DNA of 64,000 bases from positions 48,801 through 112,800 of the forward strand of contig JAMCWM010000015.1 of assembly GCA_023481175.1 (NCBI GenBank), given 5' to 3'. Positions 1 through 64,000 of this stretch are shown piece after piece. The notes under the pieces are model-generated. The model saw only the letters and a list, made by a program, of their open reading frames with translations, was not told where the DNA came from and searched no databases. Numbering within the stretch: the stretch's first letter is position 1; every line of letters begins with the position of its first letter. The position numbers and the translations under genes are program-made. The stretch is from Nitrospirota bacterium. GTDB taxonomy: Bacteria > Nitrospirota > Leptospirillia > Leptospirillales > Leptospirillaceae.

Positions 1-1
1 C

Positions 2-856
2 TACGGAAGCCGGGAGCGACCGGGCCAATGCAAGGAGATCCGGGGGGTGGACCGGATCGACAAGGTGGTCCACATCGATCAGTCCCCCATCGGACGGACC
101 CCCCGCTCAAACCCCGCCACCTACACCGGCCTCTTCACGCCGGTCCGGGAGCTCTATTCCCAGGTGCCGGAATCGCGGGCCCGGGGATACGATCCGGGAC
201 GCTTCAGCTTCAACGTGAAGGGGGGGCGCTGCGAAGCCTGCCAGGGGGACGGGGTCATCAAGATCGAGATGCATTTTCTGCCCGATGTCTATGTGGTGTG
301 CGACCTCTGCCGGGGAGCCCGCTACAACCGGGAAACCCTCGAAATCCACTACCGCGGACGCTCGATCGCCGACATTCTCGAAATGACGGTCGACGACGCC
401 CACGACTTCTTCGGGGCCGTTCCGTCCATCGCGGGAAAACTCGACACCCTTCGCGAGGTCGGACTGGGGTATATCCACCTGGGTCAGTCGGCGACGACCC
501 TGTCCGGCGGAGAGGCCCAACGCGTGAAGCTGTCACGGGAGCTCGCCAGACGTGCGACCGGCAACACCCTCTACATTCTGGACGAGCCGACCACCGGCCT
601 TCACTTCGCGGACATCCAGAAGCTCCTCGACACCCTCGACGCCCTCGTCTCGACGGGCAACACCGTCGTCGTCATCGAGCACAACATCGACATCATCGCC
701 AATGCCGACCACCTGATCGATCTCGGCCCCGAAGGGGGTGAGCGCGGAGGGCGCCTCGTCGTCACGGGAACTCCCGAAGAGGTCATGCGTCATGAAGCCT
801 CCTACACCGGCCAGGCGCTCCGGGAACATGCGGCGCGAAGGGATGCCAAGAAATGA
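2..856 (+). CDS. uvrA: UvrA excinuclease subunit, C-terminal part (cut by window edge)
   Basis: This is the C-terminal ~285 residues of the DNA-damage-recognition ATPase of nucleotide excision repair; the frame is already open at base 2, so the 5' part lies outside the window. Visible are the UvrA zinc module with paired CxxC motifs (CEAC and CDLC), the ABC signature [11 protein letters not shown] and the Walker B stretch [12 protein letters not shown] followed by the switch region VVVIEHN. These are textbook for the second ABC domain of UvrA. The stop codon overlaps the ATG of the downstream cation transporter, so the two are probably co-transcribed. Only the missing N-terminal part limits certainty. 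Confidence 0.97.
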
Positions 857-1761
857 GTTCCTCCTCCGGACCAGCCTTCCTCCTGGGGACCCCGATCCGG
901 ATTCTTTCGGCTGCGCTGGCGGTCAACATGGCCCTCTCCGGCCTGAAGATCGTCTGGGGCCATCGCATCCACTCGGTGGGCATGCTGGCAGACGGCTACC
1001 ACTCCCTTCTCGACTCCCTCTCCGACCTTCTCTGCCTCCTGGGCTCCTTCGCCGCCCAGCGCCCCCCGGATGCAGACCACCCTTACGGACACTCGAAGTA
1101 CGAACCCCTGACCCAGGCGGCGGTCGGACTGATTCTCTTCTTCACGGGCTACGAAGTCCTCTCGCACAGCTACGACCAGTTCAGCTCCCACCGGAGCCCC
1201 ATCGTGGGCTTCTCCTCCGTTCTGGTGATGGGGGCCTCGATCGCCCTTCAGACGCTGCTCTATTACGGAGAAAAGCGGGTGGCCCGGGAGACGGGGGATG
1301 CGATCGTCGCCGCCGACGCCACGCACATCCGCTCCGATCTCATGGCCTCCGGCTCCGTCCTGATCGGCCTCTTTCTCTCTTCCCTGGGGATCGGATACGC
1401 CGATCCGGTGATCGGGGTCCTGATCGCCGTCCTGATCGGCCAGGCCGGCTTCCATCTCCTGAAGGAAGGGGCCAAGGTCCTCTCGGACCACTCCCCCTTG
1501 CCTCCCGAGGAGATTGCCGCGCTCGTCCGCGAAACCCCCGGCGTGGTGGACTGCCACAACATACGGGCGCGCGGCTCCCAAAATCGTATTACAATGGATC
1601 TGAACGTCCATGTGCCGAGGAACATGACCGTTCTTTCCGCCCACGAGATCGCCCACCGCATCGAGTCGCGCATCCGGGAGCATTTCCCGGCGGTGGTCGA
1701 AGTCGTCGTCCATATCGAACCCGATCAGGAGGAATCCCATGACAGCGCCGTCTCCCATTGA
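853..1761 (+). CDS. Cation diffusion facilitator (CDF) family metal efflux transporter
   Basis: This 302-residue inner-membrane protein has the CDF layout: six hydrophobic segments in the first ~210 residues and a ferredoxin-like cytosolic domain ending in VHIEP. The metal-site motifs in helices II and V are visible as DGYHSLLD and DATHIRSD, and the family signature [11 protein letters not shown] lies between them. CDF proteins exchange cytosolic Zn, Fe or Mn for protons; the exact metal cannot be read from the sequence. It starts inside the uvrA stop region and overlaps pdxA by 23 bases, suggesting a uvrA-CDF-pdxA transcript. Metal export would fit the metal-related genes elsewhere in the window. 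Confidence 0.9.
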
Positions 1762-2782
1762 CACCTTCAATCCCCGCGCCCCCTTCGCCATCACCATGGG
1801 GGATCCGGCCGGAATCGGCCCAGAGATCATCGTGAAAGGATGGACGCACAAGGACATCTCCGGCATGAGAAAGCTCGTGATCGGAGACAGCGACCTGATC
1901 ACGGAGACGGCCCGGCGCTATGCCCCGGAGCTCCTTGTCCAGACCATCCGGGACCCGGCTGAAGTTCCGAACGACCCCTCGATCCTCTCCGTTCTGCCTC
2001 CTCCCGACTCCTCCGGCCTCGAACCGGTCCAGCCGGGTCAGCCATCGGTGGCCTCCGGACGATGGGCCTACGCCTGCGTCAAGACGGCGGTCGACCTCGC
2101 CATGGAACGGCGGATCGCGGCCATGACCACCGCTCCGCTGACGAAGGTCGCACTCCGGTCGGCCGGATACAACTATCCCGGCCACACCGAACTCATCGCC
2201 GCCCTCACGAACACGCCGCGGGTCGGGATGATGCTGGTCGGAGGACCGCTGCGGGTGATTCTCGTCACGATCCACATCGCGCTCCGTGAGGTTCCCTCCC
2301 GCCTCTCCATCGAACGGGAGGTCGAGACCATCCGCCTTGCGGGGGAAGCGCTGAGACTCCTGGGGGTCTCCGAGACGAAGATCGCCGTGGCCGCCTTGAA
2401 CCCCCATGCCGGAGAAGCCTCCCTCTTCGGGGACGAGGAGGAGAAGATCATCTTCCCGGCCGTCATGGAGGCCCGTTCCGAGGGTCTCGACGTCGAAGGG
2501 CCCCTGCCGGCCGACACCCTCTTTCACAAGGCCTCACGGGGCGACTACGCCATCGTGGTGGCCCAGTACCATGACCAGGGTCTGATTCCCCTCAAGCTTC
2601 TGGGGTTCGGGAAGGCGGTCAACGTCACGATCGGCCTCCCCATCCTCCGGACCTCCGTCGACCACGGAACGGCCTACAATATCGTCGGCAAGGGGCTTGC
2701 CCAGCCCGGAAGCCTTGTCGAGGCAGTCCGTCTCGCCCGTTCCATCGTCGAACGCCATGGCCGCGAGACCCCGGGCGCATGA
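1739..2782 (+). CDS. pdxA: 4-hydroxythreonine-4-phosphate dehydrogenase
   Basis: PdxA oxidises 4-phosphohydroxy-L-threonine with NAD(P)+ in the DXP-dependent pyridoxal phosphate pathway. The protein is 347 residues, close to family length. It begins with the family motif ITMGDPAGIGPE, and the three metal-binding histidines are visible in YPGHTELIA, LNPHAGE and VAQYHDQGLIP. The C-terminal substrate/NAD motif RTSVDHGTAYNI is also intact. The ATG lies inside the end of the upstream CDF gene, so translation is probably coupled. The enzyme works as a cytosolic dimer. I see no PdxJ gene in the window. Confidence 0.96.
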   Translation: MTAPSPIDTFNPRAPFAITMGDPAGIGPEIIVKGWTHKDISGMRKLVIGDSDLITETARRYAPELLVQTIRDPAEVPNDPSILSVLPPPDSSGLEPVQPGQPSVASGRWAYACVKTAVDLAMERRIAAMTTAPLTKVALRSAGYNYPGHTELIAALTNTPRVGMMLVGGPLRVILVTIHIALREVPSRLSIEREVETIRLAGEALRLLGVSETKIAVAALNPHAGEASLFGDEEEKIIFPAVMEARSEGLDVEGPLPADTLFHKASRGDYAIVVAQYHDQGLIPLKLLGFGKAVNVTIGLPILRTSVDHGTAYNIVGKGLAQPGSLVEAVRLARSIVERHGRETPGA

Positions 2783-2818
2783 CCCGGAAGAGTTCCCGAT
2801 CCTTTCCGTCGACAGGCC

Positions 2819-2843
2819 AGGATCTCCCCCAGCGGGGGATCCC
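2819..2843 (+). terminator. GC-rich hairpin after pdxA
   Basis: An imperfect hairpin of ggatctccccc paired with gggggatcc around an agc loop lies about 40 bases past the pdxA stop. It has a bulged T and no immediate T run. It could end or attenuate the uvrA-CDF-pdxA transcript; the call rests on position and stem only. Confidence 0.35.
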
Positions 2844-2986
2844 CCTCCAAAAAACTATTTTCCCTATAGGCATAAGTGTTTAAAAGCAGCCCACGCCTCC
2901 CGCTAAACTTTTCAGGATTTCTTCCGATGAGTCCCATTGTTAGAACCGTTGATCGTGTCCAAAAATTTTTCTCCAAGGAGATTGCC

Positions 2987-3646
2987 ATGAAAAACAGATC
3001 AACCCTCCTTCGGGTCCCGGCCCGATGGAAGGCGGGGCTCCTTGCCCTGGCCCTCCTGGTGGCCGGACTCGCTGCCCCCGCAAAGAGCTACGCCGTGACC
3101 TCGGGTCCGGGCGTCTGGGATCTCATGATCTTCGGAAACTACGACTTGGTCTCGCCCAACACCGGAAATGCATACTCCTCCATTCCGGCTCCGCTCACTT
3201 CCCCGACATGGGCGAACACGATGCAGAACGGCTACGGGGCCGGCATCGGAACCGCCTACTGGTTCAACGACGTCCTGGCTCTGCGGGTGATGGCCCAGGG
3301 GAACTTCTATCAATTGAAGAGCCCTGCGACCGGATCGATGGAGTCGGCCCCCCTGACCGGCGGCCTCGAGGCGAAGCTCTACGGGGGACCGGACTACTAC
3401 CTCTATGCCGTCGTCGACGCCGGCGCCGCCTACGAGCTCGACCTCCCGAACAACACCTCCCCGACCCTCTCCGGCAAGGGCTCGACCAGCGCCTGGTCCG
3501 CCTATGGGGACGTGGGGCTCGGGGTCAACATCGACTGGGTCTTCGTCGAGGTGAAGCTCGCCTATCTGCCGGACTCCATCCCTCATTCCACAACCAGCCA
3601 GAACGCCCTCTGGTATATCCCGGTCACGGCCGGATTCAATTTCTGA
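2987..3646 (+). CDS. Exported beta-barrel-like protein of unknown function
   Basis: I do not recognise a named family. The 219-residue product starts at an ATG seven bases after an AAGGAG ribosome-binding site. It opens with a clear signal peptide: basic start, hydrophobic core ALALLVAGLAAPA and a likely cut after KSYA. The mature part is rich in alternating aromatic and polar residues, has repeated short Tyr/Gly-rich strands and ends in a terminal Phe (AGFNF). A C-terminal aromatic is the outer-membrane insertion signal of beta-barrels, so a small outer-membrane barrel is the best guess. It is monocistronic, with a hairpin after it. Longer in-frame starts upstream lack a ribosome-binding site. 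Confidence 0.8.
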   Translation: MKNRSTLLRVPARWKAGLLALALLVAGLAAPAKSYAVTSGPGVWDLMIFGNYDLVSPNTGNAYSSIPAPLTSPTWANTMQNGYGAGIGTAYWFNDVLALRVMAQGNFYQLKSPATGSMESAPLTGGLEAKLYGGPDYYLYAVVDAGAAYELDLPNNTSPTLSGKGSTSAWSAYGDVGLGVNIDWVFVEVKLAYLPDSIPHSTTSQNALWYIPVTAGFNF

Positions 3647-3660
3647 GATCCTTGCCATTT

Positions 3661-3687
3661 CCGGAGGGGCCATTGCCGCCCCTCCGG
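3661..3687 (+). terminator. 10-bp perfect hairpin downstream of the barrel gene
   Basis: ccggaggggc and gcccctccgg pair perfectly around a seven-base loop, 14 bases after the stop codon. A canonical T run is missing, so it may be a factor-assisted terminator or an mRNA-stabilising stem. Confidence 0.5.
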
Positions 3688-3820
3688 CATCCTTCCTCGG
3701 CAAGGGAAGCGGAACGATCCGGAGGCCCCATTTTTTACCACCGCATCATGAAGACAGTTGATCGATCGACGGAAGACCCCGTCCGAAACAAGGTCGAACG
3801 GTCGGTCAAACCGATGCCTC

Positions 3821-3849
3821 TTGCGAATCCCGCCGGGCTCTGATAGCTT
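3821..3849 (+). promoter_or_regulatory. Putative sigma-70 promoter for the His-rich protein gene
   Basis: TTGCGA and TAGCTT lie 17 bases apart, and the -10 carries the extended TGn element (TGATAGCTT). It sits about 50 bases ahead of the ATG at 3898. Confidence 0.4.
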
Positions 3850-3897
3850 AGAGAGAGCCGTGTGAATTACCCTGTCCACCACTTTCAAGGAGTTTCA

Positions 3898-4215
3898 ATG
3901 AAAAAACTGGGATCCGTTGTCGGTTCTCTTGCTGCACTCATCTTTTCCTTTTCTCTTGTAGCCGCCCCGGTGTCCTTTGCCGCAGATGCCTCCGCTCCGG
4001 CCGCCGCCACCGCGCCTGCCGCGACACCGGCAGCTCCGGCCAAGCACAAGGCGCACAAGAAGATGCACCACAAGCGCCACTGGAGACACCATCGCTGCAA
4101 CCACCACTCCAAGTACTACAAGCGCCATCACCGCTGCTACCCGCATCACAAGAAGCATCATCACATGAAGCACCACATGAAGAAGCACCACAAGAAACAC
4201 CACGCGGCGAACTAA
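3898..4215 (+). CDS. Small exported histidine/lysine-rich protein
   Basis: The 105-residue product has a good signal peptide (MKKL start, hydrophobic core, likely cut near FAA), then an Ala/Pro-rich linker, then about 57 residues with 22 histidines, many lysines, several arginines and two cysteines. Repeated HHK and KHH clusters would give a strongly cationic, metal-chelating tail in the periplasm or at the cell surface. Ribosome-binding site AAGGAG sits five bases before the ATG; an in-frame ATG 12 codons upstream lacks one. It is monocistronic with its own promoter candidate and terminator. Binding of Ni, Cu, Zn or Fe, or acid/metal protection, is inference from composition only. Confidence 0.8.
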   Translation: MKKLGSVVGSLAALIFSFSLVAAPVSFAADASAPAAATAPAATPAAPAKHKAHKKMHHKRHWRHHRCNHHSKYYKRHHRCYPHHKKHHHMKHHMKKHHKKHHAAN

Positions 4216-4250
4216 AAAAAAAGCCGGAGTCGAAAGACTCCGGCCTTTTC
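4214..4250. terminator. Bidirectional intrinsic terminator
   Basis: A perfect nine-base stem (4223-4231 with 4236-4244, loop gaaa) is flanked by nine A residues on the left and four T residues on the right. It can therefore terminate the His-rich gene on the plus strand and the rnhA-ending operon on the minus strand. Confidence 0.9.
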
Positions 4251-4319
4251 TGATTTCAGGGTTTTCCCGCTCCACACGTCACACCGCTATTTTCTCTCTC
4301 CCGCCCACAACCGACAGAC

Positions 4320-4757
4320 CTACTTGACCCTCCCGGGGATCGCCGCCCTCGCCAACGCGTCCACCCGCTCGTTCTCCACATGACCGTCATGGCCGCGGAC
4401 CCACTTCCAGACGACCTCATGGCTCTGGGAGAGCCGGTCGAGTTCCCTCCAGAGATCCTCGTTCTTGACGGGGGACCCGGACGCGGTGCGGAAGCCATTT
4501 TTCTTCCAGCCCTTGATCCAGGTGGTCATTCCGTTTTTGACGTACTGACTGTCGGTATGGACCGTCACCCGGCACGGTTTTTTCAGGGCTCTCAGTCCCG
4601 AAATGACCGCCAGCAGCTCCATCCGGTTGTTGGTGGTGGCGGGCTCTCCCCCGGAGAGTTCGCGCTCCGTCCCGCGACACGAGAGAAGGGCCCCCCATCC
4701 CCCGGGACCGGGATTGCCGGAACAGGCGCCGTCCGTATAGAGATCCACCTCGTCCAT
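4320..4757 (-). CDS. rnhA: Ribonuclease HI
   Basis: This enzyme degrades the RNA strand of RNA-DNA hybrids in the cytosol. The 145-residue length is normal. All four acidic catalytic residues are visible: D9 in [15 protein letters not shown]47 in NNRMELLA, D69 in HTDSQYV and D133 in ERVDALAR; the supporting histidine lies in VRGHDGH. The basic handle (KGWKKNGFR) is present as in the E. coli type. The start codon overlaps the stop codon of the TolC-like gene by one base, so rnhA is the last gene of the efflux operon. The association is probably positional rather than functional. Confidence 0.96.
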
Positions 4758-6124
4758 CAGGGCGTGTCGGCCGGAGACAGGGTTCCAAGGGCGTAATGGT
4801 AGGCGACCAGGGAGGAAAGAAGGTCGAAGCGGGCCGAGTCGACATTGACGCGGGCCCGTCTGAGGGCCGTCTCGGCATCGACCACATCCACCGAATGGGC
4901 CGTTCCCACGCGATAGGCCGCCTCGATCAGACGGTCGTTTTCTTCGGCATTGTCCAGAGCGGTCCGGGTTTCGCGCAGCCGTTCCCGGGCTTCCCGGACA
5001 TCCTCGGCCGCATCCCGGACCCCCGCCATGAGGCGGACTTCGTCGTCTTCCTTCAGGTGCATCGACTGTCTCAGGTTGGCCCGCGCCTCATGGATCTGGT
5101 GCGTGACGAGCCCCCCCTCGAAGATCGGAACATTCAGCAATCCTCCCACGTTGAAGGTGGAAAACGGCGTGGTCGGAAGGCCGAAGAAGGAAATCGAAAT
5201 CTGGGCCAGATAGTACTGGGCCGAGCCGGTGATGGTCGGATAGTTCTGCTCCTTCGAAGCATCGAGGCTCGCTTTGCGGCTTCGGACCGTTTCGGCATCG
5301 GCCAGGAGATCGGGGTGTTTCGGAAGATATTTGGAGATATCCGCTTCCGGGTTAACGCGGGACGAGACGGATTCCCCCGCCGGATCGGAGGCGACGAAGG
5401 GTTTTTTGTGGCGGAATCCGATCGCCCGCCCAAGGTCCACCTGGGCCTTTCTGAGACCGGTCACCTCATGGATCAGGTCGAGCCTGGCCGACTCATAGTT
5501 GACCTTGGCCTGGGTGACGTCGAGGCGGAGCCCTACCCCGGCCGCGACCCGCGCCCGGGCTTCGTCGAGATGGGATCCGGCGTCGATCAGGCTCTGGCGA
5601 GCCGACAGAACCCGATGCTGGGCCTTCAGAAGGTTGAAGTAGGCCACCTCGACATCGCGGATGACTCCCTGGACGCTCCGAAGTTTTTCGGCCTGCACCG
5701 ACTTGAGCTGATGGCGGCTTTGACGAACCTGGGAGTGGACCCGTCCGAAGTCCAGCACGGTCTGGGTGAGTCCGACTGTCAGGAGGTTATAGTTGGCGTA
5801 CTGGTATCCCGGAATCAAAAAGAATCCGAAAATGCTGTTTCCGATCGTGTCCGAATAGGAGGCGGAGAGGTTGGGAAGATAGCCGGACTTGGACTCGCCG
5901 ATCCGCTCGCGCGACGCCTTGACCTGATCTGAAAAGGCCTTGAGCGATGGGCGTCTCTGAAGGGCCTCCGAAACGGCCTCCTTGAGGGAAATGGCCTCGC
6001 CCGAGGACTCTGAGGGGATGGAGACGGGAAGGTTCCCGTCCGGGGAGTCCGCCAGGGCCGGCAGGGCGAAGGAAAGCGCCCCCCAGAGAGCGCCCGTTGC
6101 CAGCATGATCCGTTGATATCTCAC
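4757..6124 (-). CDS. TolC-like outer-membrane efflux protein
   Basis: The 455-residue product has a signal peptide ending near ALA-D and two halves, each built of long heptad-rich helices typical of outer membrane efflux proteins. It should form the trimeric outer-membrane channel that completes the tripartite pump encoded just upstream. Helical segments such as [20 protein letters not shown] and the duplicated C-terminal block are characteristic. Its ATG overlaps the stop of the pump gene and its stop overlaps the rnhA start, so translation is coupled on both sides. The transported substrate is not evident. Confidence 0.92.
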
Positions 6125-7710
6125 TCGATTCCTCCATGAACCACATCAGGTTGCGCTTTGCCCCCCCGGTGGGACAGCCTTTTCATCAGGAGAATCATGG
6201 GAATTCCCAGAAGGGCCATCAGACCGGCGGCGATGAATGTTTCGTTGTATCCGGAGATGGCCGCCTGGCTCATCGCCGAATTCGTGACCATGGCTCCGAC
6301 CCGGGCCGGAACATCGGCGGCATTTCCGTGCATGGCGGACTGGGTGAAGAAATCCGCCACGCGCTGGTAAAAATAGGAGTGGTGCGTCACATCCGACTGG
6401 TAGCGCGCGTAGTAGTCCGCCTTCTGATGGTCCAGGAAATTTCCCAGGACGGCCACTCCCAGGGCGCCTCCGATCTGGAGCATGTTGCTCTGGAGACTTG
6501 AGGCGAGGCCGATGAAGCGGGGCTCGACCAACGTCTGGGGGATGGAGGAGAGAAGGGCGTTCAGCATCCCCATCGAAAGCCCGAAAACCAGCTGGGCGAT
6601 GATGATCTGGCTCATTTTCGGGACATTCGTGAGGAAGGCGAAGAGAAACTGGGAAAAGGCCAGCATCAGGAATCCGCTGACCAGGAGGAGTCGCTTGAAG
6701 GTGTCCGATCCCTTCGCCGACAGGCTTCCCAGGATCGGCATCGCCACACCGGCCATGAGGGAGGACGGAAGAAGGACCAGGCCGGCGTCCGTGGCCGTGA
6801 AGGCGTTGAAGGTCTGGACAAAAAGAGGCAGGAGGAACATCCGTCCGAAGAGGCCGACCGCCCGGAAAAAATTGGCGATCATGATAAGGGAGAAGTCCAG
6901 ATCGCGGAAGATGGAGAGGTCGATCAGGGGATGCCGGACGGCGAAGGCGGTCATGATGTAGGTCCAGAAGGCGATGGCGGCGACGATCCAGCATTCGTAA
7001 ACGAAAAAGGCGGTCCATCCCCACCGCTCCCCCTCGGTCAGCCCCACGAGAAGAAAGGAGAGGGCCGTTCCCAGGGAAATGAAGCCCGCGTAGTCGAAAG
7101 GGACGAGGATGTGTTCCCGGTCCTTCTTGAGAACGAGGACGGTGAAGAAGAAGCTCAGGAAGCCGAAGGGGACGTTGATGAAGAAGACGTCCCTCCAGTT
7201 GAAGTTGTCGACCAGCCATCCCCCCAGGATCGGCCCGATCGTGGGGGCCAGGACGACGACGATCCCGAAGAACCCGAAGGCCTTGGGTCGCTCGGCGGGG
7301 GGAAAGGCCTCGGTGATGATGGTGAAGCCCAGCGGCATCATGATTCCTCCTCCCACCGCCTGGAGGATCCGGAAGACGATCATCACGTTCAGGTTGGGGG
7401 AGATGCCGGCAAAGAACGAGGAGATCACGAAGAGGAAGATCGAGCCCAGATAGAGATTCTTGATCCCGAAGACCGTGCGCGTCCAGGCGCTGGCCAGCGT
7501 GGCGACGGCGAAGGCCATGGAATAGGCGGTGATGACCCAGCGCACCTCGTCCTGGTTGGTGTCGAGGCTCCCCATCATGTAGGGAAGCGCCACATTGACG
7601 ATCGTCGTGTCGAGGACCGGGAGGAAGAGGGAGAGCATCACCACCGCAAGCGCCCACCAGCGATAATGGGGTGACTCTCCGAAGAGGCTTCCGTCGTCCC
7701 CCTTCACCAT
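6121..7710 (-). CDS. DHA2 (EmrB/QacA type) MFS drug:proton antiporter
   Basis: This 529-residue inner-membrane protein has about 14 hydrophobic segments, the number typical of DHA2 transporters. Family motifs are visible: the motif LDTTIVNVALP in helix 1, RWVITAYSMAFA in helix 2 and the antiporter motif GPILGGWLV in helix 5. It resembles EmrB, which expels uncouplers and hydrophobic toxins. It lies between the membrane fusion protein and the TolC-like channel, overlapping both by a few bases, so a complete EmrAB-TolC-like pump is encoded here. Substrates cannot be deduced. Confidence 0.93.
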   Translation of the reverse strand: MVKGDDGSLFGESPHYRWWALAVVMLSLFLPVLDTTIVNVALPYMMGSLDTNQDEVRWVITAYSMAFAVATLASAWTRTVFGIKNLYLGSIFLFVISSFFAGISPNLNVMIVFRILQAVGGGIMMPLGFTIITEAFPPAERPKAFGFFGIVVVLAPTIGPILGGWLVDNFNWRDVFFINVPFGFLSFFFTVLVLKKDREHILVPFDYAGFISLGTALSFLLVGLTEGERWGWTAFFVYECWIVAAIAFWTYIMTAFAVRHPLIDLSIFRDLDFSLIMIANFFRAVGLFGRMFLLPLFVQTFNAFTATDAGLVLLPSSLMAGVAMPILGSLSAKGSDTFKRLLLVSGFLMLAFSQFLFAFLTNVPKMSQIIIAQLVFGLSMGMLNALLSSIPQTLVEPRFIGLASSLQSNMLQIGGALGVAVLGNFLDHQKADYYARYQSDVTHHSYFYQRVADFFTQSAMHGNAADVPARVGAMVTNSAMSQAAISGYNETFIAAGLMALLGIPMILLMKRLSHRGGKAQPDVVHGGIE

Positions 7711-8663
7711 GGGGATCCTTCCTTGATGTGGATCCGGATTTCGGTCGAGAGCCCCGGTCTCAGGACCACATCCTTCCCGTCATCGATCGTGATCCGGACA
7801 GGAACGCGCTGGGTGACCTTCACGAAGGTGCCCGAGGCGTTCTCGGGGGGGAGGAGGGAGATGGCCGCGGCCGAGGTCGGGAGAATCTGGTAGACATGGC
7901 CATGAAATTTCCGGCCCGGGTAGGCGTCGATCGTGATGTCCACCTTCTGTCCGGTCCGGACCTGGCCCATGCGCGTCTCCTTGACCTTGGCCGTCACCCA
8001 GGTATCCTTCGTATCGACCAGAGAGACCACCGCCTGTCCGCGGGAGACCACCTGGCCGACCTGGGCGATGCGCTCCGCCACCTGGCCGTCCAGGGGAGAG
8101 TGGATCGTATAGTTCAGCGGGTGGGACTCGGTGGTTTCCAGGGCCGTCCGGTTCACGAACTCGAGCTTTTTCATCTCCGTGAGCTGGGCCTTGAGGTCCT
8201 CATAGGCGGTCCGGAGATGGTCGAGATCGGAGACGGTGATGAACCCGCCTTTTCTGAGGGCCTCCCCCCGATCGAGGTCCCGTTTCGCATTGGCCAGCCT
8301 GACCTCAAGCGATCCCTCTTCCGCCCGGGTCCGGGCGAGATCCCCGAAGGCCGAGACATTCCGCTGGCCGATCGTCTGGAGGGCGGAGAATCCGGTGGTG
8401 TCGATCCTGGCCAGAAGATCCCCCTTGTGGACGGGATCGCCGATGTTGAGCGGGAGCGTCATGACCCGGCCCCGGGTGTTGGCGGAGACGATCACGATAT
8501 TGCCGTCGACCATCGCATCTTCCGTGGACACGTAGTAGGCGTTGTAGCGAAGGTAGAGCAGGATCACGACGAGGGTGACGAAAAGGCCGACCCCACCGAT
8601 GATGAATCCCTTCCGCTTTCGGGACGCGGGAACCGGCGGAACGGGCGGGGGGGATCCGCTCAT
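7704..8663 (-). CDS. EmrA/HlyD-type membrane fusion protein
   Basis: This 319-residue periplasmic adaptor has a single N-terminal membrane helix (GFIIGGVGLFVTLVVILLY) after a Pro-rich cytosolic tail. Next come a biotinyl-lipoyl half (NTRGRVMTLPLNIGDPVHKG), a helical hairpin, the second lipoyl half (IHSPLDGQVAERIAQVGQVV) and a beta-barrel domain. This is the standard order for EmrA-like adaptors, although the helical hairpin is short. It overlaps the pump gene by seven bases and the cytochrome gene by four. It should bridge the DHA2 pump and the TolC-like channel. Confidence 0.92.
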   Translation of the reverse strand: MSGSPPPVPPVPASRKRKGFIIGGVGLFVTLVVILLYLRYNAYYVSTEDAMVDGNIVIVSANTRGRVMTLPLNIGDPVHKGDLLARIDTTGFSALQTIGQRNVSAFGDLARTRAEEGSLEVRLANAKRDLDRGEALRKGGFITVSDLDHLRTAYEDLKAQLTEMKKLEFVNRTALETTESHPLNYTIHSPLDGQVAERIAQVGQVVSRGQAVVSLVDTKDTWVTAKVKETRMGQVRTGQKVDITIDAYPGRKFHGHVYQILPTSAAAISLLPPENASGTFVKVTQRVPVRITIDDGKDVVLRPGLSTEIRIHIKEGSPW

Positions 8664-9268
8664 TCTCCTCCTCCGGTTTCAAGTGACTCCTTCTTGTAGG
8701 CTGGCGGGATGGGGTGGGCGATCTCGGAGAGGGCCCGGTGGTAATCGAATCCCCGGAAGGTCGGGGAGGAGGGGTTGTGGCAGGTCTTGCAGGTCGACTC
8801 GTCAGGCTTGCGATTCAACCCGGCCAGTGCCGATTTCCGGGGGCTGATCATCACGGAAAAATGGGCGTAATCCTCCCCTGGCCCATGGCAGGACTCGCAC
8901 TGGACGCCGTCGGTCATCCGGAAGGTTGAAAGAATCTCCGGAAGGGGCTTCCCGTAGCCGGTCACATGGCAGGACAGGCAGCGGCCATCCTTCGTCGGAT
9001 CGGCGACATGGAGCCGTTCCGCGATCGCACGGGCTTCGGGGGAGGAAAGATCGCGGTAGGCGCGGGCATGGGGGCTTGCGGCCCAGACGAAGAACTGGCG
9101 ACCGATCCGCTGGGACGAGTGACAGATCTCGCAGGTTTCAACTCCGACATACCGGTGCAGTATCGAATCGGCCTGGGCATGAACGGATTCAAGAAGAGCC
9201 CCGGCTCCTCCTGCCAGCAGAAGCATCACCGCCACGACTGCCTGTCTCACTCTCTTCATCCTGGTCAT
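8660..9268 (-). CDS. Tetraheme cytochrome c, cytochrome c554-like
   Basis: The 202-residue product has an N-terminal signal peptide or anchor (VVAVMLLLAGGAGALL) and exactly four CxxCH heme-attachment motifs: CEICH, CLSCH, CESCH and CKTCH. The spacing and the phrase SCHGPGEDYAHF resemble the cytochrome c554 / multiheme NrfB-like fold. It would be exported and matured in the periplasm. It is the first gene after tetR in an otherwise ordinary efflux operon and overlaps the adaptor gene by four bases. The electron partner is unknown. A second ATG four codons in is an alternative start. Confidence 0.9.
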   Translation of the reverse strand: MTRMKRVRQAVVAVMLLLAGGAGALLESVHAQADSILHRYVGVETCEICHSSQRIGRQFFVWAASPHARAYRDLSSPEARAIAERLHVADPTKDGRCLSCHVTGYGKPLPEILSTFRMTDGVQCESCHGPGEDYAHFSVMISPRKSALAGLNRKPDESTCKTCHNPSSPTFRGFDYHRALSEIAHPIPPAYKKESLETGGGE

Positions 9269-9301
9269 CCATTCCTTGACTTGAATAGTGTGGGTTAGCG
9301 T

Positions 9302-9994
9302 TCAGATCCGATGCATTCCGGTGAGGCCGGACATGAAGTGGTCCACCAGCGTCCCGAGGAACAGCTCCCTGTCCAGGGATCTCACCCGATGGCCCTGCAG
9401 GAGGTCCTGAAAAAGAAACACGGAGACGATCGGCCCCAGAAAGAAGGCGTCCTTCATGGCCGGACTCCGGTCCTCCGCTCCGGACGCCTCCAGGTATCGC
9501 TCGAGGATCCGCGAAAAACGGTTCATCGAAAGCTCCATGACCAGCCGGGGGAACAGTGGCTCGGCGCCGTCATCGAGAAGACGGTACTCGCTCAGGAGAA
9601 TCCTCAAGACGTCCCGGTGTCGCTCCAACCCTTCGAAGGTCGCCCGACCGAGGTCCCGGAGAAATTCCCGGAAACTCCCGCTGTCCGGAGGGGTCTTGGC
9701 GAAGACAGGCTCCCAGCGGGCATAGCACTGCTGGGCCGGCGAGGAGTCCCGGCTGAATTTTTCCAGGATGATTTCCTGGAGCAGGGCTTTTTTGCTGGGG
9801 AAATAATGGTAGATGAGACCTTCGGTGATACCGGCCTTGCGGGCGATCTTCCGGTTGGTGGTCTGGAAGTACCCTTCGTCGGCGAAGCAGGACAGCGCCG
9901 CGTCGAGAATCTCGCGCTTCCTCTGGATGCACCGGTCTGACGTCTCGTCCTGTTCCCGAACCCCGGGGGGGTGAATATCGGTCTCCCTGGCCAA
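9302..9994 (-). CDS. TetR/AcrR family transcriptional regulator
   Basis: This 230-residue protein has an N-terminal TetR DNA-binding domain (about residues 25-72), including the recognition region TNRKIARKAGITEGLIYHYF. The rest is a variable ligand-binding helical domain. It is the first gene of the minus-strand efflux operon, 33 bases ahead of the cytochrome gene. A perfect 7+7-base palindrome lies directly upstream at 10011-10028, just downstream of a strong promoter, as expected for autorepression relieved by a pump substrate. The inducing ligand is unknown. Confidence 0.93.
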   Translation of the reverse strand: MARETDIHPPGVREQDETSDRCIQRKREILDAALSCFADEGYFQTTNRKIARKAGITEGLIYHYFPSKKALLQEIILEKFSRDSSPAQQCYARWEPVFAKTPPDSGSFREFLRDLGRATFEGLERHRDVLRILLSEYRLLDDGAEPLFPRLVMELSMNRFSRILERYLEASGAEDRSPAMKDAFFLGPIVSVFLFQDLLQGHRVRSLDRELFLGTLVDHFMSGLTGMHRI

Positions 9995-10010
9995 GCGACT
10001 CTCCTGCTTA

Positions 10011-10028
10011 ATTGATTAACCAATCAAT
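10011..10028. promoter_or_regulatory. Putative TetR operator palindrome
   Basis: ATTGATT and AATCAAT form perfect arms around a four-base spacer, 16 bases upstream of the tetR ATG and at the predicted transcription start of the minus-strand promoter at 10035-10063. Position and symmetry suggest the autoregulatory operator. Confidence 0.65.
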
Positions 10029-10034
10029 AAGGGA

Positions 10035-10063
10035 AGTATACGAAGGAGAACCTCCGGCGTCAA
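10035..10063 (-). promoter_or_regulatory. Sigma-70 promoter of the tetR-efflux operon
   Basis: Read on the minus strand, TTGACG and TATACT are separated by 17 bases, close to consensus. The operator palindrome begins seven bases downstream of the -10 box. Confidence 0.7.
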
Positions 10064-10080
10064 GGGAATCCGCCGTCGTT

Positions 10081-10109
10081 TTCTTCGATGCCGATGACTT
10101 TGCTATACT
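10081..10109 (+). promoter_or_regulatory. Extended -10 promoter for the DUF692-like gene
   Basis: TGCTATACT is an extended -10 element; a weak TTCTTC lies 17 bases upstream. It faces away from the tetR promoter and is about 60 bases before the TTG start at 10173. Confidence 0.5.
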
Positions 10110-10172
10110 GAATCGGGTTCCTGCACATTCTCTCCTCAGGAGAGGGACAAATCCATACCGGGAAACGACCGA

Positions 10173-11540
10173 TTGAGACCCATTCTTCCGCCTCTCCCCT
10201 TTCCAGAGCCCCATACAGGAAGCTGCACCCTGGCCCCCCGTCCGAGGGTGGGTCTTTCCACCGATCTTTACTCCCCTCCTCTCGAGGATCTTCTGGACGT
10301 TCTGTCGAGCGGTCCCGCCCCTGAATATCTCGAGCTCTTCCGGGGAAGAACCTCCGATCTGGCGGAGGCCCGACGGAGAATTCCCGCCGGGATCCCCCTG
10401 ACCTACCACGGAGACTGCCTCTGGTACACGCAGGCCGAATTTCCCTTCGATCCGGCCTACCGGGAGGAGATGCAGCGGGCCAGAGCCCACTTGGAGGCCC
10501 TGGACTCCCCCTGGATGATCCACGAATGTGCCCAGAAGACGATGGAAGGATACGCCTTCGGGCTGTATGCCCCTCCCCTGCTCACGCGGGAAGGCGCCCT
10601 GGCGGCGCGGAGGGGAGCCCTCCACCTCCAGGAGAACCTTGGGGGACGTCTTCTGCTCGTCGAGACGCCCCCCTTTCCCCCTCATCCCACCGGCCCCATG
10701 GACCTTGGGGAGTTTTTCCACCTTCTGACCTGCGACACCCCCCTCGGGGTCGGACTCGATCTCGGCCACTGCCTCACCTATCTCATGGTGGCGGGACGCC
10801 CGGCCACGCCCTCTTCTCTCGTGGAGTGGCTTAGGAGCTCCTTTCCCTTGGGCCGGGTGGTCGAAATCCATGTGGGAGGGTTGACCACACGGAATTTTTC
10901 CACCCTTCAGGCTCTCGTCGACGACCATGCCGAAACCGTCCCGGATCTGCTGTTCGACTGCCTCGAGTCGGTCCTTCGGGAGCTGCCGCTTCCGTCCCTG
11001 GCGGGAATCGCCCTGGAGGTCGACAACAAGGCGCTTGGCACGATCGCACGGGAATTCGCCCGGTTCCATGAAATCGTCCTCCGGGAGGCCCGTCCGGGAG
11101 GACGACCTCTTCCGCCTCCTTCCTTGGCCCCTCCGGTCGCTCTCACCCCGGAGGTCGAGGCGCGCCTGCGAAGCGGGTACCGCGCCCTGGGGCTCTCCCT
11201 GTCGGGATCCTCGGACTCCCCTTACGCCCGATCCCTGTACGGGGACGAGATCTGGTCCTTCGGAGGCGCCATGTCGGCGATCATTCCCGAAACCCTCGCC
11301 CTGCTCGAACAGAGGGGAATCGACGCCCGTTCGTCCTTCGTCTCCTATTTCAACACCCATCCGAGAAGTCTCCTGAAACCCATGGATTTTCTCGAAATCA
11401 AGCTTCTTCGCGTCTCGGAATGGATCGAGACCCTTTGCAGCAAGAGTGGTCCGTCCTTCGCTCCCGTCCGGGCGGCCGCAGAAAAAGAGGTCCGGCTTCT
11501 TCTGGACGCCCAAACCCAATACAATGGAGACCCCCTATGA
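10173..11540 (+). CDS. DUF692/MNIO-like TIM-barrel protein with C-terminal extension
   Basis: The first ~300 residues carry features of the DUF692 (multinuclear non-heme iron oxidative, MNIO) family of xylose-isomerase-like barrels: LTYHGDCLW, LLVETPP, GLDLGHCLTY, VEIHVGG and ALEVDNK, which supply His, Glu, Asp and Asn candidates for the metal site. Known MNIO enzymes modify cysteines in peptides, usually with a partner protein. Here the barrel is followed by about 150 residues of unrecognised sequence, and no obvious precursor peptide is adjacent. The start is a TTG. The stop overlaps the ATG of a lipoprotein gene. Family assignment is by motif only; catalysis is inferred. Confidence 0.6.
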   Translation: MRPILPPLPFPEPHTGSCTLAPRPRVGLSTDLYSPPLEDLLDVLSSGPAPEYLELFRGRTSDLAEARRRIPAGIPLTYHGDCLWYTQAEFPFDPAYREEMQRARAHLEALDSPWMIHECAQKTMEGYAFGLYAPPLLTREGALAARRGALHLQENLGGRLLLVETPPFPPHPTGPMDLGEFFHLLTCDTPLGVGLDLGHCLTYLMVAGRPATPSSLVEWLRSSFPLGRVVEIHVGGLTTRNFSTLQALVDDHAETVPDLLFDCLESVLRELPLPSLAGIALEVDNKALGTIAREFARFHEIVLREARPGGRPLPPPSLAPPVALTPEVEARLRSGYRALGLSLSGSSDSPYARSLYGDEIWSFGGAMSAIIPETLALLEQRGIDARSSFVSYFNTHPRSLLKPMDFLEIKLLRVSEWIETLCSKSGPSFAPVRAAAEKEVRLLLDAQTQYNGDPL

Positions 11541-11938
11541 GACGATCCCGCGCCCTTCTCTTTTACTCGATCATCCTCGCTCTTCCCTTTTTCCTCGGGG
11601 CCTGCCGCCACCCCCAGACCGGGCTCCCGTCCCTCGAAGGCTCGACGGCCAGCTTCCAGGGACGCGTGCTCTGGAACGGGAAGCCGATCGGAAAGGCCAC
11701 CCTTTTCCTGCGCCCCCTCTCCCGACCATCCGCCCGGGAAATCGAACTGATGACCCGGATCGACGGACGCTTCGAGGCGACCCTTCCTCCGGGGCGCTAC
11801 CGCCTCCGCACCTCCCCCACGACCATGTGCCCCGTCAGGGGGGTGATCACCCTTTCGCCGGGCGTCAACCGATACCGGCTCGTGGTCCACGCCCTTTCCT
11901 TTCTGACCTGCCGGCCGGGAGAAATCCGGAAGCTCTGA
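11537..11938 (+). CDS. Lipoprotein with carboxypeptidase-regulatory-like fold
   Basis: This 133-residue protein has a lipobox (FFLGAC, Cys about residue 23) after a hydrophobic leader, so it should be lipidated and held at a membrane facing the periplasm. The mature part contains a Gly-Lys-Pro-type strand (RVLWNGKPIGKATLFLRP) and FEATLPPGRYRL, characteristic of prealbumin-like or carboxypeptidase-regulatory beta domains. Two cysteines late in the chain could form a disulfide. The ATG overlaps the stop of the DUF692-like gene (ATGA), indicating translational coupling and perhaps a joint function. Specific role unknown. Confidence 0.75.
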   Translation: MRRSRALLFYSIILALPFFLGACRHPQTGLPSLEGSTASFQGRVLWNGKPIGKATLFLRPLSRPSAREIELMTRIDGRFEATLPPGRYRLRTSPTTMCPVRGVITLSPGVNRYRLVVHALSFLTCRPGEIRKL

Positions 11939-12055
11939 CCCGGATCGCCACTCAAGAGATCATTTTTCTTTACCGAAAAGTAAGGGCGGGACCCGAGGAG
12001 GGAACCGTCAGCGTGCTCCAGACCCAAGGAGACAACCTACAGGAGGAATTTTCTG

Positions 12056-13159
12056 ATGGGACTTTTCGGACGTCCGTCCGCCCAGCCAGGCCGAACCGGC
12101 GACCAGACGAACCCTTCCCCGGAGAGGATCCGCGAAACGGAAGAGCTCGCAGCCCGCGCCCGGAGGGCCGAGGAGACGGCCAGCGCCGCACGCCTCGAGG
12201 CTGAAAACACGAAAAAGATGATGGAATTCACCCGGTCGGTCCTCACCCACGTCAAGGACTTCGGAGAGTCGATCTTCACCGTTCGGAACTCTCTCGTCTC
12301 GCTTTCGGAAACCATGAGCCGGGAGCGGAGTGCCATGGACGAGACGGACCGGATGGCCATCCAGGCCGCGGGGACCGTCGACAGCATCTCGAGCAATATG
12401 GAAAAGATGTCGAGCGCCTCCCAAACCGCGGCCCGTGAGGTGGAGGGGCTCTCGGAACGAGCCGGCCAGATCGGAGCGATCGTGAACGCCATCCGGGAGA
12501 TTGCGGACCAGACGAACCTTCTGGCCTTGAACGCCGCCATCGAATCCGCCCGGGCGGGGGAGCAGGGACGGGGGTTCGCCGTCGTCGCCGACGAAGTCAG
12601 GAAGCTTGCCAGCCGGACTTCGGCCGCCACCCAGGAGATCTCGTCCATCGTCAATGCGATCCAGGGGGCGACCCAGTCGGCCAAGGTCGCCATGATGGCC
12701 CTCTCCGAACAGTCTTCGGCCCTCTTCTCGGCCGGAACCGGCGCCTCCCGGAGCATGCAGGACATGGTGGCGCAGTTCAAGAAGATGGAGGGCTCCATCG
12801 AGGGGTCGGCCCTCAAGGGATTTCTCGAGGTCGTCAAGATGGATCACCTGGTCTACAAGTTCGAGGTCTACCAGGTCCTCTTCGGACTTTCCGACAAGAA
12901 GGCGGAGTCCTTTTCGAGCCACCGGACCTGTCGCCTGGGGAAATGGTACTACGAGGGAGAGGGGCGCAAGCTCTCGGACAGGCCGCCGTTTCGGGATCTG
13001 GAGCGGCCACACGAGGAGGTTCACCGCTCCGGACAGGAGGCGGTGGCGAGGTTCGTCGAAAACCGGTTCGAGGAGGCCCTCGCGGCGCTCAAGGTCATGG
13101 ACAGGGCGAGCCAGGAGGTTCTCGAACAGCTTGAGCGGCTGGGCGCAGGGGGAACATAG
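12056..13159 (+). CDS. Soluble methyl-accepting chemotaxis protein with CZB domain
   Basis: This 367-residue protein has no membrane segment. A coiled coil (residues ~20-90) leads into the MCP signalling hairpin, whose tip [20 protein letters not shown] is intact for CheA/CheW contact. The C-terminus is a CZB zinc-binding domain: [10 protein letters not shown], then [12 protein letters not shown], then PHEEVHRSG supply the His, Cys, His and His ligands. CZB receptors respond to zinc or to oxidants that attack the zinc-cysteine core. A strong AGGAGG ribosome-binding site precedes the ATG. The next gene encodes a CheZ-like phosphatase, which supports a chemotaxis output. Confidence 0.92.
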
Positions 13160-13256
13160 GCCCTTTGCCCGGCCGGGTCGATTCTCGTCCGGAGGCTTTC
13201 CCCTTTTTCCCAATTATGCTACCTTAGGCCCATTGCGAGTCACGACCTATTCAAGG

Positions 13257-14261
13257 ATGTCAGGGATTAACGGCCAGACAAAGACAGAAAAGAAGATTCC
13301 GATGCAGATCATGACCTTTCCCCTCTCCCGGGAAGTGGACCTCGGCATCCGGATGACCGAGATCAGGCGGATCGAAACTCTCAGGGAAAACAGCGACCCG
13401 GGTGAGGCGCGACTGTTTTTTCCCCACGACTGGTTCGACCTGCCCCGTCCCGACAAGTTGACCGGACTCAAGGGAATCTTTCTCTCGTCATACCGCGAGG
13501 CCCTGATCGCCGTCCCGAGGATCGGCCGCATCCTCCGCCTCGCAGACCCAAGCCTTTCGGGGACCCTCCACGCGGACCATTCCTTCCTTTCGAAACACAA
13601 AACCGTCGAAGGGCCCGAGTTCTGGGTGCTGGACATTCCCCTCCTTCGCAATCAGTTTTCCGGGGAGGGACCGGCCGTCCCGGCTCCGGACAGGCAGACG
13701 GGAGAAGCCTCGGAACTTTTCCAGCAGATGGGGCAGACCGCCCGGGACATCCAACGCGTCCTTTCCCTGTCGTCCTCCATGGTCGACTCGCTCAAATTCA
13801 TGGAGGGAAAGCTCCCGGAGACCTCCCAGGGTCTGGGCGTCATCAGCCAGATGACGGAGGATGCGGCCCACAAGCTCATGAACATTCTGGAGAGCCTCCT
13901 GGAGGATCACAACCAGATCCGGGCCATTGCCCAGTCGAAGGACGGACCCTCCCCCGACCGGATCGCCGGGATTCTCGACGAAGCCGACGAGAGGATCATG
14001 CACGGCTTCGAGGCCATGGCCTTTCAGGACCTTGTCGGACAGAACATCAAACTGATCGGAAGCCATCTGAAGGAGCTCGAGTCCCGACTGGTGCGGATCC
14101 TCATCGAGACCTCCCCCGAAGCGCACCGGAGCAGCGATGAATCCGGGACCTCGTCTTCCGCGGCGACTCCCCCTTCGACCCCGACCCTCAAGGGCGTGGG
14201 AGCCCATGGAGACATCGACCAGAACACCGTCGACCAGCTCCTGTCGGAATTCGGATTTTAG
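13257..14261 (+). CDS. cheZ: CheZ-like chemotaxis phosphatase
   Basis: The last ~190 residues have CheZ hallmarks: a long helical hairpin with TEDAAHKLMNILES, the catalytic segment MAFQDLVGQNIK carrying the equivalent of CheZ Asp143 and Gln147 (here D258 and Q262), and a C-terminal CheY-binding tail ending VDQLLSEFGF. CheZ removes phosphate from CheY-P. The N-terminal ~140 residues are an extra region I cannot name. The chosen ATG follows AAGG; a later Met at 13302 is possible. It lies about 100 bases after the CZB receptor gene, so the pair probably forms one chemotaxis module. Confidence 0.8.
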   Translation: MSGINGQTKTEKKIPMQIMTFPLSREVDLGIRMTEIRRIETLRENSDPGEARLFFPHDWFDLPRPDKLTGLKGIFLSSYREALIAVPRIGRILRLADPSLSGTLHADHSFLSKHKTVEGPEFWVLDIPLLRNQFSGEGPAVPAPDRQTGEASELFQQMGQTARDIQRVLSLSSSMVDSLKFMEGKLPETSQGLGVISQMTEDAAHKLMNILESLLEDHNQIRAIAQSKDGPSPDRIAGILDEADERIMHGFEAMAFQDLVGQNIKLIGSHLKELESRLVRILIETSPEAHRSSDESGTSSSAATPPSTPTLKGVGAHGDIDQNTVDQLLSEFGF

Positions 14262-14278
14262 CAGGAAGGACCCCTCCG

Positions 14279-14935
14279 TTGCGGTCCCTCACGGACAAGC
14301 AGAAATCTGTCCTCGACTTCATCGAAGGTGAAATTCGGATCAGGCGACAACCCCCGACCATCAAGGAGATCGCCCGGCACATCGGATCAGAAAACACGCG
14401 TTCCGGCCTCACCCATCTCGAGGCATTGATCCGTAAAGGCTTCCTGGAAAGGAGTCCGGGTCAGGCCCGCTCCATCAGACTGACGGGGGCGGCCTTGGCC
14501 CTCTATCACGAATCCGCGGAGGACGACCGGGAAATTCCCTACTTTACCGCCCGTCCATCGGCCGAAGGGACGCCCTCCTTTCTCCCCGCTCCCTCCCCCC
14601 TTTTCGACCGTCCCCCCGACTTTGCCCTGGAGGTGGGACCGGGGAGATCCCTTCCGGAGGCGGATATCCGGGAAGGGGACATTCTTTTCGCCCAGAAAAA
14701 CCCGGGACGGGACCGGGAAGAGATCGTCGTCGTCAGGGACCGGGAGTCGGGGGAACTTCTTCCCGGCCGTCTCCTCCGCCGAAAGGACCGATTTCTCCTT
14801 CGAACCCCCTCCCAGGGATCTCCGGAGCAGGACCTTCGAAAGCCGGACCTTTCCTCCCTGATCCAGGGACGGGTGGTCGCCCTGTTCCGGACCCTGCGGG
14901 TCCTCGACAAATCGTCAGAAACAACGGAGTCGTGA
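14279..14935 (+). CDS. LexA-like protein with degenerate self-cleavage site
   Basis: The 218-residue product starts at TTG. The N-terminal winged helix is clearly LexA-like: LTDKQKSVLDFIEGEI, then PPTIKEIARHIGS and a LEALIRKGFLER recognition region. The C-terminal half resembles the S24 domain with a serine at S124 (GPGRSLPEADIREGD). Two key features are altered: the Ala-Gly cleavage site is read as A95-E96-G97, and the general-base lysine expected in a VKRL segment aligns with PGRLL, so it appears absent. It may bind DNA yet fail to self-cleave, acting as a non-SOS repressor. It lies between a CheZ-like gene and a small membrane protein gene. Confidence 0.75.
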   Translation: MRSLTDKQKSVLDFIEGEIRIRRQPPTIKEIARHIGSENTRSGLTHLEALIRKGFLERSPGQARSIRLTGAALALYHESAEDDREIPYFTARPSAEGTPSFLPAPSPLFDRPPDFALEVGPGRSLPEADIREGDILFAQKNPGRDREEIVVVRDRESGELLPGRLLRRKDRFLLRTPSQGSPEQDLRKPDLSSLIQGRVVALFRTLRVLDKSSETTES

Positions 14936-14936
14936 C

Positions 14937-15383
14937 ATGGAATCGCCCGGAACTCGAAGAAGGCCGACGGACCAGGATGAGGGAGAGGGGCGGGACACCT
15001 ACCTTCCCGGAGTCTGCAACATCGACAGGAAGGGTCGTTGGATCCGCGGAGGCGGCGCGTTTCTGGGCCTGGTCTTCGTCGTCATCTACAACGAGCAGTG
15101 GAAGGCCGTTTTCACGCATCCGGTCCTCTATGCCGCGGGAATGGTCCTCCTTGCGACGGGAACGGCCCTTTCCCTGATCCAGGCGATGGCTTCCTTTTGC
15201 GTCGTCGACGGCCTTCTCGGGAGAACCTTCATCCCCGGCTCCCGGCAGAAGGCCCCGGTGGACGCTCCCGAGAACAGGGCCAAAGATCGCCGGAGGGCCC
15301 TTGTCCTGATCGGAGGCGCCTTCATCCTCGGCCTCCTCTTTTCGGCCGTCCTCCTGATCTCGGAAATCAACGCCGTACGGTGA
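14937..15383 (+). CDS. Small multi-pass membrane protein, unknown function
   Basis: This 148-residue protein is not recognised with certainty. It has a polar N-terminus with a CNIDRKGRWIRGGG segment, then about four hydrophobic stretches (residues ~38-52, 60-90 and 120-142), so it should be an inner-membrane protein. The CNIDRKGRWIR phrase is reminiscent of the NxG-x-DR-x-R entry motif in small DUF2892-type membrane proteins. It starts one base after the stop of the LexA-like gene, indicating co-transcription. No function can be assigned. Confidence 0.7.
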   Translation: MESPGTRRRPTDQDEGEGRDTYLPGVCNIDRKGRWIRGGGAFLGLVFVVIYNEQWKAVFTHPVLYAAGMVLLATGTALSLIQAMASFCVVDGLLGRTFIPGSRQKAPVDAPENRAKDRRRALVLIGGAFILGLLFSAVLLISEINAVR

Positions 15384-15408
15384 TCCCCTTCCCGGAAGAG
15401 TTTCTTCG

Positions 15409-18400
15409 ATGCCCTCGATGGAAAACCCTCTGCTGACCCACCCCGTTCCGCCCCTTCTCCTGTCCGCGGCCCGAAGGCTTCTCGACGCGATGACGGTGGA
15501 TCTGGATTCCTCGACCTTCTCGGCTTCGGGGGAGATTGGGGCCTTCCTCCGCCTCAAAGCCGGGGAGACGGAAGCCTCCCTGACCCTTCGCTCGGGCCCG
15601 ACCGGCCTCCTTGCCTCCTGCTCCCTCTGCCGGACGGAAGGGGAGCTGCCCTGCACCCACGCCATCGCGGTTCTGCTCGTCTTTCGCGAGCGGAGCTCCT
15701 CGCGGGAGACCCGGAAGACCTCCGGGCGGACTCCTCCCCTTCCCTTGGGCCACCCCGCGAAAACGGAAGAATCCCTTCAGGATTTTCCCTGCACGACGCT
15801 TCTCCTGTCCGGCACCCGCGAAGCGCCCTTCTTTGTCGCCCTGACCCGGCGGATGACCCCCATGGACCACGCCCGCTTCCACCTTCTCGAATCTGGCAAA
15901 AAAGGCAGCGGGAAGGATCTCTCCCCGCCGGCCGAACTCTTTTCGGGAGCCTTCGCGCCACACCTGGCCAAGGGCCGGGACGGGAGTCTCATTCCCGGAT
16001 ATCGCCCGCGCAGCGGAGGCCGGGACGCCCTGTTCCGCTACCTGTCCCTTCCCGGGATTCGCATTCTGTCGGCCCGGACAAAATCCCCCTACCGGATCGA
16101 GTGCCCCCCCACCCCCCCCTCCGTTCGGATTGTCGCCCGCTGGAAGGATCGTCCGGGGGAGGAGGTGGTCCTCGAGGGCTCGGTCGAAATCGCCCGAGCC
16201 GACCGCTCCCTGAGGGATGTCCTCTGGATGAGCTTCGAAGGGGTCTCGATTCTCGCGGGAGGAGGCTCGCTCCTTTTCTTTGCGAGGGACTCCTCCCGGA
16301 CGTCCCTCAACGGGCGTCTTCTGGAGCGCGCCGGAGACCCCCGCCCCCTTCCCCTCTCGGAATGGGCCCCCTTATTCGATCCCGGCAAAGCGGAAGAGGG
16401 GCCCGGGCTCCTCGCCTTCGACCCTCCCGACCTTGCCCCCCGGTTCGGGTCCCGCTCCCGGTGGACACCGGTCCTGCGACTCGCCGGCCGGCCCGGAGGA
16501 GGACTCCTCCTGACCCCTGAAATCAGCTATCCGGACAAGGCCTCCATCCCGCTCTTCGGACCCGATCGCCACCGCCTCGGGGATCACATTCCGGGAGGGG
16601 ACCTTTCAGGGGATTCGGTCCCTTTCCTGATCGGACGGGACCGGGAAAAAGAGCTGATCGCCCGGAACCATTTCGAAAAGGTGGCCCGCCTCTCGAGCGC
16701 CGACGCCACAATTCCCGTCGATCCGGGCCAGGCCGGGGACATTCTCGACCGGGTGGTTCCGGAGCTTGAAGCCAAAGGCTTCAGGATCGACCGGAGCGCT
16801 CTTCACGAGGGATCGATCCTCCCCGGACCCGTCACGATCTCCCTGGGGATCCGGGACCTCTCCCCTCAGGAGGTGTCCCTCTCCGCCTCCGTCTCGACGG
16901 GAGCCGGGATATTCCCCCTTCCCGGACGTCCTCCCGATGAAAACTCCTCCCTCCTTCACCTTCCCTCGGGCTCCTCGGTCTATCTCGAGGGGGCGATCCG
17001 GGACCACGACCGGGAAATCTGCCGTCTCTTCACCCTCGACGGAGAAGGATCGGGGCAGGCCAGCCGCTACTACGTCTCCATGATCATGAGACTTCGCCCC
17101 GACCTTCCTCTGGAACCGGCCCCGGGAGTCCGCCTCGAGCCCTTCTCGCCCTCCCCCCTGGAGGATCAGGTGTTCGGGCGTCTGTCCCGCCTCTTTTCCG
17201 CCACGCTCCGCCCCTACCAGAGGGAGGCCGTCTCCACCCTTGTCTCTCTCCGGCGGGAAGGGCTTTCGGGAATCCTTGCCGACGAGATGGGCCTGGGAAA
17301 GACCATCAGCATTCTGGCCTTCCTCTCCTGGATAAGACAGGAGGCGGAAGATTGTCCGAATGCCGATCGCCCCCCCCTTGTCGCTCTCCCGGCCTCCCTC
17401 CTCTACAATTGGTCCCACGAAGCCGGCCGTTTCTGCCCGACTCTCAGAACCTACATCCACGCGGGCATGAACCGCCAGGCGAGACTTCCCGAGATGGAAA
17501 AGGCCGACATCATCCTGACGACCTACGGAACCCTCCGGAACGATCCGCACCTCTCCGAGGGTCCCCCCTTCTCCTGTCTGGTTCTCGACGAGGCCCACAT
17601 GGTCAAGAACCCCGACTCCCTGACCCACCAGGCGCTCCTCTCCCTCCCTGCGCGACAAAAGATCGCGGTCACCGGCACTCCGGTCGAAAACCGTCTGTTC
17701 GACCTCTGGGGCATCATGAACCTCCTCACCCCGGGCCTCCTGGGATCGAAGCTCCAGTTCGAACGGCGCTTTCTCAGGGAAACCGGCCCGGGAGGAGAGC
17801 AGGAGCGGAAGGTCGACCTTCTCAGAAATCTGGTGGCCCCGCTCGTTCTTCGCCGGACCAAGGAGATGGTGCTGACCGACCTCCCGCCCAAGGTGGAGAT
17901 GGATGTCTGGATCGATCCCTCCCCCGAGGAAAAAGCGCAATACACCTCTCTCAGGAAGCACGGCCGCCAGGAAATCCTTCTTTCGGAAGGCTCCCCTCAC
18001 ATGGCCACCCTGACGCTCCTTTTGAGGCTCCGGCAGTTCGCCTGCCACCCGGCGTTGCTTCCGCCAGACCTGCAGGGGGGGGTGACCGCCTCGAGCAAAT
18101 TCGACCTCGTGTGTGCCAAGATCGAAGAGGGCGTCTCCGAAGGTCACAAGATCCTGCTTTTCAGCCAGTTCACGAAGGTCCTCGATCTCTTCGACGCCGC
18201 CCTGCCCGCGATGGGGATTTCCTCTGTCCGTCTCGACGGCTCGACCCCTCTCGAGGAGCGGAAGCGGCGGGTGGAGGCCTTCCAGTCGGAGGGGAGGGAC
18301 AGCCCCATGGTCTTTCTGGCAAGTCTCAAGGCGGGCGGAGTGGGACTCACCCTGACCCAGGCCGACTACGTCTTCCACTACGACCCCTGGTGGAATCCCC

Positions 18401-18648
18401 AGGTGGAATCCCAGGCCAGCGACCGGTCTCACAGGATCGGGCAGAAGAAATCGGTCTTCGTCTACCGATTTCTTGTCCGGGAGACCGTCGAGGAAAGGGT
18501 CAGGACTCTCAAGGAATCAAAAAAAGATCTCTTCGACCGAATCATGGACTTCGGAGGAGAGGGAGCCGGGGACGACCCGCTGTCCGGCCGCATCTCCCTT
18601 GCGGAGATGCAGTCCCTTCTCGACGACGAGGCCGCGTCAGCCCCGTAG
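15409..18648 (+). CDS. SWIM zinc-finger SNF2-family ATPase
   Basis: This 1079-residue protein has a SWIM-type zinc motif near residues 71-85 (CSLC ... CTHA), a long middle region, and a complete SNF2/Rad54 ATPase in the last ~480 residues. Visible helicase motifs are DEMGLGKT (motif I, from about D625), DEAHMVKN (II, about 727), VTGTPVEN (III), LFSQFTKVLDLF (IV), LKAGGVGLTLTQADYVFHYD (V) and QASDRSHRIGQ (VI). The family remodels protein-DNA complexes, as E. coli RapA does with RNA polymerase. It begins 25 bases after the small membrane protein gene. The partner complex is unknown. Confidence 0.93.
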   Translation: MPSMENPLLTHPVPPLLLSAARRLLDAMTVDLDSSTFSASGEIGAFLRLKAGETEASLTLRSGPTGLLASCSLCRTEGELPCTHAIAVLLVFRERSSSRETRKTSGRTPPLPLGHPAKTEESLQDFPCTTLLLSGTREAPFFVALTRRMTPMDHARFHLLESGKKGSGKDLSPPAELFSGAFAPHLAKGRDGSLIPGYRPRSGGRDALFRYLSLPGIRILSARTKSPYRIECPPTPPSVRIVARWKDRPGEEVVLEGSVEIARADRSLRDVLWMSFEGVSILAGGGSLLFFARDSSRTSLNGRLLERAGDPRPLPLSEWAPLFDPGKAEEGPGLLAFDPPDLAPRFGSRSRWTPVLRLAGRPGGGLLLTPEISYPDKASIPLFGPDRHRLGDHIPGGDLSGDSVPFLIGRDREKELIARNHFEKVARLSSADATIPVDPGQAGDILDRVVPELEAKGFRIDRSALHEGSILPGPVTISLGIRDLSPQEVSLSASVSTGAGIFPLPGRPPDENSSLLHLPSGSSVYLEGAIRDHDREICRLFTLDGEGSGQASRYYVSMIMRLRPDLPLEPAPGVRLEPFSPSPLEDQVFGRLSRLFSATLRPYQREAVSTLVSLRREGLSGILADEMGLGKTISILAFLSWIRQEAEDCPNADRPPLVALPASLLYNWSHEAGRFCPTLRTYIHAGMNRQARLPEMEKADIILTTYGTLRNDPHLSEGPPFSCLVLDEAHMVKNPDSLTHQALLSLPARQKIAVTGTPVENRLFDLWGIMNLLTPGLLGSKLQFERRFLRETGPGGEQERKVDLLRNLVAPLVLRRTKEMVLTDLPPKVEMDVWIDPSPEEKAQYTSLRKHGRQEILLSEGSPHMATLTLLLRLRQFACHPALLPPDLQGGVTASSKFDLVCAKIEEGVSEGHKILLFSQFTKVLDLFDAALPAMGISSVRLDGSTPLEERKRRVEAFQSEGRDSPMVFLASLKAGGVGLTLTQADYVFHYDPWWNPQVESQASDRSHRIGQKKSVFVYRFLVRETVEERVRTLKESKKDLFDRIMDFGGEGAGDDPLSGRISLAEMQSLLDDEAASAP

Positions 18649-18657
18649 CCTGATCCC

Positions 18658-18677
18658 CGGGAGACGGGACTCTCCCG
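18658..18677 (+). terminator. Hairpin after the SNF2 gene
   Basis: CGGGAGA and TCTCCCG pair around a six-base loop just after the SNF2 stop codon. No T run follows, so this is a tentative terminator. Confidence 0.35.
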
Positions 18678-18775
18678 AAGGTGTACAATCATGACACATG
18701 TCCGGAAATCGACACGATGGAAATGACACCAAAAATGAAGGGATTTTTGTGTCCCCCGATCGAACAGAGGTGAGA

Positions 18776-19558
18776 ATGAGCGGATATCTGGCAGGAAAGA
18801 CCCTGGAAGAAGCCCTGGAAAAGGCCCGACATCACAACAAGGAGGGGCTCGGAACCCTATTGGCCCCCCACTGGCCGGTTGAAGCCGGCCCCGATGAGGT
18901 CCTGAAGGAGGCCATGGACCTCGTGACGACCATGGGACACCGGATGATTCGCGGGGGAATTTCCATCGACCCCCGGAACTTCGGGCTGGACGAGGGATGG
19001 ATGGTCGCGATGGAACGTCTCGCTCCGCTCGTCACCCGGGCCGAGGAATATGGATATGGCGTCTGGCTCGACATGGAGGATCCCGAGTCGGCAGGAGCGA
19101 CAGTGGATCTCTATCTGGGACTCCGGCCCCGATTCCCACATCTTGCCGTGACAATCCCGGCCCGCATGCCACGGGCCCTGTCGGACCTCGAGCTTATCCG
19201 GCAGGTCCGGGGACGCATCCGCCTCGTCAAGGGTCTGCCGCAGCTCGATGCGGGAAACCCCGTCGAAGAGCGCGAAGTGGCCGAGCGCTTCCGTCTGCTG
19301 ATGGAAATCCTCTTCCAGGAATCCAACTTCTTCGCCATCGCCACCCACGACCCGGAGATGCTTGCGGCGGCCGGATCCCTGATGGAAAAATATTCAAAGA
19401 TGTTCGAGTTCCAGATGTATATGGGGGTTGCGGACGGGGAGGCCAGGCGGCTTGTCTACGAAGGGGGCCATCCCACGACCCTCTACCTTCCGTTCGGGGA
19501 AGGGGCCAGCCGGCACGTCGACCGGCTGGTGGCCTCAGGAAAGATTCCGAAGGGCTAG
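18776..19558 (+). CDS. Proline dehydrogenase-like barrel protein
   Basis: This ~260-residue single-domain protein matches the C-terminal strands of the PutA/ProDH TIM barrel: FFAIATHDPEMLAA, then MFEFQMYMGVADGEARRLV and TTLYLPFGEGASRHVDRLVA. In true proline dehydrogenases the last motif contains an Arg pair (RRL) that holds proline carboxylate; here it reads DRL. Substrate specificity may therefore differ. I prefer the ATG at 18776 because GAGG lies five bases before it; an in-frame ATG at 18698 is only nine bases after a TACAAT-like -10 box (18684-18689), so it would be almost leaderless. It ends tail-to-tail with the YggX-like gene, overlapping by four bases. Confidence 0.75.
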   Translation: MSGYLAGKTLEEALEKARHHNKEGLGTLLAPHWPVEAGPDEVLKEAMDLVTTMGHRMIRGGISIDPRNFGLDEGWMVAMERLAPLVTRAEEYGYGVWLDMEDPESAGATVDLYLGLRPRFPHLAVTIPARMPRALSDLELIRQVRGRIRLVKGLPQLDAGNPVEEREVAERFRLLMEILFQESNFFAIATHDPEMLAAAGSLMEKYSKMFEFQMYMGVADGEARRLVYEGGHPTTLYLPFGEGASRHVDRLVASGKIPKG

Positions 19559-19803
19559 GCCTTCTTTTCGGGAGCCGGGAGATTCAGGAACTCCCGGGTG
19601 ATGTTGACCAGCATCGCGCGATGCTCCGGAAGTCCCAGGTTGATGCGGTATTCGTTGATGACCTTGACCCGCATATCCTCCCAGGCCGTCCAGCAGGCCT
19701 GGCAGACATGGTCCTGAACTTCCTTTCCGAAGGGAGACGGGAAGGGGGGTTCGGCGAGTCCCTCCGCATCGGCTCCGCATCGGGAACAATGCACTATGGC
19801 CAT
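19555..19803 (-). CDS. Fe(II)-trafficking protein YggX-like, with extra CxxC pairs
   Basis: The 82-residue product aligns with YggX, a small cytosolic protein that protects iron-sulfur clusters and limits labile iron damage: AEGLAEPPFPSPFGKE near the start, WEDMRVKVINEYRINLGLPE in the middle and a terminal EFLNL helix. YggX normally has one conserved cysteine near the N-terminus; here two CxxC pairs are present (CSRC and CQAC), which look like a zinc ribbon or iron site. This variant suggests tighter metal binding, by inference. It is read opposite to the preceding gene with a four-base stop overlap. Confidence 0.7.
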   Translation of the reverse strand: MAIVHCSRCGADAEGLAEPPFPSPFGKEVQDHVCQACWTAWEDMRVKVINEYRINLGLPEHRAMLVNITREFLNLPAPEKKA

Positions 19804-19932
19804 TCCAGTACCTCTCTTTCATTCTCATGGATGTCGGACTTCGAACGGGACGGGGGCTTCCCAAGGGGAGCGCCACCCACCGGACCATCATACCAGAATG
19901 CACCACCGGGAGAAATCGCGCAGGGGAGAGGC

Positions 19933-22365
19933 TCACGCGAGAAGAGAGGCTCCGGGGGCCCCGACAAAGTATCCCTGGACAAGGGCCACCCCGAGCCTTC
20001 GGACCTCGGTCATGACCGCCTCCGTCTCGATGGTTTCCGCGACGACATAGATCCCCTGTCTCCGGGAAATCTTCACCAGACTCTCCACGATAAGCCGGTC
20101 GACGTGGTCGTGGAGCGCCAGGTTCCGGACAATTTCCCCGCCGATCTTGACGAAGGAGACCGGCAGCTCCCGAAGATAATCGAACGAGGCGAATCCGCTT
20201 CCGAAGTCGTCGATGGCAAAACGCACCCCGATCGACCGCATCTCTTTCATGAACTGGACCAGATCTTCCAGACTCCCCACGGCCTCCCGCTCCGTGATTT
20301 CGAAGACGAGCATCGAAGGGGGGATTCCCGCGTCGCGAACCAGGGACCGGAGCTCCTCCAGACCATCGTGGCGCTGGAAGACCCCCGGGGAGAGATTCAG
20401 GAAAAGCGGAACGGAGCTTTTGTCCTGGGCATGGGCCTCGAAGGCTTTTTTTCTCACAAGCGCGTCCATCGGCCCGACGAGCCCGGTCCGCTCCATGACC
20501 TCGATGAACTCGAAGGCCGGCATCATCTCGGCCGGGCGGTCGGCCCTGGGAAGCCGGACAAGCACCTCGTGGGCAAAGATCGCCCCCGTGGCCGTATCCC
20601 GGATCGGCTGGAAGTAGGGAATGAAGCGCTCTTCGGCCACGGCCTTGCGCAGCATGAGGTAGATGTCCCCCTCGTGGCGGAAGGTGGCGGCCAGGTCGGA
20701 ATCGGCCGGAAGGGCGCACTGGTTCTTTCCGGCTCGTTTCGCCTTGTACATCATGTTGTCGGCCATGAGAAAAAGCTCTCTCCCGTCCTGGCCGTGGCGG
20801 GGCCATGCCGCAATTCCGATGGAGACGAAGAGCGGAATGCCGGCTCCTCCCTCGACGGGAACGGAGATCCTGGAGACCCCTTCGAGGATGCGGTTGGCGG
20901 TGGACCACCCCTGCTCGATCCCCGTCTCGGGCAGAATGATGCAGAACTCATCCCCTCCGTACCGGAAGAGGATGTCCTCCCGACGGACGGTCTGCCGGAA
21001 GAGCTCCGAAATTCGGACAAGGCAGAGGTCCCCGGCCTTGTGGCCGAAGGAGTCGTTGATTCGCTTGAAGTCATCGAGATCGATCACCATCAGGACGAAC
21101 CGCTGGGAATGGCGCTCGCTTCGCCCCACCTCGTAGTTGAGAAGATCCCAGAAGATCCGCTGATTGTACAGATTGGTCAAGGGATCCCGGGCGGCGTAGT
21201 ACTCCAGCTTTTCCGTGTAGCTCGAAATGGCCCGGACAGACCCCAGAAGATTCAGGAGGCTCGAAAGAATGCCTTCAAAGACCTGACGACCAACCGGATC
21301 CAGCAGACGCGCCCCCTCGACACCGATCCCGGCCATGCCGACAAGCGGTGGATCCGGAAGGGAGAGCGTTCTGGCCAGCATTTCGAGCCTCTCTCCCCCC
21401 GCACCCGAAAGACGCCCCTCATCCCGCACGGATTCGTGGCGGATGGGGATTTCCCCGTAGCCGGAAAGCCACTCGCTCCCTGCGAGGCTCTCCCGGATCA
21501 GGGACTCCCCCCGAAGGCGCTCGGGCTCCGAGGGAGCCAGCGCCCAGAAGATCTCGCAGACCGGGGCCTCCTCCTCGCCGGGAAAGAAGACGAACAGGAA
21601 GCGGAGTCCGGCCGAAGAAGAAAGCCCGGACAGAAGTCGCCGGAGGTGGCCCCGCCAGTCCTTGATCACGCTCCCCGTCAGGACGAACTGGTCGAGGAGC
21701 CCCACCTGGAACTGGATCGCGCGGCGGGTCCGCGAGCTCAGAAAACCTGAAAATCCGAAGGCCAGAAGACCCGTCACGAGAAACAGGACCAGAAGGAAAA
21801 ACCAGGTCTGCCTGTCCCGGGAGAGAGCCTCGCGCCTGAGGAAGAGCAGGGTCTGGTGGGAATGGATCCTTCGCGTGAGACGGGTGAGAAGAGAATAGAT
21901 CTGGGTATTGACCCCAAGGGGAAGAAGGGCCGCCGTGGGAAGGCTCCCCCTCCGGACCAGATCTTCCTGTCTTTCCAGGTAGGAGAAGAGGGTGGCGACC
22001 CCCTGGAGCAGCTTTTTCTCGCCCTCGGTCAGGTGGTCCCCGTGACGGGAGAGGTCGGAGAGGACGGAGACCCCCTGAAGCCGCCACCCCCGGTATACGA
22101 TCAGTCCGCTGGATCCTTTTTTTGCCAGGGAGGAGCGGGCCTCATCCATGGACCGAAGAGCGGTCTGCAGGGATTCGATCTCAAACAGGTCGGTCGCCAG
22201 GATCCTCAGATCCCCCTCCAGACGCACTCCCGTCCGGTGATCGCTGACCAGACGGACGAGGCCTCCGATGGCGAAGAGAAAAAAGAGGAGCGCAAAGATG
22301 GTCCAGACCAGAGGACTGACCATGCGGGCCGGAATGGATCGGTTCATCAAGGTCCCCACAGGCAT
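19933..22365 (-). CDS. GGDEF-EAL cyclic-di-GMP signalling protein
   Basis: This 810-residue inner-membrane protein has two membrane helices (about residues 17-42 and 185-210) enclosing a periplasmic helical sensor. A GAF-like middle region follows, then GGDEF and EAL domains. The cyclase signature is intact (RYGGDEFCIILPE, around residue 470). The EAL motif reads EVL but keeps the catalytic glutamate, and the other phosphodiesterase residues are visible in FLNLSPG, FEITERE, IDDFGSGFASF and VVAETIETE. Both activities are therefore possible; which dominates cannot be told. A TATACT -10 box lies about 40 bases upstream on the minus strand (22404-22409). Confidence 0.93.
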   Translation of the reverse strand: MPVGTLMNRSIPARMVSPLVWTIFALLFFLFAIGGLVRLVSDHRTGVRLEGDLRILATDLFEIESLQTALRSMDEARSSLAKKGSSGLIVYRGWRLQGVSVLSDLSRHGDHLTEGEKKLLQGVATLFSYLERQEDLVRRGSLPTAALLPLGVNTQIYSLLTRLTRRIHSHQTLLFLRREALSRDRQTWFFLLVLFLVTGLLAFGFSGFLSSRTRRAIQFQVGLLDQFVLTGSVIKDWRGHLRRLLSGLSSSAGLRFLFVFFPGEEEAPVCEIFWALAPSEPERLRGESLIRESLAGSEWLSGYGEIPIRHESVRDEGRLSGAGGERLEMLARTLSLPDPPLVGMAGIGVEGARLLDPVGRQVFEGILSSLLNLLGSVRAISSYTEKLEYYAARDPLTNLYNQRIFWDLLNYEVGRSERHSQRFVLMVIDLDDFKRINDSFGHKAGDLCLVRISELFRQTVRREDILFRYGGDEFCIILPETGIEQGWSTANRILEGVSRISVPVEGGAGIPLFVSIGIAAWPRHGQDGRELFLMADNMMYKAKRAGKNQCALPADSDLAATFRHEGDIYLMLRKAVAEERFIPYFQPIRDTATGAIFAHEVLVRLPRADRPAEMMPAFEFIEVMERTGLVGPMDALVRKKAFEAHAQDKSSVPLFLNLSPGVFQRHDGLEELRSLVRDAGIPPSMLVFEITEREAVGSLEDLVQFMKEMRSIGVRFAIDDFGSGFASFDYLRELPVSFVKIGGEIVRNLALHDHVDRLIVESLVKISRRQGIYVVAETIETEAVMTEVRRLGVALVQGYFVGAPGASLLA

Positions 22366-22739
22366 TCATTCGATTCGGGGAAATCCCGATTTTGCCCCCC
22401 CGGAGTATACACCGGGACAGGGTCCCGGGAAAACCGATCCCTGACATTCTCTCTTGAATTGAGAAGGGACCAGCCTTTGCCATCCCTGATTCTGTTCGCT
22501 CCGCTCCGAAGCGACGACACGCTTCAGAGCCTCTTTCCCTCTGCAGGTCGAGCTTGTCCCGGAAACCCTCCAGACTGGAGCCCCAATGGAATAAAACAAG
22601 TTTTATTTAAAATATAAATTTTTAATATTTAATTTTTATTTTAATTATAATTTTAAATAAATCAAAAGTAATTTATTGGTGGTATAGTAAAAACAGGAAG
22701 CCAATTGGAGGAATAAAAACCCTTTTGATGGAGGTTGCC
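22366..22739. other. Intergenic region with AT-rich island
   Basis: No gene is seen here. The left part holds a minus-strand TATACT -10 box for the GGDEF-EAL gene. Bases ~22588-22690 are almost entirely A/T, in stark contrast to the GC-rich surroundings, and contain a 12-base perfect inverted repeat (22602-22613 with 22650-22661). On the right edge an extended -10 element TGGTATAGT (22680-22688) leads into the 38-codon gene at 22740. The island could be an UP element or a binding region for an AT-specific nucleoid protein; that is inference. Confidence 0.6.
22680..22688 (+). promoter_or_regulatory. Extended -10 promoter at the edge of the AT-rich island
   Basis: TGGTATAGT matches the TGnTATAAT form; no good -35 box is visible, but the AT-rich tract immediately upstream could serve as an UP element. 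It precedes the 38-residue protein gene by about 50 bases. Confidence 0.5.
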
Positions 22740-22856
22740 ATGATCGGACCTACAGCCAATCCCGTCATGATCGTTCTTGTGACAACGATCTTCTTTGTCG
22801 GATTGGGATATATCTCCTATTTCTTCGGCAAGAAGGATTCCCATATGCACCGGTAA
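22740..22856 (+). CDS. 38-residue single-span membrane protein
   Basis: A short open frame starts at an ATG five bases after a GGAGG site and encodes a hydrophobic helix (VMIVLVTTIFFVGLGYISYF) followed by a basic, histidine-ending tail (GKKDSHMHR). It lies between an extended -10 promoter and a strong intrinsic terminator, so it is a complete monocistronic unit. The size and layout resemble accessory subunits of membrane respiratory complexes, but there is no homology call. It is easily missed because of its length. Confidence 0.7.
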   Translation: MIGPTANPVMIVLVTTIFFVGLGYISYFFGKKDSHMHR

Positions 22857-22895
22857 ACCCTGAAATCCTTCCCCGAAGGGATTATTTCGTTTGGA

Positions 22896-22926
22896 GGAGA
22901 GGCGTTGAAAAGCCTCTCCTTTTTTG
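22896..22926 (+). terminator. Intrinsic terminator
   Basis: GGAGAGGC (22896-22903) and GCCTCTCC (22912-22919) form a perfect eight-base stem with an eight-base loop, followed by six T residues. It closes the 38-codon gene. Confidence 0.9.
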
Positions 22927-22945
22927 TCCCGACTCCGCTCCTCGG

Positions 22946-22975
22946 TTGCACCGACCCGGGACCCTGGAGTAGCAT
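22946..22975 (+). promoter_or_regulatory. Possible promoter for the glucoamylase gene
   Basis: TTGCAC and TAGCAT are 18 bases apart, about 55 bases before the TTG start at 23029. Confidence 0.35.
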
Positions 22976-23028
22976 CGGAGGAACGAACGCTTTTCCCCTC
23001 CCCCGCATCCCCGCACCAAGGAGCCACG

Positions 23029-24997
23029 TTGGCAAGGGAACTTCCGATCTCCAACGGACGTCTTTACGTCTCATTCGACGAGTCCGCATTCATTCGTGAA
23101 CTCACATACCCCCTCGTAGGGAAAGAGAATCATGTCGGAGGACGCCGCTGCCGGATCGGCTTGGCCTCGGGGGGGGGCCTTCGCCTGGCTCAGCCCGGAC
23201 CACATTCTTTCCCGGTCCTATGGAGAACGGGGCCCGGTCATCGAGACGCACGTCAGGATCCCGGAGTTTCCCCAGCTCCGATTCCTGCTCACGGACTGGA
23301 TCGACCCGTCCGAAGACATTCTTTACCGCCACATCCGGATCGACAATACGGGTGGCGGAAATTCGGAGGTTCTGCTCTTTCTCCACCATGACATGGACAT
23401 TGCCCACTCCGACATCGGGAATACCGCGGCATTCCTTCCCGATCACCGGGCCATGCTCCATTACAAAGACAACGTTTACTTCCTGATGGCCACCCTTGAG
23501 GGAGGATCACCGTCGCTCGACCAGTATGCCTGCGGGGCGCGCCACGGCCACCGGGAGGGAACATGGAAGGATGCCGAGGACGGGCGGCTCGAGGGCAACC
23601 CCATCGCACAGGGAGCGGTCGATTCCGTCTATTCGGTCAGGATCACGGTCCCCGCGGGCGGCTCCGCGGAGAGGACCTCCCTCCTGGCCGCCGCCTCCTC
23701 CTACGATCTTGTCACCGATCTTCTGGCGAAGGCCGTCAAGACCGGAGAAAAGAGCTCCCTCTCCCGGACCCGGAGCTTCTTCGACTTCTGGATCGACACT
23801 CCGCCCGCCTCATCGGATCGTCTCCCGGAACCCTATCGCCGCCTTTTCCGCCACAGCCTCTTCATACTCAGGAATCACATGGCCGCCAACGGCTCCATCG
23901 TGGCCGCCGTCGACTCCGACTCCCTCTCTCTGTCGAGGGATACCTATTCCTACCTCTGGCCCCGCGACGGAGCGATCATTGCCCACGCCCTGGACAAGGC
24001 CGGATACGGAGACCTGACCCGCCGCTTCTACCGTCTCCTGCCAGGACTTCTCTCCCGGGAAGGGTACCTGCTCCACAAATACCATCCGACCCTTTCGCCG
24101 GGATCCTCCTGGCACCCGGCCGGTGTTCCCGGATCCCCGCCCTATCCGATCCAGGAAGACGAAACCGCCCTCTGCATCTGGGCCTTCGAGCAGCACCTCG
24201 AACGCTACCGGGACATGGACTCCCTTCACCATCTCTACCCCGCTTTCGTTCTTCCCGCCGCAAACTTCCTGGAGACCTTCCGGGATGAAAAGACGGGACT
24301 TCCCGGACCCTCCTACGATCTCTGGGAGGAGCGTCCTGGAGTCTGGACCTTCACCGTGGCCACGGTCTGGGCGGGACTCGACGCCGCGGGACGGCTGGCG
24401 GAACGATTCGGAGACAGTGCGGCTTCGGCACGCTTCGACAAGGCCCGCGACGAGATCGAACGCGGCGTCAAATCCCATCTTTTCGATCGGGAAACCCGGA
24501 CCTTTTACCGGGGGCTTCACCTGACCCGCTCCGGATCCCTCGAGCCTGACCGCGTTCCGGATTCGAGTCTTTCAGCCCTGTTCTGGATCGGACTTCTCTC
24601 GCCGCAAGACCCCTTCCTGGCTCCGGCCATGGAGCATCTCTTCGACAATCTGTCCCATGGAGGCGCGGGGGGGATCATCCGTTACCGGAACGATCCCTAC
24701 TACCGGAACGATCCGTCCCATCCGGGAAACCCCTGGATCATATCGACCCTCTGGAAGGTCCGGTGGCTCATCCGGACCGTTCCAGACCCCCTCCACTCCG
24801 ACCGGATCCGCACCCTCCTCGACTGGGTGGTCGCCCGGGCGGGGAAGACAGGGATGCTGGCGGAGCAGTACCATCCGGAAACGATGGCCCCTCTGTCCGC
24901 CTCCCCCCTCACCTGGAGCCACGCCGAATGGGTACTGACCATGGTCGAGCTCTTCGAATCCGGCCAGGACCGCCATCCATGGGATGACATCCCGTGA
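23029..24997 (+). CDS. GH15 glucoamylase-like protein, frame broken in a G9 tract
   Basis: Two frames together encode a glycoside hydrolase family 15 protein of about 655 residues. The N-terminal part, from a TTG after AAGGAG, reads LPISNGRLYVSFDESAFIRE and LVGKENHVGG, the usual GH15 opening. It is in one frame, and everything after the homopolymer at 23169-23177 is in another. With eight instead of nine G residues the frame would read straight through (S-G-G-A-F-A-W-L). The catalytic region is intact downstream: TYSYLWPRDGA, YDLWEERPGVWTF and TWSHAEWV. As given, the gene could only make a fragment or an N-terminally shortened protein from about 23132. Sequencing error, slippage and phase variation are all possible. 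Substrate would be alpha-glucans or trehalose. Confidence 0.85.
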
Positions 24998-25626
24998 CTT
25001 CCCCGGCCCCGGTCGGGGAGGTCCTGAAAAGGCTTGAAGGCTCCATTCCGAATCCTGACATGGAACTCGACTATCGGAACCCCTTCGAGCTTCTCGTGGC
25101 GACAGTCCTGTCGGCGCAAACCACCGACAAAACCGTCAACCGGGTCACTCCCGCCCTCTTTGGACGCTATCCCGACCCACGGTCACTCGCGAACGCCGCG
25201 CCCTCCGACCTGGAGGAGATCCTGAGACCGACCGGGTTCTTTCGCCGGAAAGCGGGTCACATCCGGGATCTCGCCCAGGCCCTCCTTCAGAACTTCGGCG
25301 GAAGGGTCCCCGACACCCTCGAAGACCTCGTGACCCTTCCCGGTGTCGGACGAAAAACGGCCAGCGTGGTCCTGGCCAATGCCTTCCACAAACCGGCGAT
25401 TTTCGTCGACACCCATGTGGGCCGCGTCTGCCGGAGACTGGGATGGAGCCGTTCGAATGATCCCGAGATCATCGAGCAGACCCTCGCGAAGATGCTTCCC
25501 CCGGAACGGTGGGCTTCCACCGCCTCGCGACTTCTCCTCCACGGACGTTACGTCTGCCTGGCCAAGTCTCCGCTCTGCCAGAGATGCGTTCTCTCCGACA
25601 TCTGTCCCTCCTCAACCGCACACTGA
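24994..25626 (+). CDS. nth: Endonuclease III
   Basis: This 210-residue base-excision repair enzyme removes oxidised pyrimidines and nicks the abasic site. The helix-hairpin-helix is visible as LVTLPGVGRKTASVV, with catalytic Lys about residue 121, and the catalytic Asp (about 139) in IFVDTHVGRV. The C-terminal 4Fe-4S loop has the Cys-x6-Cys-x2-Cys-x5-Cys pattern (CLAKSPLCQRCVLSDIC). The GTG start overlaps the end of the glucoamylase gene. Length and motifs are normal for the family. Confidence 0.97.
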   Translation: MTSPAPVGEVLKRLEGSIPNPDMELDYRNPFELLVATVLSAQTTDKTVNRVTPALFGRYPDPRSLANAAPSDLEEILRPTGFFRRKAGHIRDLAQALLQNFGGRVPDTLEDLVTLPGVGRKTASVVLANAFHKPAIFVDTHVGRVCRRLGWSRSNDPEIIEQTLAKMLPPERWASTASRLLLHGRYVCLAKSPLCQRCVLSDICPSSTAH

Positions 25627-25639
25627 CCCTGTCCTTCCG

Positions 25640-25667
25640 TTGCACGACACCCGGACAGGAGTATAAT
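25640..25667 (+). promoter_or_regulatory. Sigma-70 promoter for the DUF2892 gene
   Basis: TTGCAC and a perfect TATAAT are separated by 16 bases, about 100 bases ahead of the ATG at 25768. Confidence 0.65.
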
Positions 25668-25767
25668 CAAATCGAGAGACGGGTCGTCGTCCGGGCCCTT
25701 TGGGAAACGGACCGGATGGCGACCATCGGGCAACGTCAGAAACGTCCCGGATTCCAAGGAGGATCAA

Positions 25768-25968
25768 ATGAAGGTGAATGAAGGGGCAATCGATCGTGCG
25801 GTTCGGATTCTGTTGGGGCTTGTCCTCATCTCGCTCGTCTATGTGGGGCCAAAGACTCCATGGGGCTGGATCGGCCTGTTGCCTCTCGCGACAGGCGTTA
25901 TCGGTTTCTGCGCGCTGTATGCCCTTCTGGGGATCAATACCTGCCCCATGAAGCGCAAGGATTCCTGA
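25768..25968 (+). CDS. DUF2892 family small inner-membrane protein
   Basis: The 66-residue product begins MKVNEGAIDRAVRILLGLVL, the typical N-terminus of DUF2892 (YgaP C-terminal-like) proteins. Two hydrophobic helices follow, and it ends with the usual GINTCP motif. Proteins of this family sit in the inner membrane, often near sulfur or rhodanese functions, but their role is poorly defined. It forms its own transcription unit: a strong promoter at 25640-25667, an AAGGAGG-like site before the ATG and an intrinsic terminator just after the stop. Confidence 0.88.
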   Translation: MKVNEGAIDRAVRILLGLVLISLVYVGPKTPWGWIGLLPLATGVIGFCALYALLGINTCPMKRKDS

Positions 25969-25971
25969 TCT

Positions 25972-26003
25972 AAAAAGGGAGAAGTCCCTTCTCCCTTTTT
26001 TTC
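25972..26003 (+). terminator. Intrinsic terminator
   Basis: A 12-base perfect stem (25973-25984 with 25988-25999) with a three-base loop and a T tract follows the DUF2892 stop. The A run on the other side means it may also work in reverse. Confidence 0.88.
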
Positions 26004-26073
26004 CTTCTCCGGACCTTTTTCGAGCAGCCCTTCTCTTTCAGGCGCGCGAAAAAGAGTCCGGACTCCTGTTTTC

Positions 26074-26102
26074 TTGAACCGTCCGGGGCCCTCTGTTAGT
26101 AT
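26074..26102 (+). promoter_or_regulatory. Promoter of the lepA-lepB operon
   Basis: TTGAAC and TAGTAT are 17 bases apart and the -10 has the extended TGT element. It lies 150 bases ahead of lepA. Confidence 0.6.
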
Positions 26103-26253
26103 AGGAAGGACTAGACGGCTTTTTAATTTTCCATAAAAATCCGACATCGTCCTCCCCCGGAGCGCGGGCTTCTCAGATTCGCCCGTCCGTCTCCTTCACT
26201 GTTGACATGGACTCCTGGGTCCGGACTTTACCCAGACAGAAGGACTGTAGTTT

Positions 26254-28074
26254 TTGGACTATCCGATCGAGCGAATCCGCAACTTCTGCATCATTGCCCA
26301 TATCGACCACGGGAAATCCACCTTGGCCGACCGTCTGCTCGACCTGACAGGGGCTGTCACGAAGAGGGAATCCCGGGAACAGATCCTCGACGCGATGGAC
26401 CTCGAGCGTGAACGCGGCATCACCATCAAGGCCCACAACGTCCGCCTCAACTACAGGGCCAAGGACGGGAAGGACTATCTTCTCAACCTGATCGACACGC
26501 CGGGACATGTCGATTTCACCTATGAGGTCTCCCGGTCGCTGGCCGCCTGCGAAGGCGCCCTTCTCGTGGTCGACGCCTCGCAGGGCGTCGAGGCCCAGAC
26601 CATCGCCAACGCCTATCTGGCCCTTGAAAACAACGTCCACATGATTCCCGTCATCAACAAGATCGATCTCCCCGGGGCCGATCTCCCGAGGACGCGCGAA
26701 CAGATCGAGGAGGCCGTGGGCCTCGATGCGTCGGGAGCCATCCTCATCTCGGCCAAGGAAGGGATCGGGATCGAAGACGTCCTCGAGGCCATCGTTCATC
26801 AGGTCCCGCCTCCGGCAGGCGCCCGGGAGGCGCCCCTTCGGGCGCTCCTTTTCGACGCCTGGTTCGACGCCTACCTCGGGGCGGTCATTCTCGTCCGCGT
26901 CTTCGACGGACGCCTCTCTCCGGGGAAATCCATCCGGCTTCTCTCGACGGGAAGGGACTATCCGGTCCTCTCGGTCGGAGCCTTCACCCCCAAGCGGGTG
27001 GAGCTCGACTCCCTCTCGGCCGGAGAGGTCGGCTTCGTCGTCACGGGCATCAAGTCGGTCCGGGAAACCCGCATCGGCGACACGGTGGCCGACGAGGGCA
27101 ACACCGAGGTCGCGCCCTACCCGGGATTCCAGGAAACGAAGCCCATGGTCTTCTGCGGTCTTTTCCCAACGGATTCGGACCAGTACGAGGACCTCAAGGA
27201 AGCCCTCGACAAGCTTCGGATGAATGATGCCTCCTTCACCTACGAAATGGAGACATCGCTCGCCCTGGGCTTCGGTTTCCGGTGCGGATTCCTTGGGCTT
27301 CTCCACATGGAGATCGTCCAGGAACGGCTCGAACGGGAATTCTCTCTCTCGCTCATCAGCACCGCCCCTACCGTCGTTTACCAAGTCCGTCTCGAAGGCG
27401 GGGAGGAGGTGACGGTGGTGAATCCCGCCGAGATGCCGCCTCCCAACAAGATCGAGACGATCTTCGAACCTTTCATTCTCGGCTCTCTTTACATGCCCAC
27501 CGAATACCTCGGTCCGGTCATGACCCTTTGCCAGGAGCGACGGGGCATCCAGCGCGACCTTCGTTACCTCGACTCCCGCCGGGTCCAGGTCCAGTACGAA
27601 CTGCCCTTAAACGAGGTTGTCCTGGACTTCTACGACCGCCTGAAGAGCCTGTCCAAGGGCTACGCCTCCTTCGACTACGAATGGCTGGGCTATCGGCCCG
27701 CCGAACTCGAGAAGGTGGACGTCCTCGTCTCGGGGGAACGGGTGGACGCCCTTTCCTTCATCGTCCACAAAGACAGGTCCTATTCCAGGGGACGGCTTCT
27801 CGTGGAAAAGCTCAAGGAGGTCATTCCCCGGCAGATGTTCGAGGTGGCCATCCAGGCGGCCATCGGCTCCCGGGTCATCGCCCGCGAGACGATCGGAGCC
27901 ATGAGAAAGAACGTTCTGGCAAAATGCTACGGCGGGGACATTACCCGAAAGCGAAAGCTCCTTGAAAAACAGAAAGAAGGAAAGAAACGGATGAAGCAGA
28001 TCGGTCGCGTCGAAGTTCCCCAGGAGGCCTTCATGGCCGTTCTTCGGGTTTCGGAAGGAAGCAGGGAAAAGTGA
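26254..28074 (+). CDS. lepA: Elongation factor 4 (LepA GTPase)
   Basis: LepA is a ribosome-associated GTPase that back-translocates stalled ribosomes or assists initiation and assembly. The 606-residue length is typical. GTPase motifs are all present: AHIDHGKST (G1), ERGITIKA (G2), DTPGHVDF (G3), NKIDLPGA (G4) and ISAKEGIG (G5). The LepA-specific C-terminal domain ends with [20 protein letters not shown] and KKRMKQIG. The start is TTG, since the product begins immediately [15 protein letters not shown]. The stop overlaps the GTG of lepB, a pairing seen in many bacteria. Confidence 0.97.
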
Positions 28075-28718
28075 CCCCCTCCCCCGACGAGCCAAATATC
28101 ACCAAGGACGCGATCTCCCCGAAGAAAAAAGGGCTCGTGAGAGAGCTCACCGAAGGGCTTCTGACAGCCTTCGTCATCGCCGCCGTCCTCAAGCTTTTCA
28201 TCGTTCAGGCCTTCCGGATCCCTTCGGGTTCGATGATTCCGACCCTCCTCGTGGGAGACCAGATCCTCGTGTCCAAGCTGGCCTACGGCGTCAAGAACCC
28301 GTTTCATGACCGCTATCTGTTCCGGACGGGACATCCCCACAGGGGGGACGTCATCGTCTTCAAGTATCCAAAGGACGAGACCAAAGACTTCATCAAGCGG
28401 GTGGTGGGGATTCCCGGAGACACCATCCGGATCGTCAAAAAACAGCTTTATGTCAATGGCCAGCTCCAGAAGGAGCCCTATATCCAGACTCTCGACCCAT
28501 CGGTCACGGACCAGGTGCCCCGGGACAACTTCGAAACGGTCGTACCTCCCCATTCTTATTTCGTGATGGGAGACAACCGGGACGACTCCTACGACTCCCG
28601 CTTCTGGGGATTCGTGAAAAGCCGGAAGATCGTCGGCCGGGCCGTCCTGATCTATTGGTCCTGGAACAAGAACAGCGACTCTCTCCGTTTGTCCCGCCTC
28701 GGGAAGATCATTCACTGA
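28071..28718 (+). CDS. lepB: Signal peptidase I
   Basis: This 215-residue inner-membrane serine protease cleaves signal peptides of exported proteins. One N-terminal membrane helix ([15 protein letters not shown]) precedes the catalytic Ser54 in [12 protein letters not shown]. The catalytic Lys109 lies in [13 protein letters not shown], and the family box [14 protein letters not shown] is intact. It starts at GTG overlapping the lepA stop and is followed 28 bases later by the heptose kinase gene, so it heads into the lipid A/KDO gene run. Confidence 0.96.
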
Positions 28719-28746
28719 GCGGGAACGGCGTGCGACAGGAGAATTC

Positions 28747-29805
28747 ATGAGCGAAGTCCTTCTCTCCCGACTGGTCGAGACGATGGATCATTTTTCGTCG
28801 GCCCGGATCCTGGTAGTCGGGGATATCATGCTTGACCACTATATCTGGGGGCGGGTCGACCGGATCTCTCCCGAAGCCCCCGTGGCGGTCGTCGGAGTGA
28901 CAAGCGACTCCTACCGGCTGGGGGGTGCGGCCAACGTGGCCCACAACATCAGCCGCCTCGGAGGCTCCGTCTCCATCCTGTCGGTGGCCGGTAACGACGG
29001 AGAGGGCCTCCGCCTCCGGGAGGACATGGAGCGCATCGGAATCGACACCTCGGGGCTGCTCTTTGTCCCGGGCCGCCCCACGACGACCAAGTCACGGATC
29101 ATGGCCCACAACCAGCAGCTTCTCCGCATCGACCGTGAAGTCCGCTCCGAGATTCCGGAGGAAACCCGGAAGGAGTCGCTCGAGCTCTTTTCCCGCGCTC
29201 TCGATTCGGTCCAGGGGGTCATCTTTTCGGACTACGCCAAAGGAATGCTTGTTCCCTCCATGGTCCGAGCCATGATCGACATGGCCCGCGATCGGGAGAT
29301 CCCGGTATTCGTGGATCCGAAGGTCGCCTCGATCGACTTTTTCCGGGGAGCGACGCTTCTGACGCCCAACCACCTGGAGGCGTCCCGCTCGGCGGGGATC
29401 GAGATCACCGACGAGGCCACCCTGCTTCTGGCGGGACAGGCCCTCCTCGACCGGACATCCTCCCAGGCCGTCCTCATCACCCGGGGAGAGGCCGGCATGA
29501 CCCTGTTCGAAGGAGGAGACTCACTCCACGCCTCCCACATCCCGGCCGTCGCCCAGGACGTCTTCGACGTGACCGGAGCCGGAGACACCGTCATGGCCAC
29601 GCTGACGCTCGCCCATGCGGCGGGAGCCTCCCTCCTCGAAGCGGCCGTTCTCTCGAATCTGGCGGCCGGAATCGTGGTCGGCATGGTCGGAACCTCGACC
29701 GTCAGTCGGGAACAGCTCCGGGAAGTGCTGACCCTCTCCTCGCTTTTCGAAACGAATCGAGGCGTCTTCCGCCCGGCCGGCTTCCGTCCCCGGGTTCGGC
29801 TCTGA
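28747..29805 (+). CDS. rfaE1: D-glycero-beta-D-manno-heptose-7-phosphate kinase
   Basis: This PfkB-type kinase phosphorylates heptose 7-phosphate at C1 for LPS inner core synthesis. The 352-residue protein begins ILVVGDIMLDHYIWG, a heptose-kinase hallmark, followed by SPEAPVAVV and GGAANVAHNISRLGG. The PfkB ATP/anion-hole motif DVTGAGDTVMATL is intact. Only the kinase domain is present; the cytidylyl/adenylyltransferase half of HldE is absent, so a separate nucleotidyltransferase must exist elsewhere. It stands within a run of KDO genes, giving a lipopolysaccharide core context. Confidence 0.93.
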   Translation: MSEVLLSRLVETMDHFSSARILVVGDIMLDHYIWGRVDRISPEAPVAVVGVTSDSYRLGGAANVAHNISRLGGSVSILSVAGNDGEGLRLREDMERIGIDTSGLLFVPGRPTTTKSRIMAHNQQLLRIDREVRSEIPEETRKESLELFSRALDSVQGVIFSDYAKGMLVPSMVRAMIDMARDREIPVFVDPKVASIDFFRGATLLTPNHLEASRSAGIEITDEATLLLAGQALLDRTSSQAVLITRGEAGMTLFEGGDSLHASHIPAVAQDVFDVTGAGDTVMATLTLAHAAGASLLEAAVLSNLAAGIVVGMVGTSTVSREQLREVLTLSSLFETNRGVFRPAGFRPRVRL

Positions 29806-29816
29806 AGGAGAACTCC

Positions 29817-30647
29817 ATGGCCCAACCCTTCGACCATCCTTTTTTTGCGGCCTTCCCGGGGGCGATGCCCACCGAACCCCAGCCCACCGGAGAGACCGAT
29901 GCGGAGGTCGTCGTCGTCATTCCCGCCCGTATGGCCTCGACACGGTTTCCCGGCAAGCCGCTCGTCCGCGTCAATGGGATCCCTCTCATCATCCACGTGG
30001 CCCGGATGGCCCAGAAATCCGAGGTGACGGACCGGGTCCTGATCGCGACCGATTCTCCCGAGATCCTGAAGGAGGCCCAGGCTCAAGGCATCGAGGCCGT
30101 CATGACGTCAAGCGGCGCCCATACGGGATCGGATCGGGTCGCAGAGGTCGCCCGGACACTCTCCACGCAGATCGTCGTCAACCTCCAGGCCGACGAGATC
30201 ATGGGCGATCCCCGCATCATCGACCAGGCCGTCGAACCCCTTCTTAGAGACGATCGCCTTCCCATGTCCACCGTGCGGCGGACCCTTTCCGACCCAGCCG
30301 AGATCCTGAATACGAATATCGTCAAGGTCGTCTGCAACCAGAGGAACCTGGCCCTTTATTTTTCAAGGAGCCCCATTCCCATGGACCGGGACGGGATCGG
30401 GCCGCAACGCCCCGATCTCCGCTGGGACCAGCACCTCGGGATTTATGCCTTCCGAAAGGCGGCCCTGCTGGAATTCGCGCGTCTTCCGGTCTCCCCTCTC
30501 GAGGAGCTCGAGAAACTCGAACAGCTGAGGGCCCTGGATTACGGCTTTGCCATCTATGTCGCCCGGACGGATTTCCCCTCCTTCCGGATCGACACACCGG
30601 AAGACCTTGCGCTCTTTGCAAAAACATTTTCGAACGGATCCTCGTAA
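29817..30647 (+). CDS. kdsB: 3-deoxy-manno-octulosonate cytidylyltransferase
   Basis: KdsB activates KDO with CTP to CMP-KDO. The 276-residue protein has the nucleotide-binding start VVVIPARMASTRFPGKPLV, and SSGAHTGSDRVAEVA, VVNLQADEI and LGIYAFRKAALLEF are all family motifs. About 28 residues precede the first conserved strand, a short N-terminal extension. ATG follows AAGGAG. The next gene is CTP synthase, which makes the co-substrate. LQADEI replaces the more usual LQGDEP. Confidence 0.95.
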   Translation: MAQPFDHPFFAAFPGAMPTEPQPTGETDAEVVVVIPARMASTRFPGKPLVRVNGIPLIIHVARMAQKSEVTDRVLIATDSPEILKEAQAQGIEAVMTSSGAHTGSDRVAEVARTLSTQIVVNLQADEIMGDPRIIDQAVEPLLRDDRLPMSTVRRTLSDPAEILNTNIVKVVCNQRNLALYFSRSPIPMDRDGIGPQRPDLRWDQHLGIYAFRKAALLEFARLPVSPLEELEKLEQLRALDYGFAIYVARTDFPSFRIDTPEDLALFAKTFSNGSS

Positions 30648-33270
<2,623 letters not shown>

Positions 33271-33274
<4 letters not shown>

Positions 33275-34272
33275 GTGGATCCTCCCCGGAAAAAGATCGC
33301 GAACGACTCGAACGGGGACGGCGCATCCTCGAGGAGGAGGCCCAGGCTGTCCGCTCCCTGGGAGACTCTCTTGACGGGACCTTCGCCCGGGCGGTGGAGG
33401 CGATCCTTTCGAACCCCGGGAAGCTGGCCGTCACCGGAATAGGAAAATCGGGTCATATCGCACGGAAGGTCTCCGCCACATTCTCCTCGACCGGCACACC
33501 GGCCTTTTTTCTCCATCCGGGGGAGGCCCTCCACGGGGATCTCGGAATGCTGGAGTCGAGGGATATCCTTCTGGCCTTTTCAAAATCCGGAGAAACGGAA
33601 GAGATCCTGGCCCTCATGCCTCTCCTCGAAAGAATGGAGATCCCCATGATCGCCATTCTCGGCCAGCCCGACTCCACCATGGGACGCAAAGCGGCCTGGA
33701 CCCTCTCCTCTGCGGTCGCCCGGGAGGCCGGCCCCCTGGGCATCGCCCCCACATCGAGCACGACAGCCATGCTCGCCATGGGCGATGCGCTGGCCATGGT
33801 CGTTCTCTCCGAGCGGAACTTCGGCATCCGGGACTTCGCCTCCCTTCACCCGGGAGGCTCCCTGGGTCGGCAATACTTTCTCAGGATCGACGCCCTCATG
33901 CACGGGGGAGACCGTCTTCCCGCAGTCTCTCCGGACACCCCTCTCCGGGATGTCATCGTCGAAATGACCGCCAAGAAGCTGGGAATGACAACCGTCACCG
34001 ATGGCGCAGGATGTCTTCTCGGCGTTCTGACGGACGGCGACCTCCGCCGGACCCTCGAGTCATCCCGATCGAATGCGGCCCCCATTCTGGACATTCCGGC
34101 CCGATCCATCATGACGCGGTCACCGGCCACCCTCCCCCCGGAGACCCTGGCCTCGGAAGCTCTGACCCTCATGGAGTCCCGTCAGATCACCAGCGTCGTC
34201 GTGACCGACGGGGACAGCGTCGTCCTGGGAGTCGTTCATCTCCATGATCTCTTGCGCGCGGGGGTTCCCTGA
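33271..34272 (+). CDS. kdsD: Arabinose-5-phosphate isomerase
   Basis: KdsD makes D-arabinose 5-phosphate from ribulose 5-phosphate for KdsA. The 333-residue protein has an N-terminal SIS sugar-isomerase domain with VTGIGKSGHIARKVSATFSS and AFSKSGETEE, plus FASLHPGGSLGR at its end. Two C-terminal CBS domains follow (about residues 205-330). The start is GTG overlapping the kdsA stop (GTGA). This overlap and the order kdsA-kdsD-kdsC indicate translational coupling. Confidence 0.96.
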
Positions 34273-34808
34273 TGGCCCGCATTCCCCTGCCCGTTCTCCG
34301 CAGGCTTCCCGCCATACGGGGGCTCATCCTCGACGTGGACGGGGTCCTCACGGACGGACGGCTTTCCTTCGGTCCCCCGGACGAAATGAAATCCTTCCAT
34401 GTGCGTGACGGCCACGGCATCGCCCTCCTTCTCCGGTCCGGCTTCCTTGTGGGGGTCATCTCGGGCCGATCGGGAGCGGCCACCGAACGGCGTCTCTCGG
34501 ACCTCGGCATCAGGGACTTTATCCTGGGAGTCCGGGACAAGTCCTCCGCGATGGACACACTCCTGACCCGCTGGTCCCTCGACTCCTCCCTTATCGCCGC
34601 CATGGGGGACGACGTCACGGACATGCTTCTCCTCGGAAGGGCCGGACTCTCCATCGCCCCCGCCGATTCCCATCGGTCCGTTCTGAGAGCCGTGGACTGG
34701 ATCACGACGGCTCCGGGCGGAGCGGGAGCGGTCAGACAGGTCTCGGATGCCCTGCTCTTCGCACAAAAAAGAACCGGGAAAGGGACCGGAGAGGATCATC
34801 GATGCTGA
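34272..34808 (+). CDS. kdsC: KDO-8-phosphate phosphatase
   Basis: KdsC is a cytosolic HAD-family phosphatase that releases KDO from KDO-8-P. The 178-residue product has motif I LILDVDGVLTDGRL with the two catalytic aspartates, motif II VISGRSGAATERR, and motif III/IV MGDDVTDMLLLGRAGLSIAP. It lacks a large cap domain, as expected for this tetrameric type. The ATG shares one base with the kdsD stop; its own end overlaps pgsA by seven bases. Confidence 0.95.
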   Translation: MARIPLPVLRRLPAIRGLILDVDGVLTDGRLSFGPPDEMKSFHVRDGHGIALLLRSGFLVGVISGRSGAATERRLSDLGIRDFILGVRDKSSAMDTLLTRWSLDSSLIAAMGDDVTDMLLLGRAGLSIAPADSHRSVLRAVDWITTAPGGAGAVRQVSDALLFAQKRTGKGTGEDHRC

Positions 34809-35374
34809 ACCTCGCCAATGCCCTGACCATCGGACGGCTTCTCCTCATTCCGGCCGTCATCATGGCCGACCATTCTCCTAAGGTGGGGCCGAGCCACCTC
34901 GCGGCCTTTTTCTTCCTTCTGGCCTCCCTCACAGACATCCTGGACGGCTTCGTGGCCCGCCGCTACAACATGGTCACCGCCATGGGTAAACTTCTTGATC
35001 CGGTTGCCGACAAGATCCTTGTGAGCTCCGTGTTGTTTCTCCTGGTGGCCCATGGCCTTCTTCCTGCGATTCTGGCGATCATCGTGGTGGCCCGCGAATT
35101 CGCCGTCTCGGGACTCAGATCGGTCGCGGCGTCCCGGGGCATCATCATTCCGGCCGAAAAAAGCGGGAAGGCAAAAATGGTCGTCCAGACGATCTCGATC
35201 GCCCTTCTTCTCGACAACAACCGCCATATGGCCATTCCCGGGTCGAACTTCCTTCTGAACTTCCACTGGATCGGACTTCTGACCTTCTGGATCGCGATTG
35301 TCCTGACGATACTCTCCGGTCTTCAGTACCTTCTCTGGTATCTCTGGGTCACGGGCCAGGACGACACCCCATGA
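34802..35374 (+). CDS. pgsA: CDP-diacylglycerol--glycerol-3-phosphate 3-phosphatidyltransferase
   Basis: PgsA makes phosphatidylglycerophosphate in the inner membrane. The 190-residue multi-pass protein opens with NLANALTIGRLLLIPAVI and carries the CDP-alcohol phosphotransferase signature: SLTDILDGFVARR then MGKLLDPVADKIL, with the four aspartates in correct spacing. It overlaps kdsC and plsY at its ends, so lipid A/KDO and phospholipid synthesis are transcriptionally linked here. Confidence 0.95.
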   Translation: MLNLANALTIGRLLLIPAVIMADHSPKVGPSHLAAFFFLLASLTDILDGFVARRYNMVTAMGKLLDPVADKILVSSVLFLLVAHGLLPAILAIIVVAREFAVSGLRSVAASRGIIIPAEKSGKAKMVVQTISIALLLDNNRHMAIPGSNFLLNFHWIGLLTFWIAIVLTILSGLQYLLWYLWVTGQDDTP

Positions 35375-35988
35375 CGAAGGAGGCCCTCCTTGTCGCCTTT
35401 GCCTACCTTCTCGGCTCAATCCCGACTGGCCTCCTATTGGCCCGAATCCGGGGGGTCGACATCCGCAAGGCCGGAAGCGGGAACATCGGCTTCAGCAATG
35501 TCATGCGTGTGGTCGGGAAGGACCGGAGCGGGAAGATCCTGGGACTCCTGACCCTGGCGGGAGACATGGGGAAGGGCTTTCTGGCGGTCCGGACCGGATT
35601 TCTTTTCGGGGGGCCCCTCGACCCTTTTCTCGCCGGCCTTTTTGTTTTCCTCGGACACATCTTTTCCTTCTGGCTCCGGGGGAAGGGCGGAAAGGGGGTC
35701 GCGACCGGGCTCGGCGTGGCACTCGGGATAGATCCCTTCTTCGGCCTGCTGGTCTGCATCCCCTGGCTCCTCCTCTTTCTCGCGTCCCGCACCGCCTCCA
35801 TCGCCTCGTTGGGAAGCTTTGCACTCATGCCTCTCCTGGCGGCTTTCTGGGGGCACCTGCCCGCCCTCAGGCGCCCGCCCCTGCCCACGGAGGGGACGAC
35901 TCTCTTCGCCATCATGGCCATTTTTGTTTTCGTCCGCCATCGCGACAACATCGCCCGACTGATCTCAAAGAATGAAAATAGGCTATAA
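35371..35988 (+). CDS. plsY: Glycerol-3-phosphate acyltransferase PlsY
   Basis: PlsY transfers acyl groups from acyl phosphate to glycerol 3-phosphate, the first step in phospholipid synthesis. The 205-residue inner-membrane protein has the family motifs LLGSIPTGLLLAR, KAGSGNIGFSNVMRVVG and WLRGKGGKGVATGLGV, plus about five hydrophobic segments. GFSNVMR replaces the more common GATNVLR. Its ATG overlaps the pgsA stop (ATGA). It is the last gene before an AT-rich intergenic region. Confidence 0.94.
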   Translation: MTKEALLVAFAYLLGSIPTGLLLARIRGVDIRKAGSGNIGFSNVMRVVGKDRSGKILGLLTLAGDMGKGFLAVRTGFLFGGPLDPFLAGLFVFLGHIFSFWLRGKGGKGVATGLGVALGIDPFFGLLVCIPWLLLFLASRTASIASLGSFALMPLLAAFWGHLPALRRPPLPTEGTTLFAIMAIFVFVRHRDNIARLISKNENRL

Positions 35989-36052
35989 ACTTTACAATAA
36001 TATTTTTTTATTACAAACTAAAAATATATTATTAATAATAATTTAAAAAAAA
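35982..36052. other. AT-rich intergenic island
   Basis: About 70 bases directly after plsY are nearly all A/T, with several A and T runs, in a GC-rich neighbourhood. A strong TTGACA promoter follows 40 bases later. It resembles the island at 22588-22690 in composition and placement ahead of a promoter. Confidence 0.6.
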
Positions 36053-36091
36053 CCGTGATTGTCGTCACGCCATATACCCCCCTAATGGCTC

Positions 36092-36119
36092 TTGACATTT
36101 ATTGGATTTGAGCCATAAT
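36092..36119 (+). promoter_or_regulatory. Sigma-70 promoter of the M23 peptidase gene
   Basis: A perfect TTGACA and CATAAT are 16 bases apart, about 90 bases ahead of the ATG at 36210. Confidence 0.75.
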
Positions 36120-36209
36120 CGTACCAGAGTGATCCAGAGGATTATCCGCGATCCAGGTGGTGCGGACATTTGGGAAGGACTCTCTTCCGACAGGCAGGAG
36201 GGACGTGAA

Positions 36210-37145
36210 ATGGACACGAAGACGCTCAGGGAAAAAACCTTCACAGTTCTTGTCGTCCCCTCTCCGAACGACCGAATTCGCCGCTATGAAATTTCTGGCC
36301 GATGGATTCGGTGGGGTGGAGTGGCCGGCCTCGTCTTCATCGCCTTTGCGGGGGTTTTTTCCGTTCTCGCCTTCCTGCTTTTTGAAAAGGAAGCCCGGAT
36401 GATCGCCCTGCAGCATCAGAGCCGGCTCCAGAAGGAGGAGATCGTCCGAATCTACCGGAGGCTCCAGGACATTCACTCCACGATGGTCGACGTGGCAAAA
36501 CTCGAGCGCAAGGTCCGGCTGATCATGAACACCACCGAATCGAACAGCTCGAACGTCGTGCTGGGCCTCGGGGGGCCGGAACACTCCGTGGCTCCGTCGG
36601 TCCTCATTCAGAAGGGCCGTCGGGGAATGGACGACCTCATGACCGAAATGGACCGACAGATCGGGGACATTGAACACGGAGTCCTCAATCAGGAGGAATC
36701 CCTCGCGGGTCTCAAGCATGTCATTCAGGATCGACAGACTGAATGGGCCTTCACGCCGAGCATCTGGCCAGCCCATGGGGTCGTGACCTCACGGTTCGGA
36801 TGGCGGACCTCGCCGTTCGGACTGGGCCGGGACTTTCATCCGGGAGTCGACATTGCGGGAGCGATGGGAACACCGATCATCGCCACCGCATCCGGGACCG
36901 TCTCCCTGGCGGGCTGGGATCAGGGCTTCGGGAAGACGGTCGTCATCGATCATACGGGAACCATCTCCACCCTGTACGGACACCTTGAAAAGGTGGCCGT
37001 TTACGAGGGAGAACATGTCAAACGGGGTGACGTCATCGGATACCTGGGGAATTCCGGACTTTCAACCGGCCCCCATCTTCACTATCAGATTATGGTCAAC
37101 CGGAGCCCGGTCAATCCCAAACGCTACATCCTGAACCGCTTCTGA
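36210..37145 (+). CDS. M23 (LytM) family peptidoglycan endopeptidase
   Basis: This 311-residue protein has one N-terminal membrane helix (residues ~33-58), a periplasmic coiled coil (~60-170) and a C-terminal LytM domain. All zinc ligands appear present: HPGVD gives His and Asp, and HLHYQ gives the third His, with the supporting motif GNSGLSTGPHLHY. It should cut peptide cross-links in the cell wall or activate amidases. The ATG is set by the AGGAGG site at 36196; more upstream starts would overlap the promoter. It stands alone with its own promoter. Confidence 0.93.
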   Translation: MDTKTLREKTFTVLVVPSPNDRIRRYEISGRWIRWGGVAGLVFIAFAGVFSVLAFLLFEKEARMIALQHQSRLQKEEIVRIYRRLQDIHSTMVDVAKLERKVRLIMNTTESNSSNVVLGLGGPEHSVAPSVLIQKGRRGMDDLMTEMDRQIGDIEHGVLNQEESLAGLKHVIQDRQTEWAFTPSIWPAHGVVTSRFGWRTSPFGLGRDFHPGVDIAGAMGTPIIATASGTVSLAGWDQGFGKTVVIDHTGTISTLYGHLEKVAVYEGEHVKRGDVIGYLGNSGLSTGPHLHYQIMVNRSPVNPKRYILNRF

Positions 37146-37159
37146 TCATCCATGATCTC

Positions 37160-37180
37160 GGAGAGGGGTCTCCCCTCTCC
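37160..37180 (+). terminator. Nine-base hairpin after the M23 gene
   Basis: GGAGAGGGG and CCCCTCTCC pair perfectly around a three-base loop, 15 bases after the stop codon. A T run is not immediate, so termination efficiency is uncertain. Confidence 0.55.
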
Positions 37181-37293
37181 GGAGCCTTCTGGTTAAAATC
37201 CTTTGTTTGTTCTAGAATGCCCCTGATGCTGTTGCATCTCTCCGGAAGGCGACTCTTCCGACGACACAACACAGGGTGACGCAGGGGGCCTGA

Positions 37294-38784
37294 TTGAGCC
37301 AACGCACTCGGGGGTTGCGCCTTCGAGCCAAAATCTTTCTCTTTTCGGCCGTTCTTCTGGGGATCATCCTCTCCTCGAACCTTTATGCCATCACCAGCCT
37401 TTACGCTCTCCACCGGATATTTCTCGAAATCAAGAACCAGTCCGTTTCCGGCCTCCTGATGATTTCACAGATCCAGAACCGGGTGGGGGTCATCCTGGCG
37501 GAGGACAAGCGGTATATTCTCTTCGTTCCCCTTCCCCCCCAGTCGCCCTCTCCTGTCGAAACGGAGCTTCCACTTCTCCTGGCCCTTCTGAAGTCCCTTC
37601 CCCAGCCGGATGCCGCCACCGCCAACCTCGTACGCGGAACCCAGGCGGCAGAGGTCGGACTTCTTGATGCCATCGGGAAGGAACGAAACGCATTGGCCCA
37701 CGGCAACCGATCGCTGGCCATCGCCATCAGCAGAGGCTCCACCGGCCCCCTTCTTATTTACATGGCCGGACTCTTGAGGGATCTCAAGGATGGGTACCAG
37801 CGGACGCTCGAGAGACGGATCGCCGAGACGACGGCCCGGGAAGAGCAGATGACGACGGTCAGCATCGAGATGACCGCGATCGGGTCGCTCCTCGTGCTTC
37901 TTCTTCTGGTCTCCTTCTCCCGGATGGTCCTCGTTCCGATCAATGCCCTCATTGCCGGAACGCGCCGCATCTCCCAGGGAGCCTTTCACAACCCCGTGAC
38001 CCTCGACAACACCGATGAAATGGGAGATCTCGCACGCGCCCTGAACGAAATGGCCCATCGCCTGGGCGAACTCTCCCGAAAAAAATCCGAATTCGTCACG
38101 GTGGCCTCCCATGAACTTCGGACCCCGCTCACCAGCATCCGCGGATTCATCGCGATGCTCAAACGGCAGGCCCTGGGCCCTCTGAACGAGGAACAGCAAA
38201 AAAGCCTGACCGTCGTGGGGGAGGAGATCGACCATCTCGTCGATCTCGTCAACCAGCTCCTGGACCTGGGCCGAATCGAGGCGGGACAGATGCGGATCGA
38301 TCTCCAGCCGCTGGAGCTCCGGACTTTTCTGGGGCGCATCATCGAACGGTATCGCCTGGCCGCCGAAGGATCGGGAAGAGGCTTCGAGGCCCATATCGAC
38401 GGGGAGCTTCCGGAGGTCATCCGGACCGATGCCAACAAACTGGCCCAGGTTCTGGACAACCTTTTGGGAAATGCGTTTAAATTTACGCAGGAGGGGGAAA
38501 AGGTCCGATTTTCGGTCACCCGGGAGCTGAGGACGCTCCGCTTCGAGATCGCCGACACCGGCATCGGAATTCCCCCGGAGAACATTCCCTTTCTTTTCGA
38601 CAAGTTTTACCAGGTGGCCCCCTTCGACATCCGGACAAAGGAAGGCCTTGGACTGGGGCTCGCCGTCACAAAAGGAATTGTCGTCACCATGGGAGGGTCG
38701 ATCGAGATAGCCCGGAACGCTCCGAAAGGAACGATCTTCATCGTCTCCCTCCCCCTTTTATACGAGGAGGGATCCCATGAATAG
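37294..38784 (+). CDS. Membrane sensor histidine kinase (GlrK/QseE-like)
   Basis: This 496-residue kinase starts at TTG. Two membrane helices (about residues 10-35 and 190-215) flank a periplasmic helical sensor. HAMP follows, then HisKA with the phospho-acceptor His about 273 in ASHELRTPLTSIRG, and HATPase_c with N box LDNLLGNAFKFT, G1 box ADTGIGIPPE and G2 box GLGLGLAVTKGI. The downstream lipoprotein and NtrC-type regulator reproduce the GlrK-QseG-GlrR gene order. The three genes overlap by a few bases each, so they form one operon. Confidence 0.92.
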   Translation: MSQRTRGLRLRAKIFLFSAVLLGIILSSNLYAITSLYALHRIFLEIKNQSVSGLLMISQIQNRVGVILAEDKRYILFVPLPPQSPSPVETELPLLLALLKSLPQPDAATANLVRGTQAAEVGLLDAIGKERNALAHGNRSLAIAISRGSTGPLLIYMAGLLRDLKDGYQRTLERRIAETTAREEQMTTVSIEMTAIGSLLVLLLLVSFSRMVLVPINALIAGTRRISQGAFHNPVTLDNTDEMGDLARALNEMAHRLGELSRKKSEFVTVASHELRTPLTSIRGFIAMLKRQALGPLNEEQQKSLTVVGEEIDHLVDLVNQLLDLGRIEAGQMRIDLQPLELRTFLGRIIERYRLAAEGSGRGFEAHIDGELPEVIRTDANKLAQVLDNLLGNAFKFTQEGEKVRFSVTRELRTLRFEIADTGIGIPPENIPFLFDKFYQVAPFDIRTKEGLGLGLAVTKGIVVTMGGSIEIARNAPKGTIFIVSLPLLYEEGSHE

Positions 38785-39307
38785 CGTCCGCACAAAGTCC
38801 CTGTTCCGGCATGCGCTCTTCCTTCTGCTTCTTCCGGTGGTGGCCTGCCAGTCGCTTCCACCGGTCCGGACTCCTCCTTCCTGCCCTCCTCCCGTCGTCA
38901 TTCTTCCTCCCTTTGCCATCGCAGAGATCAGCCATCACGACGCCCAGTACTTCGCAGGGATGTCCTACCTCTTTACGAAACACTACTACAGGGCCGCCCG
39001 GGCTCTTCTGAAGCAGCGATCGTCCCTCGGAGACCTGTCTTCCGCCGTCCGCGACAGGCTCGTCTTCGCCTGGGCCCTCGCCGACCTTCATCTGGGCCCC
39101 GGGAAGCGCCACGAAGGACGAGACCTTTTGAGAACCCTCAACGGGGAAAAAACGCCGACGGAGTTGAAGGAGGCGTCCCAGAGGCTTCTTGCGGATGCAC
39201 AGGACGCCTCGAGGCTACGCAAGGAGCGGGCCCTGCTCCTCCAGAAGCTCACCCAGGTGAAGAAAACCCTGAAGGAGTTCTCGAATCTGGAAAAGTCCCT
39301 GAAATGA
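38777..39307 (+). CDS. QseG-like outer-membrane lipoprotein
   Basis: This 176-residue protein has a hydrophobic leader and a lipobox (LPVVAC, Cys about residue 24), then a Pro-rich linker and a helical, TPR-like body with a C-terminal coiled coil. In enterobacteria a comparable lipoprotein, QseG, lies between the kinase and the regulator and controls kinase activity from the outer membrane. Position here is identical; sequence similarity cannot be proven by eye. It overlaps both neighbours by a few bases. Confidence 0.75.
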   Translation: MNSVRTKSLFRHALFLLLLPVVACQSLPPVRTPPSCPPPVVILPPFAIAEISHHDAQYFAGMSYLFTKHYYRAARALLKQRSSLGDLSSAVRDRLVFAWALADLHLGPGKRHEGRDLLRTLNGEKTPTELKEASQRLLADAQDASRLRKERALLLQKLTQVKKTLKEFSNLEKSLK

Positions 39308-40683
39308 AGGCCCAGGGCCGCATCCTGATCGTGGACGACTACGCCAATACGCGCCTTTATCTCCGGACTCTCCTGACCCACGAAGGATATGTCGTCTACG
39401 AGGCGGGGAGCGGGCGGGAGGCCCTCGAGGTTCTGAAGGCCGATCCTCTGCCGGCGCACCGTTCCGCGATTCTTCTGGATCTGAAGCTTCCCGACACGAC
39501 CGGCATCGAGCTGGTCGAACCCCTTCGTGCCCTGGCCCCCCAGGTGCCGGTGGTGCTCATGACCGCCCATGCCACGGTGGAGACGGCGGTCGAGGCGATC
39601 CGGAAAGGGGCGGCCAACTATCTCGAAAAACCGATCGACGAGAAGAAGCTTCTGACCCTGCTTGGCGATCTGACCTCGGCTCCCGTCAGACCGGAGAGGC
39701 CGAACCGGTCGGAAGAGGGTCTCCCCCTTCCCCTCCTCGCCGGGGAGAGTCCGGCCGTCAAAAGACTGGCCGAACGCATCCGGAAGGCCGCCTCCCACTC
39801 CATTCCCATCCTGATCACCGGTGAGTCGGGAACAGGCAAGGAGCTGGTCGCCCGATCCATCCACCAGCTCTCGCCCCGGCGCGAAGAGCCGTTCATCGCG
39901 GTGAACACGGGGGCGATCTCACGGGAGCTGGTCAACTCGGAGCTCTTCGGCCACGAAAAGGGCTCCTTCACCAGCGCCCTTTCCCGAAAGGACGGATGGC
40001 TTTCAACCGCCGGAAAGGGAACCCTCTTCCTCGACGAAATCGGAACCATGGACCTTTCGACTCAGATCGCCCTCCTCCGGGTCCTGGAGAACAGGACCTT
40101 CTATCGTGTCGGCGGGACGGAAGAGCTCTCCTTTTATGCCCGGATCATCGGAGCGAGCAACATCGACCCCCTTCTTCTCGTCAACCAGGGCCGCCTTCGG
40201 GAAGATCTCTATTACCGCATGAATGTCTTTCCCATCAACGTTCCCCCCCTTCGCGAACGGGGGGAGGACATTCTTCTCCTGGCACGCCGCTTCCTCGCGG
40301 AGGCCTTCGACAGCCCCGGAATCGCCATCGGCATCTCCCCTGCCGCAAGCGAAATCCTGAGGAGCTACCCCTGGCCCGGCAATGTCCGGGAACTCAAGAA
40401 CCGCATGATCGAGGTTGCGGTGATCCAGGGAACGACCTCCCCGAACCGCTTCGATCTCGAAAAAGACATGATCGCTCCCCTTCTCCACCATCTCCCTTCC
40501 TCCACAGAATCTTCTCCGCTCCCTTCCCTGCCCCGGACGCTGAAGGAAGGGGAAAAGGACCAGATCCGGCGCGCCCTTTCCGAAGCGGAAGGGAACAAGA
40601 GCCTCGCGGCGAGAATTCTCGGCATCAGCCGAAAGGCCCTCTATGCCAAGATGAGGGAATACGGGATCGAAGAGGAGCCCTGA
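39304..40683 (+). CDS. Sigma-54-type response regulator (GlrR/NtrC family) with altered GAFTGA loop
   Basis: This 459-residue protein has a receiver domain with phospho-acceptor D59 (ILLDLKLPD), an AAA+ domain with Walker A GESGTGKE, and Walker B-like GTLFLDEI. A Fis-type helix-turn-helix lies at the C-terminus (NKSLAARILGISRKALYAKM). The sigma-54 contact loop, normally GAFTGA, reads GSFTSA (about residues 220-225). The invariant Phe-Thr core is kept, so sigma-54 activation is still plausible. It is the last gene of the kinase-lipoprotein-regulator operon. Confidence 0.93.
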   Translation: MKAQGRILIVDDYANTRLYLRTLLTHEGYVVYEAGSGREALEVLKADPLPAHRSAILLDLKLPDTTGIELVEPLRALAPQVPVVLMTAHATVETAVEAIRKGAANYLEKPIDEKKLLTLLGDLTSAPVRPERPNRSEEGLPLPLLAGESPAVKRLAERIRKAASHSIPILITGESGTGKELVARSIHQLSPRREEPFIAVNTGAISRELVNSELFGHEKGSFTSALSRKDGWLSTAGKGTLFLDEIGTMDLSTQIALLRVLENRTFYRVGGTEELSFYARIIGASNIDPLLLVNQGRLREDLYYRMNVFPINVPPLRERGEDILLLARRFLAEAFDSPGIAIGISPAASEILRSYPWPGNVRELKNRMIEVAVIQGTTSPNRFDLEKDMIAPLLHHLPSSTESSPLPSLPRTLKEGEKDQIRRALSEAEGNKSLAARILGISRKALYAKMREYGIEEEP

Positions 40684-40728
40684 TCCTCTCCCCCTCCTTT
40701 CTTCAGGAGTCCCACCACGGCCTCGAGA

Positions 40729-41520
40729 TCATCCGAGGTCCTTCCATTTGATAAGTTCCCCCAGAATCCGAAGGATCGTCAGCACGAGAAGGATCCCCTG
40801 AAAAAGACGAATCCGGGAGGATCCCAGCCGCTTCGTGAAGCGCGATCCCAGGACCGATCCCACGAGGGCCCCAAGGACGATCGGAATCGTCGGCGGCGCG
40901 AGGCTTCCGGAGGCTACGATCTTGAAAAGGGAGGCGGCGGCGGCCATGGGGAACATGACCGCCAGGCTCGATCCCACCGCCACGTAGGAGGGGTATCGAA
41001 AGAAAAGGGTCAGAACGGGGTAGAAGAGGAATCCCCCCCCGACCCCCAGGATTCCGCTCGTGAGACCGATGGCCGACAGGACAGGGAATTCCAGGGGAGA
41101 CCCGGCCCGGGCCGCTCCGGACGGATGCTCCGAGGGACGGAATAAAAGGAGAAGAAGCGCGAGACAGGTTTCGGCCAGAAAAAGAAGAAGGATGAGCCGC
41201 CCGGAAAACCGGTAGGAGAGGAATCCCCCGATGGCGCCTCCGGAGAGGGCCGACAGGGCCCAGAGAACGATTCTCCGGATCGGGACATGGGCCGCCGGTC
41301 GGTGGACGAGAATTCCCATGAGCGCCGCAAAGGTGACCTGGATCATGGAGATCTCGGTGGCCTGGAAGGGCGTGATCCCCTGGCCGACCACCAGAGGAAG
41401 AAGAAAGAGCAGGGCGGGAAGGAGCACCACGCCTCCCCCGATCCCCAGGAGCCCCGACAGAAAGCCCGACACGCCTCCCAACCCGAGGTAGATCCCCACG
41501 AGAACAGCCCCCTGTACCAT
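40729..41520 (-). CDS. TSUP (TauE/SafE) family permease
   Basis: This 263-residue inner-membrane protein with about eight hydrophobic segments has the repeated TSUP motif at the start of each half: GFLSGLLGIGGGVVLLPAL and GLTSGILGVGGGFLFYPVL. The family exports sulfite, sulfoacetate or other small sulfur organic anions, or takes up thiosulfate. It lies 19 bases downstream of the lipoprotein gene on the minus strand and probably belongs to the antiporter operon. It converges with the response regulator gene. Confidence 0.9.
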   Translation of the reverse strand: MVQGAVLVGIYLGLGGVSGFLSGLLGIGGGVVLLPALLFLLPLVVGQGITPFQATEISMIQVTFAALMGILVHRPAAHVPIRRIVLWALSALSGGAIGGFLSYRFSGRLILLLFLAETCLALLLLLFRPSEHPSGAARAGSPLEFPVLSAIGLTSGILGVGGGFLFYPVLTLFFRYPSYVAVGSSLAVMFPMAAAASLFKIVASGSLAPPTIPIVLGALVGSVLGSRFTKRLGSSRIRLFQGILLVLTILRILGELIKWKDLG

Positions 41521-41539
41521 TCTTCCCTTCCTGGCCCCC

Positions 41540-42568
41540 TCAGGAGCTTCCCGTATAGATCGTCAAGGTTTCGACGGACTCCCCGGGCAGACTGCCCAGG
41601 GATCCGATGGTCCCCAGCGTTCCTCCCGTATTCAGGATGGCGTCGAGGCCGAAGAGGGAGATCGTCTGATCCGACCCGGCGACCATAAAATTACTGGCGG
41701 GATCGATCGCCAGAAGCGTGGGGGGAGCCGTCAGGGAGAGTCTGGTTCTGGAAAGAGGCGAAAGGGTGCCCCCTCCCGAGTCATAAAGGGCCGTGATCGA
41801 GTAGATGTCGACCGCGGCGGATGCCGGGTCCGGAAGGAGGACGGCCTCGGGCAATGCCGCCCCCGCCAGAGGGCTCCCCCCGGAGTAGGACACGGGCAGG
41901 GTCCATGTGGACTGGGGGGCGAGGGGGCCGCCGGACAGAACATTGGACTGGGGCAGAAGAAGAAGCGTGGTCGTGGCGGACGGTCCGCTGCCGGTCACGA
42001 TCCCGGCGAGAAACATGACCCCGTCCGCCAGGGGCAGCAGAAATCCTCCCGTGAGAGAGGCCGTTTGACCGGAGATGGGCTGGCAGGAGGATGGAGTGAT
42101 CGCCCCGCCCCCCGTCATCTGAACCAGGGTGTTGGCGTCAATGAGGGCGAGGCACCCGCCCGGATCCGCCGGAGTGGTCATGAGCACAACCAGGACCTGG
42201 GGGGTCACCGTCGCAAGAGCCCAGGGAGTGTCTCCCGCGGGGAGATTCACCGTCACAAACGGGGCTGCGGAGGAAAGAGGCAGGGGAGCGATCTGGAAGA
42301 GCCCCTGGCTCCCGCTCCGGACGAGAAAGACAAGGTCGTTGTCCACGTCGGCACTTCCCCAGATCGTCTCTCCCGAAGGGATGGAAAGGCTCGACAATGC
42401 GGCGGGAGATCCGGAAAAGGGAAGGCTGTAGGCCGTTGCCCCTCCTGCGGAAGCGCCCGATTCGCCGGCCACAAGAACCTCGGGAGGGGTGACGGGGTTC
42501 GAGGGAATTCCGCAGGAGGAGAGCCCGAGAAAAAGGAGTGTCAGGAACAGTCCGGGCCCCCTCTTCAC
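41540..42568 (-). CDS. Lipoprotein of unknown function
   Basis: I do not recognise the family. The 342-residue product starts at a GTG overlapping the stop of the antiporter gene (GTGA). It has a hydrophobic leader with a lipobox ending SSC about residue 19, so it should be a lipoprotein. The mature chain is Ser/Gly/Pro-rich with repeated beta-strand-like blocks (for example SIPSGETIWGSADVDNDLVF and LLAIDPASNFMVAGSDQTIS) that suggest a beta-propeller. The reading frame stays open upstream inside the antiporter gene, but that part is out of frame with it and not coding. Confidence 0.7.
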   Translation of the reverse strand: MKRGPGLFLTLLFLGLSSCGIPSNPVTPPEVLVAGESGASAGGATAYSLPFSGSPAALSSLSIPSGETIWGSADVDNDLVFLVRSGSQGLFQIAPLPLSSAAPFVTVNLPAGDTPWALATVTPQVLVVLMTTPADPGGCLALIDANTLVQMTGGGAITPSSCQPISGQTASLTGGFLLPLADGVMFLAGIVTGSGPSATTTLLLLPQSNVLSGGPLAPQSTWTLPVSYSGGSPLAGAALPEAVLLPDPASAAVDIYSITALYDSGGGTLSPLSRTRLSLTAPPTLLAIDPASNFMVAGSDQTISLFGLDAILNTGGTLGTIGSLGSLPGESVETLTIYTGSS

Positions 42569-43785
42569 GGACGGCTCCCGTCGGTGTCCGCAAAGCCCAA
42601 GAATCGGGCCATGGGCGCCGATCCCAGGGCCCCGATGGCAATGGTCCCCACCACGACCGAAAAGACGATGAGGGAGGCCTGGGGGGGAAGAGCGTCGTGG
42701 GCGAGTCCCAGAAGGGCTCCCGCCATGATCCCGGTCTCCCGGACGACGGACATGAATCCCATCTCCTGAAGAGAGAACCGGGACCTTCGGTCGAGGGGAA
42801 GAAGAAGAAAGACGACCAGGGGACGGACCAGAACGACGAGGAAGAGGACCAGCAGCAGGAGACGCATCCAGGAAATCCCTTCCGTCGACCCCGGGATCAG
42901 TGTTCCCATGACCAGAAAGATGAAAAAGCTGGCCAGGTAGGCGACGAGATCGTTCACCGTCTTGAAGGCCTCTCCCGAAAAGGGGGAGGCCTCCTTCTTC
43001 GCGGCCTCGGAGGCCCGGCCCACGACCATCCCGAGCACGAAGGCGCAAAGGAGGGCCTGGCCATGGAGAAAGAGGGAGAGACCGAATCCCGCGAAAAGGG
43101 CCGACAGCATCAGAACCGGCAGATTGTCCCGGAAAAGGCCTATTTTCCGGTGGGTGGCAAGAAGGATGACGGCCATCCCCAGTAAGGCCCCGGAAAGAGC
43201 GCCCCAGAGGAGGGAGAAGGAGAAGTCAAGGAGCGTCCCCGAAAGGGATCCCTCCGGTCGGGAGAGCGAAAGGATGAAGAGGGTCATCAGGCTTCCCGTG
43301 ACGTCCCCCAGGGCGCTCTCGGCCACCAGTGTCTCCGAGACCCGGGGAGGGATCGGGAGCTTTCGGAGGATCGGAAGGATGGAGGCGGGATCGGTCGTGG
43401 ACAGGATCGCCCCCAGGAGAAGCCCTTCGTAAAAAGTCATTCCGAAGAGGCCATGGAGCGCGAGGGCAAGAAGAACGGCGGTCAGAACAATCCCCATGGA
43501 CACCAGGAGGGCGATGGCGATCCCGTGGTCGCGGACCCGGTCGATCCGCGTCCGGATCCCGGCTTCGTAGAGGACGAGAAAGACGGCCCCCAGGAGAAGC
43601 ACATGGCCGGCTCCCATGAGGGACTCTCCGGAAAGGACCCGAAGTCCGGTCGGACCGAGCAGAAGCCCGAGCAGCATGAACCAGAGAATGTCCGGAGTGC
43701 GGAGCCTCTCGGAAAGGCGGGAGAGGAAGAGGGCCGCAACCAGAAGTCCGGAGAGAAGAAGGAACAGGAGTGAGGCTTTTTCCAC
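42565..43785 (-). CDS. Cation:proton antiporter (CPA superfamily)
   Basis: This 406-residue inner-membrane protein has about 12-13 hydrophobic segments. CPA motifs are visible: GPTGLRVLSGES early, STTDPASILPIL in the unwound helix and ESALGDVTGSLM, where the membrane-buried Asp carries ion exchange. It should exchange Na+ or K+ for H+. The start is GTG with AAAGGA before it. It heads a three-gene minus-strand operon with a lipoprotein and a TSUP permease. The ion preference is not determinable. Confidence 0.9.
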   Translation of the reverse strand: MEKASLLFLLLSGLLVAALFLSRLSERLRTPDILWFMLLGLLLGPTGLRVLSGESLMGAGHVLLLGAVFLVLYEAGIRTRIDRVRDHGIAIALLVSMGIVLTAVLLALALHGLFGMTFYEGLLLGAILSTTDPASILPILRKLPIPPRVSETLVAESALGDVTGSLMTLFILSLSRPEGSLSGTLLDFSFSLLWGALSGALLGMAVILLATHRKIGLFRDNLPVLMLSALFAGFGLSLFLHGQALLCAFVLGMVVGRASEAAKKEASPFSGEAFKTVNDLVAYLASFFIFLVMGTLIPGSTEGISWMRLLLLVLFLVVLVRPLVVFLLLPLDRRSRFSLQEMGFMSVVRETGIMAGALLGLAHDALPPQASLIVFSVVVGTIAIGALGSAPMARFLGFADTDGSRP

Positions 43786-43815
43786 AGGATCCTTTCATGG
43801 CCACCGATATACCGG

Positions 43816-43845
43816 AGAATAGTTATTCGTGTATAATAGCCTCAA
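43816..43845 (-). promoter_or_regulatory. Promoter of the antiporter operon
   Basis: On the minus strand TTGAGG and TATTCT are 18 bases apart, about 30 bases ahead of the GTG start. It overlaps the divergent plus-strand -10 at 43832. Confidence 0.45.
43832..43837 (+). promoter_or_regulatory. Consensus -10 box for the 43888 gene
   Basis: A perfect TATAAT lies 50 bases before the ATG; no convincing -35 box is visible. Confidence 0.45.
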
Positions 43846-43887
43846 ACGGATCTCCAAATCACTTTCCACGCAAGGAGTCCACACCCC

Positions 43888-44181
43888 ATGCCCGTCTATT
43901 CCCTTGTGAGCCGGGATCCCGACCATTCCGGAGAGTTCGACCTCTGGCATCCGGAACGGATCCCCGAGGAGGAGTTCGGCGAACTCGTCCTGGAGGCCAT
44001 GCAATGGACAAGCTCCGCCACCTGGCGGGAACAGATTCTTGAAGTGGGACGTTACCTGATCGAGAAACATGGCTTCTCGGAAGCCGGTGGTGTCTACCGC
44101 GTCTCCTATCCCTCCGACTGGTCCAAGCAGACCGTCGGCGACCGTCTCAGGGCGCTTCTGGCCAGGGACCGTTCAGACTAG
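43888..44181 (+). CDS. Conserved-looking small protein, unknown function
   Basis: This 97-residue soluble protein starts at an ATG after a TATAAT promoter. It is acidic and mixed in secondary structure, with a helix around residues 26-60 (EEEFGELVLEAMQW, then a longer helix EQILEVGRYLIEKHGF) and a basic tail. I recognise no domain or catalytic motif. It stands between the divergent antiporter and the PAP2 phosphatase and may be the first gene of a plus-strand run up to rlmN. Confidence 0.65.
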   Translation: MPVYSLVSRDPDHSGEFDLWHPERIPEEEFGELVLEAMQWTSSATWREQILEVGRYLIEKHGFSEAGGVYRVSYPSDWSKQTVGDRLRALLARDRSD

Positions 44182-44197
44182 ACCGCACCCCCCGCGA

Positions 44198-44224
44198 GGC
44201 CCGAAAGGCCCGAAAGGCCCGAAA
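44198..44224 (+). repeat. Three tandem copies of a 9-base unit
   Basis: GGCCCGAAA is repeated exactly three times, ending in a run of A residues, in the short gap before the PAP2 gene. No ribosome-binding site is visible between the repeats and the ATG at 44232. Confidence 0.9.
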
Positions 44225-44231
44225 AAAAATA

Positions 44232-44825
44232 ATGAACAGCCTGATCCATGCCGACCAGAGCCTTTTTCTCTGGGTCAACAATACACTTGACCGCTCCTGG
44301 CTCGATCCGGTCATGGAGGCGGCCACCGCCCTCGGAAACGGCTTCTATCTTTTCCCGATCGGCCTGGCCCTCATGGCCCTCTTCGCCCGAAAGAACTTCC
44401 GCCGCGACTTTGTCCTCTGGGCCTCGACCTCCTTCGCCTCCTTCATCATCGGGACAACCCTCAAGCATCTGGTCCACCGCGACCGCCCCCTGGCCGCATT
44501 CCATTCGGCCATCGTCTCCCATGCCGTCACAATCCATGTTCTGGGCCCCTCCCTCTACGCCAACTCCTTTCCCTCGGGCCACACCTTTACCGCATTTTCG
44601 ACCGCTTCGCTTTTTTCCGGCCTGTATCCCCCCCTGGCCATTCCTCTCTTCGCCCTGGCGACCCTGACGGGCCTGTCCAGGATCTATGTGGGAGCCCACT
44701 TCCCCCTCGATGTTCTGGGAGGGGCGGCCATCGGCCTTCTCTCAACCTTTCTGGTCATGCGGTGGATCGCCCCCCGGTGGGTCCGGGCAGACGCCACCCC
44801 GGACGGCCCGGGGCCGACTCCATGA
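44232..44825 (+). CDS. PAP2-family membrane phosphatase
   Basis: This 197-residue inner-membrane protein has about five hydrophobic segments and all three PAP2 signatures: KHLVHRDRP, PSGHTFTAF and SRIYVGAHFPLDVLGG. The catalytic His residues in the second and third motifs are present. The family dephosphorylates lipid phosphates such as undecaprenyl pyrophosphate or phosphatidate at the periplasmic face. Its stop overlaps the rlmN ATG (ATGA). Confidence 0.92.
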   Translation: MNSLIHADQSLFLWVNNTLDRSWLDPVMEAATALGNGFYLFPIGLALMALFARKNFRRDFVLWASTSFASFIIGTTLKHLVHRDRPLAAFHSAIVSHAVTIHVLGPSLYANSFPSGHTFTAFSTASLFSGLYPPLAIPLFALATLTGLSRIYVGAHFPLDVLGGAAIGLLSTFLVMRWIAPRWVRADATPDGPGPTP

Positions 44826-45886
44826 ATCTCCTCGATCTCCCTGCGAGTCAATGGCCGGATAAATTTCAGGAACTGGGGGAGGCCTCCTATCGCGGCCGCC
44901 AGACCGCCCATTGGGTCTTCCGGAAAGGGATCACCGATCCCCGGGCGATGACCAATCTTCCCCCTTCCACCCGTGCCCTTCTGGAAGAGGAGAGGAGGCT
45001 CGGGATCCCTTCCCTCGAATCGGCACACACCTCCGTGGACGGAACCCGAAAGCTGGCCCTGCGCCTCGCGGACGGACCGGTCATCGAATCGGTTCTGATC
45101 CCTCGCAAGGGACGCATGACCCTCTGCCTGTCCACGCAGGCCGGATGCGGCATCGGGTGCCGATTTTGCCGTACCGCCGCCATGGGACTCATCCGGAATC
45201 TTTCCCCCTCGGAAATACTGGGGCAATGGATCCAGGCGATGCGCCTCCTCGGATTTCCCACGGACAGGGCGAAGGAGGGCCTCAGCATCGACCATGTGGT
45301 CTTCATGGGTATGGGAGAACCCCTGGCCAACCTCGATGCCCTGATTCCGGCCATCCGGAGCCTGACCCATCCCGACGGCATCGGGCTCTCCCCCCGGAGA
45401 ATCACCGTCTCGACATCGGGTCTCGTCCCCAAGATGCGCCTTCTGGGCGAAGCCAATCTGGGAATCCAGCTTGCCGTGAGCCTTTGTGCTCCCGATGACC
45501 TTCTGCGGCGGGAGATCATGCCGGTCGGCCGGATCTACTCCATCGCCGAAATTCTGGAGGCATGCCGGGAGTTCCCTCTCCGGAACCGGGAGCGCGTCAC
45601 CTTCGAATACGTCCTTTTGAAGGGCAAGAACGACCGCCCGGAGCAGGCCCGGTCACTTGGACGTCTGTTGGCGCCCTTTCGCTCGAAGGTCAACCTCATT
45701 CCCTTCAATCCCTTTCCAGGATCGCCCTTCGAACGGCCGGAAGAGGAGGTCGTGCAGGTCTTTGCCGATATTCTTTCGGGATTTCACATTACGGCGACAG
45801 TGCGGAAGTCCATGGGTCCGGACGTGCTTGCGGCATGCGGCCAGCTGGCCCGAGAAAGAGTCGCATCGGCCGGAGCCGAATACTAA
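44822..45886 (+). CDS. rlmN: Dual-specificity 23S rRNA/tRNA adenine-C2 methyltransferase
   Basis: RlmN is a radical-SAM enzyme that methylates A2503 of 23S rRNA and A37 of several tRNAs. The 354-residue protein has the SAM-cluster motif CGIGCRFC (Cys-x3-Cys-x2-Cys) after LSTQAGC, the GMGEPLAN motif, and the mechanistic cysteine near the end in RKSMGPDVLAACGQL. The ATG at 44822 overlaps the PAP2 stop; the open frame before it is within PAP2. A small membrane protein gene follows 15 bases later. Confidence 0.97.
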   Translation: MNLLDLPASQWPDKFQELGEASYRGRQTAHWVFRKGITDPRAMTNLPPSTRALLEEERRLGIPSLESAHTSVDGTRKLALRLADGPVIESVLIPRKGRMTLCLSTQAGCGIGCRFCRTAAMGLIRNLSPSEILGQWIQAMRLLGFPTDRAKEGLSIDHVVFMGMGEPLANLDALIPAIRSLTHPDGIGLSPRRITVSTSGLVPKMRLLGEANLGIQLAVSLCAPDDLLRREIMPVGRIYSIAEILEACREFPLRNRERVTFEYVLLKGKNDRPEQARSLGRLLAPFRSKVNLIPFNPFPGSPFERPEEEVVQVFADILSGFHITATVRKSMGPDVLAACGQLARERVASAGAEY

Positions 45887-45901
45887 GGAGGAGACCGTTC
45901 C

Positions 45902-46219
45902 GTGAGCCAGACCCAACCCTTCATCATGAAGGTGATTCTGTACCTCGGTATTGAATTTCTCCTGATTCAGGGAGGAATGACCCTCAATCTCTACGGGTCG
46001 AGACACAACATCGGCGGGCTTGAAATGGTGTCCTGGTTCGCCATCACGGGCAGCCTTGCGGCGGGGGTGGGATTCGGGGCCCTTCTTTCGGAGGCCCGTC
46101 CTGAGCCCGAGGCGGGACGGGATCCAGGGTTACTCTGGAGAGTCTCTCCCCAGCTTCCCTGGATTTTCGCCCTGTTTCTGATGTACGGAGAATCCTTTTT
46201 CTATTTTCCCAAATTCTGA
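45902..46219 (+). CDS. Small membrane protein, unknown function
   Basis: The 105-residue product starts at GTG after AAGGAGG. It has three hydrophobic stretches (about residues 8-28, 42-62 and 85-103) and ends with FFYFPKF. No family is recognised. It is the last gene of the plus-strand run after rlmN; a small stem with a T run follows the stop. Confidence 0.65.
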   Translation: MSQTQPFIMKVILYLGIEFLLIQGGMTLNLYGSRHNIGGLEMVSWFAITGSLAAGVGFGALLSEARPEPEAGRDPGLLWRVSPQLPWIFALFLMYGESFFYFPKF

Positions 46220-46237
46220 GTCGAAGGACTCCTTTTT
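46218..46237 (+). terminator. Weak intrinsic terminator
   Basis: GAGTC and GACTC pair around GAAG and are followed by a T5 run, right after the stop of the small membrane protein and against the end of the convergent cheV gene. Confidence 0.5.
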
Positions 46238-47222
46238 AAGGCTTGACCGCGATCCCCTGCTCCCTGTGTCGGGTGAGGGCCGCATTGAGTGCCTCCAGAA
46301 ACTTCTGGGGTTCGAATTTCACGACATATTCATCGATCCCGAGCTCCCGCCCCTTCCGCATGTTCTCCGTTCCGCTCATGGAGGAGTTCATGATGACGGG
46401 AATGTTCTTCCATTCAGGGTTTTCCTTGATTTTCTTCACAAAGGAATAGCCATCCATGACCGGCATCTCGACGTCGGAAATGATGGCGGCCAGCTCTTCG
46501 GGGTTTTTCTTCCAGATCTGCGCCATGGCCGATAACCCCTCTTCCCCGTTCCGCGCCAGCGCGACCTTGTAGCCATCCTTGTCCAAAGCCTTGGACAGCA
46601 TGTTCCGCGCGACCCCGCTGTCGTCGACCACGAGGACGGTCTTCCCGGTCGACTCCGCCCTGGGCAGGGATTCGAGGTCGTGCTCCTGTCGCGAATACAG
46701 CCCCATCTCCTCGACGATGCTCTCGAAATCGAGGATCAGGAGAACCTTCCCCGCATCGGGCCCGTCGGAGAGCTTGATCGTCCCGACGACGCTCGAATCC
46801 TTGTGCGTCGCCGAGGAAGGGAGGTTGATCGGGACGATGCTCTTCCAGGAGACCCGCCGGATCTGGACGCTCTGGTGGACGAGAAATCCGAGACGGATGT
46901 TCGAAAACTCCGTCACGATCACCTGGGAGGAGGTGATGCCGGGTGGCTCGGTCACCCGCATCCACCGGGCCAGATTGATGATGGGGATGACGATCCCCCG
47001 AAGATTGATGACCCCGTCCTGAAAAGGGTTGGCGTTGGGAACGGGCGTGATCTCCGGAAGCTTGATGATCTCGATCACCTTGGCGACGTTGACCCCGTAG
47101 ATTCCCTCCAGGACTTTCTCGGGATTGTTCTTGTCCACCTGGAAGATGCGGAAGTCCACAAGCTCCATCTGGTTGGTCCCGACCTGAAGAACGAGATTCT
47201 CGATATCTGTTTTACCGCTCAT
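46236..47222 (-). CDS. cheV: CheV-type chemotaxis coupling protein (CheW-REC)
   Basis: This 328-residue cytosolic protein has a CheW-like domain in residues ~1-175, with INLRGIVIPIINLARWM and LGFLVHQSVQIRRV. A receiver domain follows (about 200-325) with VLVVDDSGVARN, the phospho-acceptor Asp in IISDVEMPVMDGYSF and a later conserved Lys in EYVVKFEP. CheV couples receptors to CheA and adapts by phosphorylation. It is the last gene of a minus-strand chemotaxis block. Confidence 0.94.
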   Translation of the reverse strand: MSGKTDIENLVLQVGTNQMELVDFRIFQVDKNNPEKVLEGIYGVNVAKVIEIIKLPEITPVPNANPFQDGVINLRGIVIPIINLARWMRVTEPPGITSSQVIVTEFSNIRLGFLVHQSVQIRRVSWKSIVPINLPSSATHKDSSVVGTIKLSDGPDAGKVLLILDFESIVEEMGLYSRQEHDLESLPRAESTGKTVLVVDDSGVARNMLSKALDKDGYKVALARNGEEGLSAMAQIWKKNPEELAAIISDVEMPVMDGYSFVKKIKENPEWKNIPVIMNSSMSGTENMRKGRELGIDEYVVKFEPQKFLEALNAALTRHREQGIAVKP

Positions 47223-47273
47223 CGTCCCTGGCTCCTGACAAGGTGTTTTTTTTCCGGCCTCCGGCCATCATTC

Positions 47274-47915
47274 CTAGGCCTTCGAGAAGACCGACCGGAT
47301 CAGCTGGCTCATCCGGTCGGACCGGCCGACAACGATCCCCAGAAATTTTTTCAGAAGATTGCCGGAGGCGACATCCTTCATATGGGACACGCTCTGCTCG
47401 ATCTTCTCCGAAAAGTCCTGCATTTCTCCGATCCGGCGCTGGACGTCCTCGATGCTCTCCCGCATGGCGCCGAGTTCGGATCCGATCGACTCCACCGTCT
47501 TCGAAATCTCCTCGACGGACTTTCGCGTCCGGTCTGAAAGCTTCTTGATCTCCTCCGCCACCACGGCGAACCCGCGGCCCGCTTCCTTGGCGTGGGCCGC
47601 CTCGATCGCGGCGTTGATCGACAGGAGGTTCACCTGGGTCGAGATCTCCCGGATCTCGAGCCCGATGCTGGAAATCCGCTCGAGAACCGTCTGGAAACGT
47701 TCAAGGTTGGCGATCGACTCCTGTCCTTTCCGGATCATGGTCGAGACATCGATCCGCTCCATCCTCGTCCGGAGGATGTCGGTCATGGACCCGATGTCCC
47801 GGTCGTGCATCCGGTTGATTTCCTCAAGCTGGACAATGTAGTTCCTCACAAAAACAAGATCCGCCTGAAGCTCGCCCAGCGCGAGACGCTCCTTTTCGCA
47901 CATTCCGTCACCCAT
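47274..47915 (-). CDS. Short soluble chemoreceptor signalling protein
   Basis: This 213-residue protein has no membrane helix and almost no sensor domain. After ~60 residues of coiled coil it contains an MCP hairpin tip, [20 protein letters not shown], and then [16 protein letters not shown]. It lacks a ligand-binding module, so it must get its signal from a partner. The adjacent ODP-type oxygen-binding gene is the obvious candidate. The start chosen follows GGGAGGGG; an in-frame start ten codons upstream has none. Confidence 0.85.
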
Positions 47916-47965
47916 GGTGCCCCTCCCTGTCGGTCCTTCCGTCAACGGTCTGTCTCAGCGGAATC

Positions 47966-48715
47966 TCAGGTGAAGATGTTCGCATCGAAGCCGACTCGCG
48001 CCTTCCCGATCCACTCCAGAAACATCCGGGCTTCTTTTTCCTTGAAAATCGATCCGTGCTGGGGACAGATCATCCGGATCGGAAGGTTCCGGATCTTTCC
48101 AAGCCAGTATTCGATCGCCCGCGAGGTGGCCACATAGCGGACATGAAATCCTTCCATATGCCGGACATGGTCCTCGAAGTTTTCCACATAAAGGGGCGTT
48201 TCACCCTTGGGATAGATCGCCGCGCCCAGGTCTCCCGTGAAGAGGATTCCCGACGCATGGTCGAAGACGTGGAAGTTCCCGGGAGAGTGGAGAAAGTGGG
48301 CCGGGATGAAATCCAGACGGTTGCCGGAGGGAAGGGCCAGGGACCCGCCCCCGTCCGGGATCCCTTCGATCCGGTCCAGGGCCGTCACTCCGTAGTGCAG
48401 GAGAAAGCGGATCCAGAGCGCCGAGACGTGGACACGGGCCGGGGTCATGTCCATCCAGGACGCGAGTCCGCCCCCCACGTCGGGATCCTGGTGACAGAGG
48501 AAGATGTGGTCGATCTTCTCCGGATCCACGAACTCGCTCATGTTCACGACGACCCGGGAGAAGACTCCGAACCCCCCGGGATCGAGCAGGGTCCCCCGGC
48601 CGTTGTCGACGATCAGGTACTGATTCGTCTGCACCCCCTCCTCGAGGCCGGTCTCGTCGCGGCCGAGCCAGACGAATTTGTGGTTGGGGGAATCAAAGAC
48701 GATCTCCGATGCCAT
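47966..48715 (-). CDS. ODP-type diiron oxygen/redox sensor (metallo-beta-lactamase fold)
   Basis: This 249-residue protein is the metallo-beta-lactamase half of a flavodiiron protein without the flavodoxin domain. Metal ligand motifs are visible: HQDPDVGGG (HxDxD in place of HxExD), AHFLHSPGNFHVFD, LFTGDLGAA and a late His in ICPQHGSIF. Stand-alone proteins of this kind (ODP) are known as oxygen-binding diiron sensors in bacterial chemotaxis. The genes on both sides encode chemoreceptor signalling proteins on the same strand, which supports an aerotaxis role. Confidence 0.82.
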   Translation of the reverse strand: MASEIVFDSPNHKFVWLGRDETGLEEGVQTNQYLIVDNGRGTLLDPGGFGVFSRVVVNMSEFVDPEKIDHIFLCHQDPDVGGGLASWMDMTPARVHVSALWIRFLLHYGVTALDRIEGIPDGGGSLALPSGNRLDFIPAHFLHSPGNFHVFDHASGILFTGDLGAAIYPKGETPLYVENFEDHVRHMEGFHVRYVATSRAIEYWLGKIRNLPIRMICPQHGSIFKEKEARMFLEWIGKARVGFDANIFT

Positions 48716-48778
48716 CGCACCTCCTCCTCGATGTTGACCGACGCCCGATCCGAAAGGACTTCTCTGAATGGATCCGGG

Positions 48779-49966
48779 TCAGTGTCCTTTTGTCACCTTT
48801 TTGAGATTCCCGTTGAGTTCGGCCACCAATGAATCGAGTTGCCCCCGGACGGCCGACACATTGCGGGACTGCTTTTCCGTCACCCCCACGATGCCCTTGA
48901 GGGTCTCGGAGAGAATCGACGCATGATCGACGATCGAGGCGAAGACCGTTCCCACCCCCTGGGCCTTTTTCTGGCTTTCCTCGACCTTTCCGAGGGTTCC
49001 ACGGATGAGCGTCGCCGTGCGGGTCGTCTCCCCCTGGGTCTCCCGGATGGTCGAGCCGATCTCCTTGGTGGCCCGGATGGTCCGTTCCGCGAGTTTTCTC
49101 ACTTCGTCGGCCACCACCGCGAACCCCCGCCCCTGCTCCCCGGCCCGCGCCGCCTCGATCGCGGCGTTCAAGGCCAGAAGATTCGTCTGGCTCGCGATGT
49201 CGTCGATCACCTCGACCACCTTTCCGATCTCCTGGCTCCGGGTGTTGAGCCCGTTCACGACCTCGGCAAGGGCGCGCATCGCCTCTCCCGCCTCCAGGAC
49301 CTGGGAGAGGAGCGCTTCGAGGGTCTGGCGTCCCGCCTCTCCTTCGGAGCGCGTCTTCTGCGACTCGGCCGCCACCTTGCCGGTCGCCGCCACGATTTCC
49401 CGGATGCCGGAATCGAGCTCCCCCATCGCCGTGGAAAGGACCTGGGAGGAACGGCTCTGAGATTCAACCGAATTCTCGAGCATCTTGTCGGCCGTAACGT
49501 CCCGGAAGAGGGTCATGAATCCCAGGGGCCTCCCGGACACGGGATCCGAGAGCGCCTCGGTCGTGGAGAGAAGGGAGATCCCTCCGATCTCCATCACCTG
49601 GTTTCGCCTGACCTCTCCCGGGCGAAGCCCTTCGAGAATCTTCCGGATCCGGTCCGGATCCTTGTGGAACCGGTGAATGGAGCCGTCCATCACCTCGGAG
49701 GAGGAGACGCCGAAGGAGCGCTTCATTTCTTCCTCCATGGCGGAGACGATCGACTTCATGGCCTGGTTCATGTAGAGAATCCGATTTCCCGTGCGGCCGC
49801 TTCCCGTCTCCGTCGACGCGATCGCGATCCCCAGATCGGGGACCGCGTCCAGAATCTTCCGGAGGATCCTGGGGTCGTTTAGAAAATCCTTCTCGGAACC
49901 CTCTGAAACTGAGACCGCCTGCTTCTGCCCTTCCTCGCGACGACTGCCTCCCCCAAACAAACTCAT
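48779..49966 (-). CDS. Soluble PAS-type methyl-accepting chemotaxis protein
   Basis: This 395-residue cytosolic chemoreceptor has a PAS-like N-terminal domain (residues ~25-165: [13 protein letters not shown] to [17 protein letters not shown]). A signalling coiled coil follows with the intact tip [20 protein letters not shown] and [13 protein letters not shown]. Without membrane helices it must sense an internal cue, perhaps redox or energy state. It is the first gene of the minus-strand chemotaxis block, with promoter-like sequences upstream at 50014-50054. Confidence 0.92.
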
Positions 49967-50013
49967 GGAACTCCTCCGGAAGTGATGAATTGTTAGGAGC
50001 CGGAAACGCTCAC

Positions 50014-50054
50014 CATGATACTCTTATCGGGACTTTTTTCAAAAGCTGAACATG
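50014..50054 (-). promoter_or_regulatory. Promoter region of the chemotaxis block
   Basis: On the minus strand two overlapping signals occur: TTGAAA-16-TATCAT, a sigma-70 pattern, and TTCAGCTT-11-CCCGATAA, which resembles the flagellar sigma-28 consensus at 5/8 and 7/8 positions. Either could drive the PAS-MCP gene. Confidence 0.45.
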
Positions 50055-50214
50055 AGCCACGGGTTATAGGGATTGAGGATGCGGGGGAGGGATCTCGGAT
50101 GTCCAAATGAAAAAGGGAGAGGCCCGGGAAAACCTCTGATTTTCCTGTGAAGGGCCGGAGTCCCAGGCGACCGGAATGACTCCTGCGGAAAAATGCCGCG
50201 CAAGAGGCCTCGCC

Positions 50215-51012
50215 TCAGACGATCACCGGCTCGAAGCTGGCCAGGATCTGGACAAGACCCGGGATCCGCTCCTTGGCCCACAACCGTCCTCCACGGACAT
50301 CCAGTCCCTTGAGAAGATGCAGTTCCCGCAACCGTCCCGGAGGGTCGAGCCGATCGAGGATCTCCCGGCCGACCTCCGGAAGGAAGCTCCAGTCCGGGAT
50401 CTCCCGCTCAAGGACACTTTTCATGATTCGTTCCGTCCAGCGCGGAATGAGGGGATCTTCCTGCCCTTTGGCCATCTCGAGGGGATTCTGGGACCAGACC
50501 CCCGACACAAGCAGGAGGAGCCTTTTCAAACCGTTGCTTTCGAGCTTCCTGAGGGATTCCCCCAGAAGAGAGGCCTGCCTGACCCCCGAGAGTGACTGGG
50601 AGACCGGAACGACAGGGGTCACCCCTTCCGGGAGGAGAAAGAAAAGGGGCACCGAGATCGCATGGTCCACGCCATGGATTCCTTCGGCGATGGAGATCCC
50701 CCGTGTGCGGGCGGAAGCCATCATACATCGTGCCAGGACAGGGTCTCCCGGAGGGTCGTACTGGTAATGATGGCCGAATCCGGCAAAGTCACGGGAGGAG
50801 CAGTGCTCGGGGGCGGCATCGACAAGGGTCACATGGCGGGTTTGCCACCCCGGCGTATAGGCAATGACCGCGGAAAAGGGTTCGGACGAGCGGGAGAAAA
50901 GCTCTTGCCGCAACTTCACGAACCCTCCCAGCATCTCCCGATCGGATCCAGCCTTCCAGGAGGACAGGAGATCCGGGCTGTGCGGCGCCATCACCGGCCA
51001 AATCTCCATCAT
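50215..51012 (-). CDS. LigB/DODA-type extradiol dioxygenase-like protein
   Basis: This 265-residue protein has the layout of LigB-type class III dioxygenases: an N-terminal MAPHSPDLL His, a central FGHHYQYDPPGDPVLA segment and the characteristic IHGVDHAISVPLFFLL motif. These supply the His and acid ligands of a non-heme iron site. Close relatives include the MEMO/AMMECR1-B group, for which ring cleavage is not established, so the reaction is uncertain. The ATG overlaps the stop of the Rsm22-like gene (ATGA). Confidence 0.72.
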   Translation of the reverse strand: MMEIWPVMAPHSPDLLSSWKAGSDREMLGGFVKLRQELFSRSSEPFSAVIAYTPGWQTRHVTLVDAAPEHCSSRDFAGFGHHYQYDPPGDPVLARCMMASARTRGISIAEGIHGVDHAISVPLFFLLPEGVTPVVPVSQSLSGVRQASLLGESLRKLESNGLKRLLLLVSGVWSQNPLEMAKGQEDPLIPRWTERIMKSVLEREIPDWSFLPEVGREILDRLDPPGRLRELHLLKGLDVRGGRLWAKERIPGLVQILASFEPVIV

Positions 51013-52139
51013 CCCTCCTCCGTCTGGGCATTCCAGGGGGCTCCGTCCGGACGTCGGACCCCGACTACGGGACGTCCGGCCGGCCACTCCACGAACGGTC
51101 CCTCCGGGCTCGCCGGAAGGTTTTCCCCGATCCTCGGGTCAATGAGGGTGTCACCGCGTCTCAACCGGCCGAAGGACTTCGTGTCCCTGTCCCGGTTCCG
51201 GTTCAGGAGACGCAGGCGAATGAGGGATCTCCCGTCGCAGAACAGCCCCCACGACAACCCTTTTTCCTTGTGAAGCGGGGAAACGAGACGCAAGGTAGGC
51301 CTGCTGTCCCCCTCGACCCTGCCCTCCCTCCGGGAAAGGAGCAAATAGGTCATCTTCAGGGAATCCTTGACGTGGCCCAGAGAGGCCGCGGTTCGGGTGA
51401 GGGCGGACGAAAAGGCCATCGGTCTGTCCTCGTGGCACCAGTCTCCCGGATCGTCGAGGGCCGGACAAGGGCCTCTCCGGTCGTTCGGACAGGGAGCGTC
51501 CACGCGAAGGTCCGGAAAGAGTATCATAAGATCGTCCCCAAGAGAGAGCAGGGAACGGGATGAGCGTTTGTCCGCCGGCTCGACGAGGACCATCATCCCT
51601 CCCGGAGACAGTCGGGTGAAAAGGGTGGCGAGCAGTTCACGGAACTCCGGCAGACGCGCTTCATTTTCCGCCAGAAGGTTGGCCATAGAGAGAAGATCGA
51701 TCCCCCCCTCCACTTCTTTGAGGAGCTCCTTTGTCTCCGGAAGGAGGGCCGGAAGGAGACGAAGGCGGATGGGGCCGGAAGGACTCCACAGATCCGAAAA
51801 GTCCTGGAGGACGGCCATGGAGCGGTCGACGCACAGAAGATCGATCCCTGCCGCGTTCTCTGGAAGAAAACCCTCCGAAAGCCCACGGACAAACTCCCCG
51901 GTTCCGGTTCCGAGGTCGACCATCGACAGGCGCTTTTTTCCTTCAAAAGCCAGGAGGTTCCTGTTCCTGATCTCCCGGGAAATCGCAGCTCCCTTTTCGA
52001 AGCCCACCGTTCCGAAATACTCCCCGTAGGCCTTGCGGGATTCGGGATCGTCCATATACCCGGCGTCGAGGGTTCTTTGGGTGAATCCACGTGACAGCGC
52101 CTCGAGAACGGCCACCTTTCGACTCTTTTTGTTTCTCAT
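51009..52139 (-). CDS. Rsm22/METTL17-like methyltransferase-fold protein
   Basis: The 376-residue product has a Rossmann methyltransferase core with SAM motif VDLGTGTGEFV (about residue 73). A C-terminal cysteine cluster, CPNDRRGPCPALDDPGDWCH, is the signature of Rsm22/METTL17, which assist small-subunit ribosome assembly. In METTL17 these cysteines bind an iron-sulfur cluster. The methyltransferase activity itself is doubtful in the family. It is translationally coupled to the downstream LigB-like gene. Confidence 0.78.
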   Translation of the reverse strand: MRNKKSRKVAVLEALSRGFTQRTLDAGYMDDPESRKAYGEYFGTVGFEKGAAISREIRNRNLLAFEGKKRLSMVDLGTGTGEFVRGLSEGFLPENAAGIDLLCVDRSMAVLQDFSDLWSPSGPIRLRLLPALLPETKELLKEVEGGIDLLSMANLLAENEARLPEFRELLATLFTRLSPGGMMVLVEPADKRSSRSLLSLGDDLMILFPDLRVDAPCPNDRRGPCPALDDPGDWCHEDRPMAFSSALTRTAASLGHVKDSLKMTYLLLSRREGRVEGDSRPTLRLVSPLHKEKGLSWGLFCDGRSLIRLRLLNRNRDRDTKSFGRLRRGDTLIDPRIGENLPASPEGPFVEWPAGRPVVGVRRPDGAPWNAQTEEG

Positions 52140-52146
52140 CGCCCTC

Positions 52147-52155
52147 TGCTACAAT
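52147..52155 (+). promoter_or_regulatory. Extended -10 promoter for hisS
   Basis: TGCTACAAT is an extended -10 element 80 bases ahead of the hisS ATG. A terminator-like hairpin lies between it and the gene. Confidence 0.45.
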
Positions 52156-52176
52156 AAATTTTTGACAATCACGACC

Positions 52177-52204
52177 GGGCCGGCAAAAAACCACGGCCCT
52201 TTTT
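52177..52204 (+). terminator. Terminator-like hairpin in the hisS leader
   Basis: GGGCCG (52177-52182) pairs with CGGCCC (52194-52199), followed directly by TTTTT. It lies between the hisS promoter candidate and its start codon, so it could act as an attenuator. Confidence 0.55.
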
Positions 52205-52236
52205 CCTCTCATTTCCTACCACAAGATTGGATTCGA

Positions 52237-53523
52237 ATGAAATATCAAGCTCCCCGTGGCGTGAAAGATCTCCTCCCCCCCGAATCCGAATTGTTCCGCC
52301 TTCTGGAAGACGAAGTCCGAGAGGTCTTCGGCCGTTCCGGGTTCAGGGAAATCCGGCTTCCCCTTTTCGAGTCCGCCGACCTTTTCGCCCGATCGATCGG
52401 CGAGTCGACCGATATTGTGGAAAAGGAGATGTACCTGTTTTCCGGAAAAGGCGGAGAGTCTCTGGCTCTCAGACCGGAGGGGACTGCCTCCCTGATCCGG
52501 GCGGCGATCGAACACCGGCTGGCGGAGCCGGGACGTCTGGAAAGACTTTTCTACCAGGGTCCGATGTTCAGACACGAACGTCCCCAGGCCGGACGCCTGC
52601 GGCAGTTCCATCAGGCCGGAGCGGAAATTCTTGGCTCGTCGGACCCTGACGACGATGTGGATCTGATTGCCACGGTCAGCCGCCATGCGGGGATATCAAG
52701 GGTCCCGGCCTCCCGTCTTCTCATCAACAGCATGGGTTGCCCCGAATGCCGTCCTGGCTACCGGGAAATCCTGGTCGATTACCTCGAAAAGAACCACGAC
52801 CTTTTGTGCGAGACATGCCGTCGCCGCACAAAGACCAACCCCCTCAGGGTTCTCGACTGCAAAATTCCTTCCTGCCAGCCGGTGCTCGAGTCTGCCCCCC
52901 ACCTGGTGGAATTTCTCTGCCCGGCCTCCAGAAGCCATTTCGACAGGGTCTGCCGGGGTCTTGAAGGGGAGGGCATCTCCTTCACCGTGAGCCACAGACT
53001 CGTCAGAGGGCTGGACTACTATACCGAAACGGCATTCGAGTGGGTTTCTGACGCATTGGGAGCTCAGTCAACGTGGGCGGCCGGCGGTCGCTACAACGGG
53101 CTTGTCCGTCACCTCGGGGGTGGCGATGTTCCGGGGGTCGGGTTGGCCATCGGAATCGAAAGACTCTTCCTGCTCAGGGAACTTGCCGGAACGCTCCCCC
53201 AAAAAGCCGGAGCGGCCGTCCATCTGGCGGTCCATCCCCTCGAGGAGGCGGCAAGGCCTTATGCCCACAGGATTCTCGCTTCGCTCAGAGACAATGGGAT
53301 CTCGGCGGTCGGCATTTTCGGTCAGACCCGTCTCAAAAAGGCCTTCCTCCAGGCGGAGAGGGAAGGAGCCCTCTTTATCGGGCTCCTGGGAGGCGACGAG
53401 CTGTCGACCGGGACAATCACGATCAAGCATCTGGCGACGGGAATCCAGAAGTCCCTGCCGACATTCCCTCCCGAGAACCTGGCCAAGGCCCTTCGAGAGC
53501 CTTGGACCCCGGATCCGGTCTAG
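52237..53523 (+). CDS. hisS: Histidyl-tRNA synthetase
   Basis: This class II synthetase is 428 residues long. Motifs are clear: GVKDLLPPES at the start, motif 2 region FRHERPQAGRLRQFHQAG, the histidine-binding peptide LVRGLDYYTETAFEW and motif 3 GVGLAIGIERL. The insertion carries CPECRPGYRE, CETC and NPLRVLDCKIPSC, a cysteine-rich variant seen in many bacteria. The C-terminal anticodon-binding domain is complete. ATG at 52237 fits the start MKYQAPRG; the frame is open further upstream into the promoter. It converges with ccoG, overlapping by four bases. Confidence 0.96.
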   Translation: MKYQAPRGVKDLLPPESELFRLLEDEVREVFGRSGFREIRLPLFESADLFARSIGESTDIVEKEMYLFSGKGGESLALRPEGTASLIRAAIEHRLAEPGRLERLFYQGPMFRHERPQAGRLRQFHQAGAEILGSSDPDDDVDLIATVSRHAGISRVPASRLLINSMGCPECRPGYREILVDYLEKNHDLLCETCRRRTKTNPLRVLDCKIPSCQPVLESAPHLVEFLCPASRSHFDRVCRGLEGEGISFTVSHRLVRGLDYYTETAFEWVSDALGAQSTWAAGGRYNGLVRHLGGGDVPGVGLAIGIERLFLLRELAGTLPQKAGAAVHLAVHPLEEAARPYAHRILASLRDNGISAVGIFGQTRLKKAFLQAEREGALFIGLLGGDELSTGTITIKHLATGIQKSLPTFPPENLAKALREPWTPDPV

Positions 53524-54848
53524 GACTTCCCGCCCAGAAGATACACCGTCGCCGCCTGACTGTACTGTCCGGGGTTGGGTGTTCGGGCATTCACGGTCAC
53601 AGTGAAATTGTGCAGACCGGGAGGGAGATCCCGCCCGGAGTTCACGGTGAAATAAATTTTCCGGTGCTCTCCGGGCGGAATGGCGACCTTCGTCGTTTCG
53701 AAGGCGACGCGATCGGAGGGCAATCCGGATTGGGCGATGGTGAACTGTTCAGGCCTGGGGGTCTTGTTGTAAAGTCCCACCTCGAACTGGTCCAGTCGAC
53801 CGGGGACCTGACTGACCGTCACATGATAGGGGGAATAGGTCACAATCCCGTAGATAAAGAGAGCCAGTGGAAAGAGACTTCCGATCCCGGCCACGACAAA
53901 ACGGACGGTGCCCGGAGAAAGCTTCCGCCCCTTCATGGCCCCGTCCGTATCAACATAGACCCCGTTCTTGTGAAAGGTCAGCAAGGACGGAAGGCCCCTC
54001 TTGGCCGAATAGTCTTCGCAGGCCACCACGCATTCACCGCAATTGATGCACCTCGAATAGTTTTTCGTATCCCTCGGGTCGATATCGATAAAGCAGGATT
54101 TGACACACAGATTGCACCCGGTGCACTCGTTTCGGCGTTTGTGGTCAAAGGCCACCTTCAGTGTGTCGTCCGTCTTGAACATGTGCTGCCAGAGAGGGTA
54201 GGGGCAGACCCATTTGCACCAGTAGTGCCGGACGAGGAGAAGATTGAGAAACATCACTCCCCCGATTCCGAAGATCAGCCAGTAGGCGGTATGGTTGCGG
54301 CCCGTGACGAGATCCTGATAGAGAGTCTTCGGAGGGATCACATAGGCCGTTATGATCACCGACACGACGAGGGAAAACAGGGTCACGCCCGCCAGGAAGA
54401 TCGACCACTGGACTCCCTTCCTGAAAAAAGAAACCTTCCGGATCCGAGGGGCGGAAAGAGAGACCTCTCCGATCCCGGGCCCAAGCGTTGCGGACCCGAA
54501 GGCCAGCTTGGCCAACCCGTTCGTCCACTCGGCAAAGGTGTTCTGAATGCAGGCCCAACCGCAATAGACCATCCCGAGGACGGCATAGACAGCCGTCATG
54601 GCTGTGATCACAAAAAGCCAGAAAGGAAGGATCAAAAAGAAATCGCTCCACCATACCTGGTATCCGAACAAAACGAACCGTCCGGTCGAAAGGTCGATAT
54701 GAAAGATACCGGTAAATGGCAGGGTGATCAGGAGCAGGATGACAGCGATCTGTACGGCGTAACGAATATGGGTGACCCGGATTTTTTGGGTTTTGACTGG
54801 CTGAGTGCCGATTTTCGGCATCGGTATGAGAGGTTGCGTCTGTTCCAT
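53520..54848 (-). CDS. ccoG: CcoG/FixG-type cytochrome oxidase accessory protein
   Basis: CcoG is a membrane 4Fe-4S protein that reduces copper for insertion into cbb3 oxidases. The 442-residue protein has about five membrane segments, a CGWAC motif (about residue 95), CKWVCPY, and two ferredoxin-like clusters: CTGCNLCVKSCFIDIDPR and CINCGECVVACED. A C-terminal immunoglobulin-like domain (FixG_C; residues ~335-442) is in the periplasm. It is the last gene of the minus-strand respiratory unit and implies that a copper-bearing oxidase-type complex is assembled. Confidence 0.95.
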   Translation of the reverse strand: MEQTQPLIPMPKIGTQPVKTQKIRVTHIRYAVQIAVILLLITLPFTGIFHIDLSTGRFVLFGYQVWWSDFFLILPFWLFVITAMTAVYAVLGMVYCGWACIQNTFAEWTNGLAKLAFGSATLGPGIGEVSLSAPRIRKVSFFRKGVQWSIFLAGVTLFSLVVSVIITAYVIPPKTLYQDLVTGRNHTAYWLIFGIGGVMFLNLLLVRHYWCKWVCPYPLWQHMFKTDDTLKVAFDHKRRNECTGCNLCVKSCFIDIDPRDTKNYSRCINCGECVVACEDYSAKRGLPSLLTFHKNGVYVDTDGAMKGRKLSPGTVRFVVAGIGSLFPLALFIYGIVTYSPYHVTVSQVPGRLDQFEVGLYNKTPRPEQFTIAQSGLPSDRVAFETTKVAIPPGEHRKIYFTVNSGRDLPPGLHNFTVTVNARTPNPGQYSQAATVYLLGGKS

Positions 54849-54896
54849 GGAATGAGGGCTCCCGTTCCTTGAGTGAATGAGCCGCCCCCGGAGTTC

Positions 54897-55172
54897 CTAC
54901 TCCTCGGAATCTTCGTCCCGTGGTCCCTTGCCGTGTCCCGTCTGCTCCAGCTCCCGCTTGAAATACCAGGAAATTCCAAGATAGAGAAAGACGGGGACCA
55001 GGACCCCCAGCAAAAAGAAAAGGTAGGCAAACCAGGGAAGTCCCAGAGTAACGTGAACATACCGGGGAAGGTAGGCCCAGGACAAATCCGGTAGGCCTAC
55101 GATCCCCAATCCCCATATTGCCCCCAGGAGAAGGGGTTTGTAAAGTCTTGTCAAAAGACGGCCGCTTTTCAA
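54897..55172 (-). CDS. Small two-helix membrane protein in the oxidase-like operon
   Basis: This 91-residue protein has two hydrophobic segments (about residues 14-34 and 46-70) and an acidic C-terminal tail. I do not recognise a family. Its start overlaps the end of the second oxidase-like fragment gene, so translation is coupled. Position suggests a small structural subunit of the membrane complex. Confidence 0.75.
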   Translation of the reverse strand: MKSGRLLTRLYKPLLLGAIWGLGIVGLPDLSWAYLPRYVHVTLGLPWFAYLFFLLGVLVPVFLYLGISWYFKRELEQTGHGKGPRDEDSEE

Positions 55173-55771
55173 TGATTTCCCGACTGGCGGAGCGTTCCGG
55201 CCGATGGCGACATGCCAGGCATGATTCCGGCGGGAGTCTCTTCGCGCTCGCTGGCCGGGAGTTGACGCCGTCCCTTGGCCACCTGGACCGTCATGTAGAT
55301 GTTATAGGCAAAGATGATATTGGCCAGAAGGACGAAAAGGCCGAAGATCCCGACCATTTCCATGTAAGGGGCTTCCACGGGCTTGATATCGGCCACATTT
55401 CCGTGGAGAAGGATCATTCCGCCCTTGTATCCGGCGATGCAAAAGGCGAGGACCATTCCGACGAGACTGATGTTGTGCATCCAGAAATGAATTTTCAGAA
55501 GTCGGTAGCTGTAAAGAGGACCATTGAATATCTTCGGGACAATAAAATACATCGAACCGAAGATCGCCATTTCGACCCACCCCAGAAGATTGATATGGGT
55601 GTGTCCGAGCACGATCAGATCGGAGGGGCCCCCTGCGCCGGCCTGGACGAAGTTCCGAAAGGTTTCCACCCCGCCCATCACCGCACCCCAGGAAAAGCCG
55701 ATAATCGCGTACAGGAGACAGGCGTAGTAAAACTTCATGATGTAATCCTTGATCTTTTCATCCCTCGTCAT
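55169..55771 (-). CDS. Short heme-copper-oxidase subunit I-like protein B
   Basis: The 200-residue product resembles only the first third of CcoN/NorB-type subunit I. About five membrane helices are visible, with the helix II motif GHTHINLLGWVEMAIFGSMY and the following IHFWMHNISLVGM. The histidine at 57 or 59 matches the position of the low-spin heme ligand. The helices that hold CuB and the high-spin heme are absent, so it cannot reduce oxygen alone. Protein A at 56930-57505 shares the HxHINL motif and is a likely paralog. The start follows GGAGG. Confidence 0.8.
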   Translation of the reverse strand: MTRDEKIKDYIMKFYYACLLYAIIGFSWGAVMGGVETFRNFVQAGAGGPSDLIVLGHTHINLLGWVEMAIFGSMYFIVPKIFNGPLYSYRLLKIHFWMHNISLVGMVLAFCIAGYKGGMILLHGNVADIKPVEAPYMEMVGIFGLFVLLANIIFAYNIYMTVQVAKGRRQLPASEREETPAGIMPGMSPSAGTLRQSGNH

Positions 55772-55793
55772 GACAGACTCCTCCACCGTTCAT

Positions 55794-56924
55794 TTATCGT
55801 TTTGCATCCATGCAAAGGCGAAACCCGAAAAAGTCCGAGGCATAGAATGGCCAGGTCGGATTTCTGGCGCTGACCCGGGCGCTGTATTGATCGCTCTTCC
55901 AGGATCCCCCACGCAACACAAAGTAGGACTTTCCCTTGACGGGATGAAGAGCTCCCGTCGCATCGACCCGATAGGAATAGAACCGGGCCTTGTTAGCCGT
56001 GTTTCCCGGATAGGGTCTATACTTCGAGCTCGTCCATTCAAAGACATTCCCGGCCATGTCGAGAACGCCATAGGGGCTGGCTCCCATGGGATACCGGTTT
56101 ACGGGGGAGGTGTCTCCGACAGTATAATTCGCATTGGCTCGTCTGGGATCCCAGACATCACCCCACGGCCACATTCTCTTGTCTACGCCCCGGGCGGCCT
56201 TTTCCCACTCCTCCTCCGTACACAACCTCCCGCTCCTGAATCGCGCATAGTCCTTGGCATTGTCCATGGACACAAAGGTCACAGGGTAGTCGCCCCTTCC
56301 AGGAGGATAGGTTCCGTGTTTCCAGTTGGCGGGCGGAATATAATGGGCCCCGTCAACAAATTCCTTGTACTCCCTGTTTGTCACCAGGGTTTTCTCAATC
56401 AGAAAAGGGGGCAGGAAAACCTTGTGCACCGGTTTTTCGTCGAAGTTGGCGAAGTTGTCTTCGGAACCCATCCAAAATGGACCCGCCGGGATCAGGACGA
56501 ATCCCTGCGGAATTTTGTACCCCGAAGCGTCAACATTGATCTGGGGGGTCGGAGCGAGATTTTTCCCTTCCTGGAGGCTCTTCGATGCTGCGCTGAGTTT
56601 GGATGCGTTCGTCCCGGGAAGGGCTTCCGTCAGGACTCCCCCCATCGGACGAAATTCTCCGGGGGCGGTGCCATGCTTTCGGACCCCTGCCGTCGAAAGA
56701 CGGACGATCCTGTTCGACGCCAGTCCAACGACATGAACGGCCCCGGCAATGAGAATGAGAAGGACAAAGGTGATTGTAATGGCCTTCCAGGGGAGCTGCC
56801 AGGGGGACATTTCGGCGGGGGCCAGATCGTCGTCGTCAGAACTGATCCGAGGGGATGCCTTCTTTTCTAGATTGTCGGAGGGAGTTTTACTTTCAAGTAT
56901 TTCCTTATTTTTTTCCTCTTCCAT
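55794..56924 (-). CDS. Membrane-anchored SUMF1-fold protein lacking FGE cysteines
   Basis: This ~376-residue protein has an N-terminal acidic tail, one membrane helix (about residues 48-70), a linker and a complete formylglycine-generating-enzyme fold (about 140-376). Fold motifs include FVLIPAGPFWMGS, RLCTEEEWEKAARG, WPWGDVWDP, VLDMAGNVFEWTSS and LRGGSWKSD. The catalytic cysteine pair of true FGEs is missing (SARVSARNP in the corresponding region). A structural, ligand-binding or NirV-like role is more likely than formylglycine formation. An alternate TTG start three codons upstream overlaps the preceding stop. Confidence 0.85.
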   Translation of the reverse strand: MEEEKNKEILESKTPSDNLEKKASPRISSDDDDLAPAEMSPWQLPWKAITITFVLLILIAGAVHVVGLASNRIVRLSTAGVRKHGTAPGEFRPMGGVLTEALPGTNASKLSAASKSLQEGKNLAPTPQINVDASGYKIPQGFVLIPAGPFWMGSEDNFANFDEKPVHKVFLPPFLIEKTLVTNREYKEFVDGAHYIPPANWKHGTYPPGRGDYPVTFVSMDNAKDYARFRSGRLCTEEEWEKAARGVDKRMWPWGDVWDPRRANANYTVGDTSPVNRYPMGASPYGVLDMAGNVFEWTSSKYRPYPGNTANKARFYSYRVDATGALHPVKGKSYFVLRGGSWKSDQYSARVSARNPTWPFYASDFFGFRLCMDAKR

Positions 56925-56929
56925 CCTGC

Positions 56930-57505
56930 TCAAACCCTTTCCTTCGCGGGCCGCGTCATCGTCTCCAAACCCTTTTTGGGGTCACGGGACCAGACGGTGG
57001 CAAAAACATTGAAGACGAAGGTCCAGTGACCGATCCCCATCAGAAGGGCCGCCAGCACGAATCCAATTTTGTGATAGGGCTGATAGACGGCCCTCGCCAA
57101 TGGATAGACGATCCCCTGATCGAGCATCCTGTTTCCCTCCAGAATGCCGAATGTCAGAAGAACGCTATAGAAGGCCAGGACCCCCGAAACCATGAAAACG
57201 AAGCTCAACTCCCCTAACATCTGGCTCCATATCTGTCTCCCGGAAAGTCTTGGAAGAAGGTAATACACCATGGCCATGACAACCGATACCACTCCTCCGA
57301 TAAGGTTGATATGGGCATGGGCCAATGGGTCCACCAAATGGCCGGCCTGTCCGGTCATATGGACCCAGTGGCGAATTCTGGGGGTGGACTGGAGAAAACC
57401 CTGGAGCGTTCCGACAAACAGACAAAAAACTCCGAAAAGAATAAACCGAAGTCCCAGCCGATCTGTCGGACTGTTTAACCGTTCTGTCTCGCTGGCCTGA
57501 TTCAT
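56930..57505 (-). CDS. Short heme-copper-oxidase subunit I-like protein A
   Basis: The 191-residue membrane protein has about five helices and LAHAHINLIGGVVSVVMAMV followed by YYLLPRLSGR, typical of helix II of CcoN/NorB subunit I. H63 or H65 is the expected low-spin heme ligand. Further histidines lie in RHWVHM, GHL, YQPYHK and GIGHW. No helices VI-X with the CuB ligands follow; the gene ends normally and the next gene is different. Together with its paralog it may form a heme b dimer for electron transfer. The ATG follows GAGGG. Confidence 0.8.
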   Translation of the reverse strand: MNQASETERLNSPTDRLGLRFILFGVFCLFVGTLQGFLQSTPRIRHWVHMTGQAGHLVDPLAHAHINLIGGVVSVVMAMVYYLLPRLSGRQIWSQMLGELSFVFMVSGVLAFYSVLLTFGILEGNRMLDQGIVYPLARAVYQPYHKIGFVLAALLMGIGHWTFVFNVFATVWSRDPKKGLETMTRPAKERV

Positions 57506-57524
57506 GATGTCCCTCTTTTCAAAT

Positions 57525-57965
57525 TCAGGAAACCCTTTCAGGGCCCCTCGATCTGGGTCGGCCTTCTCCGGACTTCCCCGAGGAGCGTCTCCTCCGGATG
57601 ACCTCGCCGACATATCCTCCCAGGAACGATACCTCCGGAACCGTTATGAAGAAAATCATCATGAAGGGAGCCACCGGTATTCCAACCGTCTGTCCTGAGG
57701 GATGATAGACTTCATACAGATAGGAGAAAAGCAGGTATCCCATCGGAGGCACGGGAGCCAGCAGCTTTCCATAGGGTCCGATGATGTAACCCGTGACTAG
57801 GGAGACGGCAAGCGGTGCAAGGAGATAAGAGAAGAGGATGCCTGTTCCAAAAATGTGATGAAACGCCCCATTCGTCAAACCAAAAACTTTGTCTGCCACC
57901 CAGAACAGCAGGAATCCAGAGGCAATTCCAACGATTGCGTTGATCCGGTTTAATTTCTTTTTCAA
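57525..57965 (-). CDS. Multi-pass membrane protein in the oxidase-like operon
   Basis: This 146-residue protein has about four hydrophobic segments (residues ~10-28, 42-62, 68-88, 98-120) and a basic C-terminal tail rich in Arg and Ser. It includes GYIIGPYGKLLAPVPPMGY, which I cannot place in a family. It lies 19 bases before oxidase-like fragment A and 33 bases after the CcoS-like gene, within one transcription unit. A membrane subunit role is inferred from context. Confidence 0.72.
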   Translation of the reverse strand: MKKKLNRINAIVGIASGFLLFWVADKVFGLTNGAFHHIFGTGILFSYLLAPLAVSLVTGYIIGPYGKLLAPVPPMGYLLFSYLYEVYHPSGQTVGIPVAPFMMIFFITVPEVSFLGGYVGEVIRRRRSSGKSGEGRPRSRGPERVS

Positions 57966-57998
57966 ACACGACCTCTTTGAAAAGGCTGATATCGAAAA

Positions 57999-58211
57999 TT
58001 ACTTTCCTTTGGGTGCCGGGGGGTGGGCTTCCGCCTGTTCGTGAGGGGGTTTTTGTGTGTCTCCGTCTTCATCGTTGAAAATAATATACTTGATATTTTC
58101 ATCAAACTGGCCATTTTTGTAGGCCCAATAGATCCCGAAGACAATAATCACAAGTGAAACAAGACCGGTTGCCGTCCACAGATAGGCAACAATCCCTTCT
58201 GGCAGTTTCAT
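57999..58211 (-). CDS. ccoS: CcoS-like cbb3 oxidase assembly protein
   Basis: CcoS is a small inner-membrane protein needed for heme or copper insertion into cbb3-type oxidases. The 70-residue protein has one N-terminal helix (LVSLVIIVFGIYWA) followed by the family motif WAYKNGQFDENIKYIIFNDED, seen in full between residues ~28 and 48. The tail is Pro/His-rich. Usual CcoS is 50-70 residues. Its presence with CcoG suggests cbb3-type maturation of the complex encoded nearby. Confidence 0.85.
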   Translation of the reverse strand: MKLPEGIVAYLWTATGLVSLVIIVFGIYWAYKNGQFDENIKYIIFNDEDGDTQKPPHEQAEAHPPAPKGK

Positions 58212-58250
58212 TGGTAGCTCCTTATATTTTGGCTAACTCCCAAAAGCCCC

Positions 58251-58682
58251 TTACTTGGGAGGCTTTGGATAATTCGGGGAACCAGGCAACGACTTCAGGC
58301 TCATCAAGAGATCGACGAGTTCGTCTTTCTCTTTCGGCGACAACTTGCTGAAAGTTGGCGCGAACTTTCCTGCATGAGCCGTCCCTGGAACAAGGGAGCC
58401 TGGATTGTCGAAATAGCGGTGAAGCCAATCGGCAGTGCGCCTCGTTCCTTCCCCGTCCATGTCAGGACCGTCATAGTCGCCTTCACCATAAACGACATGA
58501 CAATCCCGGCAACCATATTTCTGGAAGACCTGATAGCCGGCATCTGATTTTTTTGAAAAAAGGTAGATGTCGTTTGTCGTCCAGAAGGTCACCACGTTCA
58601 TTCGTGCCAAAACGTAAAGAACAACTGCTGACAATACCATTAATCCTGAAAGGAGAAATACGACTTTTTCGCCCGTTTTCAT
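58251..58682 (-). CDS. Membrane-anchored monoheme cytochrome c
   Basis: This 143-residue protein has an uncleaved N-terminal helix (VVFLLSGLMVLSAVVLYVLA) and one heme motif, CRDCH, in a GYQVFQKYGCRDCHVVYGEG context. A class I-like fold with helix DELVDLLMSLKSL follows at the C-terminus. A Met ligand is likely in the middle region. It would sit in the inner membrane facing the periplasm and pass electrons within or to the oxidase-like complex. It is the second gene of its operon. Confidence 0.9.
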   Translation of the reverse strand: MKTGEKVVFLLSGLMVLSAVVLYVLARMNVVTFWTTNDIYLFSKKSDAGYQVFQKYGCRDCHVVYGEGDYDGPDMDGEGTRRTADWLHRYFDNPGSLVPGTAHAGKFAPTFSKLSPKEKDELVDLLMSLKSLPGSPNYPKPPK

Positions 58683-58689
58683 TCGGCCG

Positions 58690-58896
58690 TTACACCAGGA
58701 TTCTCATTAATAACTGAATAATGGCAAAGGATATAACGCTGATAATACCGACAAAGCTCATCGCGATGATGACCTGTTCTCCGCGTTTGAGCTTTTTGAA
58801 GGGACCGATGATATAGCGGGACATGATGGCAAAGGTGATAACCGAGGCCGTGAGAAAAGTAAAAATCACAACAGAAACAGACATTTTAATCGACAT
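58690..58896 (-). CDS. 68-residue two-helix membrane protein
   Basis: This small protein has two hydrophobic helices (about residues 7-25 and 40-66) separated by a basic loop, FKKLKRGEQ. The start follows GAGGTG. No family recognised. It is the first gene of the larger minus-strand respiratory unit, eight bases ahead of the cytochrome c gene, and probably is a small subunit of the complex. Confidence 0.75.
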   Translation of the reverse strand: MSIKMSVSVVIFTFLTASVITFAIMSRYIIGPFKKLKRGEQVIIAMSFVGIISVISFAIIQLLMRILV

Positions 58897-58915
58897 GCAA
58901 CACCTCGCAAACCCG

Positions 58916-58945
58916 ATTGTACACCCGCCTGACAAATATCCGCAA
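58916..58945 (-). promoter_or_regulatory. Promoter of the second respiratory operon
   Basis: On the minus strand TTGCGG and TACAAT are 18 bases apart. The -10 lies about 20 bases before the first start codon, and a terminator is directly upstream, so this is a separate transcription unit. Confidence 0.6.
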
Positions 58946-58956
58946 CCTTAAAGCAA

Positions 58957-58994
58957 TAAAAAAGGCGGCCTCCGCAGGAAACCGCCTTTTTTAT
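58957..58994. terminator. Bidirectional intrinsic terminator between the two respiratory units
   Basis: AAAAAAGGCGG and CCGCCTTTTTT form a stem with a 13-base loop, with A and T runs on either side. On the minus strand it ends the unit 60859-59044. Confidence 0.8.
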
Positions 58995-59043
58995 GTATAC
59001 GGGGCCCAAATTCCCCGCCAAGCTTCTTCATAAAGCCTAAGGA

Positions 59044-59148
59044 TTATTCAGGCTTCACATCGTCGATGAAGAAGGAATAAATGAGTGCAGAGAAAAGCAT
59101 TATCAACGTGATGCTCCAGAAAACGATAGGACTATTGACATTCCACAA
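59044..59148 (-). CDS. 34-residue single-span membrane protein
   Basis: A short open frame starts at TTG, four bases after a GGGAGGTGAG site. It encodes one hydrophobic helix (SPIVFWSITLIMLFSALIYS) and an acidic tail ending DDVKPE. It lies at the end of the first respiratory unit, right before the terminator. The size and layout resemble CcoQ-like or other mini-subunits of oxidases; no homology is claimed. GTG and ATG starts nearby are blocked by early stops, leaving TTG as the only good one. Confidence 0.65.
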   Translation of the reverse strand: MWNVNSPIVFWSITLIMLFSALIYSFFIDDVKPE

Positions 59149-59219
59149 AGGACTCACCTCCCTTTGGATTGTGAGTGGAACACAAAGAAGTTGCCGGGCC
59201 TAGCCGTAACGAATATTCC

Positions 59220-59552
59220 TTAAAAATCCCGAGCAACTTCCGTTCTTTTCATCAACAAACCGACCCAGGTGAAGAAGATCGACACATAGATCGAATTAAT
59301 CACATAACCCTGATCCCACCACGGACGGGCCAAGTTGGGCGAGGTATGGGCTTTCAAAACGGGAACTCCCTGAACAAGCCAATAATGAAGGTGTCCTGGA
59401 AGCTGGGGACGCGCTCCGAACAGGGGAAAGGTCAGAAGTTCCGCCGTGACCACTGTCATCACAAGAAGAAGAATGATGATGCCCGGGATATTGTTCGTCC
59501 CCTCGAGCATTCCATCAAAGCGTTCATTCAAAAGCTCTTCGACATCAGCCAT
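59220..59552 (-). CDS. Two-helix membrane protein in the CcoO operon
   Basis: This 110-residue protein has two hydrophobic helices (about residues 23-42 and 83-101) with an acidic N-terminus and a loop rich in His and Trp (PGHLHYWLVQGV, ARPWWDQGY). The histidines could bind heme or metal. The start follows AAAGGAG. It lies between the CcoO-like gene and the 34-residue gene. I do not recognise the family; a subunit role is inferred. Confidence 0.75.
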   Translation of the reverse strand: MADVEELLNERFDGMLEGTNNIPGIIILLLVMTVVTAELLTFPLFGARPQLPGHLHYWLVQGVPVLKAHTSPNLARPWWDQGYVINSIYVSIFFTWVGLLMKRTEVARDF

Positions 59553-59622
59553 AATGCCTCTCCTTTCAGAGGTATTCATGGGACCACCATTTCGGTCCGA
59601 TTTGAGTGTCAGCTATACCCGA

Positions 59623-59660
59623 AGCCGAGCTCTTTGAAAGAGTCATCAAAGAGCTCGGCT
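59623..59660 (-). other. 15-base perfect hairpin between the CcoO-like gene and the next gene
   Basis: Bases 59623-59637 pair perfectly with 59646-59660 around an eight-base loop. On the minus strand it begins 12 bases after the CcoO stop and has no T run afterwards, so an mRNA-processing or stabilising element is more likely than a terminator. Confidence 0.75.
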
Positions 59661-59672
59661 CCTATTGAAGAA

Positions 59673-60203
59673 CTACTTGAGGCTCATCATGTAATCAGCC
59701 AACGCATTCAAATCTCTCTTAGAAAGATAGTTGAAGGCGGGCATCTGAGACATGGGCTGAACCGCGCGGGGGTTGGCGTGATGGACAAGATGCCACCCCT
59801 TGATGGGCAGACGGCTCCCGACATGGAGAAGATCCGGAGCCTTACGGTCCGAACCGAAAACGGTCGGGGACTCTCCGACAAAGTCCGAAACCCTGGGAGG
59901 GGCACCGAAATACTGCCAGTCCTGGGTCTGTTCAGGAAGAAGGGTATGGCACCACCAGCATCCTTCCCGGACAAAGATAACCTTTCCCTTTCCGATCATG
60001 GTCGGACGATCCTCACCCGTCATGAAGGGATCTTCGATGGTGAACCCGCTCTCCGGACCGTAGTCTTTGGACTTCTGGATGGCTGTTGCGGAGGGGGGAA
60101 CCTTGCTCATCTCCATGGCCGGAAACAACACTGTAATGGACAACGTCACAGCAAACACAGTTCCGGTCATCATAACGCCAAATTTGTACTCGCGAAATGC
60201 CAT
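59673..60203 (-). CDS. ccoO: CcoO-like membrane cytochrome c
   Basis: This 176-residue protein has one N-terminal helix (residues ~8-28), then a single heme motif CWWCH preceded by FVREG. CcoO-specific sequence follows: QYFGAPPRVSDFVGESPTVF, FGSDRKAPDLLHVGSR, WHLVHHANPRAVQPMSQMPA, with the Met ligand in the last piece. CcoO passes electrons to CcoN in cbb3 oxidases. It is short for the family (about 200-240). The ATG follows AAGGAG. No complete CcoN lies next to it, which is unusual. Confidence 0.9.
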   Translation of the reverse strand: MAFREYKFGVMMTGTVFAVTLSITVLFPAMEMSKVPPSATAIQKSKDYGPESGFTIEDPFMTGEDRPTMIGKGKVIFVREGCWWCHTLLPEQTQDWQYFGAPPRVSDFVGESPTVFGSDRKAPDLLHVGSRLPIKGWHLVHHANPRAVQPMSQMPAFNYLSKRDLNALADYMMSLK

Positions 60204-60293
60204 CTCGCACTCCTTAACGCTCTTGAGTTTTAATCTGTCTTCCATTCAGGAATGAAAGACATTCCAGATGCGGAAGTGATCCGCACCCCAAGA

Positions 60294-60323
60294 AAAGGAG
60301 GCCGGGGACCCCGGCATTCCTTT
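60294..60323 (-). terminator. Hairpin with T-rich tail upstream of ccoO
   Basis: A GC-rich palindrome (GCCGGGG/CCCCGGC) flanked by AAAGGA and TCCTTT lies between the 74-residue gene and ccoO. Read on the minus strand it is followed by TTTTCTT, so it could be a partial terminator separating gene expression levels. Confidence 0.5.
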
Positions 60324-60337
60324 CCCATCCGGACACC

Positions 60338-60562
60338 CTATTTCTTGCGAGAAGGATCGAATTTCGCCCGTCCAGCAATCCCCGACATACAAACAAGCAA
60401 CAGCACCATGCTACCGATAGCAGTCGAAGTTCCCATAAAGGCCGCAAAGGACGCAACTCCCTGACTGGCGCCCCCGGGTGTCATTCCACAACAATGGCTC
60501 GGATCGGAAAGCTCTTTAAGTTGTGCGCTTGAAAGCGATGTAATTGCACTTAACATCCACAT
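60338..60562 (-). CDS. 74-residue small membrane protein
   Basis: This short protein has one or two hydrophobic stretches, chiefly AIGSMVLLLVCMSGIAG near the C-terminus, preceded by a Gly/Ser-rich region with CCGM. The start follows GGGAGGTG; an ATG 15 codons further upstream lacks this. No family recognised. It lies second in the first respiratory unit, 60 bases after the 78-residue gene. Confidence 0.68.
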   Translation of the reverse strand: MWMLSAITSLSSAQLKELSDPSHCCGMTPGGASQGVASFAAFMGTSTAIGSMVLLLVCMSGIAGRAKFDPSRKK

Positions 60563-60622
60563 ACTGGCACCTCCCAAATTTTTAGGATTCAGACCTTTTG
60601 ACTCCACAGGAAAAGCGCATGA

Positions 60623-60859
60623 TCACCAGCCTTCGCGCTTTCTGTGATAGGAGTAGGAGTAAAGCCCGATAAGGGCACCAGCAATCGTGGAAAGCACCAT
60701 GATCCAGTAAATCCAGATGTAGGATTCACGCCATGTTTCAAACCGATGGGCACCGAACCACTCCTGCAGACAAAACCCGACAACTGATCCGCTTCCCACT
60801 GCCGAGAAGGCTGCACCGAGCCAATAGGCCACGATACCTTTCTGATGACTTTGAGCCAC
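60623..60859 (-). CDS. 78-residue two-helix membrane protein
   Basis: This protein starts at GTG five bases after AAGGGGG. Two hydrophobic helices are visible: GIVAYWLGAAFSAVGSGSVV and YIWIYWIMVLSTIAGALIGL. A basic tail YSYSYHRKREGW follows. It is the first gene of the CcoO-containing unit, downstream of a near-consensus promoter. No family recognised; a small complex subunit is inferred. Confidence 0.7.
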   Translation of the reverse strand: MAQSHQKGIVAYWLGAAFSAVGSGSVVGFCLQEWFGAHRFETWRESYIWIYWIMVLSTIAGALIGLYSYSYHRKREGW

Positions 60860-60950
60860 GACAACCCCCTTACAAATGTAGATAAGGAATAAGTGCCTTG
60901 ATCCGCACCGATCCTTGCGGACCCGTATTTTTGAGGGCATTACACCTCGA

Positions 60951-60979
60951 AGAATACGCTTTGGAGAAATCGTTGTCAA
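60951..60979 (-). promoter_or_regulatory. Near-consensus promoter of the CcoO unit
   Basis: On the minus strand a perfect TTGACA and TATTCT are 17 bases apart, about 90 bases before the GTG start at 60859. Confidence 0.75.
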
Positions 60980-61074
60980 GACAATCCTCAAGCGAGGCTC
61001 CTAATTTTTTCTGTATTTTTGCAACAGAGATTTTTAACTGGAATACCCGGGAGCGACTTGTCTATGATGGTTTT

Positions 61075-61818
61075 ATGGCACTTCCTTTAAAAAACTCCTT
61101 ATTTTCATCCGACTCCTCCGAAGGCGGCCACCTTCCCGCCAAGCGGAAGTTTCGAGACTTCATACTGGGCATGAATGACGGGATGGTGACAATGGTCAGC
61201 TTCCTTGGAGGACTCACCGGGTCCTCCCTCCCCCGTCCTTCAATCCTTTATGCCGCCCTGATGACGGCCATCGCGGGAAGCCTTTCCATGGCGATCGGGG
61301 GATATCTCGGCTCCCGGACACAAAATGATATTTTCAGGAGAGAGATGGCCCGGGAAAAATGGGAGATCGAAAATATCCCCGACACAGAACGCCAAGAGGT
61401 TCGAAACCTTTTTCTTTCCTTCGGCCTCAACCCGGAACAGTCCGACCACGTGACAGAGAAGATTACATCGGATCCTTCTGTATGGCATCGCTTCATGGTC
61501 AGGGAGGAACTGGGCATTCATGAGGAAGACATCGAGAACCCCCTGAAAGGAGGGCTTCTTCTTGGAGGATCCTTCATCATCGGGGCCCTTCCCCCTCTTC
61601 TTCCCTATTTTTTCCTTTCCAAAATCGGATCCGCATTTACGGACTCGCTTCTCTTCTCCTGTCTGGCCCTTTTCCTGACCGGAAGCATCAAGTCCCGGCT
61701 CTCAAACGAGCCACCCCTCAAGGGTGCGGGAGAAATGGTGATTCTGGGCGGCATCGCCGGGGTCGCAGGACTCTTTATAGGGACGATCCTTCCCCGTTTC
61801 CTCTCCCTGATTCACTGA
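61075..61818 (+). CDS. VIT1/CCC1-family iron or manganese transporter
   Basis: This 247-residue membrane protein has five hydrophobic segments. The first carries FRDFILGMNDGMVTMVSFLGGLTG, the signature of VIT1/CCC1 proteins, and the helix 2 motif IAGSLSMAIGGYLGSRTQND follows. The metal-binding acidic helical loop (residues ~75-145, many Glu/Asp) is typical of plant and bacterial VIT proteins. Bacterial members export or store Fe(II)/Mn(II). The ATG at 61075 is chosen because the protein begins there with a normal N-terminus; longer frames have no support. Confidence 0.9.
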   Translation: MALPLKNSLFSSDSSEGGHLPAKRKFRDFILGMNDGMVTMVSFLGGLTGSSLPRPSILYAALMTAIAGSLSMAIGGYLGSRTQNDIFRREMAREKWEIENIPDTERQEVRNLFLSFGLNPEQSDHVTEKITSDPSVWHRFMVREELGIHEEDIENPLKGGLLLGGSFIIGALPPLLPYFFLSKIGSAFTDSLLFSCLALFLTGSIKSRLSNEPPLKGAGEMVILGGIAGVAGLFIGTILPRFLSLIH

Positions 61819-61843
61819 GACTGGGTCATTTTCTCGCGCGCTA

Positions 61844-61852
61844 TGTTAGAAT
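61844..61852 (+). promoter_or_regulatory. Extended -10 promoter for thrB
   Basis: TGTTAGAAT is an extended -10 element 50 bases ahead of the thrB ATG. The -35 region is poor. Confidence 0.45.
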
Positions 61853-61903
61853 GATCAACAATTGGAAACTTTCCTTCCTTAAATCCCCTGGAGAACCCTC
61901 CGC

Positions 61904-62851
61904 ATGACCGGATCATCCATTTCCCGACCCGTATCGGTTTATGCTCCCGCCTCGGTCGGAAACATTGGCCCCGGATTTGATACCCTCGGAATGGCCATAA
62001 CAGGCATGGGGGATCGTATTACGGGCGAACTCGACCACTCCCTCGACAAAGACAGGATCGAATCGATCACGGGAGCCTGGACGGCGCTGCCGACCATACC
62101 GGATCAGAATACCGCCAGCATTTCGGCCCGGATTCTTCTCGACCGTGCAGGAATCAAAACCCCTTTCCGGATGACCATTGCAAAGGGTGTTCCAGGATCT
62201 GGCCTTGGGTCGTCTGCCGCGTCGGCCGTCGGAGGCGCCTTTCTGGGCCATCTTCTGTCAGGACAAAAATTTACGGATGCGGAGATTCTGGATGCGGCTC
62301 TCACGGCCGAATCCGAAGTCAGCGGCGGAGTGTTTCTCGACAACATCTCGGCCTGCCTTTTCGGAGGAGTGACCGTCAGCCATGGAGCGAGTCGCACCGC
62401 CTTGCCGGTGGGGCCCATCGAAGGGGTGCATCTTGTTTTTGTCGTTCCTAAAGCGACAGTCAAAACCTCAGAGGCCCGCCGGATCCTCCCGGACATGGTT
62501 CCCAGAGGTGACGCGGTGGGAGCCCTTGCCAACACCGCCGGCATATTGGCGGGCGTCATGAGGAAGGACCCTGACCTATTTTGTAGGCGCGTTTCGGATC
62601 CCCTCATCGAACCCTATAGGAAGAATCTGATACCGGGATTCGACTCCCTGAAGGAAACGGCCCTTTCCTCGGGGGCCACAGGGTTTGCGATTTCCGGAGC
62701 CGGCTCAACAATGGTCGCCCTTACTCCCGACAAAAAACGAATCGAGGCCATCAAAGACTCTCTTCAGGCTGTCCTGAACACCCTGAGGATCGAAGCCTCC
62801 CTGTTCTTCTCGACCATCGACCCGAAAGGAGTGCGCATTGCTAATCCCTGA
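61904..62851 (+). CDS. thrB: Homoserine kinase
   Basis: ThrB phosphorylates homoserine for threonine synthesis. The 315-residue GHMP kinase begins VSVYAPASVGNIGPGFDTLG, the classical homoserine kinase start. Its ATP-binding loop is GVPGSGLGSSAASAVGGAFL. The C-terminal GHMP motif, GAGSTMVALT, is visible within AISGAGSTMVALTPD. The TTG of the next gene lies 14 bases before the thrB stop, so the two are probably coupled. Confidence 0.95.
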   Translation: MTGSSISRPVSVYAPASVGNIGPGFDTLGMAITGMGDRITGELDHSLDKDRIESITGAWTALPTIPDQNTASISARILLDRAGIKTPFRMTIAKGVPGSGLGSSAASAVGGAFLGHLLSGQKFTDAEILDAALTAESEVSGGVFLDNISACLFGGVTVSHGASRTALPVGPIEGVHLVFVVPKATVKTSEARRILPDMVPRGDAVGALANTAGILAGVMRKDPDLFCRRVSDPLIEPYRKNLIPGFDSLKETALSSGATGFAISGAGSTMVALTPDKKRIEAIKDSLQAVLNTLRIEASLFFSTIDPKGVRIANP

Positions 62852-63917
62852 GCCAGTTTACAATATAGAGAAATCCTACGACGACAATTATCGCGATGGA
62901 CCGGTCTTCCACGGGCGCATTCCTGCCTCCATGCCGTCGACTCGCCCGGTCTCCTTCCTGGGAATAACGGCAAACAGCCGCCTCGGCATTCCCGCGGGAC
63001 CTTTGCTGAATTCCGACTGGATCGGATTTTATGCCACCATGGGATTCGACCTCCTTGTTTATAAAACGGTCAGAACGCACGCCCATCCCTCCTACCCGCC
63101 CCCCAATTGCCTCTATGTCTCGGTGAGCGGAGACCTGACTCCGACATCCCTCTCCACCCCGCTGATCGGGACGCCGCGCATGGAGCCCGCATCGATGCGC
63201 GACATCACGATCACCAATTCCTTCGGAATGCCAAGCCAGGCTCCGGCTGTCTGGCAGGAGGACGTCTCCCGGGCCAGAAAAAAAATCGGGCCGGGGCAAG
63301 TCCTGATCGTCAGCGTCGTCGGAACCGAAAGGGAGGGGGAATCCATCGCGGAGAATTTTGCCAGGGCCGCAAAAATGGCCAAGGAGTCCGGAGCCCAGGC
63401 CGTAGAGGTCAATTTTTCCTGTCCCAACGTGAAGGGGACAGAAGGACAGATTTTTCAGGATCCCGAAACCGCCGGGACAGTGGCAAAAACGGTGCGGCGG
63501 GAGCTTGGTCCGGACTATCCTCTGATCGTCAAGGTGGGCTACATCGGAAGCGATGCCGAGGCGGACCGGCTTCTTCGGGAGATCGGGCCCCATATCAATG
63601 CGATCGCGGCGATCAATACCCTTTCGGCAACCGTGATCAATCCGGAAGGGCGTCCCGCTCTCCCAGGACCCGGGCGCGAACGCTCCGGAGTCTGTGGAAA
63701 CGCCATCCGAAAGGCGGCCCTGGAAGTCGTCTCCAGACTTTCCGGGAGAATTTCTTCCATGAAAATTCCCCTTTCGGTCATTGGCGTGGGAGGTCTGATG
63801 ACGGTCGAGGACTACGACCTCTTTTTAGCATCGGGAGCCGACTTTGCCATGACGGCAACGGGGGCGATGTGGGATCCCTATCTGGCCTTCCACCAGAAAC
63901 AGCAGAATCTTAGATAG
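62838..63917 (+). CDS. Dihydroorotate-dehydrogenase-like flavoprotein
   Basis: This 359-residue protein has the FMN-binding TIM barrel of dihydroorotate dehydrogenases and dihydropyrimidine dehydrogenases. Visible are GITANSRLGIPAGPLLNSDW, LLVYKTVRT, ITNSFGMPS, the flavin motif VEVNFSCPNVKGTEG and VIGVGGLMTVEDYDLF with AMTATGAMWDP at the end. The position of the catalytic Cys matches class 1-type enzymes (SCPN). It may act in pyrimidine synthesis or in another uracil-type reduction. The start is TTG after AAAGGAG, inside the end of thrB. Bases after 63917 to the window end show no gene. Confidence 0.85.
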   Translation: MLIPEPVYNIEKSYDDNYRDGPVFHGRIPASMPSTRPVSFLGITANSRLGIPAGPLLNSDWIGFYATMGFDLLVYKTVRTHAHPSYPPPNCLYVSVSGDLTPTSLSTPLIGTPRMEPASMRDITITNSFGMPSQAPAVWQEDVSRARKKIGPGQVLIVSVVGTEREGESIAENFARAAKMAKESGAQAVEVNFSCPNVKGTEGQIFQDPETAGTVAKTVRRELGPDYPLIVKVGYIGSDAEADRLLREIGPHINAIAAINTLSATVINPEGRPALPGPGRERSGVCGNAIRKAALEVVSRLSGRISSMKIPLSVIGVGGLMTVEDYDLFLASGADFAMTATGAMWDPYLAFHQKQQNLR

Positions 63918-64000
63918 GAAGTCCTGGACGGCTGAAAGTCAATCCTGGTGTGTTGTCTTTTTGGAAGGATCAATACGGGGTCCCGGATGAGACACTCCTT

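Follow-up and report, generated by a model that had tools for sequence, protein, structure and literature searches.

The window analysed here, a 64,000-nt stretch of contig JAMCWM010000015.1 from a relative of Leptospirillum, carries a gene cluster at 53520-60859 that lies entirely on the minus strand and is real, conserved and no pseudogene (see table). The original prediction placed two adjacent units here, and a strong terminator-like hairpin (-26.4 kcal/mol, z -4.06, followed by a T run) supports this division; the analysis also confirmed the parts that it had listed, namely a CcoO-type and another monoheme cytochrome c, CcoG-like and CcoS-like proteins and several small hydrophobic proteins. 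Two genes had been overlooked, those for the 34-aa peptide and for the FGE/SUMF1-domain protein. The start of P5 is likely 57505 rather than 57613, giving the 191 aa found in most close homologues.

Features of the gene cluster, with coordinates in the window
Feature	Position	Strand	Basis
Small hydrophobic protein of 78 aa, opens unit 1	60623..60859	-	ORF, start set from sequence
74-aa small hydrophobic protein	60338..60562	-	ORF, start set from sequence
CcoO/FixO-like monoheme cytochrome c	59673..60245, likely start 60203	-	FixO match
F9, small hydrophobic protein	59220..59579	-	weak CcoP-anchor likeness
34-aa peptide with a single hydrophobic stretch, closes unit 1	59044..59148	-	similar peptides in relatives
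Terminator-like hairpin between units 1 and 2	58955..58995 (approx.)	-	folding, T run after
F11, small hydrophobic protein, likely 68 aa	58690..58935	-	
Monoheme cytochrome c, N-terminal hydrophobic stretch (F1 family)	58251..58682	-	Cytochrom_C E 4e-8, one CxxCH
CcoS-like assembly protein	57999..58211	-	FixS 21.3 bits
F8, membrane protein	57525..57965	-	family in 40/81 loci
P5, free-standing COX1 module, 191 aa, four helices, H56/H63/H65	56930..57505	-	
FGE/SUMF1-domain protein, between P5 and P3	55794..56933	-	PF03781 E 2.4e-50
P3, free-standing COX1 module, four helices	55169..55771	-	
F14, small hydrophobic protein, overlaps end of P3	54897..55172	-	
CcoG-like polyferredoxin	53520..54848	-	TIGR02745 E 7.9e-38

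Several of the small genes recur in relatives. Orthologues of the 78-aa protein occupy the same place in three other loci (L139, L154, L155), the 74-aa protein has orthologues in two (L139, L154), and peptides clearly similar to the 34-aa one stand at the same place in four (L139, L140, L154, L155); this last peptide is CcoQ/CcoM-like in size and place only. F9 has no heme motif in its sequence, and its match to FixP_N (E 0.039) is below the cut-off. F8 matches no family above cut-off; we considered it as a CuB donor through its FHH and rejected this, the Nitrotoga F8 having no such pair.

The CcoO-like protein scores 65 bits against PF02433 (FixO; cut-off 29.6) but 64.4 bits against TIGR00781 (cut-off 200.65), and is the only FixO match above cut-off in its own genome; the forward primer published for L. 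ferriphilum 'cbb3' matches its gene at 59787-59806 with 1 mismatch, and no site for the reverse primer turns up when up to 3 mismatches are allowed. The CcoG-like protein reaches 130.5 bits against a cut-off of 316.7, and the CcoS-like protein falls just under the FixS cut-off of 23.1. A diheme CcoP (TIGR00782) passes the cut-off in none of 21 genomes; 19 of them match parts of this profile weakly.

Where, then, is the catalytic subunit? The original prediction held CcoN to be absent, which is correct for the cluster, where we found no full CcoN, and incorrect for the genome: a complete, unlinked copy stands at C32:16213-17565, ruling out that CcoN is missing. As counter-evidence to itself, the prediction had named a complete CcoN elsewhere that is co-regulated with the cluster, and the complete gene, half of that observation, is what we found. 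Both this genome and most relatives carry a gene for a full-length CcoN in which no heme-copper ligand is lacking. H65, H206, Y250, H256/H257 and H344/H346, which we take from cbb3 structures to be the ligands of the low-spin heme, the high-spin heme and CuB and the active-site tyrosine, are invariant in 13 of 13 sequences and present in the genome's own copy. Full-length members of this lineage score 226-254 bits against TIGR00780 (cut-off 583.15), those of Leptospirillia 243-253 bits over the full length. CcoN, CcoO and CcoG thus all fall under NCBIfam cut-offs, marking the lineage as divergent; the closest solved chains to its CcoN are those of cbb3 oxidases (3mk7_A, E 3.5e-78). The CcoN of Leptospirillia is 54-55% identical to that of Nitrotoga, whose gene directly precedes the same CcoO-like gene; Gallionellales, Zetaproteobacteria and Gammaproteobacteria have this gene order as well. 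We infer that CcoN and the CcoO-like protein are likewise partners in Leptospirillia, and our best reading is that ccoN moved away from the oxidase cluster there and that the oxidase has no canonical CcoP.

The unusual feature of the cluster is a pair of free-standing four-helix heme-copper-oxidase modules, P3 and P5, with a near-invariant HxH. As had been proposed, these are two paralogous CcoN-like proteins of about 200 residues (PF00115, COX1: 51.6 and 54.2 bits, cut-off 34.8). They had been assigned to the first third of CcoN and their HxHINL motif to helix II, a placement that the profile alignments rule out: the matches cover 306-413 and 309-408 of the 436 positions of Pfam COX1 and 341-462 and 306-461 of the 474 of TIGR00780, that is the last third of CcoN, and HxHIN aligns with the heme-ligand pair of helix X. 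The conservation of the motif itself was judged rightly, with both histidines present in 120 of 120 P3 sequences and in 58 of 58 and 57 of 58 P5 sequences. P3 here has H62, H64, H100 and H104 (numbered from an ORF start at 55786). The predicted models show four long helices each (pLDDT 79 and 78), and neither has twelve helices in one chain. By eye, no CuB-type HN/HH pair of the middle module is conserved in 14 P3 and 17 P5 rows; a few P5 rows alone have an HH, which lies in a loop. The profile of P3 aligns with each third of CcoN, and P3 accordingly resembles a free-standing copy of the repeat unit of the superfamily. P5 matches the first third weakly (3e-4) and the middle third over 38 columns only, which do not include the HxH; in VIA-align, unrelated four-helix bundles score as high against P3 as oxidases do. 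Both genes are under purifying selection, with dN/dS of 0.017-0.088 for P3 (12 of 18 comparisons with measurable dS) and 0.053-0.121 for P5 (14 of 18). P3 and P5 are genuine, conserved proteins and may well bind heme.

The distribution of the two modules mostly follows that of the divergent CcoN. Across 78 Zetaproteobacteria, in which two CcoN classes separate, P3 or P5 is present in 42 of the 43 genomes with this CcoN lineage (G128 has neither) and in 5 of the 35 without it, counts that ignore shared ancestry; 4 genomes with P3 and 4 with P5 have no such CcoN, and 7 carry only one of the two modules. Three incomplete MAGs (G007, G014, G016) have CcoN and no P3/P5, and in another (G019) P3/P5 were found without CcoN. 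P3 and P5 flank the oxidase genes 12.9-18.1 kb apart in the 11 genomes with both on one contig; in 34 of 40 zetaproteobacterial drafts the two are on separate contigs. This proximity speaks for one common system, yet it makes their co-occurrence less telling as a separate line of evidence, since joint inheritance of P3, CcoN and P5 as neighbours accounts for part of it. In two loci of Mariprofundaceae/Zetaproteobacteria (L068, L076) the F8, FGE, F11 and CcoS-like genes do not adjoin CcoN.

We consider it probable that the cluster codes for every part of a divergent cbb3-type O2 reductase except the catalytic subunit, whose gene ccoN lies elsewhere in the genome; P3 and P5 match single modules of the core and are predicted to be extra heme-b subunits. 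Electrons from high-potential donors (Fe(II), nitrite or a cathode) would pass to periplasmic and anchored monoheme cytochromes c at the membrane, then through CcoO to the heme b of CcoN, and O2 would be reduced at its b3/CuB site. Docked on CcoN or CcoO, P3 and P5 would bind heme b close to the periplasmic face, with their own HxH on one side and a partner histidine on the other, substituting for the missing CcoP as an added entry point or relay for electrons. They would thus sit between the membrane cytochromes c and the core. More tentatively, and with doubt, P3 and P5 might be working single-module heme-copper proteins that join each other and the membrane cytochromes c to relay electrons through heme b, forming a mini heme-copper core attached to the oxidase. 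They might also be members of a larger, so far undescribed group of free-standing four-helix HxH modules, in which the repeated unit of all heme-copper oxidases can be seen on its own.

A rather unlikely alternative, though the strongest of those we weighed, is that P3 and P5, rather than being subunits, help to assemble the oxidases of this lineage, for instance by holding heme b and loading it into CcoN, together with the CcoG-like and CcoS-like factors and a thioredoxin-like protein. The two genes do lie among maturation genes (CcoS-like, CcoG-like and FGE-domain), a thioredoxin-like gene adjoins P3 in Nitrotoga, in Nitrotoga fabula P5 lies on the opposite strand to CcoN and at least about 10 kb away, and the active-site ligands of CcoN are complete without either module. 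Yet we know of no cbb3 assembly factor built from the oxidase module; canonical cbb3 matures without proteins of the P3/P5 type, in keeping with the absence of both from 20 of the 23 Zetaproteobacteria genomes that have only the other CcoN type; and a cytochrome c gene immediately precedes P3 in 46 of the 59 cases called. An independent heme b/c complex moving electrons from quinol to cytochrome c or the reverse, outside any oxidase, is improbable. The cluster has no CcoN, the HxH is conserved and many of the hosts found belong to groups with iron or nitrite oxidisers that need uphill electron transport (according to the accessible parts of the literature), but the same genes flank CcoN in other groups, the cluster holds the genome's only CcoO above cut-off, and P3 and P5 go with this CcoN type; the original view of a complex that is not a normal oxidase is not supported, given a full CcoN in the genome and, in other groups, an orthologue beside the same CcoO-like gene. 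The idea that P3 and P5 are what is left of a broken, degenerated ccoN, each spanning one third of CcoN only, can be dismissed given their low dN/dS, their homologues in several groups and a tree in which one branch (95/89) separates P3 and P5, along with other small modules, from the third module of either CcoN type.

The oxidase favoured here shares with the cbb3 type (CcoNOQP, C-family) a CcoN that has the Y-x5-HH signature and every ligand of the hemes and of CuB, a monoheme CcoO and, as matches below cut-off, CcoG- and CcoS-like factors, and differs in the unlinked ccoN of Leptospirillia, the lack of a CcoP above cut-off, the extra monoheme cytochromes, the two single-module COX1-like proteins and profile scores well under NCBIfam cut-offs. 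Pseudomonas reportedly has orphan CcoN isosubunits in 'partial (orphan) operons' beside full ones, a precedent for ccoN outside a full operon (PMC5697931); here, however, the only kind of CcoN found is unlinked. The earlier statement that no such system is described was too strong, as the accessible parts of two papers on iron oxidisers describe their cbb3 oxidases (PMC8788666, PMC4725956). One genome may hold two cbb3 clusters of differing subunit composition (PMC8788666, in part), and the proximal and distal clusters of Sideroxydans ES-1 and Zetaproteobacteria resemble our case in their two kinds of cbb3 with differing subunits and in a cyc1 tied to a cbb3 cluster, whereas P3 and P5 go unmentioned in the portions available (PMC8788666, PMC7029218). 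The Ferrovum JA12 cluster, as far as the available text goes, comprises subunits I and II and cytochromes c encoded alongside, and like ours it lacks subunit III, but no single-module subunit is named there (PMC4725956); a Ferrovum sp. sequence is among our P5 homologues. The literature searched, with subscription journals largely outside it, yielded no description of the P3/P5 pair, and no paper found works out the subunit make-up of this oxidase.

In bacteria that oxidise iron, nitrite or cathodes, this enzyme looks like a terminal oxidase. Should P3 and P5 be subunits, two further heme proteins have to be added to the models of electron flow for Leptospirillum, Nitrotoga, relatives of Gallionella and Mariprofundus. 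That heme-copper oxidases descend from a repeated four-helix unit has long been proposed, and a free-standing module that matches all three thirds of CcoN makes this origin directly testable in the laboratory.

The minus-strand cluster between 53520 and 60859 consists of two adjacent gene units, as the original prediction had it, with a hairpin between them. Neighbouring genes overlap by 4 bases in two pairs, P5/FGE and P3/F14, which looks operon-like; P3 and P5 are two small free-standing COX1-like proteins, and F-numbers denote protein families at P3 loci. The 34-aa gene, absent from the gene list, encodes one hydrophobic stretch, and peptides resembling it occupy the equal position between F9 and F11 in four loci (L139, L140, L154 and L155).

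Features of the cluster
Feature	Position	Strand	Content
Unit 1	60859 to 59044	-	Two small hydrophobic proteins, CcoO/FixO-like monoheme cytochrome, F9 (small), 34-aa peptide
34-aa gene	59044-59148	-	
Hairpin + T run, strong	~58955-58995	-	3' of unit 1; z -4.06
Unit 2	58935 to 53520	-	F11 (small), monoheme cytochrome c, CcoS-like, F8, P5, FGE/SUMF1-domain protein, P3, F14, CcoG-like
P5	56930-57505	-	
FGE/SUMF1-domain protein	55794-56933	-	
P3	55169-55771	-	

Which part of CcoN do P3 and P5 represent? P3 matches positions 306-413 and P5 309-408 of Pfam COX1 (436 positions), and 341-462 and 306-461 of TIGR00780 (CcoN, 474 positions), so that by profile match both correspond to the last third of CcoN. 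Their HxHIN motif aligns with CcoN H344/H346, the helix X histidines that serve heme b3 and heme b in cbb3 structures; the earlier assignment to the first third and helix II was wrong. Searches found 666 homologues of P3 and 58 of P5. Named organisms with the most similar P3, a 'Nitrospirae bacterium' (100% identity) and Leptospirillum sp. (76%), put the host close to Leptospirillum, and the names of the P5 homologues are in line with this. The motif and other histidines are conserved: H62, H64, H100 and H104 of P3 are each present in 120/120 aligned sequences (the best 120 of the 666), as are H56 and H63 of P5 in 58/58 and H65 in 57/58. dS was measurable in 12 of 18 comparisons for P3, giving dN/dS of 0.017-0.088, and in 14 of 18 for P5, giving 0.053-0.121. 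These values are meaningful in direction alone, because dS frequently approaches saturation, certain loci belong to one and the same genome, and a number of the P3 comparisons span just 106-118 codons.

CcoN, originally thought missing, is indeed not among the cluster genes, but the same genome encodes a complete copy elsewhere (C32:16213-17565). Pieces of CcoN lie at three contig ends (C3, C28 and C31), and at least one more copy seems to have been broken by assembly, as in G012. Among 13 own-genus genomes searched, CcoN is complete or almost so in 11, split into contig-end pieces in G012 and reduced to a fragment in G005; five of seven further family genomes have a full CcoN, the copy of G014 is cut by a contig end, and none was found in G019. 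In the single-contig genome G015 the cluster lies at ~648-655 kb, whereas the sole full CcoN is at 753.7 kb. The 13 aligned CcoN of the lineage share every heme-copper ligand without exception, and Leptospirillia CcoN is 54-55% identical to that of Nitrotoga. FixO exceeds the cut-off as a single copy in 10 of the 13 own-genus genomes (not found in G001, G005 and G007), 3-4 kb from P5 in nine and on a separate contig in G008. In several Leptospirillia (L183, L184, L190, and C28:1-3673, or L137, here) the genes after one of the CcoN copies encode a 446-448-aa AAA+-like protein, with only a weak GvpN match in NCBIfam, and a 564-567-aa protein (incomplete in L190), an arrangement resembling NorQ/NorD.

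Elsewhere, such clusters can include CcoN. A genome-contig scan kept 80 of 217 confirmed P3 relatives, with record titles naming Leptospirillum, Candidatus Nitrotoga, Gallionellales, Mariprofundaceae and other Zetaproteobacteria, Candidatus Tenderia, and many Gammaproteobacteria, one of them labelled Biocath. Nitrotoga fabula (L141, L142) carries diheme cytochrome c, cytochrome c, P3, thioredoxin-like and F2 genes, then oppositely placed genes, then F13, CcoN, CcoO-like, F9, F11, CcoS-like, cytochrome c, F8, FGE, F24, an 867-aa protein, a CcoG-like polyferredoxin (by eye) and, on the other strand, P5. Of 81 P3 loci, 36 have a called CcoN longer than 400 aa, and the gene after it belongs to the CcoO-like family in 34. 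Across these 81 loci, many of them incomplete, FGE occurs in 43, CcoO-like F7 in 42, F8 in 40 and the CcoS-like family in 34. The F8-FGE part is not adjacent to CcoN in Zetaproteobacteria loci L068 and L076. In G021 (Nitrospirota family f2) one contig carries CcoN, CcoO and F9, and a second carries P5 and P3 together with FGE- and CcoG-like genes (by eye). The gene order in Leptospirillia appears to be a rearranged form of the CcoN-containing cluster. Some Gammaproteobacteria (L052, L144) encode a 335-336-aa membrane protein adjoining a 257-274-aa VWA-like protein (by eye) in the vicinity of P3 or P5.

Among 78 Zetaproteobacteria genomes of unstated completeness, P3 occurs in 44, P5 in 43 and both in 40, while 31 have neither (Fisher P 8e-14, with no correction for relatedness). 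By score, their CcoN separates into two classes, 1.4-1.9 (cluster type) versus 0.5-0.7 bits per position (other type). Each type is present in 43 genomes; 20 genomes have both types and 12 have no CcoN. P3 or P5 is present in 42/43 genomes with cluster-type CcoN versus 5/35 without, and in 3/23 with the other type only: P3 and P5 go with the cluster-type lineage. The pair shares a contig in 6 of the 40 Zetaproteobacteria with both and in five measured Pseudomonadota-type genomes (G100, G101, G103, G104, G107); in these 11, a count leaving out Nitrospirota, where the distance is ~2 kb or less, the two lie 12.9-18.1 kb apart, with cluster-type CcoN between them in 10. The pair and CcoN are thus often loosely clustered, and joint inheritance accounts for some of the co-occurrence. 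There are exceptions to this proximity: G102 has P3 and P5 on separate contigs, with P5 ~29 kb from the nearest contig end. A clear P5 was found in 13 of 15 genomes chosen for carrying P3.

Other Nitrospirota encode free-standing COX1 modules of ~135 residues with HxH (L203-L222; L028, L173, L174). The module was found in 20/20 regions, each fetched because it had a match, at 133-141 residues (one called at 174); a same-strand CxxCH protein lies within 400 bases in 6/20, versus 7/86 background genes. Five such modules were searched with Pfam: two correspond to the first third of COX1 and three to its last third. In seven loci (L028, L174, L205, L206, L208-L210) the module follows a 118-124-residue monoheme cytochrome c.

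The literature describes cbb3 and bd oxidases in Leptospirillum, with a 'cbb3' qPCR marker 4.5-fold up at 23% O2 (PMC6695575). The marker gene is likely an orthologue of the CcoO gene here, because its forward primer matches with one mismatch; the reverse primer has no match at up to 3 mismatches. Ferrovum has subunits I and II, and cytochromes may take the place of III there (PMC4725956). Sideroxydans has two cbb3 clusters of differing composition, and a cyc1 homologue accompanies a cbb3 cluster (PMC8788666); in Ca. Tenderia cyc1 expression is very high and complex IV-2 ranks near the top in expression (PMC5371394); Nitrotoga has a predicted cbb3 oxidase (PMC6050957). The consulted portions of these five papers do not mention a single-module pair like P3/P5.

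Gene content, ligands, conservation, co-occurrence and neighbourhood are what the analysis shows. In the proposed mechanism, donors would feed electrons via cytochromes c into CcoO and CcoN, where O2 would be reduced; P3 and P5 would add predicted heme b close to the periplasmic face, possibly in place of CcoP, which was over cut-off in 0/21 genomes searched. Because a cytochrome c gene directly precedes P3 in 46 of 59 called cases, a relay role is favoured over a chaperone role, though either may be correct. The cluster is ordinary as a probable part of a cbb3-type oxidase, and unusual for the two conserved free-standing oxidase modules that accompany it.
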